64,000 nucleotides of DNA from assembly GCF_014695715.1 (NCBI RefSeq), contig NZ_JACJOT010000009.1, forward strand, positions 186,001 through 250,000, given 5' to 3'. Source of the stretch: Microcoleus sp. FACHB-68. GTDB taxonomy: Bacteria; Cyanobacteriota; Cyanobacteriia; Cyanobacteriales; Oscillatoriaceae. Shown piece by piece: positions 1 through 64,000 of the stretch. The position numbers and the translations under genes were made by a program. The notes beneath the pieces were generated by a model that saw only the letters and a list, made by a program, of their open reading frames with translations, was not told the origin of the DNA and ran no database searches. The stretch's first letter is position 1; every line of letters begins with the position of its first letter.

Positions 1-1
1 A

Positions 2-751
2 AACAGCAGTATGCAGCGCGACCCCAGAGCGGATATTACACAATGCTGTGGGATTTTGTTTTTTGCGATCGTCGGCTCACCTCCGGTCACTTTGCTCGAC
101 CATGAAGGAAGAAAGCCCCATCAAAGACCGGAAAATCAAAAAGCTTTGTTGAAAAGCCCTTCCGATTTACTGGCTAAAGTGAATAGAATTTTTGACAGAG
201 CATTTGTAACTCACATCGACTACCGCTGGCAATCTATACCCGAGCTACAACAAGCCTTGATAGCTTGCCTTGATACAAATGAGAGCATTCATAATGCCGA
301 ACAATATATTGCTCAAATCCAAAATAAAGTATCAACTTCATCTGATTATGCCCAACGCCAGTCTTTTAAAAAACTTGCTCAACAGCTCGTTAAGGAGCTT
401 TTTAACGTAAGTCGAACTGTTGTCGGCGAACTTGGCGAAGGCTTTGGTACAATTCACGATGCAGATGCAATATACTTAAAAAATCGCGGTATTGCTCGGG
501 TTACAATAGACTGGGCTAAACTAAGGTTCTCGCAAAGTCACGGCATTACCAACGAATTTTTACCCAATAATTTTTTTCCTGAGTTTACAGGATATGCAAC
601 AGGAAACGAACTCGTTTTGTTGGCAGAGGTAAAGGGAGAGCAAATTGAACTATTAAGGACTCCTTTAAACGGCGACCCTGACTTTACTGCTTTTAGCGAA
701 CATCTCCGGCTTTTCTATCTTGAAGGAGTGAGAAAATTAATAGGAGCTTGA
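2..751 (+). CDS. Protein-kinase-like C-lobe fragment with a C-terminal extra domain (5' partial)
   Basis: The reading frame is open at the left edge of the window, so this is the 3' part of a longer gene. The first 85 or so visible residues read like the C-lobe of a Ser/Thr protein kinase: ADITQCCGILFFAIVGSPP resembles the segment around the conserved DxYxxG of helix F, and VNRIFDRAFVTHIDYRWQS resembles the end of the lobe where the invariant arginine lies. Residues of about 100-246 form a separate region that I do not recognise. The catalytic HRD and DFG motifs lie outside the window, so activity cannot be judged. It is followed by a convergent toxin-antitoxin pair. Family assignment is moderate; the function of the extra domain is unknown. 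Confidence 0.6.
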   Translation, partial: NSSMQRDPRADITQCCGILFFAIVGSPPVTLLDHEGRKPHQRPENQKALLKSPSDLLAKVNRIFDRAFVTHIDYRWQSIPELQQALIACLDTNESIHNAEQYIAQIQNKVSTSSDYAQRQSFKKLAQQLVKELFNVSRTVVGELGEGFGTIHDADAIYLKNRGIARVTIDWAKLRFSQSHGITNEFLPNNFFPEFTGYATGNELVLLAEVKGEQIELLRTPLNGDPDFTAFSEHLRLFYLEGVRKLIGA

Positions 752-802
752 ACGACCAAACACTGCGAGAGCGCTCGTTCCTACAATACAATAGTGCTGA
801 AC

Positions 803-1144
803 TTACGCCTCTGGTAACTCCTGTAAAATCTGTTCTACTGTTACTTTCAACGGAGGTAAATTATTCTGTACGATTGCCCAAACTAGGTTTAGCGAGACTC
901 GGAAATATTCATGCACTACAAGATTTCTAAACGCTACAATTTGCGCCCAAGGCACGGACGAATATCGGCTAGTTAACTCGGGCGATAACGCATTTGTCGC
1001 TTCTCCAATAATTTGCAGGTGATGAACAATCCAAATTTGAATCAATTCTTTGTTATCAAATGCCTGCCTGCCTTGGCTTGCATATCGTTCAATTGCGGCT
1101 ATTGCATCTAATATATCTTGCAGCCGTTCGGCTTCTCGCCTCAT
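803..1144 (-). CDS. hepT: HepT-like (DUF86) HEPN toxin
   Basis: A 113-residue helical protein with the HEPN signature Rx4HxY seen as RNLVVHEY near residues 73-80. In the HepT family this motif forms the RNase active site, and its tyrosine is the residue that the partner MntA modifies with AMP. The upstream gene on the same strand overlaps it by four bases (ATGA) and encodes the matching nucleotidyltransferase, which strongly supports a type VII toxin-antitoxin module. Length is usual for the family. The gene is convergent to the kinase-like fragment before it. Confidence 0.88.
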   Translation of the reverse strand: MRREAERLQDILDAIAAIERYASQGRQAFDNKELIQIWIVHHLQIIGEATNALSPELTSRYSSVPWAQIVAFRNLVVHEYFRVSLNLVWAIVQNNLPPLKVTVEQILQELPEA

Positions 1145-1452
1145 AGTGGTACAGCTTCCTGCAAAACGCGCTCGCGAATGCGTTCTTTCAACATATCCAC
1201 TGTGGCGATATCAACCTTACGATTGAGTAGTTGTTCTAAATCAAGCAATAGCCCACCTGGAAACCAAGGCGTAATTTTTTCTAAATCGTAATCCACTAAC
1301 AAATCAATATCGCTTTCTGGGGTCGCTTCGCCCCGCGCTACTGAACCGAATACGCGTACATTGTAGGCTCCGTGCTTTTGGGCAATGGCTAGAATTTGCG
1401 ATCGCTCATAATACAGTAATTCTTGAATGCCTAATCCTGTTTTGCTCATCAA
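1141..1452 (-). CDS. mntA: MntA-like minimal nucleotidyltransferase antitoxin
   Basis: A 103-residue protein with the perfect minimal nucleotidyltransferase motif GSx10DxD (GSVARGEATPESDID, about residues 36-50) and a following LLVD strand. MntA antitoxins transfer AMP to the tyrosine of the HepT HEPN motif and so silence the toxin. The stop overlaps the hepT start in an ATGA, so translation is probably coupled. An alternative start codon follows one residue later (MMSK). Together with hepT it forms a complete two-gene module in an accessory stretch. Confidence 0.88.
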   Translation of the reverse strand: MMSKTGLGIQELLYYERSQILAIAQKHGAYNVRVFGSVARGEATPESDIDLLVDYDLEKITPWFPGGLLLDLEQLLNRKVDIATVDMLKERIRERVLQEAVPL

Positions 1453-1580
1453 GCCCTCCTCAACGCCTTAAGATGTTGCTTCCCACACTGGGGTCATTGC
1501 TAGTTAATCAGCGAAAGTAGCCTAAAAGTTATCTGTAAGCATTCAAAGCCAAGCTATCAGACTTTGTAGAGTATTGTAGT

Positions 1581-1793
1581 ATGCTCGATATGGTTGCTGT
1601 CGATCCAGATTTTCAAGGTCGCGGCATTGGTAGTGCTTTGATAGAATTCGCTCTGGCTTGGATGAAAGATGCTGGGATGTCTATTGCGATGGTTGAGACT
1701 GGAGGTGATGCCGGTCATGCCCCAGCCCGTCACACCTATGAAAAGGTAGGCTTTGAGCTATTTCCAGTCGCCAGATACTTCAAGAAGCTTTAA
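1581..1793 (+). pseudogene. GNAT acetyltransferase remnant (C-terminal half only)
   Basis: About 70 residues match the second half of a GNAT N-acetyltransferase: the acetyl-CoA-binding strand and loop VAVDPDFQGRGIGSALI (Q/RxxGxG/A type) followed by the terminal YEKVGFE strand. The N-terminal half of the fold, with the first strands and helices, is absent; the frame upstream closes at a TAA at 1536-1538. No ribosome-binding site precedes the ATG. I read it as a truncated remnant rather than a working enzyme. A very short true ORF cannot be excluded. Confidence 0.6.
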
Positions 1794-2405
1794 GTGCAGA
1801 TGTTAAGTCTCAAGGTTTACTTTGTTCTATAGCTAGTCAATCGCGATCGCCCAATCGAGTCATGTTTGGTTTCACGTTACTTACTGATTCACAAGTAAGG
1901 ACTTGACAGACTCAACTCAACCTACAGCGAGGGGCGGTCGCACTAATTTGCTTAAGGCCAGAAAACCTTACAAAAGCATTGCCTACTCGAAGCCTGAAGG
2001 AAATGAGTGTGAGCCGTTTGTTTCATAAATATCACCGCCGGCTTGCCATCGTCTGCACATTCTGCTACTTCTGAATCTAATGACTGGAATGCTTTTTCCT
2101 ATAGCTAAAGCATTCCATTAGCGTCAACTTGCCGGCTTTCTCATCCATCTCCATACACTAGAAACCTTTGGATTAGACAGTTTCTTTCCCATCAGCCCAT
2201 TAATAGTTAGACCGCTAAGTTAAGTTGTCTATGGGGACGCAGTAAAATGTTATCTATAGGTTATGATGATCAAGTGGGCATAGGTTCTCGGCTGAGCGCA
2301 GTTGAATGGTTAAATATTGGTGGGAAATAATGATCGCTGCTTGTATAGTAGTAGAAACAAACGTATTCTCAGTTTTCACCGCTGAAACCTGGAGTCATTA
2401 AAGTC
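1794..2405. other. Intergenic stretch without a convincing gene
   Basis: About 610 bases separate the GNAT remnant from the ATPase gene. It contains a GCGATCGC octamer near 1842 and short open stretches on both strands broken by stops. One minus-strand stretch near 1960-2115 (EKAFQSLDSEVAECADDGKP) looks protein-like but has neither start nor length. It may be decayed coding DNA. No RNA gene, terminator or promoter stands out. Confidence 0.4.
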
Positions 2406-3806
2406 ATGCACCGCTATATTAAGCATATTAAGGCAGAGGGAGTTCTTGGACGCTTTGATATTGATCAAGAATTCCAAGAAGGTGTAAATGTCTTGTTTGG
2501 TAAAAATGGTACTGGAAAAACAACCTTACTCCACATATTAGCCAACTTGCTAAACGGTGACTATAAGCGATTTGCTTGCACAGAGTTTAGAACAATTAGG
2601 GTTCAGCTTAATGATGACACCAATATTGTTATTTCAAAGAAGGAAGTTGAGGAAGATAGCAATATTAATGTGACTGTCAATGATGAGAGCGTTGCAGAAA
2701 ATATTTCAACAACAAGAGAGAGATTGAAGCTGGATCAAGATAGAGAAGAATGGCGTATCTTATCTGCTTATCGGGAGCGAAAGTTAAGAGAACTACAAGA
2801 AGATGATGATGAGGAGGAAGTTAAGCCTATACTTCCAGTTGCGTATTTTCCCGCTTTTAGAACAATGATCGAAGCATGGGCTTCAGCAGAATTGAGGCCA
2901 CGAAATCCCAAAGACATACAGATTTTAAGCACAAAATTTGCTCGTGAACTATTCGGTTCCTTTGTGCCAAGTCTAAACTATCCTTCACCCATTGAAATAG
3001 AACGTGGACTAAGTGAAGAAATAGATGAGGCATTATTTAAAGTGACGCGTGCTGATAGAAAATATTTTGGAGAATTACTTCCAAACATATTTCAAATTTT
3101 ATCTAAAAACTCAATTTCTACTGAATACACCCTTGCAGAGGAAGGTGAGTCTGAAGAGATTATTGAAGAAATAAACTCCTTAGTCAAAAAGCTAGAAAAA
3201 TATGCCTTAAAAGCAGCCCCTGAAATCACGAAGCTCCGTAGTTCTGTATCTTCTTTCGAGGTGGATAACCAAAAGAAGAGAATTGCAGAGCAAGTACTAA
3301 ATATTTATCGAAAGGCTCTTAGAGAAGTTGTTTCAGTTCAAGACAATTCGTTTAGAAGTATTGAAACTTATTTAGAGTCCATAAACTCATTTTTAGAAGG
3401 CAAAAGCATAGAAATTAGTTCGACAGAACCCATATTGAGGCGAAAGTCATCAGTAGAAATAAAATTTGAAGCAGGAACTCCAAACACGATACCTGGTATT
3501 CGTCGCGCATTATCATCAGGAGAACGTCAAATAGTAACACTGATTTATGCTGCCACTCATATGAGTAAGCAGGAAATAGTTTTGATTGATGAGCCAGAGA
3601 TTTCTCTTCATGTTGATTGGCAAAGGCATCTTCTTCAGAAAATGTCCGAGCAGCTTGGAGAGCGACAAATCATAGTTTGTACACACTCACCCGTAATTGG
3701 AGCAGATTATGAAGAGCGGGTAATAATTTTTGAGCCAACAATTACCTGTTCATCTGAAAATACCAACAACAATGGATTTGTTGAAGAGGACGGTGAGGTA
3801 TTTTAA
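2406..3806 (+). CDS. AAA/ABC-type ATPase, AriA-like (putative PARIS defence system)
   Basis: A 466-residue ATPase of the OLD/RecF-like AAA class. The N-terminus has a Walker A loop GKNGTGKTT at about residues 33-41. The C-terminal part has an ABC-like signature (LSSGERQ), a Walker B with catalytic Glu (VLIDEPEISLH) and a switch histidine (THSP). The middle is a charged, probably coiled insertion. The next gene starts on the last base of this stop codon (TAATG) and encodes a DUF4435 protein, which is the pairing of AriA and AriB in PARIS anti-phage systems. In that family AriA assembles with AriB and releases it upon sensing a phage anti-restriction protein. The defence role here is inferred from architecture. 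Base composition is more AT-rich than most of the window. Confidence 0.8.
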   Translation: MHRYIKHIKAEGVLGRFDIDQEFQEGVNVLFGKNGTGKTTLLHILANLLNGDYKRFACTEFRTIRVQLNDDTNIVISKKEVEEDSNINVTVNDESVAENISTTRERLKLDQDREEWRILSAYRERKLRELQEDDDEEEVKPILPVAYFPAFRTMIEAWASAELRPRNPKDIQILSTKFARELFGSFVPSLNYPSPIEIERGLSEEIDEALFKVTRADRKYFGELLPNIFQILSKNSISTEYTLAEEGESEEIIEEINSLVKKLEKYALKAAPEITKLRSSVSSFEVDNQKKRIAEQVLNIYRKALREVVSVQDNSFRSIETYLESINSFLEGKSIEISSTEPILRRKSSVEIKFEAGTPNTIPGIRRALSSGERQIVTLIYAATHMSKQEIVLIDEPEISLHVDWQRHLLQKMSEQLGERQIIVCTHSPVIGADYEERVIIFEPTITCSSENTNNNGFVEEDGEVF

Positions 3807-4807
3807 TGGCTACTAAGTACGATCCACAATCTTATCGAGTGTATTTAAGGAACAGTATTAGTAGTAAAACTAAGCATATTCTTGTTGAAGGAAGAGATGA
3901 CAAATATTTAATTGACAAATTATGCAAAGATTTTTTAACTGAAAACAACCAAAGCCAAAATTTTGAAGTTCTTGTAGATTCTGCCGAAAGTCTTATACAA
4001 GTACAAGGAGATGAATTACAGTTGTTATCAAATAATAGAGAGAAAGTGGAATTCATTGCTAACAGTGTTTATGGACAACCATATGCAGATGGTTTCGTTG
4101 GCTTTATTGACAGAGAGTTGCACAAATTTAAATGGGATTGTGATGTTGATTCCGAACTACAAGATTTGGTTGAATCTCATGAAATAATTAAGCGGCTTGT
4201 TCGATCAAGAGGTCATTCCATAGAAAACTATATCTTCGATTTATCTATACTTTATGAAGTCCTCGAATCTCTTTCAACTACAGTATATGCAAATCAGGCA
4301 ATTGAGTTATTTAAGGAATCTTTTCAGCACACTCTCCGTATAGCTTGCTCAATTGGGCTTGCAGCAACAAAAGCACAAGTTTTATCTAAAATTAGTTCGA
4401 CAATTGAGTACAAACTTCTCGAAATCACTTCGACTAGGGAAATAACGTTCAATCTTGATAATTGGATTGAGGAACTCCTTAAAAGACAAATTTCAGCCTC
4501 CCAAGCACAAGATATAAGATTGCACTATGCAACTTATAACGACCAAGTTTCTAGAGCCTCAATTTCTTTGGTGAGATGGATATGTCATGGACATATTGGT
4601 TATGATTTCTTGAGAGCCTTATATGAAAGATGCGTATTTGATAGTTGTCCAATTGTACAAGATAAGACTAAAGAGGTGAGTGGAATAAGTTGGGTAGCTA
4701 AGGAAAAGTTACTGTCTTGTTTCATCAACTCTTGGATAAAAAAGTCTTTGCAAGAGCAATATGAATACCCTATAGCCATTTTTGAGTTATTAAAAATAAC
4801 ATCATAA
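3806..4807 (+). CDS. DUF4435/TOPRIM-like protein, AriB-like effector (putative PARIS)
   Basis: A 333-residue protein with DUF4435 features: ILVEGRDDKYLID near residues 25-37 supplies the first acidic TOPRIM-like glutamate (E28), VGFIDRE near 98 supplies the second acidic cluster, and GHSIENYIFD near 136-145 is the typical conserved HsiEny block. In PARIS the AriB protein is a TOPRIM nuclease unleashed by AriA, leading to tRNA cleavage and growth arrest. The start codon overlaps the upstream ATPase stop by one base, so the two are translationally coupled. The C-terminal 150 residues are helical and unfamiliar to me. Function is inferred from domain pairing. Confidence 0.78.
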   Translation: MATKYDPQSYRVYLRNSISSKTKHILVEGRDDKYLIDKLCKDFLTENNQSQNFEVLVDSAESLIQVQGDELQLLSNNREKVEFIANSVYGQPYADGFVGFIDRELHKFKWDCDVDSELQDLVESHEIIKRLVRSRGHSIENYIFDLSILYEVLESLSTTVYANQAIELFKESFQHTLRIACSIGLAATKAQVLSKISSTIEYKLLEITSTREITFNLDNWIEELLKRQISASQAQDIRLHYATYNDQVSRASISLVRWICHGHIGYDFLRALYERCVFDSCPIVQDKTKEVSGISWVAKEKLLSCFINSWIKKSLQEQYEYPIAIFELLKITS

Positions 4808-5434
4808 GCATTAAATAATTAGCTCGGTATAACAACCCTGCTGGAGTGGACTGATGATATATATTGGCTAGGTTTGCAGAGGTTATTCGCAGCCCCTCAG
4901 CAGGAACGTTAGCTGTCAACTCAATCCCCGCCCAGATAGATGTTGAGTTTCGCTATGCTTAACCCAACCTACAGTTCCTCATTTTTTTGAATTTCGCAAG
5001 AGGTCTAATCAGTGCTGTTTTTTAACCTAATCAATTACCAGAACTTAAGTACAATTTAGAGAGATTAACCCTTCTCGCTGTACAAGAAACCTGGAAAATT
5101 TTTGTAGCAAATCTTTTGAACTTTTTTAAATCAAATAAAGTGTAAATTTCAGGGTTTTATTTTTATGAGAAAAACGAATAGATTCATATTAGCTCAAATA
5201 AAAAAATCACTAAGACAAACCTCTTGTTTCTATCATTAGCGTTGAAGTCGCCGGAACATTTGCTTCAAAGACGCTTTGCTTACCCATGAGATGAGAGCGC
5301 TCGCTCATCGTTTAATTTTTCTATAAGTTTAAAATTTACTGCGTAATGGAGCATCAGGCAAAACAACAATTATTTAAAACTCTAGAATTACAATAGGAGT
5401 AGGTAGTTTATGTTATTAAGGAATTTGGGTTTTC
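4808..5434. other. Intergenic AT-rich stretch with a dispersed repeat
   Basis: About 630 bases with no credible ORF. Near 4942-4971 lies a copy of the common bacterial dispersed motif in which GTTGAGTTTCGC faces a CTTAACCCAAC arm, an imperfect palindrome. The rest is AT-rich. It marks the boundary between the accessory left end and the more ordinary genes that follow. I see no terminator with a U-tract directly after the DUF4435 gene. Confidence 0.4.
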
Positions 5435-5845
5435 ATGCCTTACCACGTTATTTATGATGGCAATTGCAATCTGTGTGTCACCCTGGTGCAGCAGCTAGAA
5501 AATTTAGACAAAGGCCAGCTATTTACCTACATTCCCATGCAAGATCCACAGGCGCTCACTCAGTTTGGCGTCACGCCGCAAGATTGTGAACTGGGGATGA
5601 TTGTAATCGACGCCGGCAATCCCCAGCGCCGGTGGCAAGGCAGTGATGCCGCAGAAGAAATTGGACGGCTGTTACCCGCCGGCTACGTGTTTGTGGAAGC
5701 CTATCGAGCACTGCCGGGGCTAAAGTGGGCCGGTGATCGCTTCTATGAACAAATTCGTGATAACCGCTACACCATATTTGGTAAACGCTCAAGCACCTAC
5801 CAATCTACCTACCCCAGCGCTTGCAGCAACAACACTTGCGGCTAG
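5435..5845 (+). CDS. DCC-family (DUF393) thiol-disulfide oxidoreductase
   Basis: A 136-residue protein starting with the family's hallmark YDGNCNLC (residues 7-14), the DxxCxxC thioredoxin-like redox motif. The mid-section RLLPAGYVFVEAYRALPG fits the usual C-terminal helices of DUF393. These proteins are presumed dithiol oxidoreductases of the cytoplasm; no substrate is established. The C-terminus ends in an unusual Ser/Thr/Cys-rich tail containing two further cysteines (SACSNNTCG). The gene stands alone, convergent with the next one. Confidence 0.88.
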   Translation: MPYHVIYDGNCNLCVTLVQQLENLDKGQLFTYIPMQDPQALTQFGVTPQDCELGMIVIDAGNPQRRWQGSDAAEEIGRLLPAGYVFVEAYRALPGLKWAGDRFYEQIRDNRYTIFGKRSSTYQSTYPSACSNNTCG

Positions 5846-5865
5846 TGCCCCATGCCCAAAAACCC

Positions 5866-6294
5866 CTAATTCCCCGGACTATTAAACACATCTAAAACCT
5901 GCCGGCAAAAGTGTTTCAGCATATCAGCAGCGCTAGGTGCCGGCTCAGATAGCCCAACAAACTGCCAGCTGTCCACAGTGGAAAATCGCCACTGTTTTCC
6001 TTGATGGTCAAATCCAGCAGCTTCTACCCCGATCGCACGCCGGTGTTCATCCAGCGGATCTTCATAAAAGCGAATCTGAACCAAAATACTGCGACTCTGA
6101 AACAACCGGCTTCTGCCGGGGAAATGGAAGCCAATATCAATAGAATCTGGATCGACGAGTTCCAGAGTATCGGGATCATTCATCCAGGGCTTAAGATCTA
6201 CCCTTATATCTGGAAACTCTGACTTAAATAAATTAACCACCGTCGCAATCTTGCTGGCCACTTCAATATTTCGAGCCTTCTCCGCTGCGTTCAC
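5866..6294 (-). CDS. Conserved hypothetical protein (142 aa)
   Basis: A soluble, mixed alpha/beta protein with no signal peptide and no membrane segment. I do not recognise a domain. The sequence IDIGFHFPGRSRLFQSRSILVQIRFYED resembles a beta-sheet core. The frame is well formed and shows the GCCGGC-rich codon usage of neighbouring genes, so it is probably real. It is divergent from the next hypothetical gene, about 135 bases away, and may share the regulatory gap with it. Confidence 0.6.
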   Translation of the reverse strand: MNAAEKARNIEVASKIATVVNLFKSEFPDIRVDLKPWMNDPDTLELVDPDSIDIGFHFPGRSRLFQSRSILVQIRFYEDPLDEHRRAIGVEAAGFDHQGKQWRFSTVDSWQFVGLSEPAPSAADMLKHFCRQVLDVFNSPGN

Positions 6295-6429
6295 TCCAAA
6301 CCCTCCTACTAACGTGCTGTCAGATGTGATCTAATGGTTTCAGATGGGCAAACACAAGTTTTTCATATCAAGATAGCTCATACCCCTGCCAAAGAAGCGG
6401 CAATCAACAGAAGACTAGGAGTCAAACAG

Positions 6430-6816
6430 ATGGCCACCCCCTGCCACATCATTGTTGAAGGGAATCCCGTAATCATCTACGCCAGTCGGAATGGAAGCCC
6501 CGACAAAGTTCGACGTATCCTCAAACCCTTTCTAGAAAAATTTTTGCAAGAGAGAGAAACCGCTGGAGAATACTGTGATACACCTGAGTGTTTAGTGGCT
6601 CAGATTGTTGTCCGCTTTGGGTTTGAGATTTGTGAAGATGATTTCTCTAATTTAAAAGTGAGCTTGGCTTACGATCCAACGGTGGAGTACCTTTACTCCG
6701 TTGCACCGGATCAACAGGTGAGTGTTTGGGTTGCACAGGAAGAATATCGCCAAAATCCCAGCTTGGGACTGAAAGCGTGCCGGCAGTTGGAGGGGGAAGG
6801 CTGGCGCATTGACTAA
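6430..6816 (+). CDS. Conserved hypothetical protein (128 aa)
   Basis: The frame is open from 6334, but the ATG at 6430 is preferred because an AGGAG sits 8 bases upstream (6416-6420), while the ATG at 6334 has no ribosome-binding site. The protein starts MATPCHIIVEGNPVIIYASR and ends with a segment YRQNPSLGLKACRQLEGEGW. I see no catalytic motif, signal peptide or membrane helix. Function unknown. The longer start would add 32 residues. Confidence 0.6.
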   Translation: MATPCHIIVEGNPVIIYASRNGSPDKVRRILKPFLEKFLQERETAGEYCDTPECLVAQIVVRFGFEICEDDFSNLKVSLAYDPTVEYLYSVAPDQQVSVWVAQEEYRQNPSLGLKACRQLEGEGWRID

Positions 6817-6919
6817 TTTGCTGTGATTTTAACCCCATTTAGCGATTTGCCTGGGAGTTGAATCCCAGGCGTGATTGCTCAATGCTATTGAGAATCGGCC
6901 AACTTATCAGGGAAACTGT

Positions 6920-7781
6920 TTAAAGCACGACGGTGGCAGATGAGTGCTTAACATCGGGTTCAGGCTGCGCTTCAGTTGCCGGCAACACCCGAACACGGGC
7001 AAATTTAAGACAACTGACGCCTTGCAATTGCTCCACGATGCCGGTAGAGATTTCATGCGCCGGTTAATTTGTTTAAACTTATTAGGTCGCAAAATTGAAT
7101 CTCGCTCGATCAGCAACTGAGTCAGCCGGCGCATGGTTTCCTGAGCAGTGACATCAAATTCCTCAAGCAGCAACAATCCTTCAACTTGGTAATTATCTAA
7201 ACGCAGTCGTTGCTCTAAAACCGGCAACTCGCTAGCAACTAAATCGAGCGCATCTGTTAATTTGAGTTTGCCTTCTTGTCGCAGCTTGTGTAGCTTTAAA
7301 TCGGCAAATTCATTGATATTGGAATTGCGCCGGCTCACTTTTAAGCGATCTGAGGTTAGCCAAAATTCGATAAAGCGCGGTTCCTGAGCAGAAGGACTGT
7401 GGAGTGTGGCCACCTGCGGCTCATCAAGCAAGTGCAATTTCCGTAAATCAATGTTATACAAATCTCTGAGAACTAAATGCAAAACATGACGCCGATATAG
7501 TTCTTCAGCAGCCGCTTCACTAATATCTTGGAACAGATCCAGGAGTCGGATTTTCTTGCCGGCACCTATTCCATTACTCATGTCTGCCGGCGGCACTTCA
7601 ATCCCAGCTAGCCGGCAAAACGCATCATTGCCATAGCGTTCGAGCTTTTTGCCTTATCTGGATAACTGAGTTTGCTTCCTTGTTTCGCCTCACGCCTTGA
7701 GCTTCGCTTGATCTCAGGCTGGCATTGAGCTAATTGGGCGATTGGCGAGGAAAGCCGGCTCAGTTTGCTCCTAGATGTCAT
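6920..7781 (-). pseudogene. Hypothetical gene broken by two frameshifts
   Basis: Three minus-strand frames join into one protein. Segment one starts at the ATG at 7779-7781 (MTSRSKLSRLSSP). It changes frame in an A5 tract near 7645-7650, where one more A would give KAKKLERYGNDAFCRLAGIEV. Segment two runs through KIRLLDLFQDISEAAAEELY to FKQINRR near 7075. Segment three continues EISTGIVEQLQGVSCLKFAR and ends VVL at 6920. Codon usage is native in all three. I do not recognise the family. Either this is a decaying gene or the two indels are sequence errors; the A-tract one is the type sequencers make. A 229-residue ORF at 6907-7596 covers only the middle, with a spurious tail. Confidence 0.6.
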
Positions 7782-7852
7782 AGATGCTGTGAGAAAATTG
7801 TCAAAAATTCCGCTTTAATTAGTTAAATTTAGACGAAGGGAATGGGGCATGG

Positions 7853-8007
7853 GTCAAGGCTGCGCCAACCTAAAGGTATGGGCAAGGCTGCGCCAACCTA
7901 AAGGTATGGGCATTGGGCAAGGCTGCGCCAACCTAAAGGTATGGGCATTGGGCTATTAAAAACTGCCCTTCAGGACTCAGGACTCAGCACTCAGCACTCA
8001 GGACTTA
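7853..8007. repeat. Tandem copies of a dispersed 28-base repeat plus heptamer STRR
   Basis: Three head-to-tail copies of a unit reading AAGGCTGCGCCAACC followed by TAAAGGTATGGGC occupy about 7853-7952. They are followed by heptamer-type short tandem repeats (GACTCAG/CACTCAG) at about 7972-8007. The same unit recurs near 12.5 kb and 19.0 kb in the opposite orientation, and a partial copy lies near 16.1 kb. Placement just upstream of ffh leaves the gene untouched. Confidence 0.85.
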
Positions 8008-8093
8008 ATCCCGCCCTTCCCACGGCTCAAATCCCATAAAGGGTTATCCTAATCTATAAGTCTTAAAGAAAATTATCTAGAAACGATCCTTCC

Positions 8094-9572
8094 ATGTTCG
8101 ACGCACTTGCCGACCGCTTAGAAGCTGCCTGGAAAAAACTGCGAGGTCAGGACAAAATCTCGGAATCCAATATCCAAGAGGCTTTGCGGGATGTTCGCAG
8201 AGCGCTTCTGGAAGCCGATGTTAACCTCCAGGTGGTTAAAGATTTTATTGCTGAGGTAGAAACCAAAGCCCAAGGTGCTGAGGTGATTACCGGCGTGAGG
8301 CCGGCTCAGCAGTTCATTAAAATTGTCCACGACGAACTCGTGCAGGTGATGGGGGAAACGAATGTTCCCCTCGCCACTGCTGACACGAAGCCGACAATCG
8401 TACTGATGGCCGGTTTGCAAGGGACAGGTAAAACGACGGCATCTGCCAAGCTGGCGTTACACCTGCGGAAAACCAATCGCACGGCGATGCTGGTGGCGAC
8501 AGATATTTACCGGCCTGCTGCTGTTGACCAGTTGGTGACACTGGGTAAGCAAATTGGCGTGCCGGTGTTTGAAATGGGCACCGGCACCGATCCGGTGGAA
8601 ATTGCCCGTCAAGGGGTCGAGAGAGCGATCGCAGAGAACGTCGATACGGTGATTATCGATACTGCCGGTCGTCTGCAAATCGACCAAGACATGATGGCAG
8701 AGCTAGCACGAATCAAGGAAACTGTCAAGCCCCACGAAACCTTGCTCGTCGTGGACGCCATGACCGGCCAAGAAGCCGCCAACCTGACGCGCACCTTCCA
8801 CAACCAAATTGGCATCACCGGCGCAATTCTCACCAAGCTAGATGGGGATAGCAGAGGTGGTGCAGCCCTTTCTGTGCGGCAAATTTCCGGCGCACCGATT
8901 AAATTTGTCGGCGTCGGCGAAAAAGTCGAAGCACTGCAACCGTTTTACCCAGATCGGATGGCGTCTCGGATTTTGGGGATGGGAGACGTTCTCACCTTAG
9001 TCGAGAAAGCCGCTGAGGAAGTCGATATTGCAGATGCCGAGAAGATGCAAGAGAAAATCCTCACGGCAAAGTTCGACTTTACCGACTTTCTCAAGCAAAT
9101 GCGGCTGATGAAGAACATGGGTTCTCTCGGCGGTTTGCTCAAGCTAATTCCGGGGATGAATAAAGTTTCAGACGAGGATTTGCGAAAAGGCGAATCCCAG
9201 CTGAAACAGGCAGAGGCGATGATCAATTCCATGACGATTGAAGAACGCCGCAACCCCGATGTATTAGCCAGTTCACCCAGCCGCAGGCGACGGATTGCCA
9301 AGGGTTCGGGTTATGGAGAAAAGGAAGTCACCGATTTGGTGACCAACTTCACCAAAATGCGAGCAATGATGCAGCAAATGGGCCAAGGCCAGTTTCCAGG
9401 GATGGGAATGCCGGGAATGGGTGGCATGGGCGGCATGGGCGGCATGGGCGGTGGCCCTTGGGGTGGCAACAATGCACCCCAGCCCGGTTGGCGAGGATAT
9501 CCGGGTGGAAATCCAGCCGCTAACAAGAAAAAGAAAAAGGAAAAAAAGAAGAAAGGTTTCGGCCAACTGTAG
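8094..9572 (+). CDS. ffh: Signal recognition particle protein Ffh (SRP54)
   Basis: A 492-residue GTPase with the three SRP domains in order: helical N domain (1-85), G domain with P-loop GLQGTGKTT at about 105-113, DTAGR, and TKLDGD, then the Met-rich M domain that binds signal peptides and 4.5S RNA. It targets nascent membrane and secreted proteins to the membrane through FtsY. The C-terminus has an additional Gly-Met repeat (GMGGMGGMGG) and a lysine-rich tail, a feature common in cyanobacterial Ffh. It heads the conserved run ffh-rpsP-khpA. Start at ATG 8094 matches the usual MFDALADRLE. Confidence 0.98.
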   Translation: MFDALADRLEAAWKKLRGQDKISESNIQEALRDVRRALLEADVNLQVVKDFIAEVETKAQGAEVITGVRPAQQFIKIVHDELVQVMGETNVPLATADTKPTIVLMAGLQGTGKTTASAKLALHLRKTNRTAMLVATDIYRPAAVDQLVTLGKQIGVPVFEMGTGTDPVEIARQGVERAIAENVDTVIIDTAGRLQIDQDMMAELARIKETVKPHETLLVVDAMTGQEAANLTRTFHNQIGITGAILTKLDGDSRGGAALSVRQISGAPIKFVGVGEKVEALQPFYPDRMASRILGMGDVLTLVEKAAEEVDIADAEKMQEKILTAKFDFTDFLKQMRLMKNMGSLGGLLKLIPGMNKVSDEDLRKGESQLKQAEAMINSMTIEERRNPDVLASSPSRRRRIAKGSGYGEKEVTDLVTNFTKMRAMMQQMGQGQFPGMGMPGMGGMGGMGGMGGGPWGGNNAPQPGWRGYPGGNPAANKKKKKEKKKKGFGQL

Positions 9573-9604
9573 CCATCAGCAACAGCCGCTTACCGCGCGG
9601 CAAC

Positions 9605-9786
9605 ACCTTGGGGGAATCCACCAAAATCTCCCCCACTTTCTTACTCTCCCCCACTCCCCCACTTTCTTACTCTCCCCCCCACTCAGCACTCAGCACTCAG
9701 CACTGAGCACTCAACTAAGTGGTATAATGGGGAACTCTCAGGCAAATGAAATTTAGAAGCTGGTAGCTGATAGCTGATAGCTTAAA
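9605..9786. repeat. Pyrimidine-rich tract and tandem short repeats between ffh and rpsP
   Basis: The gap holds imperfect repeats of CTCCCCCACTTTCTTA at about 9627-9680, a heptamer array CACTCAG/CACTGAG at 9680-9714, and a second small array of TAGCTGA units at 9762-9780. These are short tandem repeats of the cyanobacterial type. They lie around the putative rpsP promoter, so array length may vary between strains. Confidence 0.75.
9720..9728 (+). promoter_or_regulatory. Candidate extended -10 promoter for rpsP-khpA
   Basis: The sequence TGGTATAAT is a perfect TGn-extended -10 element about 90 bases before the rpsP start. No convincing -35 box lies 17 bases upstream, where the heptamer array sits. 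An extended -10 can act without one. The prediction is by eye only. Confidence 0.4.
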
Positions 9787-9814
9787 ATCTTAAACGGAGC
9801 ATAGGGTATCAAAC

Positions 9815-10063
9815 ATGATCAAATTGCGCTTAAAGCGGTATGGCAAAAAAAGGGAAGTGAGCTACCGGATCGTAGCGATGAAAAGCAGCGATCGCCGCGA
9901 TGGCCGTCCCTTAGAAGAACTGGGCTTCTTCAATCCCAGAACCGATGAAGTCAGGCTTGACGTGCCGGCGATTGTCAAGCGTCTGCAACAAGGAGCGCAA
10001 CCCACAGAGACAGTGCGTGCCCTTCTGAAAAAAGCCAATGTCTTTGAGCAAGTCAGTGGTTAA
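9815..10063 (+). CDS. rpsP: 30S ribosomal protein S16
   Basis: An 82-residue protein with the textbook S16 start [12 protein letters not shown] and the central block [11 protein letters not shown]16 is an early-assembly small-subunit protein. A GGAG lies about 15 bases upstream. The 3' end overlaps the khpA start by 26 bases, so the two are translated together. The order ffh-rpsP-khpA is conserved in cyanobacteria. Confidence 0.98.
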
Positions 10064-10490
10064 CCCACAAGCGATATCACAAAGCGGCTCCCCCTCAGCC
10101 GCTCCACAATACGATGAACTGGTACGTTTTTTAGTCCAGCCTTTTTTAGACGCGTCAGACGCCTTGAAAGTGGATTGCGAAATCTCCCCCAGCAGACCCC
10201 GGATTTGGGTACGTCTGGCTATTGAGGGCGAGGATAAAGGACGTGTATTCGGTCGGGGCAGACGCAATATAGAGGCAATACGCATGGTGTTGGAAGCGAC
10301 GGCTCAAGCTGCCGGCCAGTCCATTCACCTGGATATTTACGGGGCGGGGAATTCAAGAACGGATACGCCGCCGCCCACTCGCGAAGCGAATCCGACGCCC
10401 ACTCGCGAAGCGAATCCGAGAATCCCCAGACCTCAATCTCGCCAGTCTGGTTTACCCAGACCGTCTTCTCAACCACGCTCTCCCGAATGA
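10038..10490 (+). CDS. khpA: KH-domain RNA-binding protein KhpA
   Basis: A 150-residue protein. Residues of about 25-105 are the single KH domain of KhpA ([15 protein letters not shown], then [16 protein letters not shown]). The RNA-binding loop reads GRGR where the family usually has GxxG, so the last glycine is replaced by arginine. The C-terminal 45 residues are a low-complexity Pro/Arg/Ser tail that contains a DNA-level direct repeat giving PTREANP twice. It overlaps rpsP by 26 bases. KhpA proteins act as RNA chaperones or small-RNA binders; the target here is unknown. Confidence 0.9.
10376..10420. repeat. In-frame direct repeat within khpA
   Basis: A unit of about 20 bases (CCCACTCGCGAAGCGAATCC) occurs twice in a row, separated by GACG, and encodes PTREANP twice. 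CTCGCGAAGCGAAT-like words are dispersed intergenic repeats in some cyanobacteria, so this looks like a repeat that has entered the tail of a coding gene without breaking the frame. Confidence 0.7.
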
Positions 10491-10511
10491 GTCAATTGAG
10501 CGAAGAAAAAA

Positions 10512-10533
10512 CCCGCTCATAAAATTGAGCGGG
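10512..10533. terminator. Hairpin between khpA and rpsU
   Basis: A perfect 8-bp stem CCCGCTCA/TGAGCGGG with a six-base loop, 22 bases after khpA. Read on the plus strand it is followed by AAAGTTTTA, a weak U-tract. Read on the minus strand it is followed by TTTTTT. It could be a partial terminator or attenuator before rpsU. Confidence 0.5.
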
Positions 10534-10599
10534 AAAGTTTTATAGCTAGTAAATTAAATCGCTAACGGCAGGAAAAATGTAAGGAGGTGGACAGAGAGA

Positions 10600-10773
10600 T
10601 TGGCAGAAGTCCGTTTGGCAGAAAATGAGTCGATTGAGTCGGCTTTAAGGCGCTTTAAAAAGAAAATTCAGAAGGCTGGGATTTTGTTTGAGGTTAAACG
10701 TCACGAACGTTATGAAAAACCCAGCCTGCGTCGTAAGCGCAAAGCGGAAGCTACCCGCAAGTACCGTCAATAA
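10600..10773 (+). CDS. rpsU: 30S ribosomal protein S21 (TTG start)
   Basis: A 57-residue protein starting at a TTG: (M)[18 protein letters not shown], then [15 protein letters not shown] and a short basic tail. This is ribosomal protein S21, which helps base-pairing of mRNA with the anti-Shine-Dalgarno sequence. A perfect AAGGAGGT lies at 10581-10588, 11 bases before the TTG, and there is no in-frame ATG nearby, so the TTG start is firm. It is easily missed because of its size and start codon. A strong terminator follows. Confidence 0.95.
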
Positions 10774-10835
10774 GATCGTCGCTCGTAAACCGGGCACCCC
10801 AACACTTCACAAATCGGTGGGGTTGCCGGCTAAAA

Positions 10836-10882
10836 AGACGCCTGAAGGGCAAGAAGACTCGCCATCATTCAGGCGTCTTTTT
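10836..10882 (+). terminator. Rho-independent terminator after rpsU
   Basis: An 11-bp perfect stem AGACGCCTGAA/TTCAGGCGTCT (10836-10846 with 10868-10878) followed by TTTTTGC. It lies about 60 bases after the rpsU stop and ends the ribosomal-protein transcript before phoH. Confidence 0.85.
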
Positions 10883-11043
10883 GCAAATTTACGAGCTAGA
10901 ATTATTTTTTTTAGCCGGCAACTCAGGAAAATCAGGGAATTTGAAAATATCTGATTTGTTAAGGAAAAATTGACAGTACGCAACGTAGCACTCAAGCATC
11001 TGAGGAGGGAATATTTGGCACAATCAAGAGGAAGAATTCAGGC

Positions 11044-11997
11044 ATGATAGAAGCATTTAAAATAGAACTGCCGAATGTTAGCAGTGCCCTTGCGCTAGCC
11101 GGCTATCAAGAAGAAAATTTAAAAACACTGGCACGGCAAACCGGCGCACAACTCGTGCTGCGCGGGCAAGATTTATTGATTTCTGGAACAGAAAATCAAA
11201 TCGATTTGTGTCGCCGGCTAGTGCGTTCCTTAGAAGATTTTTGGAAACACGGTAAAAGCATTTCTCAAGTCGATATTCTCACAGCCCGTCATGCTTTAGA
11301 CACTCATCAAACTGACGAGTTGCAAGATTTGCGGCACGATGTTTTGGCAAAAACTCGTCGCGGAGAAGAAATTCGAGCCAAAACCTTTCGGCAGCGGCAG
11401 TATATTCAAGCGGTACGCAATCACGATCTGACCTTTTGCATCGGCCCTGCCGGCACCGGCAAAACCTATCTCGCCGCCGTTCTTGCCGTCCAAGCATTGC
11501 TGGCAAATCAGTATGAACGGCTGATTTTAACTCGCCCCGCCGTAGAAGCCGGTGAAAAGCTGGGCTTTTTACCAGGGGATTTGCTGCAAAAAGTCGATCC
11601 CTATCTGCGCCCTCTCTACGATGCCCTCTACGAATTTATCGAACCTGAAAAAATTACCAATTTGATGGAACGGGGGGTGATAGAAATCGCTCCCTTAGCA
11701 TATATGCGGGGCCGTACCCTGAACCACGCCTTTGTAATTTTGGATGAAGCCCAAAATACAACACCGTCTCAGATGAAAATGGTATTAACCCGTTTAGGGT
11801 TCCGTTCCCGCATGGTTGTCACCGGCGACATCACCCAAACCGATTTGCCGACGAACCAAGCCTCAGGATTGGCAGCCTCTCAAAAAATCCTGCAACACGT
11901 TGAGGGCATTGCTTTCTGCAACCTCACCCAAGCCGATGTTGTGCGCCATGCTCTAGTGCAGCGCATTGTCGCCGCTTATGAAAAGTATGAAAATTAG
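11044..11997 (+). CDS. phoH: PhoH-like ATPase
   Basis: A 317-residue protein with an N-terminal KH-like region (about 1-80), and a PhoH ATPase core with Walker A GPAGTGKTYLA at about 139-149, Walker B FVILDEAQN at about 230-238, and the motif VVTGDITQTDLP. PhoH proteins are P-loop ATPases linked to RNA metabolism and often phosphate stress; the precise role is not established. It lies in the cyanobacterial ffh-to-phoH neighbourhood. The next gene starts 12 bases after the stop, suggesting an operon. Confidence 0.95.
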   Translation: MIEAFKIELPNVSSALALAGYQEENLKTLARQTGAQLVLRGQDLLISGTENQIDLCRRLVRSLEDFWKHGKSISQVDILTARHALDTHQTDELQDLRHDVLAKTRRGEEIRAKTFRQRQYIQAVRNHDLTFCIGPAGTGKTYLAAVLAVQALLANQYERLILTRPAVEAGEKLGFLPGDLLQKVDPYLRPLYDALYEFIEPEKITNLMERGVIEIAPLAYMRGRTLNHAFVILDEAQNTTPSQMKMVLTRLGFRSRMVVTGDITQTDLPTNQASGLAASQKILQHVEGIAFCNLTQADVVRHALVQRIVAAYEKYEN

Positions 11998-12009
11998 CCA
12001 GTCAATCGA

Positions 12010-12414
12010 ATGAATAGCACCCTGAAAGACTTTCTAGAATCTTGCCACACCCTCGGCATATTACGCCTGATTGTTACTAGCAGTGCAGCCGTTTTAGAAG
12101 CCCGTGGAACTGTTGAGAAATTGTTCTACGCCGAGTTGCCCAAAGGCCGGTATGCGAATATGCACACAGAAGGCTTCGAGTTTCACCTAAATATGGACAA
12201 AATCACACAGGTGAAATTTGAAACCGGCGAAGCGAAACGAGGCAATTTCACCACCTATGCCATTCGCTTTCTCGATGAAAAACAAGAGCCGGCTTTAAGC
12301 TTATTTCTCCAGTGGGGCAAGCCTGGAGAATACGCACCAGGACAGGTGGAAGCATGGCATCAAATGCGAGAGCAATACGGCGAAATTTGGGAACCTGCAC
12401 CTTTGGAGGTTTGA
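12010..12414 (+). CDS. ChuX/HutX-like small protein (tentative)
   Basis: A 134-residue soluble protein, co-directional with phoH and only 12 bases downstream. The C-terminal half (KFETGEAKRGNFTTYAIRF, then ALSLFLQWGKPGEYAPGQVEAW) resembles the beta-sheet and terminal helix of ChuX/HutX haem-handling proteins. A histidine pair typical of haem binding is not obvious. The sequence looks highly conserved in cyanobacteria from memory. The gene is confident; the haem assignment is weak. Confidence 0.6.
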   Translation: MNSTLKDFLESCHTLGILRLIVTSSAAVLEARGTVEKLFYAELPKGRYANMHTEGFEFHLNMDKITQVKFETGEAKRGNFTTYAIRFLDEKQEPALSLFLQWGKPGEYAPGQVEAWHQMREQYGEIWEPAPLEV

Positions 12415-12417
12415 GCG

Positions 12418-12608
12418 AGGAGTGCTGAGTGCTGAGTGCTGAGTGGGAGAGGGGGAGAGTCAGAGAAATGCCCAATGCCCCATGCCCAATGCCCCATGCC
12501 CCATGCCCATACCTTTAGGTTGGCGAAGCCTTGCCCAATGCCCCATGCCCATACCTTTAGGTTGGCGAAGCCTTGCCCCATGCCCCATGCCCCATGCCCC
12601 ATGCCCAG
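12418..12608. repeat. Heptamer array and inverted copies of the 28-base dispersed repeat
   Basis: The gap after the ChuX-like gene begins with AGTGCTG heptamers (12420-12444). It continues with many CCCATGC/CCCAATGC heptamers interrupted by two copies of CATACCTTTAGGTTGGCGAAG plus CCTTGCCC. This is the reverse complement of the unit seen at 7.86 kb, with GCG-AAG replacing the GCGCAG variant. Nothing coding is expected, although the repeats stay open in several frames. Confidence 0.85.
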
Positions 12609-12640
12609 GAGTTTTGAGGGAAGTCTTTAAGCTCTAAGTT

Positions 12641-13483
12641 ATGAGAATTATTTGGAATTTGTGCTTAATTTTGCTTTTGTCGTTCTGGGGGGCTGCCGGC
12701 GCGACGGCTGGGCCGCTGGCTGAGCGGATGGCGCAATTTCCTGACTGGCAGAATAAGCCGCCGGTGAGGGCTGCTCAAGGGGATTTAATCTATCCAGGTT
12801 GGATGGCAGGAACTTGGCGCGTTACCAGTACGCTGGTGGATACCGTGGCACCTTTGGCACCGGCTCTTGTCACGCCTGGATTTGAGGGAAATCGTCAGTA
12901 TCTCAATCAGCCTGTGACATTTCCTGTGCGGTTTGTGGGGGAAATCTCCCTGAAGCGCCGCACCCTTAATGCAACTCTTTTCACGCCATTATTTAATACT
13001 TTTGTCAATAAAAATTTAACCCTTCAACCCGCTACAACGAAAGGGAAATCTATCAAAACCGGCCCCGTGGTTGCAGATAGAGCCTTCAATGGCTTAAGTA
13101 TTGCACGAGCTTATTTAGGTGAGAGCGCTGTCTCTAGTGTCAAAGTCGATCCTGATTCTCCCAGCCGGCAGATTACCCAATTGCGAGGCGGAAGTCAGCT
13201 TGTTTCAGTTGTCACAGGTCGAGGAAGTGAGACACCGGCACCTGATAAATTTGTAGCTACCGAAGTCAGTCAACAAGTGTTTCGAGGGGGAACAACGCTT
13301 TATTTTAACGAAGTGGAGACCACAACATTCTATCAGCGACAGCCCTCAGAGATGCCGGTGATTCAAGCACAGCAGGTCAGCGCTATTTATCTATCACCGC
13401 AAGATCCAGACTACTTTGCAGCCAACGGACGGCCTGTAGCGCTTTATCGCTATGATTTGGAACTATTGCCGGCATCTGAGTGA
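12641..13483 (+). CDS. Exported DUF6816-like protein
   Basis: A 280-residue protein. Residues 1-23 are a signal peptide (hydrophobic core LCLILLLSFWGAAGA), so it is exported to the periplasm or thylakoid lumen. The mature part opens with GDLIYPGWMAGTWRVTSTLVDTVAP, a block I associate with the DUF6816 family of cyanobacteria and plastids. The body is predicted beta-rich and lipocalin-like, with GTW near the N-terminus. Family function is unknown. It stands alone between a repeat tract and the convergent MASE1 kinase. Confidence 0.7.
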   Translation: MRIIWNLCLILLLSFWGAAGATAGPLAERMAQFPDWQNKPPVRAAQGDLIYPGWMAGTWRVTSTLVDTVAPLAPALVTPGFEGNRQYLNQPVTFPVRFVGEISLKRRTLNATLFTPLFNTFVNKNLTLQPATTKGKSIKTGPVVADRAFNGLSIARAYLGESAVSSVKVDPDSPSRQITQLRGGSQLVSVVTGRGSETPAPDKFVATEVSQQVFRGGTTLYFNEVETTTFYQRQPSEMPVIQAQQVSAIYLSPQDPDYFAANGRPVALYRYDLELLPASE

Positions 13484-13708
13484 GTGCTGAGTTTCAGTTG
13501 GAAGTCAGAACAGAGGCACCCTTTATTTAAGGTAAAAAACGAAAAGTCCTCAAAACTATCTGTATTTATCTGTGTAGAGCTGCCGGCACACTACGCTATC
13601 ATCTGTAGCTTTTATCAAAAATATTCGCATTTGCAAAAACCGCTTTATTTAAAAAATAGAACTATCAAAAAAAAGGTGACTGCATTGGCATCCGATAGCA
13701 TAAAATTA

Positions 13709-15868
13709 TCAAACATTTGAGTTTGACCGTGAAGGCTGAGAATTGGATTCTATTTGCGATTCACTTAGCTTCACCGGCAGCCAAATTGTAAACGTCGATC
13801 CATGACCTAACTCACTACTAACTGTAATATCTCCCCCCATCATTTGGCAAAACTTCTGGGTGATCGTTAGTCCCAGTCCTGTGCCGCCATAATTGCGAGT
13901 TGTCGAGTTATCCGCTTGGGTAAAAGGCTGGAACACCTGAGCACTTTGCTGCGGAGTCATCCCAATGCCGGTATCGGTGACAGAGAAAATGATCCAAGGT
14001 GAGGAAGAATTTGAACCGGCGAGGTTGTGAGAAAGTGAGGGAGCAAAAGATTGCAGATTCTCTCCTACCCTTCCATTATCGCGTTCACCGGCTTTGTAGT
14101 TCAGTTCCGCTGCTGTATCTACTGTCAGCGTAATTTTCCCCTGCTTAGTAAACTTAGCCGCATTACTCAGAATATTCAGCAGCGCTTGCCGAACCTTACT
14201 CAAATCAAGCTGCATTGAGCCAATATCATCAGGACAATGAATCGTAAGCGTATTGGCATTTTTGTCTACCAACGGCTGAATGGTTGTAACAACTTCCCAG
14301 ATCAGCGTCGATATTTCAAAAGTTTCCAAATGAAGCGTCATGCGACCGGCTTCAATCTTAGATAAATCAAGAATATCGCTGATCAAAGAAAGCAATTGTT
14401 TGCCGGCGGAATTAATTTTCAATAGATCTTCAACAAATGCATCCTCACCGGCATCTTCGGCTTCCTCTTGCAGCATCTCACTGTAACCAATAATCGCATT
14501 CAGCGGCGTTCGCAACTCATGACTCATATTCGCCAAAAACGCACTTTTCGCACGGTTGGCTTCTTCAGCAGCTTCTTTCGCCAAACGGAATTCTTCGGCC
14601 CGCTGGCGTTCTGTAATGTCCTGAACTGTGCCGGTGAGACGAACTGCCTCTCCTGCCTGGTTTAGAATAATTTCCACTTGCTCGTGAACCGTGCGTTGAG
14701 TGCCATCGGGTCGAACAATTCGGTAGTCAATACTATAAGGTGTTCGTTCGTTCAATGCCTGACTGAAAGACTCACTGACCAGTTCTCGGTCATCAGGATG
14801 AACTAATTGCAAAAAAGTCTCGTGTGCAGGGCGAATCGTACCGGGAGAAAATCCGACCAGGCGATAAACTTCATCTGACCAAGATAAATGCTGTTTCATC
14901 AAGTCTAAGTCCCAGTTTCCCACTTGAGCGATCCGCTGAGCATTGGCCAAACTCGCTTGATTTTCCCGCAGCGATACCTCCGCACGCTGGCGTCCGGCAA
15001 TGGCAGCAGCCAAAACCAAAGAAGTGAGAGCAAGTACCGCTGTAAAGGCTTGTAAAGTCAGAATCGCCTCGCCGTTATTGCTCGTATGCTTGAGGAAAGG
15101 GCCGCTTTCCCTGGCAACACCCCACAGGGCAAAACCAGAAAAAATCAAGTTAGCGAGAACCGTTCCCCCCTGGCCAAATCGCAAAGCCCCCCAAACCATA
15201 AATGGAAACGGCAGATACTCAAGGGGATAGCTGGCAATATACACCCGCGTTCTCGAACAGAAGACAACCCAGCCGATGCTCAACAGCAGGCAGATCCAGC
15301 TACTAACTTCAATGAGGTAACCAAAACGTTTAGGGTCGGGCCACTCACGCCATTTGAGTAATAGGGGCGTCAAAATTGCGACACCCATGACGCCCCCTAC
15401 CCACACACTCCACCACAGTGAATTAAACTCCGCCCAGGGTTGGATGCCGGCTAAGCACAAGGTCAAGGTATCAAGGCTAGCATTGATCAGCATCGATACC
15501 ATTGCGCCCAAGAAGAGGGAAACCACATCTCGCGGGCGTTCAAATGAAGCGCGAAACCCCATGCGGTTAAGCAGTTTTAACCCGGCTAACGCTTGCAAGG
15601 TACTGCTGACACTGATGCCTAAAGCCACAACCCATGAGGCGTGGCATGAGAGTGCGAAGAAAAAAGCACCCAACCCAACCCCAGGCCAGAACTGTTGTCC
15701 GTGGACGAGAAGGGCTGCCAGGGCAATACCGGCAGGCAATCCCACGGGCGACGCCAACACATTCATTCCCGGAATTTTAGTTGCAACAACTGCCGCGCCA
15801 AAGTAGACCGCAGTGAGGACACCCACCGAGATCAAATACCGCCACTGCCGGGTCTGGAGCCAGGTCAT
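13709..15868 (-). CDS. MASE1-PAS sensor histidine kinase
   Basis: A 719-residue membrane kinase. Residues 1-300 are a MASE1 sensor region with about eight transmembrane helices. Residues of about 305-430 are a PAS/PAC domain ending [10 protein letters not shown]. The HisKA dimerisation helix has the H-box [10 protein letters not shown] near 447-456, and the HATPase has N-box [18 protein letters not shown] and GGTGLGLTI. It should autophosphorylate on the H-box histidine and pass phosphate to a response regulator, but none is encoded nearby, so it is an orphan in this window. The ligand of MASE1 domains is generally unknown. Confidence 0.93.
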
Positions 15869-16313
15869 ATCTATTTACAGTTCCCTATAATTTGAGCGAG
15901 GAACCTTTTTTTTTCGCGCCAGAATGCACCCGTTATTTCCCAATCTTATTAATACCTCTATAAAAATTGCTTTGGATAGGGCCGCTAAATTTGGATTAAT
16001 TTTTAGGTGTAGGCTGCAAATAGAGAGTCCAGCAAATTTAAACATTACTTCTGAACAGAGGGCTACAGGCGAGAATATGGCGCTGCACCACGCCCCTGAG
16101 ATGGGGCAAGGCTGCGCCAACCCTATGTGTTTATGAATGACCGAGCTTTTAGCCCCTCGATTTACCTGTGCCGAACCCTTGAATATGCACCCTCACTGGA
16201 AAACTCTCCTCTGTAGGGATAGAGCATCCAAAATATTATCGCCGATATGCTTGACGATTGCTTCAGGGTGATTACTTCTGTTCACTCCTTTGTTTAGGAG
16301 CAAGAATAAAAGA
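15869..16313. other. Intergenic stretch with a partial dispersed repeat
   Basis: About 440 bases between two minus-strand genes. A partial copy of the dispersed repeat (GGGCAAGGCTGCGCCAACC) lies at about 16103-16122. Short open frames on both strands lack family resemblance and start signals. A promoter for the kinase gene is expected at its left end but no clear boxes are visible. Confidence 0.4.
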
Positions 16314-17021
16314 CTATCCTGGGTTAATTGTGCCATCGGGCATCGTCGCGCCATTCATTGCGGCACCGGCTAGATTTGTGTTGTCGAGGATGGCATCTGT
16401 TAGATTGGCATCCCACAGGATCGCTTTGACTAATTTTGTGCCGCTTAAGTGTGTGCGAGTTAAGTCTGCACCTGTTAAATTCGCCTCGCTTAAGTCTGCA
16501 CCTGTTAAATTCGCTCCCGTCAAGTTGGCTTTTTGCAAGATCGCTGAGGTGAGTTTGGTGAAGGTAAGATGGGTGCCGGTTAGATTCGCTTCTGTTAAAT
16601 CTGCGCCGGCAAGGTTGGCTTTCGTTAAATCTGAGCCGGTGAAGTTGACGAATTTCAAATTTGCACCGGCAAGATTAGCGCTGAATAGTCGTGAACCAAT
16701 AATTTGCATTTGTGTCAGTGATAACCCACCCAAGTCAGCGCCGGTTAAATCTGCGCCGATTAAATTTGTTTCACTGAATTTTGCCTGAGTGAATTTGGCC
16801 CCGATCAGACAGGCACTCGCTAAATTTGTGCCCATTAACTCCGCACCAAAAAGGTTTGCGCCGGCTAAATTTGTCCCCACTAAGAAAGCTTGGTTGAGTT
16901 TTGCCCCAGCGAGATTTATGCCGGTTAAATTGGTGACTCTCAGATCGCTTCCACTGAGGTCTACACCGCAGAAATTCCTTTCCCCGCCGACATATCGTTT
17001 TAGAAGTTCTTCACTTTTCAT
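16314..17021 (-). CDS. Pentapeptide-repeat protein
   Basis: About 235 residues, nearly all of which are A(D/N)LXX pentapeptides (for example LAGANL, LTGADL), forming a right-handed quadrilateral beta-helix of roughly 40 repeats. The ATG at 17019-17021 gives MKSEELLKRYVGGERNFCG, the common N-terminal cap of cyanobacterial members, and is preferred over a TTG 12 codons upstream. No signal peptide, kinase or other domain is attached. Function is unknown; some relatives mimic DNA, and most cyanobacterial ones are uncharacterised. Confidence 0.93.
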   Translation of the reverse strand: MKSEELLKRYVGGERNFCGVDLSGSDLRVTNLTGINLAGAKLNQAFLVGTNLAGANLFGAELMGTNLASACLIGAKFTQAKFSETNLIGADLTGADLGGLSLTQMQIIGSRLFSANLAGANLKFVNFTGSDLTKANLAGADLTEANLTGTHLTFTKLTSAILQKANLTGANLTGADLSEANLTGADLTRTHLSGTKLVKAILWDANLTDAILDNTNLAGAAMNGATMPDGTINPG

Positions 17022-17083
17022 GAATTGTCTGTATTCTATACCAACCAAGCTTTGCAAGAGCCTGCCATTAAAGTCAATAACAT

Positions 17084-18790
17084 TTAACTTGCTCCCCCAG
17101 GCTCGATGCCGGCGGGTGTTTCGCTGCCGGCGGCTACAACGGTTCCCCCTTTACGTCGCAAGGCGCTACGGTGGAGGACTCGCAACACTTCTTCTACTGT
17201 TGTAATGCCGGTTGTCACTTTGTCTATAGCAGCCAGTCGAAAGGATGCAAAGCCACATTGATTGAGGTAACGGTGCAGTTGCGTCATTGTTCCTTCATAG
17301 ATTAGCTGTTGCACCATCTCATCAATATCCAAAATTTCTACAATTGCTTCGCGCCCCAAATAGCCAGAACTAAAACAATTGGCACACCCCCGCCCCTTCC
17401 GCCAGCTATCTGGTTTTGCCTGATCTCGTTCCAATCCCAGCACTTGCAAATCTTGATCGCTGGGGGTATAAGCTTCAGTACAGTGGGGACAAACGCGACG
17501 CACCAAGCGCTGCGCGACGATTCCTAAGAGAGCATCGCTAATTAGGCCGGGATCAGGGCCAATATCTTTCAAGCGGGGAATCGCACCAACCGCATCGTTA
17601 GTGTGCAAGGTGGTAAAGACTAAGTGGCCGGTAAGGGCTGCCCGAACGGCTGTTTCTGCGGTTTCTTGGTCACGAATTTCCCCGACCATGATGATGTCTG
17701 GATCTTGACGCAAAATTGCCCGCAAGCCCGCGGCAAAGGTCATACCGGCTCGTTCGTTGACTTGGGTTTGGGTAATCCGGGGCAAGACGTATTCTACCGG
17801 GTCTTCGACCGTGACGACATTCACATATTCTTTAGCAACTGATTGCAAACTCGTGTAAAGTGTGCTTGTTTTGCCAGAGCCGGTCGGGCCGGTGAGGATG
17901 ATCATGCCTTGGGGCTGGCTTAACCAATTTTTAAACGTCGCCAGGTTCTTTTGAGAAAAGCCTAAGTCTTCCATATTGGAAAACGGGTTCTGTTGGGGTA
18001 ATAACCGAATCACGGCTTTTTCCCCACCCACACAAGGCAGGGTACTCACTCGCATATCTAAACCCACTTCATCTTGACCGGCAGCATAATTTTCTCCGAT
18101 CCGCCCATCTTGAGGCCGCCGGCTTTCCGCAATATCCATATTGGACATAACTTTGATGGCCACAACCATTTGCCGGCTAATTTCGCGCGGCAAAGTCGTA
18201 ATATCCCGCAGCACACCATCAATGCGATAGCGTACCTTTAAGCCTTCTTGCATCGGTTCCAAATGAATATCACTAGCGCGGTTGCGTAATGCCCCAGAAA
18301 TTAAGGTTCTAATTCGCCCAATTTGGTTAACTGCTTTGGAGAGATAAATTTCGGTGGTTTCGCTGAGATCTTCTCTCTCTTCTTCGCCGGTGAGGGGATT
18401 GACTAAAGGGGCGGAACTAATGCGGTTGGGATCGAGCTTTTGTGTGTGATACCAAGAGCGATAACTTTTGTCGTCAATCTGTATGATTTTGATATTGCTG
18501 AAGGTGCGCTCGCTGAGGTAGTCCATCTCTTCATTAGAGATTTCAACCGGACTGCCCAAATAGTAGCAGTTGCGCCACAGCAGCAAGGGGATCACCGGCG
18601 GCAACTGTTTTCTGTCAGGAAATTCTCGAAAAAAGCGATAACTAACTTCTCGATCAAGCAGTCTCAGGTTGAGTAGACCATTTTGATCGACCAGCAACCG
18701 AAGTGCTTGTTCGCAAGTGATCACCTGATTTCTAAGCTGTTGCCAAGCAGATTGGATAGCTGGAGAAGTTTGCATAGGGGTTGCCGGCAT
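17084..18790 (-). CDS. Type II secretion/type IV pilus assembly ATPase (GspE/PilB family)
   Basis: A 568-residue hexameric secretion ATPase. The N-terminal 150 residues are a divergent N1E-like region. The core has Walker A GPTGSGKTS (about residues 300-308), the Asp box, Walker B DPDIIMVGEIRD and the His box HLVFTTLHTND. Two CxxC pairs (CPHC and CANC) form the zinc finger of GspE/PilB. Length is shorter than the usual cyanobacterial PilB (about 670), which suggests the second GspE-like paralogue. No other pilus gene lies nearby. The start codon choice is not firm because a second ATG follows at MQTSP. Confidence 0.93.
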   Translation of the reverse strand: MPATPMQTSPAIQSAWQQLRNQVITCEQALRLLVDQNGLLNLRLLDREVSYRFFREFPDRKQLPPVIPLLLWRNCYYLGSPVEISNEEMDYLSERTFSNIKIIQIDDKSYRSWYHTQKLDPNRISSAPLVNPLTGEEEREDLSETTEIYLSKAVNQIGRIRTLISGALRNRASDIHLEPMQEGLKVRYRIDGVLRDITTLPREISRQMVVAIKVMSNMDIAESRRPQDGRIGENYAAGQDEVGLDMRVSTLPCVGGEKAVIRLLPQQNPFSNMEDLGFSQKNLATFKNWLSQPQGMIILTGPTGSGKTSTLYTSLQSVAKEYVNVVTVEDPVEYVLPRITQTQVNERAGMTFAAGLRAILRQDPDIIMVGEIRDQETAETAVRAALTGHLVFTTLHTNDAVGAIPRLKDIGPDPGLISDALLGIVAQRLVRRVCPHCTEAYTPSDQDLQVLGLERDQAKPDSWRKGRGCANCFSSGYLGREAIVEILDIDEMVQQLIYEGTMTQLHRYLNQCGFASFRLAAIDKVTTGITTVEEVLRVLHRSALRRKGGTVVAAGSETPAGIEPGGAS

Positions 18791-19325
18791 CGGCTGCGGT
18801 AGTGCTGATCGTCAGGATAACAGAAAGCTTACGGGCTGTTGATTTAACGGCAGATTGGAAGGTCAATTTGCTGCCGGCAATCCCTATGCGATGGCATTAT
18901 CTTTAAATGCCGGCATTTTTGCTCACTTCTTTGGTCAAATTCTGCTTTAAGCAGGCTATACTCCCTTTTAAGTTAGGTTGCCCCATGCCCCTTGCCCCAC
19001 GCCCATACCTTTAGGTTGGCGCAGCCTTGCCTAATGCCCCATGCCCCATGCCCCATGCCCCTACCTTTAGTAGCGGATTTCTACTAATTTTCATTAAATG
19101 CCTGAAATTTAAACCCTGTAGATCCAAATATGGAAACACTGCCGGTTAAAAATACCATGCGAGGTTTTTGCAAAAAATTATAAGAATCAGATCCTTTCAC
19201 TGTAGATAATTTGAGGCAATTTCGGGTGTTGCGGTTAAAATACGGATACCCGATCAGGTTATGTGTCTTTATCGGCTACAATAAAAACTGTAAAAAATGT
19301 TAGCAGTTGAGAGTTAAAAGCAAGC
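18791..19325. repeat. Intergenic gap with CCCATGC heptamers and the dispersed repeat
   Basis: The middle (about 18981-19070) is CCCATGCC/CTTGCCCC heptamers with one copy of CATACCTTTAGGTTGGCGCA, the reverse of the 7.86 kb unit. The rest is AT-rich. A TACAAT at 19277-19282, about 45 bases before cysH, is a candidate -10 element, but no good -35 is seen. Confidence 0.7.
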
Positions 19326-20057
19326 ATGGTCTGCTCCGAAGAAGTTCAAATTCAAACTTCCTCTCTTGACCTGGATGAACTCAACCAGAGATTTGACACA
19401 GCCCATCCAAGAGAGATTCTGGCCTGGTGTATCAGAAATATTCCGACAGGACTGGTACAGACCAGTGCGTTTGGAGTCAGTGGTATGGTGACGATGGATA
19501 TTCTATACCGCGAACTCAAACCAGAGCCGCCCGTGCCGGTGCTGTTTCTCGATACGCTGCATCATTTCCGCGAAACTTTAGAACTCGTTGAAAACTCCAA
19601 GAACCTCTACAACTTGGATCTGAGAGTCTATAAAATTGAGGGCGTAGATTCTCGCGAAGCGTTTGCCGAGGAGTATGGCGAGGCGCTGTGGGAAAAAGAC
19701 GTTCAGAAATTTCACTACATCACTAAAGTTGAACCGTTGCAAAGAGGTTTGACCGAACTGAACACCGTCGCTTGGCTGACCGGCAGGCGGCGAGATCAAG
19801 CAAGCACTCGCGCTGTGATGCCGGTGTTTGAACGCGATATCAAGCATCGGATTAAAGTGAATCCTTTAGCCAACTGGACACGCAACCAGACTTGGGCTTA
19901 TGTGATGGAAAATAACGTTCCCTACAATGTTCTGCATGACCGAGGTTATGGCAGTATTGGCGATGAACCGCTGACAACGCCAATCGCAAAGGGCGAAGAT
20001 GAACGTGCCGGTCGGTGGCGTGGCACAGCTAAAACTGAGTGTGGAATTCACATTTAA
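19326..20057 (+). CDS. cysH: Phosphoadenosine phosphosulfate (PAPS) reductase
   Basis: A 243-residue reductase of assimilatory sulfate reduction that converts PAPS to sulfite with thioredoxin. Seen are the nucleotide-binding block SAFGVSGMVTMDIL, the TGRRRDQ motif, and the catalytic C-terminal ECGIHI whose cysteine attacks the sulfate. The CC...CxxC cluster that binds iron-sulfur in APS-type enzymes is absent, so it should use PAPS. Start at ATG 19326. It is monocistronic with a terminator 26 bases after the stop. Confidence 0.96.
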   Translation: MVCSEEVQIQTSSLDLDELNQRFDTAHPREILAWCIRNIPTGLVQTSAFGVSGMVTMDILYRELKPEPPVPVLFLDTLHHFRETLELVENSKNLYNLDLRVYKIEGVDSREAFAEEYGEALWEKDVQKFHYITKVEPLQRGLTELNTVAWLTGRRRDQASTRAVMPVFERDIKHRIKVNPLANWTRNQTWAYVMENNVPYNVLHDRGYGSIGDEPLTTPIAKGEDERAGRWRGTAKTECGIHI

Positions 20058-20082
20058 GCCGGCAGTCATAATAACAAAAACC

Positions 20083-20116
20083 CCGTCCTTACTGTTACGC
20101 TGGACGGTTTTTTTTT
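20083..20116 (+). terminator. Rho-independent terminator after cysH
   Basis: Stem CCGTCC/GGACGG (20083-20088 with 20102-20107) around a 13-base loop, followed by nine T residues. Upstream A residues extend the pairing with the T-tract. It ends the cysH transcript. Confidence 0.8.
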
Positions 20117-20263
20117 CTCTAATTCTGTTCCTAACCACGAGTCGGGAAGCTGGGTGTGTCAAACTTATGAAAAAGGGGATGAAGTCTACTTAGCAAGTGT
20201 AAATTTTAGTTGCAAAATTAGCAAAATCTATCAAAAAGTTCCTGGCCTCCTGTAAGTGAGATA

Positions 20264-21589
20264 ATGATTAAAGTTCTGCATTTATCAGATATTCACATGG
20301 GGAGTGGTTTCTCCCACGGACGGATCAATCCAGCGACGGGATTAAATACACGATTAGAAGATTTTGTCAATACTTTATCCCGATGTATTGATCGAGCGCT
20401 GACAGAGCCGGTGGATTTGGTGTTGTTTGGCGGGGATGCCTTTCCGGATGCCACGCCCCCTCCCTTTGTGCAGGAAGCGTTTGCCAGCCAATTTCGCCGG
20501 CTCGTTGATGCCCAAATCCCTACGGTATTATTAGTTGGCAATCACGATCAGCATTCCCAAGGGCAAGGCGGCGCGAGTCTGTGCATTTACCGCACATTAG
20601 GAGTACCTGGGTTTATTGTGGGCGATCGCTTGGAAACGCACCGGATCGAGACAAAAAGTGGGCCGGTGCAAGTGATGACGCTGCCTTGGTTGACGCGCTC
20701 AACGTTAATGACACGCGCGGAAACAGAAGGACTAGCACTCTCAGATGTTAACCATTTGCTAATTGATAAACTGCGCGTGGTTCTAGAGGGAGACATCCGG
20801 CAGCTCGATCCAGAGGTGCCGACGGTTCTGCTGGCGCACTTGATGGCAGATAAGGCGGAATACGGCGCAGAGCGGTTTCTGGCTGTGGGCAAGGGTTTCA
20901 CGATTCCGATGTCGATGCTGATTCGTCCTTGCTTTGATTATGTGGCTTTGGGACATATCCATTTGCACCAGAATCTTAACCCGTCTAATGAGCCGCCGGT
21001 GGTTTATCCCGGCAGCATTGAACGGGTGGATTTTAGTGAGGAAAAGGAAGATAAAGGCTATGTGATGGTGGAGGTTGAGCGCGGCAAGACAAAATGGGAG
21101 TTTTGTGCGCTGCCGGTGCGGAAGTTTCAAACGATTCGGGTTGATGTGTCTGAGTCAGCTGATCCCCAGGCAACGTTGCTCAGTGCGATCGCGAAAAAAG
21201 ACATTAAAGATGCGGTGGTAAGGTTAATTTATCAAGTCCGATCCGAACAGCTTGATCGCATTGATAATACGATGTTGCATGGCGCACTTGTCGAAGCACA
21301 TAACTATACGATTCAACCGGAGTTGGTGAGTCAGTTGGCTCGGCCTCGTTTGCCGGAGTTGGGTTCGAGTGCGAGTATTGATCCCCTGGAAGCGCTGAGT
21401 GCTTATTTAGGCAGCCGGGATGATTTGAGGGATATTAAGGCTGAGTTGTTAGAAGCGGCGCAAAATTTGCTGGCGGGAGAGGAGATATGGTTAGAACCGG
21501 CTGAGGTTGAAGTGGGAGGATCGGAGGTTTCAGCGAGTAATGAGAAGTTGCCGACGCAGGACGGTGATCGTCAACTGCGCTTGCTTTAA
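20264..21589 (+). CDS. sbcD: SbcD/Mre11-type DNA repair exonuclease
   Basis: A 441-residue metallophosphoesterase with the Mre11/SbcD motif order: LHLSDIHMGS (residues 5-14), FGGDAF, VGNHDQH, LLAHLM and GHIHLHQN, which supply the two-metal ligands. After about residue 270 comes the capping domain and a low-conservation tail. SbcD works with the SbcC ATPase on DNA ends and hairpins, but no sbcC is present here, so the partner must be encoded elsewhere. ATG at 20264 gives a start typical of the family. Confidence 0.93.
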   Translation: MIKVLHLSDIHMGSGFSHGRINPATGLNTRLEDFVNTLSRCIDRALTEPVDLVLFGGDAFPDATPPPFVQEAFASQFRRLVDAQIPTVLLVGNHDQHSQGQGGASLCIYRTLGVPGFIVGDRLETHRIETKSGPVQVMTLPWLTRSTLMTRAETEGLALSDVNHLLIDKLRVVLEGDIRQLDPEVPTVLLAHLMADKAEYGAERFLAVGKGFTIPMSMLIRPCFDYVALGHIHLHQNLNPSNEPPVVYPGSIERVDFSEEKEDKGYVMVEVERGKTKWEFCALPVRKFQTIRVDVSESADPQATLLSAIAKKDIKDAVVRLIYQVRSEQLDRIDNTMLHGALVEAHNYTIQPELVSQLARPRLPELGSSASIDPLEALSAYLGSRDDLRDIKAELLEAAQNLLAGEEIWLEPAEVEVGGSEVSASNEKLPTQDGDRQLRLL

Positions 21590-21621
21590 TTGGTGCCGGT
21601 GGGGTTGAGGTTTTTGTTTTT

Positions 21622-21664
21622 TTAACCGCAGATGCACGCAGATGCACGCAGATGAATGCAGATG
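21622..21664. repeat. CGCAGATGCA tandem dispersed repeat
   Basis: After TTTAACCGCAGA the ten-base word TGCACGCAGA is repeated, then decays to TGAATGCAGATGAT. Related copies occur at about 34.3 kb (CAGATAAACG units) and in reverse orientation at about 44.72 kb. This is a widespread intergenic repeat of unknown role; all three copies lie just after or before genes and never inside them. Confidence 0.7.
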
Positions 21665-21733
21665 ATCATGTCGCTTGCCGGCACGTCTGTGTGTTTACAA
21701 GTGCTCTTGTTAAGGCGAAAAAGTAATAACCGG

Positions 21734-23377
21734 CTAATTAGCAATAACCGGCACTGACAGTAAGGTGGCGACTAATTTAACGCCGTATTCTGCTTCAAAA
21801 ACGTCTTTTTTGTAATCCAAACTCCAGCGTTCTAAAATACACTCATCGTCTGGATTTGCCGGCTGCAACCACAAATGTAGTTCCTGAAATTCTTGACTGT
21901 ATTCGCAATTGACGCGTTCGACTGCACCAATTTGCCGACGATCTAGTGCGACTGCTAAGCGCAATAATGCACTCAGTTGGCTCACCATCTGCCGGTATCT
22001 TTTGGTGGGCAAATTGCGGTAATTATCATGCTTTTTCTTGGGAGCGCTTTTGCGGTGGTAACGCGCTAAATTGGCAATCACTTCTATCTCGGTTTCTGTA
22101 TAGCCGAGAAGTTCACTGTTGCGAATTAGGTAATAGGAGTGTTTGTGGTGAGATGAATGGCTGATATGAAGTCCGCAGTTGTGTAAGATGCCGGCAGCCC
22201 AAAGCAGTTCGCGTTCTTCTACACCCCAGTTGTGAAGAATCCCTTGGGTTTGGTCAAATAAACTCAGGGCAAATGTTGCGACTCGTTCACTGGCTTCTAA
22301 GTTGACTTGGTATTTTTGGGCGATTTTAAAGGTGCTGCGTTCGCGTACTGAGCTTTGATAGCGCAGCCGATCTTCGATTAAGCCGTGAGTGAGCATCCAA
22401 TCTACGATGACACCTTCGCGCAGGGAACGTTCGCAAATTGTTAGGGATTCCATGCCTAACAGTGTCATGGCTTCTTGTAAAATTAGGGCACCGGCAAGGA
22501 TGATTTCTGACCGGCGATCGGACATCCCTGGAATCGCTAGCCGTTCTGAGTAGGAAAGCTTCCGCAGGCGACTAACCAACTCTCTAAGGTCTTTAAGGCT
22601 TAATTGGTAGCCGGTGAGGGGGTTCGGCACCATCCCCAGTTTTTCACGGGCGTTAATTGTCGCTAAAGTTTCAATGGTGCCGGCTGTCCCGACTAAACGC
22701 GGTAGCTCCCCAGGCAGCAATTGAGCGCGTAACTCGTCTACTGAGCGCTCTAATGTACCTCGCACAAACGCTTGTAGGTATTGAAACTCAGGGGTGCTGA
22801 TGGGATCTGTGGTAACAAATTCTGCCGTGAGTCGCACTGCACCCACTTTGGTGCTGCTGAGAGAGCGAGGTTCGTGACCATCTCCTAAAATTAATTCTGT
22901 GGAACCGCCGCCAATGTCAATAATGATGTGGGGTTGGTTGTTGAATTCCATCCCCGACAACACACCGAGATAAATTCTCCGGGCTTCTTCTTGCCCAGAG
23001 ATTAAACTAACGGCTAAGTCTAACTGTTCTTCGATTTGTGCCAGAAAGTCTCTGCCATTGGGCGCTTCGCGGACAGCGCTGGTGGCAACGGCGATGGTGG
23101 TTTCGGCATTCAAGCTTTTGGCGATTTCTTGAAAACGCCGTAGGGCTGCGATCGCCCGTTTCATCACCGGCTGTTTGAGATCGCCGGTTTCCAAACACCG
23201 ATCGCCCAAGCGCACTGTTTCTTTCTCTCTAGCGATAATGGTAAATGCAGGCAGCGCCGGTTGAATCCGCACGATTACCATGTGGAGCGAATTCGTTCCT
23301 AAATCAATGGCAGCGATAATGCGGTCTTGCTCCATTGAAGAAGCAGAATTTTTTGCGAACGGAACTGTATTGACCAT
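21734..23377 (-). CDS. ppx: Ppx/GppA family exopolyphosphatase
   Basis: About 547 residues. The N-terminal ASKHA ATPase-fold domain has AAIDLGTNSLHMVIVRI (phosphate-binding loop 1), VATSAVREA, DIGGGSTEL and the GTAGTIET loop. The C-terminal part is an HD-type helical domain (HNCGLHISHSSHHKHSYYLI). The enzyme splits orthophosphate from polyphosphate chains or pppGpp. The ATG at 23375-23377 (MVNTVPFAKNS) is preferred over a start 38 codons upstream whose leader has no family character; an ATG 14 codons later (MEQDRIIAAID) is a third option. Confidence 0.93.
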   Translation of the reverse strand: MVNTVPFAKNSASSMEQDRIIAAIDLGTNSLHMVIVRIQPALPAFTIIAREKETVRLGDRCLETGDLKQPVMKRAIAALRRFQEIAKSLNAETTIAVATSAVREAPNGRDFLAQIEEQLDLAVSLISGQEEARRIYLGVLSGMEFNNQPHIIIDIGGGSTELILGDGHEPRSLSSTKVGAVRLTAEFVTTDPISTPEFQYLQAFVRGTLERSVDELRAQLLPGELPRLVGTAGTIETLATINAREKLGMVPNPLTGYQLSLKDLRELVSRLRKLSYSERLAIPGMSDRRSEIILAGALILQEAMTLLGMESLTICERSLREGVIVDWMLTHGLIEDRLRYQSSVRERSTFKIAQKYQVNLEASERVATFALSLFDQTQGILHNWGVEERELLWAAGILHNCGLHISHSSHHKHSYYLIRNSELLGYTETEIEVIANLARYHRKSAPKKKHDNYRNLPTKRYRQMVSQLSALLRLAVALDRRQIGAVERVNCEYSQEFQELHLWLQPANPDDECILERWSLDYKKDVFEAEYGVKLVATLLSVPVIAN

Positions 23378-23587
23378 CCCAATGTATCTAGGGTTACAAC
23401 CCCAGCCCATACCTCCAGAATAAAGATATCTTATAGAGGTCATAAGTGATAGGCAAGAACCGGCAAAACTGCGATAGGCTAAAATCTTCACTAATTAGTT
23501 GTGGCAAAATAGCCTGCAAGCTGTGTTTCTCAATCGCGCCACATTGGCTAAATATATAGATAAGCCGCTCATTTATCAGTTAATGCA

Positions 23588-24472
23588 ATGCTGACGTCAC
23601 AAAAACGCCAACCTGAAGCCATCTGGCAAAGCATCTTTCGACTTTTGAGGTGGGACAAGCCGGCAGGACGGCTGATTTTGATGATTCCCGCTCTATGGGC
23701 TGTGTTTTTGGCGGCACAGGGGAAACCCCCGATCCTGCTGGTTGTGGTGATTATTTTAGGGAGTTTGGCAACCAGTGCCGCCGGCTGCGTTGTTAACGAT
23801 CTGTGGGATCGAGATATTGACCCAAAAGTTGAGCGGACACGCCTGCGTCCCCTCGCTTCGAGATTGCTCTCGGTTAGAGTGGGTCTGGTGGTTGCCGTGG
23901 TGGCCTTTATTTGCGCCGGCATCCTTGCCCTTTATCTCAATACGTTCACGTTCTGGCTGTGCGTAGCTGCCTTGCCGGTGATTATTATCTACCCCCTGGC
24001 AAAGCGCAAATTTGCCGTGCCGCAATTGGTGTTATCGGTTGCTTGGGGTTTTGCTGTCCTCATCAGTTGGAGTGCCGTTGCCGGTCGCTTAGAACCCGCC
24101 GCTTGGGTTCTCTGGGGGGCAACGGTTCTGTGGACTTTAGGATTTGACACCGTCTACGCCATGAGCGATCGCGAAGATGATAGACGCCTGGGGATCAACT
24201 CCAGCGCCCTATTTTTTGGCGATTATGCCCCAGAAGCGGTGGTTTTATCCTACGCCAGTGCCTCGGCTTTGCTGGCAATTGTCGGCGGGATGATGCACCT
24301 GCGGATTGGATTTTGGATCGCTTTATTTGTGGCTATCGGCTGGTGGGGTTGGCAATATAGCAAACTCAGAGAAGACAACCTGCCCAAGTTTGTTTACGCC
24401 CAGCAGTTCAGCCAAAATGTCAAAATAGGTTTTATTTTACTCGCCGGCATGATTATTGGTTCTGTGTTTTAA
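23588..24472 (+). CDS. ubiA: 4-hydroxybenzoate polyprenyltransferase (plastoquinone pathway)
   Basis: A 294-residue integral membrane prenyltransferase with eight or nine helices. The first Asp-rich motif is NDLWDRDID with KVERTRLRPLAS, and the second is YAMSDREDDRRLG; both bind the magnesium-diphosphate of the prenyl donor. In cyanobacteria this enzyme makes the prenylated 4-hydroxybenzoate used for plastoquinone. It is divergent from ppx, with about 200 bases between them. A terminator lies 20 bases after the stop. Confidence 0.95.
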   Translation: MLTSQKRQPEAIWQSIFRLLRWDKPAGRLILMIPALWAVFLAAQGKPPILLVVVIILGSLATSAAGCVVNDLWDRDIDPKVERTRLRPLASRLLSVRVGLVVAVVAFICAGILALYLNTFTFWLCVAALPVIIIYPLAKRKFAVPQLVLSVAWGFAVLISWSAVAGRLEPAAWVLWGATVLWTLGFDTVYAMSDREDDRRLGINSSALFFGDYAPEAVVLSYASASALLAIVGGMMHLRIGFWIALFVAIGWWGWQYSKLREDNLPKFVYAQQFSQNVKIGFILLAGMIIGSVF

Positions 24473-24492
24473 CCCAGAGGTTTTCATAGTAG

Positions 24493-24537
24493 GGACGCAA
24501 AGTAAGATGTCTTTTGCGTTAAACTTTGCGTCCTTTT
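24493..24537 (+). terminator. Terminator hairpin after ubiA
   Basis: Perfect 11-bp stem GGACGCAAAGT/ACTTTGCGTCC (24493-24503 with 24523-24533), a 19-base loop and a trailing TTTT. The T-run is short and is followed by GCG, so efficiency may be moderate. It lies immediately before the next gene. Confidence 0.7.
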
Positions 24538-24553
24538 GCGTTTAAAAAGTTTG

Positions 24554-25051
24554 ATGAAAAAAATAGTTGTTGGGGTTATGGGACCCGGTGCCGGTGCGAC
24601 GGCAATCGAGCTGCAAAATGCAGGAGAACTGGGCGAATTAATCGCTGAAAAGGGATGGGTCTTGCTCACCGGCGGCAGGGATGCCGGTGTGATGGACGCG
24701 GCTTCTATGGGTGCAAAAAAGGCAAAGGGTCTGACGATTGGGATTCTGCCGGCAGAAGATTGTAGCCATCTCTCTGAGGGTGTTGATATTGCCATTGTCA
24801 CCGGCATGGGCAGCGCTCGCAACAATATCAATGTTCTTTCTTCAGATGTGATCATTGCTTGCGGCATGGGTGCCGGCACAGCTTCAGAAATTGCCCTTGC
24901 CCTCAAAGCCAACAAAAAAGTTATCCTGTTAAATAACCACGTTGAAAGTCAAGTTTTTTTTCAAACTTTATCAGAAGAAAACGTTTTTGTGGTTAAGACA
25001 GCTCAAGAAGCCATCGAACAGGCTGGCAAAATTCTCGAAAATTACTCATGA
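24554..25051 (+). CDS. SLOG/TIGR00725-family Rossmann protein
   Basis: About 165 residues. It starts MKKIVVGVMGPGAGATA, with a Rossmann nucleotide-binding first loop, and contains GGRDAGVMDAASMGA, the GG(x)GxM-type motif of the lysine-decarboxylase-like/LOG superfamily. The further block NNINVLSSDVIIACGMG resembles TIGR00725. Substrate is unknown; relatives bind nucleotides. The ATG at 24554 is chosen over a TTG six codons earlier. The stop overlaps the next start in an ATGA, so the two genes are coupled. Confidence 0.85.
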   Translation: MKKIVVGVMGPGAGATAIELQNAGELGELIAEKGWVLLTGGRDAGVMDAASMGAKKAKGLTIGILPAEDCSHLSEGVDIAIVTGMGSARNNINVLSSDVIIACGMGAGTASEIALALKANKKVILLNNHVESQVFFQTLSEENVFVVKTAQEAIEQAGKILENYS

Positions 25052-25584
25052 AATTAACTAAATTACAACTTTGTTTAAGTGGCGTTACAGTTAGCCTACT
25101 GACTTTTACAGGTGCGGTGGGAGTTTATGCAAATGTTCATAAGATAAACGCCTCATCTAGTTTTAGCGGTGAAGAAACGAAAACTTTGGCACAGAATTCC
25201 CCGCGTCAGGAAGAATCATCACAGGGAGAAGAAGGGCCACCAATTACCACCACTTCCGGGCCGGCAGAAATAGCTTTGGCACGCCATCTCAAAAGTTTAG
25301 ATGCCAAGTTCTATGGGGCTTATTGGTGCCCTTACTGCCACGCCCAAGAGCAACTTTTAGGCAAGGAAGCTTTTAAAGAAATTAATTACATTGAATGTGA
25401 TCCGAGGGGGAAAAACGCTCAGACAGATGTTTGCATGGCTGCTAACATTGAGGGATTTCCAACTTGGGAAATTAACAACAAGTTCTATTCAGGTTTGCAA
25501 TCTCTAGATAAACTTGCTGAGATATCCGGTTATCAAGGAGATCGGAATTTTCAGCACTCATTCCCGCCGAGAAGAGGGAAATAA
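25048..25584 (+). CDS. Exported thioredoxin-like protein
   Basis: A 178-residue protein with an N-terminal signal peptide or anchor (residues 1-28, hydrophobic LCLSGVTVSLLTFTGAVGV), a polar linker, then a thioredoxin-like domain from about residue 82. YWCPYCHAQEQL carries the CxxC redox pair, a second Cys pair lies in YIECDPRG...DVCMAA, and GFPTW holds the cis-proline loop. This matches the periplasmic Trx domain fused to VKOR in other cyanobacteria, but no VKOR domain is present. It probably acts in thiol oxidation in the periplasm or lumen. It overlaps the SLOG gene by four bases. Confidence 0.87.
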   Translation: MKLTKLQLCLSGVTVSLLTFTGAVGVYANVHKINASSSFSGEETKTLAQNSPRQEESSQGEEGPPITTTSGPAEIALARHLKSLDAKFYGAYWCPYCHAQEQLLGKEAFKEINYIECDPRGKNAQTDVCMAANIEGFPTWEINNKFYSGLQSLDKLAEISGYQGDRNFQHSFPPRRGK

Positions 25585-25590
25585 TTTTCA

Positions 25591-25706
25591 GGGGAATGGG
25601 GCATGGGGCATGGGGCATGGGGGATTGGGCACGGGGAGAATATAAGCAGCTACAACCTCATCTCAGGCTAAGAATTTACCACTCAGCACTCAGGACTCAG
25701 CACTTA
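25591..25706. repeat. GGGGCAT heptamer array and CACTCAG array
   Basis: GGGGCAT heptamers run from about 25591 to 25625, and a CACTCAG/GACTCAG array runs from 25680 to 25705, close to the end of wecB. Both are the same heptamer families as at 8.0, 9.7, 12.4 and 19.0 kb. Confidence 0.8.
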
Positions 25707-26817
25707 TTTGAAAGTAATTTTCTACAATTTGCACGATGCGTTCGGCGGCATGACCATCTCCGAAAGGATTAACAGCCGTTGCCATTGCTTGATAAGCAAC
25801 GGGATCGCCTAGCAATTCCGTTGCAGCACCGGCAATGCGATCACAATCGGTGCCAACCAGTTTAGCGGTGCCGGCAGCGATTGCTTCGGGTCTTTCTGTG
25901 GTTTCTCGTAACACTAAAACAGGCTTACCTAATGCCGGTGCTTCTTCTTGCAATCCCCCAGAATCCGTCAGCAGCAAATAGCAGCGTTGAATTGCTCCCA
26001 CGAGTTCTGCATAATCTAGGGGTTCTGTCAGGAAAACTCTGGGATGCTTACCTAAAAGCGCCTGTAGCGGTTCTCTGACGGTGGGATTGCGGTGCAGGGG
26101 CAACAGCAAAGCCGTATCTTCAAAGGTGTCTAAAATTTGCAGGAATCCTTTGGCAATTCCTTCAAGGGGTTCTCCCCAATTTTCCCGCCGGTGGACGGTT
26201 GCCAGCAGTGTGCGGTATTTATTCCAATCTAAACCGGCAATCTCGCAAGCCGGTTGGCGCTTCGCCACGGTTAGCAGCGCATCAATGACGGTGTTGCCGG
26301 TTTGGTGAATTTCACCCGTAACCCCTGATCGGCGCAGGTTTTCCACCGCGAGTGAAGTGGGGGCAAAGTGCAGTTGCGCTAACTGAGAAATTAAGCGCCG
26401 ATTTGCTTCTTCTGGATAGGGATTTAATAAATCATCGGTTCGCAAGCCGGCTTCTACATGACCGATGGGAATTTGCTGGTAAAAGGCAGCAAGGCTGGCA
26501 GCAAACGCCGTCGTGGTATCTCCTTGCACGATTACGAGTTGGGGCCTATTCTCTTGAAAAAAGGCTTCGAGTCCCTGTAAACTGCGGCAGGTAATATCGG
26601 TGAGGGTTTGCCCGTGTTGCATGATAGCCAGATCGTGATCAGCATTCAAATCGAACAGTTGCATCACCTGATCGACCATTTCTCGATGTTGGCCGGTTAA
26701 AACCACCCGTGTGTCAAAATGGGGGGAACGTCTAAATTGCTGGATTGCCGGTGCTAATTTAATCGCTTCAGGACGGGTTCCCAGAGTGATACAGACTTGA
26801 ATAGGAAACTTGGGCAT
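25690..26817 (-). CDS. wecB: UDP-N-acetylglucosamine 2-epimerase (non-hydrolysing)
   Basis: About 375 residues with the epimerase signatures: VCITLGTRPEAIKLAP at the N-terminus, GHVEAGLRTDD, the histidine block TVHRREN, and LTDSGGLQEEAPALGKPVL with ETTERPEA. It converts UDP-GlcNAc to UDP-ManNAc for cell-surface polysaccharide. The ATG at 26815-26817 (MPKFPIQVCIT) is preferred over one 13 codons upstream. Its stop lies inside the CACTCAG heptamer array, so the last codons are shaped by that repeat. No other sugar gene is adjacent. Confidence 0.95.
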   Translation of the reverse strand: MPKFPIQVCITLGTRPEAIKLAPAIQQFRRSPHFDTRVVLTGQHREMVDQVMQLFDLNADHDLAIMQHGQTLTDITCRSLQGLEAFFQENRPQLVIVQGDTTTAFAASLAAFYQQIPIGHVEAGLRTDDLLNPYPEEANRRLISQLAQLHFAPTSLAVENLRRSGVTGEIHQTGNTVIDALLTVAKRQPACEIAGLDWNKYRTLLATVHRRENWGEPLEGIAKGFLQILDTFEDTALLLPLHRNPTVREPLQALLGKHPRVFLTEPLDYAELVGAIQRCYLLLTDSGGLQEEAPALGKPVLVLRETTERPEAIAAGTAKLVGTDCDRIAGAATELLGDPVAYQAMATAVNPFGDGHAAERIVQIVENYFQISAES

Positions 26818-27249
26818 TGCAGTTGATTTGACAAGTTTGAGACAGGGTGATTGCAAGCGCAGCTATACAAACAAAGACCACCTGCGTGATCTTAAGAATT
26901 GTAGCCGGCGCGGACGGATGTTAAAATCGCCTGGGATATTTAATCCCAAAATTTATCCCTGCATTCAGGAACTTCTGTAACAGAAAAAATCAGGCTATAA
27001 ATTTTTATTTAATTTGATTCGTTTCGTTTATAATATTTTAAATTTTTATTTTGTAAAATTGTCCGCAGCAAGCCGGTGGAAAGATAATTTTATAAAAACT
27101 TTTAATTTTAATTCCCTCCAATTTAAACAGCATTATAGCAGTTTTCAGTTGTATGGAGGTGTTAACGTAGTAGGGACTTCCCTGCTGGAAAGCCCCTAGA
27201 GAGATTATTACACGCCTGTATTAAATAGCAACAGATGCCTTTGGTCTAA
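26818..27249. other. AT-rich intergenic stretch with a weak hairpin
   Basis: About 430 bases, very AT-rich at 26990-27140. A stem of 11 bp with two G-U pairs and a four-base loop lies at about 27172-27197, some 50 bases beyond the stop of the giant minus-strand gene. It lacks a U-tract, so it is only a possible 3' end structure. No gene is apparent. Confidence 0.4.
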
Positions 27250-30200
27250 CTACACTTGGGCAAAATCATTGACAGTGATCAAGCCGGCTTGCACTCCAGT
27301 TAAAGAAGCAAGAAGTTCATCACCGGCACTAATCAAAGCAGCATTATTACCCGAAGTAATCGTGAGATTTGCGAAGGTTAAACCGGCACTTAAACTCAGC
27401 AAATCTTCCCCATCTGTAAAATCGGCAATCGTATCACTGCCGGCACCCGATTTCAGCACAAAACGATCATTGCCGGCACCGCCAGTCAGGATATCATTAC
27501 CCAAATCCCCGGCGAGTACATCATCCCCATTACCGCCAGTCAGAAAATCATTTTCCTGACCCCCACAAAGGCTATCATTCCCATCCCCACCATCAAGGGT
27601 ATCACTGCCAATATTCCCGTAAAGCGAATCATCACCCAATTCACCATTGAGCAAGTCATTACCAACATTCCCAATTAACGTGTCATTATCTTTGCCACCG
27701 TAGAGATTATCATCGCCTTCACAGCCATCCATAATGTCATCGCCGGCATTACCAAAGACACTATCATTTCCTTCCCCGCCACAAAGGGTATCATTGCCGA
27801 TATCACCGAGTAAGATATCGTTGCCGGCATCCCCTTTCAGTATGTCGTTATCCTTACCGCCAAAAATTGTATCGTTGCTGTCGCCGCCATCAATAAAATC
27901 AGCGCCAACATTACCGAATAGCAGATCGTTGCCGGCACCGCCAAGAATAATATCGTTTCCGATATCACCTAAAAGGATATCCTCACCATTTCCACCCAAC
28001 AAAGCATCATGATCTTTGCCGCCAAAAATCGTATCGTTGCCATCTTCCCCCTCGATGAAATCATCGTTTTTGTTGCCAAACAATAAATCATTGCTGGCAC
28101 CGCCATTGAGGGTATCATTACCCATATAACCGATGACAAAATCATCGCCATCTCCTCCCAGAATCGCATCTGCATCTTGACCGCCAAAAGCGGTATCATT
28201 GCCGCCACCGGCATCCATGTAATCAGAGCCAAAATTGTTAAATAGTGAGTCATCGCCATCACCGCCATAAACATTATCATTGCCTTCGTATGCAAAGATA
28301 ATGTCATTACCGCCTTCACCATAAAACGCTTCGCCGTAAAGACTTCCCAGCAAATGATCTACGCCGTTGCTGCCATTGAAATTGCTTTCAACAACATTAG
28401 GAATGATGCTGCCGGCAACTAAATTTGGTGTGGGGAAAAGATCACAAAGGCAACTGGTGTCGATGGGTGCCGGTTCAGGTTCAGTCGGTTCAGGTTCAGC
28501 CGGCTCAGGTTCAGCCGGCTCAGGTTCAGTCGGTTCAGGTTCAGTCGGTTCAGGTTCAGCCGGTTCAGGAGCACTCACCGCCAAATTAAAGCGATCACCG
28601 ACACTCGCGCCGGCAGCATCCTTAACCGTTACCAAAATATCAAACGTTGCCTCTGTCCCTTCGGGGGGTGTTCCGGATATCGTGCGTGTTTGTGCATCAA
28701 AACTCAACCATGCCGGTAAGGGAGTGCCATCCGCCAGCGTCAACGCATAAGTCAACGCATCCCCATCCGCATCAACAAAGGTATTTTCAGCAAACGTATA
28801 ACTAAAAACTGTCCCCGCCGTCGCTGTACGATCTGAAATTGGCGTTGCCACTGCTGGCGCAGTATTGGGAGTAGTGTTAACCGTTAAAGAAAACACATCA
28901 CTGGCACTTGCCACACCATCTGATGCGGATACTTTTACATTAATTGTCCCTAAATTATTCGGTGCCGGTGTTCCTGAAAACGTGCGCGTTGTCGGGTTAA
29001 AGCTTAACCAGCTTGGTAAAGCACTGCCATTTTCTAAACTAGCGCTGTAAGTCAGGGTACCGCCATCAACATCCGTGAAAGTATTCTCGGCAATCGTGAA
29101 ATTAAAGCCGGCATTTTGCGTTGCACTTTGGTCATTAATAATTGCCAATAATGTTGGCGGATCGTTGACTGCGCTAAGACTTAAGTTAACCGTCCCGCCG
29201 GCAGCCGAGTAAGCGCTGCCATCAAAGCCATTCCAATTAAAGCTTGTGCTGCCGTTAAAATTGGCAGATGGAGTGAAGGAAAGATTGCTTAAAGAAGCTA
29301 ACGCAATTTCTTGATTGGCTATGACAGCCGTGCCATTTAAACTTAAGCTGCCATTAGCCGGCAATGTCACAATCTGAATTTTTGTTAAACTGTTGCCATC
29401 AATATCGCTAAAGGCACCCGTAAAATCAGCCCCAGTAAAAGTAATAGCGGTGTCTTCAGTGCCGGTTTTATTGATATTTATAACCGTCGGCGGATTGTCG
29501 TTATCAGTAACGCTGACATTAACCGAATTAATCGCCAGCGTTGTAGGATAATTGCTATCTGGGCTATTTGTAATCGCGTGGGTAATCGTGCCGACATGAG
29601 CGCCTTCACTGACAATAGAATCATCGACAGCACGTACCGTAATTGTTTGGACAGTGAGATCGCTACGAGTGAAGGTTAGAGTGTTGGAAAACGTGGTTCC
29701 ATCCAAACTAATTTGGGTTTGCGAATCGGCGATAGCTGTAATTTCTACAGAGCCGGTGGGAATTGTATTTAAGGCAATTTGGTAACTGTCGGTAACTCCC
29801 CTTTCTGCAACAGAGGTGATGCCATCCGATTGAGTAATTGTAATGCCAGGACTATCGTTATCGGTATTGGTGACATTAATATCAGGTGCATTTAAACCGT
29901 TATACTTGGCATCAGTGCTAACAGCACCGGCTGTGATAATTTGATAGGCAACTTCCCCCTCAGCATTAAGATCATCTTGCCCTGTAATCGTGACAGTTTG
30001 AGGGGTATTCCAGTTAGTGGAATTAAATGTCATCGATGAAGTGACAGTTCCTTCAGCGGTGTTGGTGCTACTTAAAGCAATAGTGACATCAGCGGTGGGT
30101 TGAGTATTAAGTGCAATGGTAAAAGTTGCCGTTCCCCCAGCTTCAGTGGTGTTGAGGGTGACACCGGCAGGAGTAATGGTAAAGCCTGCCGTATCGTCAT

Positions 30201-32553
30201 TGGTAATCGTTGTGGCGGCAGGCGTGGTGATGGGAATTGTTGCTTGGAAACCGACAGGTGCAGTAGGGGAAGAAAGAGAAATTTGTACGGTTTCGTTCTC
30301 TTCATCCACAACATCGCCGACAACATCCAGGGTAATGGTTGCAGTTGTCGCACCGGCAGCAAAATTAACGGTATTGGCAGTATTGGTAATGTCGGTGCCG
30401 GCAATTTGTATGTTGCTGTAATCTGCGTTATTGCTAGCGGTGCCGGCTAAGTCAAAATTGACGCTGCTAGCTTGATCTGTTCGGCCTGTGCGGGTAATGG
30501 TATAGGTGATGGCAGTGGTATTGCCGGTATTTCCTTCCACGACTGTGGGGGTGCCGGCGGCGATGGCATAGTTGATATCATTATCTTCAATGGTTAGCGT
30601 GGCGGTGCTATTGGGCGAAACCCTTACCTCGTCACTCGTCGTGTGAGTGAGAGTAACTTGCACCGTTTCACCCGGATCGATAACCGTATCATTGATGGGA
30701 ACAACGTTAATAATGGCAGCGGTTTCCCCGGCGGCAAAGGAAACAGTTCCGGATAAGGCGGTGTAGTCGGTGCCACTGGAGGCAGTACCCGCTACCGTGT
30801 AAGATACCGTGATGCCTCCATCCGTTGCCGGTTCGCTGAGGGTGACGATAAAGCTGCCGACTGTCCCGGCTTCTGTTGGAGAAGTGCCGGCACTGATGCT
30901 GACGGTGGGTTCGTTTTCGTAGTAGCGAATTATGCCGTCAGCTGCCCCAACAAAGGCGTCTAAATCACCGTCGCCGTCAATATCGGCTAATGTGGGGGAC
31001 GCACCAGACCCCACATCCGTGAGGTTGAAGGCGTTGGCTTGAGGGTTCGCAAAGGCTGGGTTGAGGGCGGTGCCGATATTCTCGTAGTAGTACGTGTTGC
31101 CATCCCATGCCCCAACAAAGGCGTCTAAATCGCCATCGCCGTCAATATCGGTTAAGGTGGGGGACGCACCCTCCCCCCCCACATTGGTGAGGTTGAAGGC
31201 GTTGGCTTGAGGGTTCGCAAAGGCTGGGTTGAGGGCGGTGCCGATATTCTCGTAGTAGTACGTGTTGCCATCCTGTGCCCCAACAAAGGCGTCTAAATCG
31301 CCATCGCCGTCAATATCGGCAAAGGTGGGGGAGGCAGAATACCCCACATCCGTGAGGTTGAAGGGGTTGGCTTGAGGGTTCGCAAAGGCTGGGTTGAGGG
31401 CGGTGCCGGTATTCTGGTAGTAGTACGTGTTGCCCAACGATTCCCCAACAAAGGCGTCTAAATCGCCGTCGCCGTCAATATCGGCTAAGGTGGGGGACGC
31501 ATCAAGCCCCACATTGGTGAGGTTGAAGGCGTTGGCTTGAGGGTTCGCAAAGGCTGGGTTGAGGGCGGTGCCGGTATTCTCGTAGTAGTACGTGTTGCCA
31601 TCCCATACCCCAACAAAGGCGTCTAAATCGCCATCGCCGTCAATATCGGCTAATGTGGGGGACGCATCAGACCCCACATGGGTGAGGTTGAAGGCGTTGG
31701 GTGGGGGGGCAGCAAAGGCTGGGGCACTGGCGGTGCCGGTATTCTGGTAGTAGTACGTCTTGCCATCCCTTGCCCCAACAAAGGCGTCTAAATCGCTGTC
31801 GCCGTCAATATCGGCAAAGGTGGGGGACGCATGATACCCCACATCCGTGAGGTTGAAGGGGTTGGCTTGAGGGTTGGCAAAAACTGGGGCGCTGGCGCTG
31901 CCCATATTCTGGTAGTAGTACGTGTTGCGGTAATATTCCCCAACAAAGGCGTCTAAATCGCTGTCGCCGTCAATATCGGCTAAGGTGGGGACGGCCCGAT
32001 ACCCCACATTGGTGAGGTTGAAGGGGTTGGCTTGAGGGTTCGCAAAGGCTGGGGCGCTGGCGCTGCCCATATTCTGGTAGTAGTACGTGTTGCCATCCCT
32101 TGCCGCAACAAAGGCGTCTAAATCGCCGTCGCCGTCAATATCGGCAAAGGTGGGGGACGCACCAGACCCCATATAGGCGAGGTTGAAGGGGTTGGTTTGG
32201 GGGGCAGCAAAGGCTGGGTTGATGGCGGTGCCGATATTCTGGTAGTAGTACGTGTTGCCGTCATGTGCCCCAACAAAGGCGTCTAAATCGCCGTCGCCGT
32301 CAATATCGGCAAAGGTGGGGAACCCATAAAGCCCCACATTGGTGAGGTTGAAAGGGTTGGTTTGGGGGGCAGCAAAAACTGGGGCGCTGGTGGTGCCGGT
32401 ATTCTGGTAGTAGTACGTGTTGCCCAACGATTCCCCAACAAAGGCGTCTAAATCGCCGTCGCCGTCAATATCGGCAAAGGTGGGGGAGGCATTATACCCC
32501 ACATCCGTGAGGTTGAAGGGGTTGCTGAAGGTTTGTTCTTGAAAAGTTGCCAT
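27250..32553 (-). CDS. Giant secreted FG-GAP/VCBS, Calx-beta and RTX repeat protein
   Basis: A 1767-residue mosaic protein. Residues of about 5-545 are ten FG-GAP/VCBS-type units of 53-55 residues, each with DIDGDGDLDAFVG, which is a calcium-binding DxDxDG loop of a likely beta-propeller. About 550-900 are Calx-beta domains with EDND/NDD ends. About 1000-1330 are a cadherin-like and two putative-Ig (He_PIG) domains. A (E-P-E-P-T/A) linker follows, then some 17 RTX nonapeptides (GGxGNDxxxG) and a C-terminal FADLT/DFAQV-type type I secretion end. There is no N-terminal signal peptide, as expected for type I export. Calcium-dependent adhesin or surface fibre is the likely role. No transporter genes are nearby. 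Confidence 0.9.
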   Translation of the reverse strand: MATFQEQTFSNPFNLTDVGYNASPTFADIDGDGDLDAFVGESLGNTYYYQNTGTTSAPVFAAPQTNPFNLTNVGLYGFPTFADIDGDGDLDAFVGAHDGNTYYYQNIGTAINPAFAAPQTNPFNLAYMGSGASPTFADIDGDGDLDAFVAARDGNTYYYQNMGSASAPAFANPQANPFNLTNVGYRAVPTLADIDGDSDLDAFVGEYYRNTYYYQNMGSASAPVFANPQANPFNLTDVGYHASPTFADIDGDSDLDAFVGARDGKTYYYQNTGTASAPAFAAPPPNAFNLTHVGSDASPTLADIDGDGDLDAFVGVWDGNTYYYENTGTALNPAFANPQANAFNLTNVGLDASPTLADIDGDGDLDAFVGESLGNTYYYQNTGTALNPAFANPQANPFNLTDVGYSASPTFADIDGDGDLDAFVGAQDGNTYYYENIGTALNPAFANPQANAFNLTNVGGEGASPTLTDIDGDGDLDAFVGAWDGNTYYYENIGTALNPAFANPQANAFNLTDVGSGASPTLADIDGDGDLDAFVGAADGIIRYYENEPTVSISAGTSPTEAGTVGSFIVTLSEPATDGGITVSYTVAGTASSGTDYTALSGTVSFAAGETAAIINVVPINDTVIDPGETVQVTLTHTTSDEVRVSPNSTATLTIEDNDINYAIAAGTPTVVEGNTGNTTAITYTITRTGRTDQASSVNFDLAGTASNNADYSNIQIAGTDITNTANTVNFAAGATTATITLDVVGDVVDEENETVQISLSSPTAPVGFQATIPITTPAATTITNDDTAGFTITPAGVTLNTTEAGGTATFTIALNTQPTADVTIALSSTNTAEGTVTSSMTFNSTNWNTPQTVTITGQDDLNAEGEVAYQIITAGAVSTDAKYNGLNAPDINVTNTDNDSPGITITQSDGITSVAERGVTDSYQIALNTIPTGSVEITAIADSQTQISLDGTTFSNTLTFTRSDLTVQTITVRAVDDSIVSEGAHVGTITHAITNSPDSNYPTTLAINSVNVSVTDNDNPPTVININKTGTEDTAITFTGADFTGAFSDIDGNSLTKIQIVTLPANGSLSLNGTAVIANQEIALASLSNLSFTPSANFNGSTSFNWNGFDGSAYSAAGGTVNLSLSAVNDPPTLLAIINDQSATQNAGFNFTIAENTFTDVDGGTLTYSASLENGSALPSWLSFNPTTRTFSGTPAPNNLGTINVKVSASDGVASASDVFSLTVNTTPNTAPAVATPISDRTATAGTVFSYTFAENTFVDADGDALTYALTLADGTPLPAWLSFDAQTRTISGTPPEGTEATFDILVTVKDAAGASVGDRFNLAVSAPEPAEPEPTEPEPTEPEPAEPEPAEPEPTEPEPAPIDTSCLCDLFPTPNLVAGSIIPNVVESNFNGSNGVDHLLGSLYGEAFYGEGGNDIIFAYEGNDNVYGGDGDDSLFNNFGSDYMDAGGGNDTAFGGQDADAILGGDGDDFVIGYMGNDTLNGGASNDLLFGNKNDDFIEGEDGNDTIFGGKDHDALLGGNGEDILLGDIGNDIILGGAGNDLLFGNVGADFIDGGDSNDTIFGGKDNDILKGDAGNDILLGDIGNDTLCGGEGNDSVFGNAGDDIMDGCEGDDNLYGGKDNDTLIGNVGNDLLNGELGDDSLYGNIGSDTLDGGDGNDSLCGGQENDFLTGGNGDDVLAGDLGNDILTGGAGNDRFVLKSGAGSDTIADFTDGEDLLSLSAGLTFANLTITSGNNAALISAGDELLASLTGVQAGLITVNDFAQV
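28470..28572. repeat. 12-base minisatellite encoding the E-P-(A/T)-E-P linker
   Basis: GGTTCAGTC/GGTTCAGCC units of 12 bases are repeated about eight times within the giant repeat protein. Because the unit is a multiple of three, gain or loss of copies changes only linker length. Two variants (GTC and GCC) alternate, giving Thr and Ala. Confidence 0.8.
30960..32540. repeat. Ten tandem DNA repeats of about 160 bases encoding the VCBS units
   Basis: The 5' third of the giant gene consists of ten units of about 159-165 bases, each containing TCGCCGTCAATATCGG and CCAACAAAGGCGTCTAAAT almost unchanged. The short sequence differences are concentrated in the VGxxDG loop. Identity at the DNA level suggests recent expansion or continuing homogenisation between units. 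Confidence 0.85.
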
Positions 32554-32683
32554 TTTTAGTTTCTCCTCATTACGTTTTGCAGACTTTCTTTGATAGACCT
32601 CGGCTATTTTTCTCTGCCGGCCTGTGTTTAAACTTGCTTAAATGAGTGCCGGCATTCACTGCAAAAAGTTAAATAAGGTTCGA

Positions 32684-32726
32684 TTCGGCAGTATATTAGG
32701 GTAAAAAACCCTAATATACTGCCGAA
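32684..32726. repeat. Perfect 19-bp stem inverted repeat
   Basis: The arms TTCGGCAGTATATTAGGGT and ACCCTAATATACTGCCGAA enclose AAAAA. Neither strand has a U-tract after the stem, so it is not a standard terminator. TTCGAT flanks both sides (32679-32684 and 32729-32734). It may be a minute mobile element, a recombination site or a processed RNA hairpin. Confidence 0.75.
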
Positions 32727-33124
32727 CATTCGATTAAATGTAGATGCCTATCTGTCTAAATTTAATCTGACTAAAAATACTCGGTTAAATCGGTAAGGGG
32801 TGAAAGTAAAGTTAATTTATGAGAACAGAACCAGTCGAGGAAATGAGGAAAGCCAATGATTTTCATGGCTAAAGAGGTTTTTGAGGTTGGATTTGGTTGC
32901 TGCACTGCTTAAAAGAATCTCCCAAAAGCGTGATGTGCATTAACTTTTTTGTGACACACCTGTTTGTGGCACACGCGCGATGTCTACGCTAACTTATTAA
33001 AATCCGTACGTCCACTATTGACAAAATTAAAAAATATGTTAATTCATTAACAAGTATGTATTTTATGCTTTTATGTTTGGCTCTCTTTTATCACCGGCAC
33101 TCAATCCCACCCATCAAGATCGCA

Positions 33125-33180
33125 AAAACCCTGGCTGGGCGAGAGATTGCTTCATCTCCACTTCCCAGAACCAGGGTTTT
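33125..33180 (-). terminator. Terminator of the methyltransferase gene
   Basis: Stem AAAACCCTGG/CCAGGGTTTT (33125-33134 with 33171-33180), extended by an inner CTGGG/CCCAG pairing. Read on the minus strand it ends in TTTTTGCG, about 30 bases after the methyltransferase stop. Confidence 0.75.
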
Positions 33181-33207
33181 CAAACTTATGCTAAAAAAGC
33201 TTAATAC

Positions 33208-34122
33208 TTAAGCTTTAGCAATGATAGTGCGGTGACGAGGACTGTTCGGTGTAATGGTTGGCGCTTCAAAACCGGCATCTATCAATGTTTGCTCAATGTC
33301 TAAAGCAAAATACTCATCCAAATAAGGCTCAGTGCTTTTGAGCAATGTCAAAATGTAAGGCGGCATTTTGCCATAGATTTCTGACTTTGGATTCATATCC
33401 ATAATTGCCAAATGACCGCCCGGACGCAACAACCGGCGAGCTTCTTTGAAAATCTGCATCGTTACGGTTTGCGGCAGTTCATGACACATTAAAAAGGTGG
33501 AAACGAGATCATAAGAAGCGGTGGGTAAGCCGGTGCTTTCTGCCCCAGCATGAACCCAATTAATATCACTATGACGCTGCTGCGAACGCAGGTTTGCAAT
33601 TGCTAGAAAATAAGGGGATAAATCCACACCCGTAAAATTTGCTTGGGGGAAAATTTCTTGCAGAGCAAACGTACTCATCCCCACACTGCAACCGAGATCC
33701 ACAATATTCTGCGGAGGGTTTGGTAGATGGGCTTTGAGGATGTCATGATAACTTTGGCGCAGTCTGGCATCCCCCTCAGCACCGGCATCCGGCCAAATGC
33801 CGGCGTGAACAGTCCGCGCAGCCACTTCCACTTCAGTTGCCGCCTCCCAGCACAGATCGCCTAATTCGTAGGCGTGGAATGAGCGCAAGTAATATTCTGG
33901 ATAGGAAATCTGGGGATTTTGCACCTTTGCCATTTCGGCTTCCAAGTCTTGCGAACGCAGTGCTTCTACTTCCTGGTTCCAATGCACCCCTATCCTCTCA
34001 GCCCGTTCGATCATCATCTTACGCGCTTGGTGTTTGGCTAGATTTGCCAAAGGTTTGATTGAGAGGACACCATTAACCAGGCGAGACGCTAATCCTGGTG
34101 TTGTATTTGCAGCAACAGTCAT
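33208..34122 (-). CDS. Class I SAM-dependent methyltransferase
   Basis: A 304-residue protein. The first 130 residues are helical and not part of the fold. Motif I NIVDLGCSVGMST (about 138-150) binds the glycine-rich loop of S-adenosylmethionine, then FTGVDLSPYFLAIAN and LMCHELP, and RLLRPGGHLAIMDM is the typical post-motif III strand. Substrate is unknown; the whole has the look of small-molecule or lipid methyltransferases. It is a single gene with its own terminator. Confidence 0.92.
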   Translation of the reverse strand: MTVAANTTPGLASRLVNGVLSIKPLANLAKHQARKMMIERAERIGVHWNQEVEALRSQDLEAEMAKVQNPQISYPEYYLRSFHAYELGDLCWEAATEVEVAARTVHAGIWPDAGAEGDARLRQSYHDILKAHLPNPPQNIVDLGCSVGMSTFALQEIFPQANFTGVDLSPYFLAIANLRSQQRHSDINWVHAGAESTGLPTASYDLVSTFLMCHELPQTVTMQIFKEARRLLRPGGHLAIMDMNPKSEIYGKMPPYILTLLKSTEPYLDEYFALDIEQTLIDAGFEAPTITPNSPRHRTIIAKA

Positions 34123-34293
34123 AATAGGAGGTTGTTATTGTTAGTCTTTACTGGCCTGTTTCCAAGTTTTATTTTAACGGTTAATCGTGCCGGCATGACT
34201 TATGCAAAATTGTGAAAACTTATGGCTTTAGGGGCTATTTTGGTTTTGAGAGGTTCTGTAAGCTTTCTACAAAAGTTGAGGATTTGGATTTCT

Positions 34294-34327
34294 TTAACCG
34301 CAGATAAACGCAGATAAACGCAGATAA
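34294..34327. repeat. CGCAGATAAA tandem repeat
   Basis: TTTAACCGCAGATAAACGCAG followed by ATAAACGCAGATAA gives about three ten-base units in the 307-base gap between the methyltransferase and the TerB-like gene. It is the same family as the repeats at 21.63 and 44.73 kb. Nothing else in this gap looks functional. Confidence 0.65.
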
Positions 34328-34429
34328 GGTTAAGAGTTTGGTGCTGAGATTGGAGGTTTGAAAAGGTTAGCCATTGGTTGAGTTGTAGATAATACATTCA
34401 CAAATTTATGGGCAATTTTAAATAAAAAT

Positions 34430-34876
34430 TTAACCTTTATTTTTAATTAGCATGGATTTGACCATTTGAGAAGCAACAGCATCTGGAATTTCTAACACTT
34501 CTTCTAGTTGTCGTAAAAATTCTCGTTCGCTTTCAACGAGGGTGCCATCTGCCATAACCATATTTATGGCAACGGCAAATGCGGTTTCCCGAAGTTTAGG
34601 AGGAAGGGCATCTTTAGCTGAATGAACAAGTGTATGTGCTCCTTTTTGCCTGAGTAAATCAAATAACTTTTCTAAAAGTTTGAGTCGCTGCTGGCTTGAA
34701 TATTTCTTGAAAACTTGTAGGCCGGCCATCGCAGAAACAAGACTTTGTCTTTCTTCGTCGAGCAGATAACCGTCTGCCGCGAGCGCCGCCACTGCAATTG
34801 CTGCCAGGGCTTCGGCTTGCGAAAGCGAATTAGGATCTAATTTTTGATCTCTGAATAGTTTTCTAAACAAACCCAC
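34430..34876 (-). CDS. TerB-like family protein
   Basis: A 148-residue all-helical protein of the TerB/DjlA-like fold: ALAAIAVAALAADGYLLDEER and a second half FAVAINMVMADGTLVESER each carry the acidic D-G...E metal-binding loop. The start is a GTG at 34874-34876, chosen because AAGGAG lies nine bases upstream; an out-of-frame ATG lies nearer to it. Relatives are linked to tellurite and general stress; no ter operon genes are nearby, so the role is unknown. Confidence 0.87.
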   Translation of the reverse strand: MGLFRKLFRDQKLDPNSLSQAEALAAIAVAALAADGYLLDEERQSLVSAMAGLQVFKKYSSQQRLKLLEKLFDLLRQKGAHTLVHSAKDALPPKLRETAFAVAINMVMADGTLVESEREFLRQLEEVLEIPDAVASQMVKSMLIKNKG

Positions 34877-35080
34877 TGCATTTGTCTCCTTTTATGAATT
34901 GATGCCTTGATGTCTCATTATTGTTGTTTCTGTTGCGCCACACAATAAGGCTGCTGATTTGTTCACAATAATTTTTAAAAAAGTGTGGGAATCGGAAAAG
35001 AGGGACGAGGGAAGAGTGGAAGAAATCCCTTATTCCTTTACTTTCCCCCTCTCCCACTCTCGCACTCAGCACTCTAGCGC

Positions 35081-36748
35081 CTATTTACTGCTGCGCTTGA
35101 GAGAAAACAACATCTCTAGCTGATTGGTTGTTTTATTTTCCCAAGTCGCCGTTACACCGACTCCGCGCATCGAGTTAAGGATCGCAGAAGCTGCCGGTGA
35201 GATGGGATTACCGGATTGCTCGGTGATGTTATTAACAACCGGCATGATTCGATCCATATCTAGGTAGAAATAGCCTTGATTAGACTTGGGTAAAGAACCG
35301 GCAATCGCTTTAAAACTGGGGCTAGTGTCAAGGGGATTCGCCGGCTTATTGGCTATCACATCCACCAAGGGGCCAAGCGCCACAAAGAGGGAGTTTTCAT
35401 CCAGCCAACCGTACCCTAGCAAAGCACCTTGAGGGATTTTCCACTCGGTGATTTCTTTGTCTCCAATTTTTCGCTGATCAATGCTGAGAAATGGCAGATT
35501 TTGCTTAACCAATACCCCCAGTTTGTTAAAGGTGCTATCAGCGGTTTTGCGATCGCCGGTTTCCACAACCAGAGCACTGCCAAATCCAAACTGAGCTAAA
35601 ATTCCCTGGTTGGATGAAATCACACCCAGGCCAAATTCACCATCCATCCAACCGAAAATTTCTTTATCGGCATCGAGATTAACGGTATCTTTGACCGACT
35701 GCCGCACCTGATCCACAGATGCTTTAATTTCAGGCGAGTCTTTTGACTGGGCCACCATTTGAGACCAATATTCGCTGATTTTGTGGCCGGTGACTAGGGC
35801 CATTGTTTCAGCGGGAAATTCAGAGACCACAGTGCCTGGGGCCGGTTTAAACTCTTGGGTGATGGCTTGCGGGTTCATCTGTGCGTCTGCTTTCAGCCGC
35901 AAACCTTCATTATCCACCCCAAGCCCCATGACGACGGATTGCACTTGCTCTAGCTGCTTGAGTGTGGTTGCCGGCAGTTGCGGTGCCTGTGGGTTGTTCG
36001 AGACATATTGCTTCACCACGCCGGCCCAATCGCTGACATAAACTTGAGCGATGGGATTTTGCACACCGGCACCTTTTGCTAACCCAGTTGCCACATCACC
36101 TTTACTGGCAAAGGAAGGTTCCCCTTTAAACGTATCAATGGCATTCTCAAGGATTTCTGGTTGGAAAGCCAGCAGCAAATGATCTCCCAATACAGCCGTG
36201 TTGTAATTGGTGCCGTTTTCTTCTTTAACATTCGATACAGTAATGCCTTTGTACTGCTTTTCTTCAACCGCAGCCTTTTTTTGGCCTTTCAAGCGGTTGG
36301 CAAATTCTAGCGCTTTCAATTTATTTTGAATGCCCACAACCATGAGGACGTTGGATTCTTTACCGGCAGTCTTTTCAGCCGGGGGCATGATGGCGAACAT
36401 CACCCCGCCCACCCAAGGCTTCAAGTCCTTCTCATAATTAATGTTAGAGTCTGCCAGCATTTGCGCTTGCAAGTTCTGTAAGCCTTGAGTCACCAACTTT
36501 TGTGCTTCAGGGCTGCCAAACTGTTTCAATTTTGACCAGTTTTGGGAATCTGTGGCGACAAAGGCGGTCATCAAGGCTTCATCTGGCACTAATTTCGCAC
36601 TCTCAAGCGGAGTCGAACTCTTGCCGGGAAGTCCTTTAAAGTAAAGGTAGCCCGCCACGCTTCCCGCCGCAACAACAGCCGCCGCAGCTATCAATAGCGG
36701 TGTTTTTTTTCCCGAAATTCTTTCTGTCATGGGATTAGTGTCTATCAT
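35081..36748 (-). CDS. DUF3352 domain protein, membrane-anchored
   Basis: A 555-residue protein with a single N-terminal transmembrane helix (PLLIAAAAVVAAGSVAGYLYF, about residues 18-38) and a large extracytoplasmic DUF3352 body. Repeated segments such as ETMALVTGH and ANPLDTSPSFKAIAGSLP and a hydrophobic block ending in VTATWENK fit that family. Function is unknown; no enzymatic motif is visible. It is divergent from the aminopeptidase gene. The 3' end is flanked by a CTCGCACTCAGCACTCTAG repeat. A second in-frame ATG six codons in (MTERISGKK) could be the true start. Confidence 0.9.
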   Translation of the reverse strand: MIDTNPMTERISGKKTPLLIAAAAVVAAGSVAGYLYFKGLPGKSSTPLESAKLVPDEALMTAFVATDSQNWSKLKQFGSPEAQKLVTQGLQNLQAQMLADSNINYEKDLKPWVGGVMFAIMPPAEKTAGKESNVLMVVGIQNKLKALEFANRLKGQKKAAVEEKQYKGITVSNVKEENGTNYNTAVLGDHLLLAFQPEILENAIDTFKGEPSFASKGDVATGLAKGAGVQNPIAQVYVSDWAGVVKQYVSNNPQAPQLPATTLKQLEQVQSVVMGLGVDNEGLRLKADAQMNPQAITQEFKPAPGTVVSEFPAETMALVTGHKISEYWSQMVAQSKDSPEIKASVDQVRQSVKDTVNLDADKEIFGWMDGEFGLGVISSNQGILAQFGFGSALVVETGDRKTADSTFNKLGVLVKQNLPFLSIDQRKIGDKEITEWKIPQGALLGYGWLDENSLFVALGPLVDVIANKPANPLDTSPSFKAIAGSLPKSNQGYFYLDMDRIMPVVNNITEQSGNPISPAASAILNSMRGVGVTATWENKTTNQLEMLFSLKRSSK

Positions 36749-36914
36749 TTAAACGATATCAACCTCTGTGATGGTGTCACGACACACGCAGGCCGGTTGC
36801 TGCGTGCGGGCTACGCAAGCCGCCAGACGCGCTAATCTGGTAAGGAAAAGCGCACGCCGCCCAACATCTAACATAACTAGCAGTAATCGGCCATTACAGG
36901 CTCTGAAATTCCCC

Positions 36915-39563
36915 ATGTCGCACTCTTACTTTGATGCAGAAAATAACGGTAACAAATCCTTTGAGTTGCCAGGAGCTCGCCCCCATTACAATCCAGATCG
37001 ACCGGGCCAAGTAGAACATATTTTCCTTGACCTGGTACTGGAAATTCCCAAAAAAAGCTTCCACGGCAGTTGCACTATTCAGCTAATGCCTGTGCGTAGC
37101 GGGATTGACCGGCTTACTTTGGATGCGGTCAACTTGAACATTAAAAAAGTGAAAGCTGATGAAATTAAACAGTCCTTCGACTATGATGGCGAAAAGTTGC
37201 ACATCCAGCTAGCGCAACCGACCCAAGCCGGCCAGCAATTAACGCTGGAGATCACTTACAAGGTAGACAATCCCCAGCGCGGACTGTATTTCATTGCGCC
37301 AGATAAACACTACCCCGACAAACCTGTGCAAGTCTGGACGCAAGGGGAAGATGAAGACTCGCGCTTTTGGTTTCCCTGCTTCGACTATCCCGGACAACTG
37401 GCAACCTCTGAGATTCGGGTACAAGTTCCTAAGCAATTCCTGGCTATTTCTAACGGGGAACTGATCGCCACAGAAGATGCCGGTGATGACAAAATTTACC
37501 ACTGGTTGCAAAAACAGGTGCATCCCACTTACTTGATGACTTTGGCGGTGGGTGAGTTTGCAGAAATTAAGGATGAGTGGAATGGTGTGCCGGTTAACTA
37601 CTATGTAGACAAAAGCCGGCAAGCAGATGCCCGTCGCAGCATGGGCAAAACACCCCGAATGATTGAATTTTTCAGTCAAAAATTTGGCTATCCTTATCCG
37701 TTTCCTAAATACGCCCAAGTTTGTGTAGATGATTTCATTTTTGGGGGAATGGAGAACACCTCAACCACGTTGCTGACGGATCGGTGTTTAATCGACGAAC
37801 GGGCGGCGTTAGATAATCGCACCACTGAAAGTTTAGTGGCTCACGAATTGGCGCATCAGTGGTTTGGGGATTTAGTTGTGATCAAACATTGGTCACACGC
37901 CTGGATTAAAGAAGGAATGGCTTCTTATACAGAGGTGATGTGGACGGAAGAAGAGTATGGTTTGCAAGATGCTGCCTACTACCGGCTCAAAGAAGCCCGC
38001 AATTATTTTGCGGAAGATAGCAGCCGGTATCGCCGTCCGATTGTTACCCATGTTTATCGGGAAGCCATTGAATTATACGACCGGCACCTTTATGAAAAAG
38101 GCGCTTGTGTTTATCACATGATTCGGGCAGAATTAGGTGACGAACTGTTTTATAAAGCAATTCAAACCTTTGTTCAAGACAACGCCCACGCAACCGTTGA
38201 AACCATTGACCTATTAAGAGCGATTGAAAAAGCTACGGGTCGTAATTTGATGTTTTTGTTTGACCAATATGTTTATCGGGGTGGTCATCCAGATTATAAA
38301 GTCGCTTATTCTTGGGATGGAGACAGCAAACTCGCTAAAATAACAGTCACGCAAACCCAGGTTAAAGATAGCAGCAATGGTGCCGGTAAAGAGTTATTCG
38401 ATCTAAAACTACCGATTGCATTTGGTTATATCCAGCAAAGGGAAGACAGCACTGAAGAATCAGAAGAAAAAGAAATAAACTCAGGACTGAGCACTCAGGA
38501 CTTAGCACTCAAAACTTTCACCGTTCGCGTCCACGAACGAGAGCAAAGTTTTTATTTTCCGCTGCCAGAAAAGCCTCAGTTTATCAGTTTTGATGCCGGC
38601 AATCATTTCCTGAAAAAGGTAACACTGGAGTATCCGGTTGCGGAATTGAAAGCGCAGTTAAAGTTCGATCCCGATCCACTTTCTCGCATTTATGCCGCAG
38701 AGGCGCTGGCAAAGAAAGGCGGTTTAGAAGTGGTGAAGGCGCTATCGGAATCGCTTCAGAAAGAGGCGTTTTGGGGTGTGCGGGTGGAAGTGGCGAGGCT
38801 GCTGGCGAAAATTAAGCTGGATCAGGCGTTTGATGCGTTAGTGGTTGGGTTACAAGACAAGGATGCCGGTGTGCGTGAGGCGGTGGTGGAATCGCTAGCG
38901 AAGATTAAGACGCATGAGAGTTACAAGGCGCTCAAGCCAATTGTGGAAAAGGGCGATCCTAGTTATTATGTGGAGGCGGCGGCTATCCGGGCGATTGGGG
39001 CAATTGGGGCGGCAAAGCTGAATGAGAAGCCGAAGGAAAGTCAGATTCTGAAGCTGCTGAAGTCGGTTCTGAAGGAACGTGCCGGCTGGAATGAGGTGGT
39101 GCGATCAGGTGCAATTGGGGGTTTGAGCCGGCTAAAAACGTCGGAAGATGCTCTAGATATGATTTTGGAATACACGGAAGCCGGTGTACCGCAACCTCTG
39201 CGTTTGTCTGCGATTCGGGCTTTGGGCGCGATTTCGGCGGGGCAAACTGCGCTGAATCTAGAACGGATTTTGGATCGGCTGACTGAGTTATCTTGCGAAA
39301 CGTTCTTTTTGACGCAAGTTTCGGTGGTGTCGGCGCTGGGGCAAATGGAGACGGCGAAGGCGATTGCAATTTTGAGTGCTTTAGCCGATCAAACGCCTGA
39401 CGGAAGGGTGCGGCGCATTGCAGAAGAAGCGATTCTGAAGGTGCAAAAGAATGCCGGTGCTGATAAAGCGGTGAAGCAGATGCGGGAAGAACTGGATCAA
39501 TTGAAGAAGGAAAATCAGGAACTTAAGAGCCGGTTGGAGAATCTAGAAGCTAAGTCTAAATAG
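36915..39563 (+). CDS. M1-family zinc aminopeptidase with C-terminal HEAT repeats
   Basis: About 882 residues. The M1 core has GGMENTST (about residue 276), the zinc motif HELAHQWFGD (about 309) and the downstream WIKEGMASYTEVMW with the second zinc glutamate. From about residue 570 the fold changes to HEAT-like helical repeats (FDPDPLSRIYAAEALAKK, GVREAVVESLAKI), and ends in a coiled coil. M1 enzymes release N-terminal amino acids from peptides; the HEAT part may bind partners. The ATG at 36915 (MSHSYFDAENNG) is preferred over an upstream open stretch that encodes arginine-rich non-family sequence. A heptamer repeat lies inside the gene at 38478-38511. Confidence 0.93.
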   Translation: MSHSYFDAENNGNKSFELPGARPHYNPDRPGQVEHIFLDLVLEIPKKSFHGSCTIQLMPVRSGIDRLTLDAVNLNIKKVKADEIKQSFDYDGEKLHIQLAQPTQAGQQLTLEITYKVDNPQRGLYFIAPDKHYPDKPVQVWTQGEDEDSRFWFPCFDYPGQLATSEIRVQVPKQFLAISNGELIATEDAGDDKIYHWLQKQVHPTYLMTLAVGEFAEIKDEWNGVPVNYYVDKSRQADARRSMGKTPRMIEFFSQKFGYPYPFPKYAQVCVDDFIFGGMENTSTTLLTDRCLIDERAALDNRTTESLVAHELAHQWFGDLVVIKHWSHAWIKEGMASYTEVMWTEEEYGLQDAAYYRLKEARNYFAEDSSRYRRPIVTHVYREAIELYDRHLYEKGACVYHMIRAELGDELFYKAIQTFVQDNAHATVETIDLLRAIEKATGRNLMFLFDQYVYRGGHPDYKVAYSWDGDSKLAKITVTQTQVKDSSNGAGKELFDLKLPIAFGYIQQREDSTEESEEKEINSGLSTQDLALKTFTVRVHEREQSFYFPLPEKPQFISFDAGNHFLKKVTLEYPVAELKAQLKFDPDPLSRIYAAEALAKKGGLEVVKALSESLQKEAFWGVRVEVARLLAKIKLDQAFDALVVGLQDKDAGVREAVVESLAKIKTHESYKALKPIVEKGDPSYYVEAAAIRAIGAIGAAKLNEKPKESQILKLLKSVLKERAGWNEVVRSGAIGGLSRLKTSEDALDMILEYTEAGVPQPLRLSAIRALGAISAGQTALNLERILDRLTELSCETFFLTQVSVVSALGQMETAKAIAILSALADQTPDGRVRRIAEEAILKVQKNAGADKAVKQMREELDQLKKENQELKSRLENLEAKSK
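38478..38511. repeat. Heptamer repeat inside the aminopeptidase gene
   Basis: ACTCAGGACTGAGCACTCAG plus GACTTAGCACTCA is the same CACTCAG/GACTCAG short tandem repeat seen in intergenic gaps. Here it is translated as NSGLSTQDLAL, in the loop between the catalytic part and the HEAT repeats. The frame is kept, so it is probably tolerated as a linker. Confidence 0.8.
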
Positions 39564-39578
39564 TTGTTTGTTGTGAGT

Positions 39579-39630
39579 GGAAAGAAATCCGGTTGCTTAG
39601 ATTAACCGGGTTTCTTTCCTTTATTTTTTT
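39579..39630 (+). terminator. Rho-independent terminator after the aminopeptidase
   Basis: A 16-bp stem with one G-T mismatch, GGAAAGAAATCCGGTT paired with AACCGGGTTTCTTTCC, around a nine-base loop, followed by TTTATTTTTTT. It sits 16 bases after the stop and is the strongest terminator in the window. Confidence 0.85.
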
Positions 39631-39809
39631 GCAGCCACTGAGGAACAATCAACTTGTTTTTTTAGAAAGGCTGCATCTGTAAAAGTTTCTCAGATTACTC
39701 TGTTCTGGGGTAAAATTATCTACGGCTATTCTTTTCCTTATTCCCAGTCGCCCCTCTCTTACCGGAATGCTTTTATCAAGAAGAAAGTAAGTCGTTTAAA
39801 ATAGTAAAG

Positions 39810-40610
39810 ATGCTTGCGAATATTCTCAAACGCAATAATGTAACAGTCCTGGGAAAAGGCAATCAAACACTCATCTTCGCTCACGGTTTTGGCTCGAATC
39901 AAACCGCTTGGCGATATATTGTACCGGCCTTCGAGTCTGATTATCGCATTGTACTGTTCGATCATGTGGGAGCCGGCAAGTCAGATTTGTCTGCTTACAA
40001 CCCTCACCGCTACAACAGCCTTTCCGGATATGCACATGATTTACTGGAGATATATGCTGAATTAAAACTGACTAACTCGATCCTCATCGCTCACTCAGTT
40101 AGTGCGATGATTGGCTTGCTAGCAGCCCTAATTGAGCCACATCGCTTCAGCCGGCTCATCATGATTGGTGCATCACCCCGATACCTCAACGATACAGGAT
40201 ATATTGGCGGTTTTGAGCAGTCCGATTTGGATGCCTTTTATGCTGCCATGTCTGCGAATTACAATGCCTGGGTTTGTGGCTTTGCACCTTTGATCATCGG
40301 AGATCCACAACAACCAGAACTCGCAATTGAGTATGTAAGTACGCTAAAAGCCCTTCGCCCAGATATTGCTTCAGTTCTTGCTCGCACAATTTTTCAGTCG
40401 GACTTTCGCGATGATTTACTACGTTTAACGATTCCGACATTGATTGTACAATCGAGTCAAGATAATGCTGTACCTATGCAGGTAGGTCGGTATCTGGCAG
40501 CAAAGATTCCTAATAGTCAGCTAATGAATATCAATGCGAAAGGTCATGTTCCTCACTTGAGTGCGCCGCAAGAAGTAATTCAAGCAATTCGTGCTTATCT
40601 GACTCAATAA
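39810..40610 (+). CDS. RsbQ/KAI2-like alpha/beta hydrolase
   Basis: A 266-residue alpha/beta hydrolase. It opens RNNVTVLGKGNQTLIFAHGFG, with an oxyanion loop HGFG. The nucleophile elbow reads AHSVSAM (about residues 94-100) in place of GxSxG, as in RsbQ and the karrikin/strigolactone receptors. The acid is in SSQDNAVP and the histidine in GHVPHLSAP. RsbQ acts with RsbP in stress signalling; no RsbP-like gene is present here. The substrate is unknown. No promoter evidence is clear. Confidence 0.9.
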   Translation: MLANILKRNNVTVLGKGNQTLIFAHGFGSNQTAWRYIVPAFESDYRIVLFDHVGAGKSDLSAYNPHRYNSLSGYAHDLLEIYAELKLTNSILIAHSVSAMIGLLAALIEPHRFSRLIMIGASPRYLNDTGYIGGFEQSDLDAFYAAMSANYNAWVCGFAPLIIGDPQQPELAIEYVSTLKALRPDIASVLARTIFQSDFRDDLLRLTIPTLIVQSSQDNAVPMQVGRYLAAKIPNSQLMNINAKGHVPHLSAPQEVIQAIRAYLTQ

Positions 40611-40615
40611 AGCCT

Positions 40616-41566
40616 TTATTCCTCCGGTTGTGAGTGTTCGGAAGCCGGCGGCAACCAAGCCACTAAATCCTCCTCCTTTGTAAAATCTAGCAACGCCTCT
40701 GCTAAATCCTCTAACTGAGGCAAAGATAACTGCTGAATACGCGCTTGTAACTCAGGGGAAAGCACACCAATTCGCCTTAAAAGTTGGCGCAGAATTAGTG
40801 AGAGTGTTGCCTCCTGTTTTCCTTGCTGCAAACCCTGTTCTATTCCTTCTTCCATCCAGCTTGTAACTATTCGCATAACTTCCTCCTGCTGAACCGGCTC
40901 CATCTTAGCAATTTCGTCCCGTAACAGCTTCTCCTCTTCTGCACCCAAGCGCAGATAGGTATCGATAAATCCAGAAATCAACTGCATCCGCGCTGGATCT
41001 AATCGCAAAGTTGCTAACAATCGCAGACATTCAAATTTTACCTGCCGGCGCTCTGCCGGTGCTATGTTCATTTTTGCCATTAACGCACTGGCAACCGGGT
41101 TGGGTTGCCGCAGAAAATCTCGCCAATTGAGACGATTTAGCTGAATCACATCATAATTGAACTGCAAAACCACTTTGTTTGGAAATGCCACTTGATGCAC
41201 ATTCGGTTCTGGGCGCACCGGCGTCTCGTAAGAAAATAGCGCTACAGGATACACCGGCAGCCCAAATTTTTCATACAACCGCGCAAAATATCGAAACATT
41301 CGTTGAGCGAAATCCGCTTCTGTTCGCGCCTGATGTTCGAGATGAATCAGAAAAAATGACTCCTGCCCTCGGAATCTGGCTTTCACCACTAAATCTGCTT
41401 CATATTTTTCGCCGGCTGTGACATCGGTAAACACTTCCTTATCTATAAATTCTATTGAATCCCCTTCTAGATAAGCCACCACCTCTGGCAAAAACAACTC
41501 GATAAACTCCACAAAAAAAGTTGTTAGGAGTTCTTTAAACAACCGATCATGGTCAATCATTCGCAT
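40616..41566 (-). CDS. Rpn/YhgA-like PD-(D/E)XK nuclease-family protein with DUF4351 tail
   Basis: A 316-residue protein. Residues 1-200 resemble the Rpn (recombination-promoting nuclease) transposase-like family: MIDHDRLFKELL at the start, EADLVVKARFRGQESFFLIHLEHQ holding the acidic D...E-x-Q core. The C-terminal 60 residues (LILRQLLRRIGVLSPELQARI, then LPQLEDLAEALLDF) match the DUF4351 tail. These proteins are widespread in cyanobacteria, and in E. coli Rpn has metal-dependent DNase activity and a role in phage defence. It is a single gene, convergent with the hydrolase gene six bases away. Confidence 0.88.
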   Translation of the reverse strand: MRMIDHDRLFKELLTTFFVEFIELFLPEVVAYLEGDSIEFIDKEVFTDVTAGEKYEADLVVKARFRGQESFFLIHLEHQARTEADFAQRMFRYFARLYEKFGLPVYPVALFSYETPVRPEPNVHQVAFPNKVVLQFNYDVIQLNRLNWRDFLRQPNPVASALMAKMNIAPAERRQVKFECLRLLATLRLDPARMQLISGFIDTYLRLGAEEEKLLRDEIAKMEPVQQEEVMRIVTSWMEEGIEQGLQQGKQEATLSLILRQLLRRIGVLSPELQARIQQLSLPQLEDLAEALLDFTKEEDLVAWLPPASEHSQPEE

Positions 41567-41624
41567 CTAAAGATGACCAAATTTATCATTTTTATCTCTC
41601 ATTTTCCAGATTTAACAAACGCCG

Positions 41625-44555
41625 TTACTTTGTTTCCATCCAATTTTGCCCCGCATGAATATCAACCAATAGTGGAACACTCAGCGGCAGAGCATTTTCC
41701 ATCGCAGATTTAATTTTAGGCTGCAATTCTTCCCATTCATCGGGCAAAACTTCTAACACTAATTCATCATGAACTTGCAACAGCATCCGCGATTTATAAT
41801 CGCGTAAAACCTCATGCATTTTTACCATTGCTAACTTGATAATATCCGCGCTAGAACCTTGAATCGGGGCATTTGCAGCCGAACGCAAAGCATCTGCATC
41901 ATTTCTGCTATTCGTTTGAATTGCATCCAAATCGATTTCATCCCAAGGTGTTCCGAACTTCGCTCTCAAGCTGGAATTTTCAAATTTAACATATCGACGC
42001 CGGCCTAAAATTGTTTCTACATAATTTTGTGAAATCGCCTGTCTCTGCACCATTTGCAAAAAATCAAAAACTTTGGAATAGCGCTGCTTAAATCGATTAA
42101 TAAATTCCCTTCCTTCTGCTGAAGTTTTCCCAATAGAACGGGCAAATCGTGTTGAACCCATGCCGTAAATTACGCCAAAATTAATCGTTTTAGCAATGCG
42201 GCGTTCATCCGAGGTGATTTTTTCTCGATCAAATAATAGCTGTGCCGTTACGGTATGCACATCCTGATTATTTCTGTAAGCTTCAACTAACACCGGCTCC
42301 TGGCTTAAATGAGCTAAAATTCGCAACTCAATCTGCGAATAATCAGCAGAAACCATTAACCAACCAGCTTCAGGGACAAACGCTTTGCGAATTTGCCGAG
42401 AGAATTCTGTTCGGATAGGAATATTCTGCAAATTTGGATTACTAGAAGACAGCCGGCCTGTCGTTGTCACCGCTTGGTTAAAATCGGTATGCACCCGATG
42501 TGTATCTGCACGAACTAGCTTTGGCAAAGAATCGACATAAGTAGATTTCAGCTTATCTAAGGTGCGGTATTCTAAGATTGCATCAACAACTGGGTGAGTG
42601 CCTTGCAATCTTTCCAGCGTGGCGGCATCTGTTGAGTAACCTGTTTTGGTTTTGCGAGATTTGCCGACATCAAGCTGTAGCTTTTCAAATAATATTTGAG
42701 CCACCTGTTTTGGCGATCCAATGTTGAATTCCTCGCCGGCAGCCTCATAAGCTTCTCGCTCAACGGTTTCTAAATTCTTTTGCATCTGTTGCGAAAGTTG
42801 CTTCAGATAAGCGGTATCGATGTGGATGCCGGTGTATTCCATCTGTGCCAAAACCGGCTCCAAAGGCTGTTCCACTTCTAACAGCAATTTATGCAGTTTA
42901 GCAGCCTTATCCAACTGATCTCGCAGCTTCGGCACCAGTAAAAACGTTGTATATACGTCCATCCCACAATAATCAGCGACGGCTGCAATATCGATATCAG
43001 CAATCGTTTTATTTTTGGGAACTAACTGATCGTAGCTTTTGGCAACAATTCCTAAATATTTGCTCGACAATTCACTCAAGCTGTGATTGTTTTCTGGATT
43101 AATTAAATAACTCGCCAGCATTGTTTCAAATACCACACCGGCAAGTTCAATTCCCTGACAGCGCAACACGAGCCGGTCAAATTTGGCATTCTGCAAAACC
43201 TTGGGATATTTCGCACTTTCCAAAATCGGACGCAACGCATCTAAAGCCGTTGTTTTATCCAAATTACCACCGGCAGCATGACTGATGGGAAGATAAGCCA
43301 CATCCTCCGCACCGGCACCCCAACAGCAGCCAATCCCCACTAATTCCGCATCTCGTGGTTCTAGATCCGTTGTTTCCGTATCCCACGCAACCGGCATTGT
43401 TGGATCAGTATGAGTTTGCAGTTGTTGCACCAATTCTTTTAATTGTGCTTCAGTTTGAATAATGCGAGGTTCAATCAAACTCTTTTCCTGTTTCTTAGCC
43501 TTCTCTGTGTCAGCAGCCGTGAAAAACCACAGATCGTTATCCTCATTGATTGCAGCAAATTCAAACTTTTGCTGTGCTTCTTTGCTGTCTTGTTCATCAG
43601 CACCGCCAAACTGCCTTTGTAATTGCTTGACTTTAGGTAAGAAGGACTTAAACTCTAACTTTTCCAGCATCGGAGTTAACCTTGCCTCGTCAAACCCCTT
43701 GAGCTTGCAATCTTCTAGCTCAATTTCTAAAGGCACATTCCTGATAATCTGCGCCATCATTTGAGAGTGATACGCTTCATTTTTGCTTGTTTCTAACTTG
43801 GTTTTGACGGCACCTTTAATTTGATCAATTGACGCATAAATATCATCAAGAGAATTGTAAGTGCTTAAAAGTTGCACCGCTGTTTTTTCACCAATGCCTC
43901 TAACTCCGGGAATATTATCAGATTTATCACCGCACAAAGCTTTATAATCAACAACTTGTGCCGGCAGAATGCCTAATTTTTCCTTGACCTGCTCTGGGCC
44001 ATATTCTTTCGCCTTGCCGGTGCCAGAATAACCAAAACTATCTCGTCCCAAACGCAGAACACTAATATTTTTAGAAGTATCAACCAATTGAAATAAATCT
44101 TGATCGCCGGTAAGAATTTTAACCGTGTAACCGGCAGCACTCGCTTGCGTTGCCAACGTGCCTAAAACATCATCCGCCTCATAGCCGGGAGCGGTTACAA
44201 TCTTGAGATTAAACGCTGCCAGCAATTCTTGTAAGTGCTTGAGATCGACGATAAAGTCTTCAGGTGTCTCCTCACGATCCGCTTTATAAGTGTCGTCGGC
44301 TTCGTGGCGAAAAGTCGGCAACCCCAGATCAAACGCGATCACCAGATATTGTGGGTTGTGCGCCGTCATCACCTCTAGCAGCGACTTGAGAAAGCCAAAA
44401 CTGGCACTGGTGGGAATGCCGGTGGTTGTTCTTAAACCCCCATCCCGACTTTTGGCAAACGCAAAGTAAGACCGAAAGGCCAGCGAGTGGCCATCAACAA
44501 GGATAAAGGTAGAGCTAGAATTATCCGACACGTTCAAACCACTGATAGAGTGTGA
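41625..44555 (-). CDS. polA: DNA polymerase I
   Basis: About 976 residues with all three PolA domains. The 5' nuclease starts TFILVDGHSLAFRSYFAF and holds the CGDKSDNIPGVRGIG helix-hairpin-helix block. The 3'-5' exonuclease domain keeps the acidic ligands (AWDTETTDL, NAKFDRLVL and YCGMDVYTTF), so proofreading should be active. The polymerase has VSADYSQIELRILAHL, RRIAKTINFGVIYGMG and LQVHDELVLEV. The ATG at 44555 (MSHSISGLNV) and one at 44597 both lie in frame; the former is slightly preferred by family. It repairs DNA and removes primers. Confidence 0.97.
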   Translation of the reverse strand, partial: SHSISGLNVSDNSSSTFILVDGHSLAFRSYFAFAKSRDGGLRTTTGIPTSASFGFLKSLLEVMTAHNPQYLVIAFDLGLPTFRHEADDTYKADREETPEDFIVDLKHLQELLAAFNLKIVTAPGYEADDVLGTLATQASAAGYTVKILTGDQDLFQLVDTSKNISVLRLGRDSFGYSGTGKAKEYGPEQVKEKLGILPAQVVDYKALCGDKSDNIPGVRGIGEKTAVQLLSTYNSLDDIYASIDQIKGAVKTKLETSKNEAYHSQMMAQIIRNVPLEIELEDCKLKGFDEARLTPMLEKLEFKSFLPKVKQLQRQFGGADEQDSKEAQQKFEFAAINEDNDLWFFTAADTEKAKKQEKSLIEPRIIQTEAQLKELVQQLQTHTDPTMPVAWDTETTDLEPRDAELVGIGCCWGAGAEDVAYLPISHAAGGNLDKTTALDALRPILESAKYPKVLQNAKFDRLVLRCQGIELAGVVFETMLASYLINPENNHSLSELSSKYLGIVAKSYDQLVPKNKTIADIDIAAVADYCGMDVYTTFLLVPKLRDQLDKAAKLHKLLLEVEQPLEPVLAQMEYTGIHIDTAYLKQLSQQMQKNLETVEREAYEAAGEEFNIGSPKQVAQILFEKLQLDVGKSRKTKTGYSTDAATLERLQGTHPVVDAILEYRTLDKLKSTYVDSLPKLVRADTHRVHTDFNQAVTTTGRLSSSNPNLQNIPIRTEFSRQIRKAFVPEAGWLMVSADYSQIELRILAHLSQEPVLVEAYRNNQDVHTVTAQLLFDREKITSDERRIAKTINFGVIYGMGSTRFARSIGKTSAEGREFINRFKQRYSKVFDFLQMVQRQAISQNYVETILGRRRYVKFENSSLRAKFGTPWDEIDLDAIQTNSRNDADALRSAANAPIQGSSADIIKLAMVKMHEVLRDYKSRMLLQVHDELVLEVLPDEWEELQPKIKSAMENALPLSVPLLVDIHAGQNWMETK

Positions 44556-44723
44556 CATCGTCTCTATTTTAGCTAGTCCCTCGACCTGCACCATCAACCC
44601 TCAAGCCGGTGGCAGTCTAAACCCAATAGTGGTACTTTGACAAAAACGTGTAACCCAGCCTAAAACCGAACCGGATAACCACAGCCAAGCAACCATCTGA
44701 CGATAACTGACAACAGACTGCGC

Positions 44724-44750
44724 TATCATCTGCGTCTATCTGCGGTTAAA
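44724..44750. repeat. Reverse-oriented CGCAGAT repeat
   Basis: TATCATCTGCGTCTATCTGC followed by GGTTAAAA is the reverse complement of the CCGCAGATAGACGCAGAT family also found at 21.63 and 34.3 kb. It lies between polA and yjbQ. Confidence 0.6.
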
Positions 44751-44796
44751 AAAATCACCCACTTCGGCAAAAACCACACTACAAGCCTAAAATCAC

Positions 44797-45216
44797 ATGA
44801 CCCACTATCAACAACTCCTAAAAGTTCAAACAACCGGCAAATCCCTGTGTAAAATCACAAGCAAAGTGCAAGCCGTGGTTGCCGAGTCAGGCGTTAAAAT
44901 TGGACTTTGTACAGTGTTTCTCCGCCATACCTCTGCTAGCCTGGTGATCCAAGAAAATGCCGATCCCGATGTCCTGCGGGATCTGGAAAACTTCTTAGCG
45001 ACGTTAGTGCCAGAAGACAGCCGGCGGTATTATCATAATGCTGAAGGGCCTGATGATATGCCGGCTCATATCCGCACTGCGTTGACGCAAACATCAGAAC
45101 AGATTCCGATTTCTCAAGGTAAACTGATGTTAGGCACTTGGCAGGGAATTTACATTTGGGAACACCGGCAGCGCAGTCACGTTCGAGAAGTTGTCGTTCA
45201 CATTGCCGGTGAGTGA
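44797..45216 (+). CDS. YjbQ/UPF0047 family protein
   Basis: A 139-residue UPF0047 protein with the family blocks FLRHTSASLVIQENADPDV, PDDMPAHIRTALTQTS, and LMLGTWQGIYIWEHR, which bring together the conserved histidines and aspartates of a metal site. Some members have a thiamin-phosphate synthase-like activity in vitro; the true role is uncertain. It is a compact soluble trimer in known structures. Head-to-head with polA, about 240 bases apart. Confidence 0.95.
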   Translation: MTHYQQLLKVQTTGKSLCKITSKVQAVVAESGVKIGLCTVFLRHTSASLVIQENADPDVLRDLENFLATLVPEDSRRYYHNAEGPDDMPAHIRTALTQTSEQIPISQGKLMLGTWQGIYIWEHRQRSHVREVVVHIAGE

Positions 45217-45756
45217 AATTCCTTCATTCTGAAGACAAAAACCTGAACCCTATTAACGGTAATGCTTCCGCATAGCCAAAGACTCAATTACTTATTTTCC
45301 AAAAATATTTATATTTTTTTAACTTTTAGCTTGAACCCGCCACATTGAGAAACTTGGCCATTCAAATTGGGCCTTTTCTTACGAGCACCCCAAAAAAATA
45401 AAAAAGAAAATCTGTGTGATAGTTTTTTTGATGAGCAGGGAAAAATATAACATCACTGGGATCTTTTGGTTGAAGGATGAGGCGGAAAATTAAGGGGTTG
45501 CACAAAGAATAAACTGTAGAGCCATTCACTTACGCTTGGGATTTGGGTTAGGGTTTTTCAAAAATTCTGAGCCAAACGCACTTGCCTAAAAGGTAAAAAA
45601 CGGCATTTCAGGAAACAAATTTAATGAGTGTCAAATAACTTTTAAAAATGTTGCCAAATCCATTTTACACAAAATAGTTTTGTATAGATGGGCATAAATT
45701 GCTCGGAAACATTAAAAATTAGCAGACAAATCCCAATCAAAAGCTGAGGGCAAGCG
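45217..45756. other. Long AT-rich leader upstream of the giant kinase
   Basis: 540 bases with no credible ORF. Near the right end, TTTTGTATAGAT at 45679-45690 resembles a -10 region and recurs upstream of the second kinase. GAGGG lies nine bases before the ATG of the kinase gene. Confidence 0.4.
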
Positions 45757-48700
45757 ATGATCGTGAATATTGCCGAAATAAATGGCGTTAGTAGCTACAA
45801 ATGGGCAGAAGTAGACCAGTTTTTCAATTTTTCCCTGGATTTGCTTTGTGTTGCCGGCACAGATGGCTATTTCAAGCATCTTAACCCCACATGGGAAAAA
45901 ACCCTTGGCTTCACGCAGCAAGAACTTTTGGCAACGCCATTTATCGAGTTGATTCACCCGGAAGACCGGCAAGCAACCCTTGCGGAAGCGCAAACACTCA
46001 GAGCCGGTGTCAACACGATCATCTTTGAAAACCGCTACCTATGCAAAGATGGCTCTTACAAGTGGCTGAAATGGACAGATGCTCAGCACACAGCAGACGG
46101 CTTGGTTTATGCCGTTGCTCATGACATCACCGAGTGCAAGCAGATGCAGAAGGCACTGCAAGAGAGCGAACAGCGCCATCAGAGCCTAGCAGAAATTGCG
46201 CCGGTGGGGATATTTCACACCGATGCTCAGGGAGATTGTTTGTATGTTAACAAGCGATGGTGTGCGCTCACCGGCTTGATGGTTCAAGAAGCAAAAGGAG
46301 CCGGTTGGCTAAAAGCCATCCATCCTGACGATCAAGCTCGCGTCTTTGCAGAATGGTATCACTGTGCAAAAGAGAACTTGCCCTTTAAATCAGAGTATCG
46401 TTTCCAACATCCCGACGGCACAACAACCTGGGTATTTGGTAAAGCAGTTGCTCAGAAAACTCTGAGCGGAGAAGTTGCCGGTTATGTTGGTTCAATCTCC
46501 GACATCAGCGAACGCAAGCGAACTGAACAAGCGCTACAAGAAAGTGAAGCGCGGCTGCAAGCGATTATTGATAATTCACCAACAGTCATCTTCGTCAAAG
46601 ACGCTCAGGGCCGGTATATTCTAGTTAACCAACAGTACGAAAACCTCTTCCATATTCATAGAGAACAAATAAAAGGAAAGACAGATTTCGATATTTTCCC
46701 GCAGGAAATGGCTGAAGCATTCTCTGCGAATGATCAAACAGTGATCGAAGCGGAAACGTCCTTGCAGTGGGAAGAAATTGTCCCTCAAGACGACGGTTTA
46801 CACACCTACATCTCCAGCAAATTTCCGATTTACGACGCTGCCGGTGTCCCGTATGCAACCTGTGGCATCGCAACGGACATCACCGAGCGCAAACGAACAG
46901 AACAAGAGCAGTTGCGACTCGTTAATCACATCCAATTATTGCTAGACTCAACCGGCGAAGGAATCTACGGAATCGATTTACAAGGAAACTGCACCTTCAT
47001 CAACAAAACAGCCGCTCAAATGCTGGGATATCAGCCCAATGAATTAATGGGCAAAAATATGCACGAGTTAATTCATCACAGTCGTAGTGATGGCTCATCC
47101 TATCCCACTTGCGAGTGTCCCATCTTTTGCGCCTTTCACAAAGGAATGAGTTGTCATATAGACAGCGAAGTTTTTTGGCGGCGGGATAAAACGGCTTTTG
47201 CTGTGGAATATTCTTCTTATCCAATTATTGAGGGAGAAGAAATTAAAGGGGCGGTTATCACCTTCGTGGATATTACTGAACGGAAGCAGGCACAGGAAGC
47301 ACTACAGACAGAGACATTACACGCCACCTCTCTACAAGAACGGTTGCAATATCTGCTCAATGCCGGCCCTGCCGTGATTTATAGTTGCAAGGCTGATGGC
47401 GATTTTGGCGTAACCTTCATCAGCGAAAATGTTAAGGCGCAGATGGGCTATGAAGCAAGAGAATTTCTAGAAGATTCAAACTTTTGGGCACGTCACATTC
47501 ACCCCGAAGATGCTGCCGATGTCTTCGCGAAAAAGTCCCAGCTATTTGAGCGAGGAGATGACTCCCACGAATACCGTTTTCTTCACAAAGATGGCACCTA
47601 CCGATGGATGCAAGATCGCATCAAGTTGGTTCGAGACAAAGCGGGAAATGTCTTAGAATTCATCGGTTGCTGGCAAGACATTAGCGACCGTAAGCAGACA
47701 GAATTAGCCCTACAGAAATCGATTAAACAATTAGCACAGTTCAAATGGGGCTTAGATCAGTCTGCCATTGTTGCCATCGCCGACTGCCAGGGAACGATTA
47801 CTTATGTTAACAACAAATTTTGTAAGATTTCTCAACATTCCCGTCAAGAATTATTGGAAGAAAACCACAATTTTCTCAATTCCAATTATCAATCTGCGGA
47901 ATCTTTAAAGCAATTGTGGTCAACTATTTCCGCCGGCAAAGTGTGGCAAGGCGAAATTAAGAATTGCGCTAAAGATGGCTCGCACTACTGGGAAGATACC
48001 ACAATTGTGCCGCTTTTAAATAATGCCGGCGAACCCGAACAATATTTGTCTATCCGATATGACATTAGCGACCGGAAACGGGCGGAAGAAGCCCTTAAAC
48101 AAGCCAATGAAACCCTAGAAATCCGGGTAGAAGATCGCACTGCGGAATTAAGGAATGCCATCGAGCGGCTGGAAGACGAAATGGCCGAGCGCCAACAGGC
48201 AGAGTTATCGCTCAAACAAGCGAAAGAAGAACTGGAAAAAAGCTATAGCCTCTTGCGAGGTGTGATTGAAGGAACCCCCGATCCCATTTTTGTTAAGGAT
48301 ATTCACGGTCGCTATGTGTTGGTTAACTCCGCGACTGCCCGCGTAATGGGAACAACCTGCGAGGAAATAATTGGCAAAGATGACAACGAGTTTGTTCCGC
48401 CTGAACTACTATCTCAAATTAAGGAAACTGACAACAGAATCCTGAGAACGGGCGTTTCTGAGACCTTAGAAGAAATTGTCCAAGCGCCAGACAGGAAGCG
48501 AACGTATTTAGCGACAAAAAGCGTCTACCGTGACAAAGAAGGAAATGTCATGGGTCTGATGGGAATTGCACGGGACATCACTGATCGCCAGAACACAGAA
48601 GCAGCTTTGCGCGAGAGCGAGTCACGGCTCAACAGCATTCTCAATTCCCTGAAAGATTTGGTGTGGTCGGTTTCAGCCACTACCTTTGATTTGCTTTTCA

Positions 48701-51700
48701 TGAATCCATTGATCGAGAAACTTTACGGTCGCTCACGCTCTGAGTTTTTCGAGAACAGCAACCTCTGGCTTGAGGTGATTCATCCAGAAGATCGTGATCG
48801 CGCCCTTGAAAACAACCGCAGGGTGATGCAAGAGGGCAGCAGTGAAATAGAGTACCGAATTATTCGAGCAGATGGCCAAGTGCGCTGGGTTCACAGCCGA
48901 GCGTGGATGATTTATGACGAAAGCGGTGCTCCCCTCCGCATGGATGGTTTGAATTCAGATATCACCGAACGCAAACAAGCCGAGAAAACTCAGGCAAGAC
49001 TAACGGCAATCTTAGAAGCAACGCCAGACTTTGTCGGCACCTCTGATGGCCAAGGCAATGTACTCTACGTCAACGGTGCCGGTCGGAAAATGTTAGGGAT
49101 TGGTGAAGATGAGGACATCTCAAGCCTCCATATCTCTGAGTTCTGCGCCAAGAGTGCGGCAGAAATTATGCTGGCTGAAGGAGTGCCGGCAGCCATCAAG
49201 GACGGGGTGTGGAGCGGCGAAACGGCTTTGCAGTACCGCAACCGCACAGAGATTCCCGTCTCGCAAGTCATGATGGCGCACAAAGGGGAAAACGGAGTGC
49301 TGGAATTTATCTCCACCATCGCCCGTGATATCACTCCCGCCAAGCAGGCAGAGGAAGCGATCCGCCAAAGCGAAGCCAGACTTGCAGAAGCTCAAAAAGT
49401 CGCCCACGTCGGCAGTTGGGAATTCGATCTAGCAACGGGAGAAATTACTTGGTCGGAGGAAATGTTCCTTGTTTGGGGAATGGAACCGAGTCAACCCGTC
49501 CCGAATTATGAAGAGTTGTTGCAAAAAATTCATCCTGATGATCGAGAAGTTTTTGTATCAGCAGTTGGGCTGGCAATTACGGAACGCGTGCCTTATGAAT
49601 TTGACCACCGATTCTTTCGCCCTGATGGTTCCATCGCATATATGCTCTCCAAAGGGCAGCCGGTTTTAAATTCAGAGGGTCAAGTCATTAAACTATTAGG
49701 CGCGGGGCTAGATATCAGTGCTCGCAAACAAACAGAGGAAGCGCTGCGCCAAAGCGAAGAACTGTACCGTGCCCTCGCCCGGAATTTCCCCAATGGTTCG
49801 GTGGCTTTATTCAACTCAGACTTGCGCTATATGCTGGCGGACGGAACCGAATTAGCGGCGGTTGGACTTTCTAAGGAATTAATGGAAGGGAAAACCCTTT
49901 GGGAGGTTTTTCCACCGGCAACCTGCGAATTTCTCGAGCCAATGTATCGAGCGGCACTCGCCGGCAACACGACGGTTTCGGAAATGCCTTATGGCGATAG
50001 AGTCTATTTAACGCAAATTTTGCCGGTTACCAACCAGCAGGGAGAAATCTTCGCCGGCATGACTTTAGTGCAAAACATCACTGAGCGCAAACTGGCAGAG
50101 GCAGCGTTGCAACAGCGCGAAGAACAACTGCGCCAGATCGTTGAGAATATGCCGGTGATGATGAATGCCTTGGATGCCAGTGGGATCACCGCCGTTTGGA
50201 ACCGCGAGTCCGAAAGGGTTACCGGCTACAGTGCCCAAGAGATTGTAGGCAATGCTAAAGCAATGGAGTTGATATATCCAGATCCCGCGTATCGGGCCTC
50301 AATGCTGACCAAATGGGGTGAACTTGGCAATAACTACCGCAACTGGGAATGCGAAATCACGGCTAAAGATGGAAGTGCCAAAACAATTGCATGGTCGAAT
50401 ATATCTGAGGAATTCCCGATTCCCGGTTGGGCTAGCTGGGGCATTGGTGTGGACGTTACTGATCGCAAGCGGGCACAAGAAGCTTTAGCAGAGAAAGCCG
50501 GCTTAGCTGCATTTCGTGCGGATGTAGACACGGCTCTCACCCAGAGCGAGGGCTTGCCGGTGTTGCTGCAACGCTGTACTGAGGCTGTCGTTCAACATCT
50601 TGATGCTGCCTTCGCTCGCATTTGGACGCTCAACAACGAGGAGAACGTGCTGGAATTGCAAGCAAGTGCGGGAATGTATACCCACCTTGATGGCCCTCAC
50701 AGCCGCGTGCCGGTTGGTCAATTCAAAATCGGTCTGATTGCCCAAGAGTGCCAACCTCACCTAACCAACTCGGTTCAGGACGATCCGCGTGTCGCTGATA
50801 AAGATTGGGCAAAAAGAGAGGGCTTGATCGCCTTCGCCGGCTATCCCTTGATCATCGACGGCCAAGTCTTAGGGGTTATGGCCATGTTTGCCCGTAAACG
50901 GCTCACCGATTCTACTCTCAAGGCACTGGAATTTGCAGCGGACGAAATTGCATTAGGCGTTAAGCGCAAGCAAGCGGAGGAAGCGTTGCGGCTGTCGGAA
51001 GCACGATTTAGACAACTCGCGGGGCGAGAGGCACTGCTCAACCGTTTGTCGAGCGATATCCGGAACTCCCTTGATGTCAATACCATATTGGGAACGGCTG
51101 TGGGTGAGATCCACAATTTGTTGCAGATTGACCGATGCCTCTTTACTTGGTATCGACCCTCAGAAGATCAAGCCGCCTGGGAAGTGGTGAAAGAAGCGAA
51201 GAACCCCGGCCTGCCCAGCTCCTTGGGCCAACACCCAGCCCCAGCAAATTCTATCACTCAAAAATTCCTTAACTTGGAAATGCTGCGGACTGAGGATCTG
51301 GCGGCGGCTATCGATCCACACGAACGAGAACTGTATACCACTGTCGGCTACACCGCGATACTGACGCTGCCGGTTCAGACGCCTTCTGGTGAGATTGGAG
51401 TGCTCAGTTGCTGCCATCATAGCGGTTCTCGACCTTGGGCTAACTCAGAAGTGGAACTGTTGCAAGCAGTTATGGATCAACTTGCAATCGCCCTGAGCCA
51501 AGCTGAACTCTACACGCAAGCCCAAGATTCTGCCAAGATTGCTCAAGAAAAAGCTCAACAGTTAGAGCAAACTTTGCACGAGTTAAAACGCACTCAAGCC
51601 CAACTCATTCAAACTGAAAAAATGTCTTCTCTCGGTCAAATGGTTGCCGGGGTTGCTCACGAAATTAACAATCCGGTTAACTTTATTCACGGCAATCTTT

Positions 51701-52419
51701 CTCACCTTAATGAGTACACGGCTGATTTAATGAATTTAATTGACCTTTATGGCCGGTGCTATCCTAACCCGATGCCTGAAGTGAAAGATTTACTTTCTGA
51801 ACTTGACTTGGAATTTATGGCTGAGGATTTGCCGAAGGTTCTCTCATCTATGAAGATGGGAACGGAACGCATCCGCAATATTGTGCTTAGCTTGCGGAAT
51901 TTCTCTCGCCTTGACGAAGCGGACATGAAAGAAGTCAATATTCATGAAGGGTTGGATAATACGCTGCTGATTTTGCAAAACCGGCTGAAAGCGAAATCTG
52001 ACCAACCGGAGATTCAAATTGTGAAAGAGTATGGGGAGTTGCCCTTAGTTGATTGCTTTGCCGGCCAACTGAATCAAGTGTTTATGAATCTGCTGGCTAA
52101 TGCCATTGATGCCTTGGAAACTGTGCCATCGTCGGGCACGATTACGATCCGCACTTATGTGGAGACGGGAAGTCGCGGTTTCGGAAACCGAGCGATCATT
52201 TGCATTGCTGATAATGGCAGCGGCATGAGCGAGGAAGTGCGGCAACGGTTATTTGACCCGTTTTTCACGACGAAGCCGATAGGTAAAGGCACGGGATTGG
52301 GATTATCTATCAGCTATCAAATTGTGGTAAAAAAACATGGCGGTGCTTTAACTTGCCTTTCTGAACCGGGCAAAGGCTCTGAGTTTTATATTGAGATTCC
52401 AGTTCATCAAGCTCAGTGA
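45757..52419 (+). CDS. Giant soluble 12-PAS, 2-GAF sensor histidine kinase
   Basis: A 2220-residue protein with no transmembrane helix. By motif counting it has twelve PAS/PAC units of about 125-135 residues ending in D(I/V)(T/S)(E/D)RK. Two GAF domains follow (about residues 1578-1750 and 1760-1920), then a coiled segment ([17 protein letters not shown]), the H-box [12 protein letters not shown] near 1967, and a HATPase with N-box, DNGSGM and GTGLGLSI. Neither GAF shows the chromophore Cys-His of cyanobacteriochromes: the equivalent position reads PHERELYTTVGY. No response regulator follows. It probably integrates several cytosolic signals, for example redox, light-derived or gas ligands, but no cofactor ligand is provable. 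A downstream paralogue shares five of its PAS modules. Confidence 0.92.
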   Translation: MIVNIAEINGVSSYKWAEVDQFFNFSLDLLCVAGTDGYFKHLNPTWEKTLGFTQQELLATPFIELIHPEDRQATLAEAQTLRAGVNTIIFENRYLCKDGSYKWLKWTDAQHTADGLVYAVAHDITECKQMQKALQESEQRHQSLAEIAPVGIFHTDAQGDCLYVNKRWCALTGLMVQEAKGAGWLKAIHPDDQARVFAEWYHCAKENLPFKSEYRFQHPDGTTTWVFGKAVAQKTLSGEVAGYVGSISDISERKRTEQALQESEARLQAIIDNSPTVIFVKDAQGRYILVNQQYENLFHIHREQIKGKTDFDIFPQEMAEAFSANDQTVIEAETSLQWEEIVPQDDGLHTYISSKFPIYDAAGVPYATCGIATDITERKRTEQEQLRLVNHIQLLLDSTGEGIYGIDLQGNCTFINKTAAQMLGYQPNELMGKNMHELIHHSRSDGSSYPTCECPIFCAFHKGMSCHIDSEVFWRRDKTAFAVEYSSYPIIEGEEIKGAVITFVDITERKQAQEALQTETLHATSLQERLQYLLNAGPAVIYSCKADGDFGVTFISENVKAQMGYEAREFLEDSNFWARHIHPEDAADVFAKKSQLFERGDDSHEYRFLHKDGTYRWMQDRIKLVRDKAGNVLEFIGCWQDISDRKQTELALQKSIKQLAQFKWGLDQSAIVAIADCQGTITYVNNKFCKISQHSRQELLEENHNFLNSNYQSAESLKQLWSTISAGKVWQGEIKNCAKDGSHYWEDTTIVPLLNNAGEPEQYLSIRYDISDRKRAEEALKQANETLEIRVEDRTAELRNAIERLEDEMAERQQAELSLKQAKEELEKSYSLLRGVIEGTPDPIFVKDIHGRYVLVNSATARVMGTTCEEIIGKDDNEFVPPELLSQIKETDNRILRTGVSETLEEIVQAPDRKRTYLATKSVYRDKEGNVMGLMGIARDITDRQNTEAALRESESRLNSILNSLKDLVWSVSATTFDLLFMNPLIEKLYGRSRSEFFENSNLWLEVIHPEDRDRALENNRRVMQEGSSEIEYRIIRADGQVRWVHSRAWMIYDESGAPLRMDGLNSDITERKQAEKTQARLTAILEATPDFVGTSDGQGNVLYVNGAGRKMLGIGEDEDISSLHISEFCAKSAAEIMLAEGVPAAIKDGVWSGETALQYRNRTEIPVSQVMMAHKGENGVLEFISTIARDITPAKQAEEAIRQSEARLAEAQKVAHVGSWEFDLATGEITWSEEMFLVWGMEPSQPVPNYEELLQKIHPDDREVFVSAVGLAITERVPYEFDHRFFRPDGSIAYMLSKGQPVLNSEGQVIKLLGAGLDISARKQTEEALRQSEELYRALARNFPNGSVALFNSDLRYMLADGTELAAVGLSKELMEGKTLWEVFPPATCEFLEPMYRAALAGNTTVSEMPYGDRVYLTQILPVTNQQGEIFAGMTLVQNITERKLAEAALQQREEQLRQIVENMPVMMNALDASGITAVWNRESERVTGYSAQEIVGNAKAMELIYPDPAYRASMLTKWGELGNNYRNWECEITAKDGSAKTIAWSNISEEFPIPGWASWGIGVDVTDRKRAQEALAEKAGLAAFRADVDTALTQSEGLPVLLQRCTEAVVQHLDAAFARIWTLNNEENVLELQASAGMYTHLDGPHSRVPVGQFKIGLIAQECQPHLTNSVQDDPRVADKDWAKREGLIAFAGYPLIIDGQVLGVMAMFARKRLTDSTLKALEFAADEIALGVKRKQAEEALRLSEARFRQLAGREALLNRLSSDIRNSLDVNTILGTAVGEIHNLLQIDRCLFTWYRPSEDQAAWEVVKEAKNPGLPSSLGQHPAPANSITQKFLNLEMLRTEDLAAAIDPHERELYTTVGYTAILTLPVQTPSGEIGVLSCCHHSGSRPWANSEVELLQAVMDQLAIALSQAELYTQAQDSAKIAQEKAQQLEQTLHELKRTQAQLIQTEKMSSLGQMVAGVAHEINNPVNFIHGNLSHLNEYTADLMNLIDLYGRCYPNPMPEVKDLLSELDLEFMAEDLPKVLSSMKMGTERIRNIVLSLRNFSRLDEADMKEVNIHEGLDNTLLILQNRLKAKSDQPEIQIVKEYGELPLVDCFAGQLNQVFMNLLANAIDALETVPSSGTITIRTYVETGSRGFGNRAIICIADNGSGMSEEVRQRLFDPFFTTKPIGKGTGLGLSISYQIVVKKHGGALTCLSEPGKGSEFYIEIPVHQAQ

Positions 52420-52923
52420 AAATAATGCAGAGGCGACTCTTTGATTGGGGGAGTTATCCAGAAAGCAGCGGCTTGGATGCTCCCTCAATTGATTCTAAAA
52501 TTTAAAATCTGCCTATGAAAATAGATTTCTAGCTTAAGAAGAAGCGCGTCATAGTTTTACTAAACTTTAACGATATGAGCATAAGAATTTGCAGCTAAAC
52601 TTCCCTTTAATTCAATTTTTCCATCAGTCTTATCCGGGAGTGGACAACGGGGCCGGCTCTAGAAAGCTCGTTTTTTGGTAGTTAAGATTAAATCCTAGAA
52701 ACAATTGCTTTGCCATCTAATTTTATCTAAGATTTTAATAGCCCATTAATTCCAGAATGAGTAAAAATACGGAATTGTCATAAAACCTTGTGATTTTCAA
52801 GTTAAGTGCGTTAGGATATGGCAATTAGTTTTAAATCGGAATGTGTCTCATTCTTTTCTGAAAAGTTAAGATATTTTTGTATAGGTAAATATTGATATCG
52901 GTGAGTTGTAGGGAGACATTTTC
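52420..52923. other. Gap between the two paralogous kinases
   Basis: About 500 bases, AT-rich, without ORF or strong terminator. TTTTTGTATAGGTA at 52874-52887 is a near copy of the motif before the first kinase. GGGAG at 52911-52915 is the ribosome-binding site. Confidence 0.4.
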
Positions 52924-52926
52924 TTG

Positions 52927-55900
52927 ATGCATTACCCACCTTCAAACGACGATTTAAAATCAAAAAATTCCACTGTTTCTACAAAGTGGAATAACAGCTC
53001 CTATCAGCCTCCTCAAAATTGGTTAAATCGGCAAATCAGTCGCTTAGAAATTAGACAAAAAATTGGCTGGGGGTTTGCTTTGGCTTTGGGAGCAGCCATT
53101 GTGGGAGTAACGACAGGATTTCAGATCAGAAATCACTATGAACAACAGGCTGCGGAAATCGAACACCACACCCAAGAAGAAATCAGCCTGTTGCATCGCT
53201 TGCAAACGGCTGTATTGCAGTCACGAGGGCATCAACAGCAATTGGCTGCTTTGATAGATGAACCCGATTCTTTTCAAGAAGAATATAGCCATTTTCTTCA
53301 ACACGCTGCTGAAGTGAATCGCCTCTGGGCTGAATTCAAATCTTTAGCCGGCACTGTCAGCTATGCCAACGAGATGCACACTGAAGAAATCCCCCACTTG
53401 CTGCAAACGTACGAGGGGGCACCAGAAGCTTATTTCGAGCAAATTGAAGCATTGGTTGGGCAAATAAAATTACCTTTATTAAACCCTGAAGACATCGAAG
53501 CTGTACAAAAACAGCTCTTAATTTTAAGCAGCAGCCCAACTGCGCTTAAATTTGATGGTATCTCAGACGATCTCACTGAACTGATTCAATCGTCTTATAA
53601 AGAACAAAAACAAGCAGAATCTGAGTTAAATGCAGCACGGAGAACCGGCATACAGCTCAGTGCCGGCAGCCTCATGCTATCAGTTGTAATCGCAGTCGCC
53701 TTAGCTTTGTATACGAGCCGGTTGATCGCTCGTCCCCTCGAAGCCACTACCAAAGTCGCTCAGCGAGTCACTGAGGAAGCGGATTTTAGCCTGCAAGCGC
53801 CAGTCACGACCCAGGATGAAGTGGGAAAGCTAACGCAGTCTCTCAACCTATTGATCCAGCGCGTCGCCACCTATACCCAGGAGCTGCAACAGGCACACGC
53901 AGAGCGTGATCGCTTCTTTAATTTATCCTTAGAAATGTTTTGCATCACCGGCTTTGATGGCTATTTTAAACAACTCAATCCTGCATGGGAAAAAATACTC
54001 GGCTTTACAAACGAAGAACTTTTAGCCAAACCATTAATTGAGTTTGTTCACCCTGAAGATCGAGAAGCAACCCTAGCCCAAACACAGAAGCTCGCCCAAG
54101 GGATAGACACTATCTCATTTGTGAATCGTTATTTGTGTAAAGATGGCTCCTATAAATGGCTGGAGTGGGCGTCGAATCCTTCGGCAGAAGAAAATTTAAT
54201 TTATACAGTGGCGCGGGACATTACCGAACGCAAGCTCTCAGAAGCAGCCTTGCACGAAAGTGAAAAGCGATTTCGGAATCTGCTTTCCTATAGTCCCATT
54301 GTCATTTACAGTTGCAAAGCGTTTGGTGATTTTGGCGCAACCTTCATGAGTGAAAATGTGAAGGCGCACATGGGTTATGAGGCAAGAGAATTTTTGGAAG
54401 ATACAAGCTTTTGGGCAAATCGAATTCACCCAGAAGACGCCGCCAAAACTTTCGCGGGAATGTCGAATCTGCTGGTAGCCGGCACCCAGTTTCTTGAATA
54501 CCGTTTTCTTTACAAAGATGGGCTGTATCACTGGGTGCAAGACGAGCTGAAACTGGTACGAGACGAAGCCGGCAATCCATTGGAGATTGTGGGTTGCTGG
54601 CGAGATATTACAGAACGAAAACAGATGGAATCAGCGCTAAAGGAGGCGAATGAAACACTCGAAATTCGAGTGGAGGAGCGCACAGCCCAATTAACAGAAA
54701 CGATTGAGCAGCGCGAACAAGAAATGGCTGAACGTCGCCGAGTAGAGGAAGCTTTATACAAAGAACAAGAATTCTTAAACGCATTGCTCAATAACTTAGC
54801 CGATGGCATTGTTGCGTGTGATGCGAATGGAATTTTAACGCTGTTTAATCGAGCAACCCAAGAGTTTCATGGGTTGCCGGCGCAACCGATCCTAGCAGAA
54901 GAATGGGCGCAACACTTTGACTTGTACTTGCCAGACGGGAAGACCCCAATGCAACGGGAAGACATTCCTCTGTTTCGCGCGTTGCAAGGAGAGAAGGTTC
55001 GTGATGTAGAGATGGTAATCGTCCCAAAGCAAGGAAAAACTCGCATTCTCCGGGCAAATGGTCAACTTATCGTTGATGCAGCCGGCAAAAAATTGGGTGC
55101 GGTGGTAGCGATGCAAGACATCACAGATCGCAAGGAAGCTGAGGCCGCTTTAAATAATAGTGAGTCGCGGCTAAATAGTATTCTTAATTCTCTGCAAGAT
55201 GTGGTGTGGTCAATTGCTTTTGACACCTTCGAGGTGCTTTACATGAACCCAGCAACAGAAACGCTTTACGGACGTCCACGCTCTGAATTCTACAGCAAAC
55301 CGTCTCTGTGGCAGGAGGCAACTCATCCTGAAGATCGGGATAGAGTTGCCAAGTCTACGACTCTATGGACAGAAGTTAACAGCCAAGAATTAGAATACCG
55401 AATTATTCGAGCTGACGGAGAAGTACGGTGGATTAGAAGCAAGAGTTGGCTGATTTATGATGAAGCCGGTGTTGTTGTCCGCATGGATGGTTTAACATCC
55501 GATATCACCGAGTATAAAGAAGCTGAGAAAGCTCAAGCAAGACTGACGGCAATTCTTGAGGCAACCACTGACTTTGTTGGCGTTGCAGATGCAAATGGCC
55601 GCGCTCTCTATATCAACAAGGCAGGTCGCCAAATATTGGGATTTGATGAGGATGAGGACGTTACATCCATGTTTATTCCGGAGTTCATGGCGGAGTCTGT
55701 CCTTGATCTTATTCTTAATGAAGCGTGGCAGACTGTTGTGCGCGATGGGGTGTGGAGTGGTGAGAGCGCTTTGCGACACCGCACCGGCAGGGATATTCCT
55801 GTCTCGCAGGTTTGGATGAGCCATAAATCAGAAAATGGAGAGGTGGAGTTTTTCTCGACCGTAATCCGCGATATCAGCGAACGCAAGCAAGCAGAAGAAG

Positions 55901-57282
55901 CCTTGCAGCAACGGGAAGAACAACTACGCCAAATTGTTCAGAATATGCCGGTGATGATGGATGCTTTTGATGCACAAGGGAGCATTACCGTCTGGAACCG
56001 AGAGTGCGAAAGGGTCACGGGTTACAGTGCCGATGAGATCATTGACAATTCCAAAGCAATCGAGTTGATGTATCCAGACCCAACCTATCGAGCCTCGATG
56101 ATGACCTTATGGGCTACACTTGGCAATGATTACCGCAGCTGGGAATGGAACATTACGGCTAAGGATGGGACTGTTAAAACAATCGCCTGGTCTAATATTT
56201 CTGAGCAATTTCCAATTCCCGGATGGGCTAGTTGGGGGATTGGTGTGGATGTGACTGAGCGTAAGCAAGCAGAGGAGGCGTTGCGACAGTCTGAAATCCA
56301 TTCCAGACAACTTGCCCAACAAGCGCAAGAAAAAGCTCACCAGCTAGAGCAAACTTTGCACGAGTTAAAACGCACTCAAGCCCAACTGATTCAAACTGAA
56401 AAGATGTCTTCTCTCGGTCAGATGGTTGCCGGTGTTGCTCACGAAATTAACAATCCTGTCAACTTTATTCACGGCAATCTTTCTCACCTGAATGACTATA
56501 CGACTGATTTGGTGAATTTAATCAAGCTTTATGGTCAGTGCTATCCTAACCCGATGCCGGCTGTACAAGATTTACTTTCTCAACTTGATTTGGAATTTGT
56601 GACTGAGGATCTGCCGAAGGTTTTATCCTCTATGAAAATGGGAACTGAACGCATTCGCGATATTGTTCTGTCCCTGCGGAATTTCTCTCGGCTTGATGAA
56701 GCGGACATGAAAGAAGTCAATATTCATGAAGGTTTGGATAATACGCTGCTGATTTTGCAAAACCGGCTGAAAGCGAAATCTGACCAACCTGAGATTCAAA
56801 TTATTAAAGAATATGGGGAGTTGCCTTTAGTTGATTGCTTTGCCGGCCAATTGAATCAAGTGTTTATGAATCTGCTGGCGAATGCCATTGATGCTTTGGA
56901 TAATGTGCCATCTCCTCGCATCATTACAATTCGTACCTCACTCAATTCTGGTTTGTCTCGGTTGAGTTTAGACAACAAACAACTCACTCAAAGCTCACTC
57001 AAAACTCCCAAAACATTAGTAGGAGAGACTCAAAACTCAAATTCCTCTCAGGACTCAATCGTGATTTGCATTGCTGACAATGGCAGCGGCATGAGTACAG
57101 AAATCCAAGAACGGTTATTTGACCCGTTTTTCACAACAAAGCCGATAGGTAAAGGCACAGGATTGGGATTATCTATCAGCTATCAAATTGTGGTAAAAAA
57201 ACATGGCGGTGCTTTAACTTGCATTTCTGAACCCGGTAAAGGTACTGAATTTTATATTGAGATTCCGGTTCATCAAGTCTAG
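52927..57282 (+). CDS. Membrane-bound 6-PAS sensor histidine kinase (paralogue)
   Basis: About 1451 residues. TM1 ([20 protein letters not shown], about 40-60) and TM2 (about 240-262) frame an extracytoplasmic helical region, followed by HAMP ([19 protein letters not shown]). Then six PAS units, a coiled segment, H-box [11 protein letters not shown] and HATPase. PAS units 1, 2, 4, 5, 6 pair with units 1, 5, 8, 9, 12 of the upstream kinase in the same order. An insertion of about 40 residues between RTS and [11 protein letters not shown] contains a CTCA-rich repeat tract (56939-57060) absent from the paralogue. A TTG at 52924 is an alternative start with better spacing from GGGAG. Confidence 0.92.
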
Positions 57283-57329
57283 TGAAAATAAAGTCGGGGG
57301 CATTATTAACAAACCGAATGATCGCTCAC

Positions 57330-58091
57330 TTATTCCACGCTTAAATTGAGCCGGCTGAGAAAGCCACGCAAACGCTCACTTTGTGGGTTCGTCAAAACTT
57401 CCCGCGCAGAACCTGACTCTTCCACTTTACCCTGATGCAAAAATAACACGCGATGGGCGACTTCCCGCGCAAATAACATTTCATGGGTGACAACAACCAT
57501 TGTCATTCCCTCTTCGGCAAGTTGTTGCATAACTCGCAGCACTTCTCCCACCAATTCCGGATCAAGGGCGCTAGTGGGTTCATCAAATAGCATGACTTTA
57601 GGATTTACACACAAGCTGCGGGCGATGGCAACTCGCTGTTTTTGTCCTCCAGAAAGTTGTTGGGGATAAGCTGTTGCTTTTTCTGAAAGTCCGACTTTTT
57701 CTAAATAAAATCTTGCTTGTTGAATACTTTCTTGACGCGATTTGCCTAAAACTTTTTGCGGGGCTAAAATTAGATTTTCTAATACACTTAAATGGGGAAA
57801 AAGATTGAATTGCTGAAAAACCATGCCCACCTCAGTTCGTAACTGTCGCAGTCGAGTGCGGCTGAGGTTTGGGGGAGACAAATCGATGCCGCTAACAACC
57901 AACTGCCCACCGTCAATTTTTTCGAGCCGGTTGAAACATCGTAGCAGGGTACTTTTGCCGCAGCCAGAGGAACCGATAACGGCAACTACTTCACCTTGAT
58001 TAACCGTGCCGGTGATTCCTTGCAGCACTTGCAGAGAGCCAAAGTTTTTCTGAAGATTTTCAAACGTGATCGTGGGAGTGGCATTTTCCAT
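57330..58091 (-). CDS. Polar amino-acid ABC transporter ATPase (GlnQ family)
   Basis: A 253-residue ATPase with Walker A GSSGCGKST, Q-loop VFQQFNLFPHLSVLEN, ABC signature LSGGQKQRVAIARSL, Walker B VMLFDEPTSALDP and switch THEM. The FQQFNLF and NLxxLAP-type blocks are those of GlnQ-like amino-acid importers. It is divergent from the fused binding-protein/permease gene 163 bases away, so the two probably form one transporter from a shared promoter region. Convergent with the paralogous kinase. Confidence 0.95.
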   Translation of the reverse strand: MENATPTITFENLQKNFGSLQVLQGITGTVNQGEVVAVIGSSGCGKSTLLRCFNRLEKIDGGQLVVSGIDLSPPNLSRTRLRQLRTEVGMVFQQFNLFPHLSVLENLILAPQKVLGKSRQESIQQARFYLEKVGLSEKATAYPQQLSGGQKQRVAIARSLCVNPKVMLFDEPTSALDPELVGEVLRVMQQLAEEGMTMVVVTHEMLFAREVAHRVLFLHQGKVEESGSAREVLTNPQSERLRGFLSRLNLSVE

Positions 58092-58254
58092 AAATCACTC
58101 AGCTCTTTGACCTTTTTAAGGTTTACTGATTCGTTAAATGTTTTTAACAAAAAGTGGTTTTATCTAACATTTTAAAAATTGAGCTGATATTAGCATAAAA
58201 TTACTAAATTATCAATGAGCCGACCGATGGCTAATCCCAACATTAAACATTAAA

Positions 58255-59811
58255 ATGCCAAAAGAGAATTTATCGTTCCGACACCGGCACTTCCCCGGTT
58301 TGCCGGCAAAATCGCCGAAGTGGCTGCGCCGGCTCGCATTGGGTTTAACCTGTCTGCTGCTACTCGCCGGCTGCGTGTTAAACGCCAACCTTGCCGGCAC
58401 CCCCAAAACCCTCAAAGTTGCCACCGGCGCAGATTACCCTCCTTTTGAGTTTCAAGCACAAAATGGCGAATTAACCGGCTTTGATATTGAGTTAATCCAA
58501 GCCATCGGCAAAGCCGAAAACTTTAAAATTGAATTTGAAAGTATGCCCTTTGATGGCATTATTCCGGCATTGCAGTCAAGAACTGTAGATGCTGCCATTT
58601 GCGCCATGACGATTACGGCTGAACGCAGTAAAACAATTTCTTTTTCCCGACCTTATTTTAAAGCCGGCATCGCCATCGCTATCAAAACGAACAACAAAAA
58701 TATCACGTCCTTCGATAGCCTCAAAAATAAAACTATTGCTGTGCAAATCGGCACAATCGGCGCTAAAAAAGCCAAAGAAATTCCCGGTGCAAAACTGCGA
58801 ACTTATGATTCTGCACCCCTAGCATTGCAAGCCTTGGTTAACGGGAATGTGGATGCTGCTATTAGTGATGCCCCCGTCACCCTTTACGCCATCAAACAAA
58901 GTAATCTCAAAGGCATCAAAATTATCGACCAATTGATCACAGAAGAATTCTTTGGCATTCCCACACCTAAAAATTCTCCCAACCTTGACACCATCAATAA
59001 AGGGTTAACAACGGTTTTGAACAATGGCACCTATGCCCAAATTTATCAAAAATGGTTTAATGTACAACCGCCCGAATTACCGGCAACCTCACCAGTTTTA
59101 AACTCTAATAATGTTCGTACCGGCATCTTGGGTTCTGCCGGCATGATCGCCACCGCCTTGCCTAACTTGCTGCGAGGCGCATTAATTACGTTGCAACTAA
59201 CGGCTTTCTCCCTATTTTTAGGGGCGATTGCAGGTTCTTTGATAGCCCTCGCCCGTCTTTCTTCCACCCGCCCTTTGAGTGTGCTTGCGCGGGTATATAT
59301 AGACTTTTTCCGGGGAACGCCCTTGTTGGTGCAGATTTTTATGATTTATTATGGCTTGCCGGCGCTGATCCAAGAGTTGGGACTGACCTTTACCCTAGAT
59401 CGCCTGCCGGCAGCCGTGATGGCGCTGAGTCTCAATAGTGCTGCTTATATTGCAGAGATTGTCCGCGCCGGCATTCAATCGATAGAACCTGGACAAGCCG
59501 AGGCTGCACAATCTCTAGGATTAGGGCCGGTGCAAACGCTGCAATATATTATATTTCCTCAAGCGTTGCGGCGGATGATCCCACCTTTAGGCAATGAATT
59601 CATCACCTTGCTTAAAGATACCAGCTTAGTTGCTGTGATCGGTTTTGAAGATTTATTCCGTCGCGGACAGTTAATTGTGGCAGAAAATTATCGCACGTTT
59701 GAGATATACACGGCTGTCGCCTTAATTTACTTAGCCCTCACGCTTTTATCCTCTCAAGCCTTTAGCTGGTTAGAACGTTGGATGAACCCGGTAAAACGGC
59801 AATTTAAATGA
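58255..59811 (+). CDS. Amino-acid ABC transporter: fused lipoprotein binding domain and permease
   Basis: A 518-residue fusion. Residues 1-42 contain a lipoprotein signal with a lipobox LLLLAGC (Cys about 42). Residues of about 55-280 are a type II periplasmic amino-acid-binding domain (GADYPPFEFQAQNGELTGFDIELI). From about 300 a permease domain with five helices follows, with the EAA loop EAAQSLGLGPVQTLQYIIFPQA. Such GlnPQ-like fusions pair with a separate ATPase, here the divergent gene. Substrate is probably a polar amino acid. The binding domain should be held outside by the membrane part, so the lipobox may not be processed. Confidence 0.93.
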   Translation: MPKENLSFRHRHFPGLPAKSPKWLRRLALGLTCLLLLAGCVLNANLAGTPKTLKVATGADYPPFEFQAQNGELTGFDIELIQAIGKAENFKIEFESMPFDGIIPALQSRTVDAAICAMTITAERSKTISFSRPYFKAGIAIAIKTNNKNITSFDSLKNKTIAVQIGTIGAKKAKEIPGAKLRTYDSAPLALQALVNGNVDAAISDAPVTLYAIKQSNLKGIKIIDQLITEEFFGIPTPKNSPNLDTINKGLTTVLNNGTYAQIYQKWFNVQPPELPATSPVLNSNNVRTGILGSAGMIATALPNLLRGALITLQLTAFSLFLGAIAGSLIALARLSSTRPLSVLARVYIDFFRGTPLLVQIFMIYYGLPALIQELGLTFTLDRLPAAVMALSLNSAAYIAEIVRAGIQSIEPGQAEAAQSLGLGPVQTLQYIIFPQALRRMIPPLGNEFITLLKDTSLVAVIGFEDLFRRGQLIVAENYRTFEIYTAVALIYLALTLLSSQAFSWLERWMNPVKRQFK

Positions 59812-59912
59812 TATTCACCCTCTGGCTGATCGATTACTACCCTTTTGGATAGATGAACTGTGCTCGCGCAATCAGGCAAAGTGGTTGAGTAATTCTCGCA
59901 GAGAATAAGTTT

Positions 59913-60143
59913 ATGGCCAGCAACGGAAATTCAGTGATCAGCAACCTTGAGTACGACTTGCTCACAGTGCTGCAAAACAAGTCCGAAGCTCTCAAAGCCT
60001 ACGAAGTTTATATCAAAGATGCTCAGGACACCGGATCTGAGCCTTGTGTGCAACTCTTCCAAAAGTTACAGGAGACGGAGATGCAGCAGGCGCAGGAGAT
60101 CCGCCAGCATCTTCAGGAAGTGATGCAGAAGGGCAAAATGTAG
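59913..60143 (+). CDS. Small conserved hypothetical helical protein (76 aa)
   Basis: A 76-residue, acidic, Gln-rich helical protein with no membrane segment. It begins MASNGNSVISNLEYDLLTVLQNK and continues in heptad-like helix. I do not recognise a domain. Codon use matches neighbours and the start codon is preceded by a GAGAATAAG that could serve as a weak ribosome-binding site. It stands about 100 bases after the transporter and may be its own unit. Confidence 0.65.
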   Translation: MASNGNSVISNLEYDLLTVLQNKSEALKAYEVYIKDAQDTGSEPCVQLFQKLQETEMQQAQEIRQHLQEVMQKGKM

Positions 60144-60929
60144 CACTTTGAGCAGGACACTTAAACCCTGTCTTTGCTAATTAGGTTGCTTTGCTTGTGA
60201 CAGGACGAACCGGCCTATCTTCGCTTAAACAGGCGAGCGAGACGGTGAAATTGCCAGGACATCGGGAACTTCTAAAAGCAGGCATAGGCAAGATTGCTCT
60301 TAACAAAATTTGCTGCCAAACACTGAACTTTTCGATGCCACTAACCGCCGTTTTAAGTTGCCGGCTCAGCCTTCAAATAAACGAAGGCAAAACTAAACAG
60401 TAAAAAGGCAGAAGTAAAACTTAAACGTGTTTGCTTTTGCCTTTTTACATGACTTTTAATTATTATAATGTTATGCAAATAAAGTGCAGAACAGCTTCTC
60501 AAGTAACGGGAGATCGGGTAGTGCAGGCCAATCGGGTGCCGGCACGGATGCAATAAAGACGATCCAACGATAAAATCGTGGGGATCATTAGCCGATCTAA
60601 CTCCCAAAATGAACGCGGTTGTCGAGACGGGTGCTCTACTCAACAAAATAGTTCCACCATCGAACAAGCTCTTGTATCGCTTATCCCTAGGCAAATGCAA
60701 TCAAAATTGCTCGCACAATTCTAGTTGCATTGGCTCAGGGGCGGGAGTAGGGTGCATCACGACAAACGCCTTGGGGAAGCCGAAAGCAGAACCTAGGCGG
60801 GTTTTTGAAGAGGATTTCGCACCGGCAAATCCTCCCAATCGCAACCCCAATCTAATGGCTCACAAAAAAAGCCAGAGTCGCCTTTGGTTCGCTAACGCGC
60901 TAGAAAAAGGGGCCATCTAGAGGTAAGCG
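60144..60929. other. Noncoding-looking stretch with a bidirectional hairpin
   Basis: About 790 bases with several open frames on both strands but none with family character or a start signal. A strong hairpin at 60400-60448 is described separately. GC-richer, structured-looking sequence at about 60490-60800 could hide an RNA gene, but it matches no RNA that I know. Confidence 0.4.
60400..60448. terminator. Bidirectional terminator-like hairpin
   Basis: Arms GTAAAAAGGCA (60400-60410) and TGCCTTTTTAC (60438-60448) form an 11-bp stem whose A and T runs give U-tracts in both directions. The loop has further partial pairing. It lies well beyond any stop codon, about 260 bases after the small hypothetical gene. 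Confidence 0.65.
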
Positions 60930-61934
60930 ATGTACACAGATCGACAATCATTCAGACACTGGAACGTCAGTAGTTCTGACACTGAGTTGATTCAACAGTG
61001 GGTGGGGTGCCAATCTCCCCGCCGACGGCGGTCTTCCTGGCGCTTGGCCAAGCAGTTCCAAGCTTTTGCCGGCAAACCCTTCGCCCAAGTCACAAGAGCC
61101 GATATCCGGGCGTTTGGAACCGCTAAAGCTTCCGAGGGTGTTGCCCCCCAAAAAGTCGCGCAGATGCTGTTGGGGATCAAGTCCTTGTTCATCTTTGGAT
61201 ACGAACTCGGTGTGCTGCCGGTGAACATCCCCCCAGAACGGTGGCCAAAAATTCGACTCAAAAAGCGTTCTCGTCGTAAGAAACCTGCTCGGAAGTTGGG
61301 ATTCGGTTTGGGGTTGAGTGTTTGTTGTTTGGCGCTGATAGTGCCAGGATTTCTCAACAAGGTAGAATCTACCCCACCGGCATCCAGTCTCACAGCGAAG
61401 GAGTGGGATGAACCCAAAGTATCGGGACAGTTGAGTGATTTATACGCCCAAACAGCAACGCCTCTCAAAAGTCCTAACACGAAAGCTTTTCTGGATTTGA
61501 TTGCTGTAGCAGAAGGAACGGCGGGATCAGACGGCTACCGCACTCAATTCACCGGCGCTAAATTTGACAGTTTCCACACTCATCCCGATGAAGTGTACTG
61601 CGCCTATTCTAACGGGCGGCGCATTTGCTCAAGTGCGGCGGGGAGATATCAATTTTTAAAGCCAACTTTTGACCGGCTTAAACGAAAACTGGGATTGCCA
61701 GATTTTGGCCCCCGATCTCAAGATTTAGCAGCGATTGAATTAATTCGAGAACAAGGCGCTTTGGAAGATATTGAAGCCGGCAACATTAAAGCCGCTTTAC
61801 GAAAAGTCTCAGCCATTTGGGCTCATGTTGAAGGTGCCGGTTACGGGCAACCCGAACACCCCTTAGATAAGCTAGAGGCGATCTACTGGCGGGAACGAAA
61901 AAAATATGAATTTCCCTCACAGGCGCAAAAATAG
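60930..61934 (+). CDS. Integrase-type DNA-binding domain + transmembrane helix + lambda-R-like lysozyme
   Basis: A 334-residue fusion. Residues of about 15-105 (TELIQQWVGCQSPRRRRSSW to IKSLFIFGYELGVLPVN) are the N-terminal SAM-like core-binding domain of XerC/phage-type tyrosine recombinases; the catalytic R-H-R-Y domain is missing. A run of basic residues and one transmembrane helix (about 122-141) follow. From about residue 187 comes a lambda R/GH104-like lysozyme fold: FLDLIAVAEGT with the catalytic Glu position, SAAGRYQFLKPTFDRLKRKL, FGPRSQDLAAI, and GAGYGQPEHP. The topology predicts DNA binding inside and peptidoglycan cleavage outside. It is not adjacent to any phage structural gene. 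A frameshift-free fusion with native codon use suggests a domesticated gene. The N-terminal assignment is slightly less firm than the C-terminal. Confidence 0.85.
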   Translation: MYTDRQSFRHWNVSSSDTELIQQWVGCQSPRRRRSSWRLAKQFQAFAGKPFAQVTRADIRAFGTAKASEGVAPQKVAQMLLGIKSLFIFGYELGVLPVNIPPERWPKIRLKKRSRRKKPARKLGFGLGLSVCCLALIVPGFLNKVESTPPASSLTAKEWDEPKVSGQLSDLYAQTATPLKSPNTKAFLDLIAVAEGTAGSDGYRTQFTGAKFDSFHTHPDEVYCAYSNGRRICSSAAGRYQFLKPTFDRLKRKLGLPDFGPRSQDLAAIELIREQGALEDIEAGNIKAALRKVSAIWAHVEGAGYGQPEHPLDKLEAIYWRERKKYEFPSQAQK

Positions 61935-62151
61935 GGAAATGGGCAACCGATAAGCGAGCGTCCTTCTCATTCGTTCTTTTAGGGGATCACCTCAAAATCC
62001 CCCATTTCTCTCTACCCCTTAATCCAGCTTAATTGTCTTCCTTCCCTAGAAAAGTGGAAATTGAGAATAGAGGGCAACCCATCAAATTCTTGCCCTTAGC
62101 CGGCTTTTTCCGCTGACCAAAGCGCTGCTATTTTTTACTTTTACGTTTATA
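61935..62151. other. Gap between the lysozyme fusion and tRNA-Lys
   Basis: About 217 bases with no gene. A clear terminator for the fusion gene is not visible. The position of an integrase-derived gene beside a tRNA gene is noted separately. Confidence 0.4.
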
Positions 62152-62223
62152 TGGGTCGCCCGGGATTCGAACCCGGAACTATTCGGTTAAAAGCCGAGTA
62201 CTCTACCGTTGAGTTAGCGACCC
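62152..62223 (-). tRNA. tRNA-Lys (anticodon UUU)
   Basis: A 72-base cloverleaf read on the minus strand. The acceptor arms GGGTCGC/GCGACCC pair perfectly. The anticodon stem is CTCGG/CCGAA with loop CTTTTAA, so the anticodon is TTT, decoding AAA/AAG. The T arm is CCGGG TTCGAAT CCCGG. A discriminator A follows the acceptor and CCA is not encoded. Confidence 0.97.
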
Positions 62224-62282
62224 AGTAACTGTGTCTTTAAAACACCTTTACTAGAGTAACAGAGGTTTTTCTAAAAGACAAG

Positions 62283-63158
62283 TTATTTTTCTAAAAAACT
62301 TACCGTCATCCGAACGAGTGTCTCGCAACTGGCTCCTGGCTGTAAGCGAATCAAGGGCTTACCGACATTAAGGGCATTGCGGGGAGCGCTCCAAGGTTCA
62401 ACACAGTAAAAATCTTTACCCTTTACCGTCCAGAAAACCACCGTGGAATAGGTGCTGTTGTAGCTGAGGGTGATCCGCATCTGCCGGCTGGCATCGGTGA
62501 CACTTGTGGCTAAGCCCGTTAACTGGTTAAACGCCACATCAATTTCATCTTGCTCAAAATCAAAGGTGCCGGTGAACGGGTGTTTCGTTTGCGCTCTTTG
62601 ATCTTGGTATTGGACAGCAGGAATATTAAAACGCAACTGAGTTTTGTCAAGCGCCAAAAAGTAGGGATGCAAGCCGGTGGAAAAAGGCATCGGCTCAGCC
62701 GAGCGATTTGTATAGCGCTGAAAAATTTCCAAGGCATTACCTTTGATCTGGTAAGTAAAAGCCAGTTCAAAGTCAAACGGGTAAACAGCGCGTGTTTGGT
62801 CATTGCTGGTCAAAACCAGCGTCATAGCGGCTCGCTCTTCAGTAATTTGCTCTCGCACTTCCCAGGGCAGATCGCGGGCAAACCCATGCTGTTTGAGGGT
62901 GTATGGCTGGTCGTTGTGAGTGTAGGTGTTGTCTGGCAAGTTGCCACAGATCGGAAATAAAATCGGAATTCCACCTCGCACACTCAAGTCTGGGTTGGCA
63001 AACCGGGCGGTATCTAAGTAAAGGATGTCTTGCCCTTTTACCCGCCAGCCGGTGATGATGCCACCCCGTTCTGGAACGACCTCTAGCCGAGATTCTGCGG
63101 CTTGGTCAGTGAGAATGTAGGTTTTATACTGCTGCTTTTTGACGGCGATCGCAAACAC
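62283..63158 (-). CDS. Aldose-1-epimerase/galactose mutarotase-like protein
   Basis: A 291-residue protein of the galactose mutarotase-like fold. The conserved sugar-binding segments are present: GGIPILFPICGNLPDN, KQHGFARDLPW with the catalytic-type His, the second His in STGLHPYFLA, and YCVEPWSAPRNAL with the Glu. The start is a GTG at 63156-63158 beside a GCGATCGC octamer. It sits closer to glucose-6-phosphate 1-epimerase-like and YeaD-type members than to GalM. Its substrate is not provable. Confidence 0.9.
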   Translation of the reverse strand: MFAIAVKKQQYKTYILTDQAAESRLEVVPERGGIITGWRVKGQDILYLDTARFANPDLSVRGGIPILFPICGNLPDNTYTHNDQPYTLKQHGFARDLPWEVREQITEERAAMTLVLTSNDQTRAVYPFDFELAFTYQIKGNALEIFQRYTNRSAEPMPFSTGLHPYFLALDKTQLRFNIPAVQYQDQRAQTKHPFTGTFDFEQDEIDVAFNQLTGLATSVTDASRQMRITLSYNSTYSTVVFWTVKGKDFYCVEPWSAPRNALNVGKPLIRLQPGASCETLVRMTVSFLEK

Positions 63159-63162
63159 AGTG

Positions 63163-63242
63163 GTTATTTGTTAGTTATCAGTTGTCAGTCGGTACAAGTC
63201 AGTTGTCAAATATCAGTAGCGACTAACATTTAACAACTGACT
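63163..63242. repeat. Degenerate CAGTTGTCAG repeat before the epimerase gene
   Basis: TTAGTTATCAGTTGTCAGTC, AAGTCAGTTGTCAAATATCAG and AACAACTGACTG recur in the gap between the CapA-like gene and the epimerase. This is another short tandem repeat of the cyanobacterial type. Confidence 0.55.
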
Positions 63243-63261
63243 GCGAGGCGATTTATCTCGC

Positions 63262-64000
63262 CTAGGCGAACACCGGCAGTTGAATTGTCTTGCGACGACG
63301 CATTTGCTCGGCTGCTAAGGTGAGAGTTTCCGCTTCTTTCTGCTTCCAATTCGACAGATTAAAAGAAGGCGGTGGAATTGCGGGCAGTTGACTTTGTTGA
63401 TTTTCGGATGGCGGTGAGGGTAGGTTGGGAATGAACGGTTGTGTGATAAACGGCTGAGTGTTAATAAACTCATCCTTCGCAGCCGGTTCAGTTTCAGGAG
63501 AAGCCTCTAGCTGTTCCTCATTTTGAGGCACTTCAAGCTCTTTGGCATAGTTTCGCAGAATGATATCGCCAGGAAACACCGGCACTTTAATTGAAGAATT
63601 CGATTTCTGGGCCGGCGCTGGAGAAGGATTGGGTGTTTTTACAAGTGCCGGCGCAGAATTTTCGCCCCCTGTTGTAAATTGGGCATTCTCTAATGCCGGC
63701 GCAGAATTTGCACCTTCTGCTGCGGCAATGGATTCGGTTCGCCGAGTATTCAAGATCATCGGTGATGTCATTGGCCGCTCGAAAATATGAGAAATTTCCT
63801 CAATATAGTTGAGAATCTCGTCGCCTCGCTCATTCTTAACAACGGTTGGCTGATACTGCCTCACTTCCACCGGCAGAAACTCTACCTTCATTTTTTGCCC
63901 TTTCAGCGAGACTTTCAGCACGGCTGTATCGTAATCGCTGCGGGAATTTCCCCCGAAGATAAAATTTCCTAACGAGTAGGCAATGGGCCGGCCCTTATAA
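63262..64000 (-). CDS. CapA-family (PGA_cap) metallophosphatase-like protein, 5' end outside the window
   Basis: The frame is open to the right edge. From the edge it reads YKGRPIAYSLGNFIFGGN, the typical C-terminal part of the CapA/poly-gamma-glutamate synthesis metallophosphatase domain, then SDYDTAVLKVSLKGQKMKVEFLPVEVRQYQPT. After about 80 residues a non-conserved Pro/Ala/Ser-rich tail of more than 130 residues follows, including two SAPALxxA repeats (ENSAPALVK and GANSAPALENA). A GTG at 63921 would give a 219-residue protein, but the clear CapA sequence upstream shows the gene is longer. The catalytic N-terminal part lies outside. Confidence 0.85.
   Translation of the reverse strand, partial: YKGRPIAYSLGNFIFGGNSRSDYDTAVLKVSLKGQKMKVEFLPVEVRQYQPTVVKNERGDEILNYIEEISHIFERPMTSPMILNTRRTESIAAAEGANSAPALENAQFTTGGENSAPALVKTPNPSPAPAQKSNSSIKVPVFPGDIILRNYAKELEVPQNEEQLEASPETEPAAKDEFINTQPFITQPFIPNLPSPPSENQQSQLPAIPPPSFNLSNWKQKEAETLTLAAEQMRRRKTIQLPVFA

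Follow-up and report, generated by a model that had tools for sequence, protein, structure and literature searches.

Positions 60930-61934 of the window (i.e., the whole stretch of 64,000 nucleotides that was analyzed) are occupied by a single uninterrupted ORF on the forward strand, which starts with ATG and specifies 334 amino acids plus a stop. The gene occurs once in its own 6.5-Mb genome and is laid out as follows.

60930..61934, forward strand: whole gene, consisting of a core-binding (CB, SAM-like) domain, a basic patch, a transmembrane (TM) helix, and a GH104/lambda-type lysozyme; architecture kept in 59 genomes
60920..60923, forward strand: Shine-Dalgarno-like GAGG, 7 to 10 nt 5′ of the ATG, from the sequence; same in both congeners
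60978..61214, forward strand: SAM-like CB domain of the tyrosine recombinase type, residues 17 to 95, four helices (Pfam, profile, model, and Foldseek)
61254..61295, forward strand: basic patch RLKKRSRRKKPARK, residues 109 to 122, placed on the cytoplasmic side by the positive-inside rule (sequence; charge in 45 orthologues)
61296..61355, forward strand: predicted TM helix, residues 123 to 142, directly after RLKKRSRRKKPARK (hydropathy; low-confidence region in AF2)
61356..61469, forward strand: variable linker, residues 143 to 180, the least conserved part (linker/TM omega, 0.43; full-length model)
61470..61907, forward strand: lambda-R-type (GH104) lysozyme/lytic transglycosylase domain, residues 181 to 326 (PHROG; homology to PDB 1am7)
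61512..61514, forward strand: catalytic Glu195, counterpart of lambda lysozyme Glu19 (alignment; invariant in the 23-member alignment)
61599..61601, forward strand: Cys224, pairing with Cys233 in a predicted β-hairpin, probable disulfide (conservation and model)
61626..61628, forward strand: Cys233, partner of Cys224 (conservation and model)
61635..61652, forward strand: AAGRYQ motif, residues 236 to 241, each position at least 95% conserved in 45 orthologues

A sample of 391 genomes of the order was searched with a lysozyme profile and a CB profile, and the loci were then read; lineages are denoted by family (f) and genus (g) codes. Fusion genes of about 330 to 390 codons with both domains were found in 59 of these genomes, exactly one copy in each (8 genomes of f1, 43 of f2, and 8 of f9). 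The three-part protein is a real, conserved gene, and chance is excluded because conservation extends to its whole architecture. A preliminary description, made from the letters of the locus, had proposed an intact ORF with these three parts and had made its reading depend on homologues keeping the N-terminal region and on the gene occurring beyond this genome. The frame is indeed open, the CB domain is part of the fusion in all 59 genomes, and the architecture extends to other genera and three families. Full-length copies are 93 to 94% identical within the genus, where one relative (L002) is a MAG of Microcoleus vaginatus WJT46-NPBG5, and 44 to 56% identical in other genera of the family. The frames of the CB domain and the lysozyme are split apart in two g84 genomes, and the orthologue in G006 (L010/L113) has expanded tandem TGxRxVNTPPPES repeats between the CB domain and the TM helix. 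Among the matches listed from the 391 genomes, no other fusion partner of the CB domain was seen, and fusion-level scores were reached nowhere outside the order in a phylum-wide sample of 339 genomes. The gene is missing from several filamentous relatives (g55 and g97) and is therefore dispensable.

For the query protein alone, the Pfam match to Phage_int_SAM_4 (residues 36 to 87; E = 0.0021) lies below the gathering cut-off, so that relatives were needed to establish the identity of the CB domain. Pfam SAM_4 was found in 16 of 23 orthologues (best E, 3.7e-7), and a profile of the orthologous CB domains retrieved full-length tyrosine recombinases with E values of 1e-26 to 1e-14, as well as XerA by sequence (E = 0.056). 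In the ranking of this profile over the 391 genomes, the 59 fusion genes occupy the top places (E ≤ 1.3e-26) and are followed by ordinary integrases of 280 to 350 amino acids (E from 2.9e-26, mostly ≥1e-21), which makes the domain homologous to the recombinase core-binding domain. Consistently with the initial assignment of the N terminus to an integrase SAM-like domain, and with structure prediction set beforehand as the test, the isolated CB domain was modeled by AlphaFold not as a disordered segment but as a four-helix SAM-like fold with high confidence (pLDDT, 91.3; pTM, 0.83). Top PDB matches of this model in Foldseek were XerA (TM-score, 0.65), 3nrw (0.79), lambda Int (0.69), and Cre (0.67), and nearly all PDB matches are tyrosine recombinase core-binding domains; in a BFVD search, viral integrases lead. 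The Foldseek E values are modest (best, 0.04; none below 0.001), as is usual for many small helical domains, and the fold assignment relies on the agreement between the identities of the PDB matches and the sequence profile.

The catalytic (R-H-R-Y, Phage_integrase) domain of recombinases, already reported missing in the preliminary description, has no match in the protein and was not seen in the neighboring genes. The closest relatives of the CB domain are full-length cyanobacterial Xer-like integrases, and fold and sequence profile are shared with tyrosine recombinases of the XerA/XerC type. Unlike the latter, the fusion protein lacks the catalytic domain, has a TM-lysozyme portion attached, and forms a separate branch, and its CB domain is more basic (net charge of +7.9 versus +3.5 in integrases). 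K49 and K84 are retained in the fusions, whereas the surface around residues 33 to 37 is altered with respect to integrases (T to R and Y to W). The conserved residues of the domain in 45 orthologues are largely structural (W24, F43, F46, and S85-L86).

The C-terminal domain matches the PHROG endolysin family phrog_90 (E = 3e-41), and residues 184 to 318 align with lambda lysozyme 1am7 (E = 5e-25), which places E195 opposite Glu19; E195 is invariant among the 23 aligned orthologues. By homology, the domain belongs unambiguously to the GH104/lambda-type lytic transglycosylases, and the lambda-R-like lysozyme with catalytic Glu and AGRYQ motif that had been recognized in the sequence is upheld by this alignment and by conservation. 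In lambda lysozyme, which is a lytic transglycosylase, the catalytic residue is Glu19 (PMC6916166). The phage lambda R protein (PDB 1am7 and 3d3d) has the same catalytic domain, catalytic Glu, and AGRYQ motif, but it is a free phage lysis protein, whereas the fusion is chromosomal and membrane anchored and carries a Cys pair and a cytosolic recombinase domain. The Cys224/Cys233-type pair was present in 18 of 18 thinned fusion rows and in both members of a second type of fusion, with an IS6 transposase part (see below), and in 43 of 53 other cyanobacterial lysozymes versus 3 of 18 viral ones.

The TM helix has a mean Kyte-Doolittle value of 1.74 over 45 orthologues, with only 1.06 to 1.5 in some (genus g5), where such a weakly hydrophobic helix might be cleaved or span the membrane incompletely. 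The 20 amino acids that precede the helix have a mean net charge of +5.6, compared with +0.2 after it, and the charge drops across the helix in 43 of the 45 orthologues. Since the Cys pair is found in the fusions but is rare in viral lysozymes, it fits an oxidizing periplasm. The topology anticipated from the positive-inside rule, with the N terminus inside and the lysozyme outside, is thus well supported as a prediction from the charge bias and the invariant Cys pair. In the full-length AF2 model, the SAM domain and much of the lysozyme are modeled and the TM helix and linker are of low confidence; domain packing is therefore uninformative.

Phylogenies of the two domains argue for a common history. 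The CB domains of the fusions form one branch versus 25 integrase CB domains (SH-aLRT, 96), their lysozymes form one branch (85) versus other cyanobacterial and viral GH104 domains, and the distances of the two domains correlate with each other (r = 0.92; Mantel, 0/2000). Because the fusions form one branch in each tree and the distances are correlated, there was probably one fusion event followed by joint inheritance of both domains. Median omega values, calculated as pairwise NG86 dN/dS over pairs that are not independent, were 0.29 for the CB domain, 0.43 for the linker/TM region, and 0.15 for the lysozyme. Both domains are under purifying selection, which is weaker on the CB domain, whose evolutionary rate is roughly double that of the lysozyme.

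The gene stands alone in the chromosome, next to ordinary chromosomal genes (an amino acid ABC transporter and an aldose epimerase here, others elsewhere). The ABC transporter neighborhood is common to genera g1 and g3, and no operon or neighbor common to different families was found among the loci compared. In no phage or plasmid record does a match extend over 80% of the protein, and matches in IMG/VR viral contigs start only at residue 145 onward. Conservation outside prophages, proposed at the outset as a check, is borne out by the chromosomal neighbors and by the lack of a phage or plasmid record with the whole arrangement; together with the single fusion branch, the same observations led us to reject a prophage or relic gene. 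A tRNA-Lys gene lies 217 bp downstream. This tRNA is a common type of integration site, but its role as an attachment site was rejected, since of the loci scanned only those from this genus have it close to the gene. An upstream ORF (60609-60920) was likewise discarded as a partner gene because a frame-shifting indel between the congeners marks it as noncoding, yet the leader (60500-60929) is unusually well conserved at the DNA level in the genus. Within this leader, about 100 bp upstream of the gene, lies the palindrome GAGGATTTCGCACCGGCAAATCCTC (60810-60834), which is kept with small changes in both congeners and is otherwise absent from the genome save for one place with 2 mismatches and three with 3. 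It may be an operator or form an RNA hairpin; the reading that the CB domain uses it as an operator was rejected, given that a search upstream of the gene in other genera did not recover it. The hormogonium-polysaccharide gene product HpsA scored above the cut-off in 23 of 25 fusion-bearing genomes tested (of the other two, one genome is 55% complete and gave no match, and one gave a partial match) and also in most of the fusion-negative genomes tested. This distribution speaks neither for nor against hormogonium release, which the preliminary description had suggested as a conceivable role beside septum or cell-to-cell opening; none of these roles drew support from the results.

A parallel arrangement was found in two genomes of other families (f19 and f27), where L018:1396-2523(-) and L019:1501-2610(-) encode proteins of 370 to 376 amino acids that combine a truncated IS6 transposase, a basic patch, a TM helix, and a GH104 domain. 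The IS6 part matches NCBIfam with E values of 4e-26 and 5e-29 over model positions 2 to 120 of 202. The usual catalytic motif of IS6 transposases is DET; the first catalytic Asp seems to be replaced in these proteins (VVER/VVQT), and the part is apparently catalytically dead. HpsA had no match in either genome. The CB and IS6 fusions are alike over the full linker, TM helix, and lysozyme and share a recombinase-derived cytosolic domain, basic patch, and lysozyme type, but the IS6 fusions occur in other families and contain an unrelated DDE transposase part, and their lysozymes branch away from those of the CB fusions, thus indicating an independent capture. TM-lysozymes of family f10 consist of a basic Pro-rich tail, a TM helix, and the lysozyme, with no CB domain. 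The cytosolic parts to which cyanobacteria join this lysozyme are thus varied, and on at least two occasions they came from a recombinase. L157:58-1986(+), from another order of the class, encodes an AAA_35 ATPase followed by a TM helix and a degenerate GH104 domain without the catalytic Glu, a possible sensor or pseudo-enzyme.

Architecture, fold, single origin, purifying selection, chromosomal setting, and an intact catalytic Glu being established computationally, we consider it fairly probable that the protein is a lytic transglycosylase which is anchored in the inner membrane, acts on the cell's own wall, and has a domesticated recombinase domain for its cytosolic tether. It would be a bitopic inner-membrane protein with its C-terminal GH104 domain in the periplasm, where this domain presumably trims the cell's own peptidoglycan. 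The CB domain would have been captured once from a cyanobacterial tyrosine recombinase, with loss of the catalytic half. Folded and strongly basic, it may now act as a tether on the cytosolic side, where its binding to DNA or to a partner in the cytosol would position or restrain the lysozyme. The membrane-bound own-wall reading is supported by the precedent of MltG, a lytic transglycosylase that is bound to the membrane, acts on the cell's own wall, and consists of a TM helix, LysM, and a catalytic domain (PMC8135044). MltG has the same combination of TM anchor and periplasmic lytic transglycosylase domain but differs in its catalytic family, its LysM, and the lack of a recombinase domain (PMC8135044); an MltG-type catalytic domain had no Pfam or NCBIfam match in the fusion protein.

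A stricter version, which we regard as possible but doubtful, makes the protein a coupler of DNA to the wall, in which the CB domain would bind chromosomal or incoming DNA and thereby place or gate the lysozyme (e.g., above the nucleoid, where the septum closes, or at a site of DNA transfer). Purifying selection on a CB fold more basic than that of integrases, the retention of K49 and K84, and the recruitment in the same position of another recombinase part that also binds DNA (the IS6 transposase) are in line with such coupling, but the palindrome as a candidate target is not conserved beyond the genus, the CB surface is changed around residues 33 to 37, and positive charge beside the membrane may do no more than satisfy the positive-inside rule or bind lipids. 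Equally doubtful is that the CB domain is merely a generic folded cytosolic stub or dimerizer that fixes the N-in topology of what is functionally a TM-anchored lysozyme. The f10 proteins manage without a CB domain and the conserved CB residues are largely structural, as this would predict, but a stub would not require a 90-residue fold kept across three families at an omega of 0.29.

One-component regulators of the CadC/ToxR type have a cytosolic domain of the nucleic acid-binding type (winged helix), a single TM helix, and a periplasmic domain, in this order. The fusion shows the same order of parts and its gene stands alone, so that the lysozyme fold might sense wall fragments in the periplasm while the CB domain acts on DNA. 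We deem this improbable, as an invariant catalytic Glu and a kept active-site motif would be needless for a pure sensor; the N terminus is CB/SAM-like instead of a winged helix, an intact enzyme forms the periplasmic part, and CB domains are not known as transcription factors. A gene for defense, abortive lysis, or phage-derived lysis is slightly more improbable: the lysozyme is of the phage endolysin type and wall-cutting effectors could kill an infected cell, but PADLOC models gave no match, the neighbors are neither defense nor phage genes, the gene is absent from phage and plasmid records, and its distribution resembles vertical descent rather than patchy exchange. That an integrase remnant was by chance read through into the lysozyme gene of a prophage (pseudogene or artifact), as the sub-threshold individual Pfam match and the nearby tRNA-Lys could suggest, is refuted by the 59 genomes, single origin, purifying selection, and high-confidence fold; in the scanned loci, moreover, the tRNA accompanies the gene in this genus alone.

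How wall hydrolases of Gram-negative cells are informed of the positions of chromosome and septum is an open question, usually answered via multi-protein relays. If the anchored transglycosylase with its cytosolic tether is what we propose, a single polypeptide would link the two sides of the membrane physically and directly, through a recombinase-type domain on the inner side and a lytic transglycosylase on the outer, and would be easy to dissect genetically by deleting one domain or mutating one Glu. The protein is also an example of mobile-element parts being domesticated in parallel as components of the envelope: two recombinase domains unrelated to each other occupy the same position ahead of the TM-lysozyme portion. 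A more tentative idea, which we think rather unlikely, is that on two or more occasions in cyanobacteria the part with which a mobile-element recombinase grips DNA became a cytosolic arm through which DNA positions or gates wall cutting. The parts are known; no earlier description of their combination, its conservation, or the IS6 parallel was found in the open-access literature, within which the first impression that no system of this kind had been described holds.

Related lysozymes occur in further settings. A single protein (L153:544-2409(+)) combines a signal peptide-like N terminus, a caspase domain, a GH104 lysozyme, and an M23 peptidase, and one genome (G004) has at least five further short genes for GH104 lysozymes, possibly prophage-borne. 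A second, distant lysozyme family of 220 to 250 amino acids (VMxGGDPYIRALMRTIxASEAN...), represented by L025-L029, L031, and many genomes of the order, usually occurs once per genome throughout the order and class.
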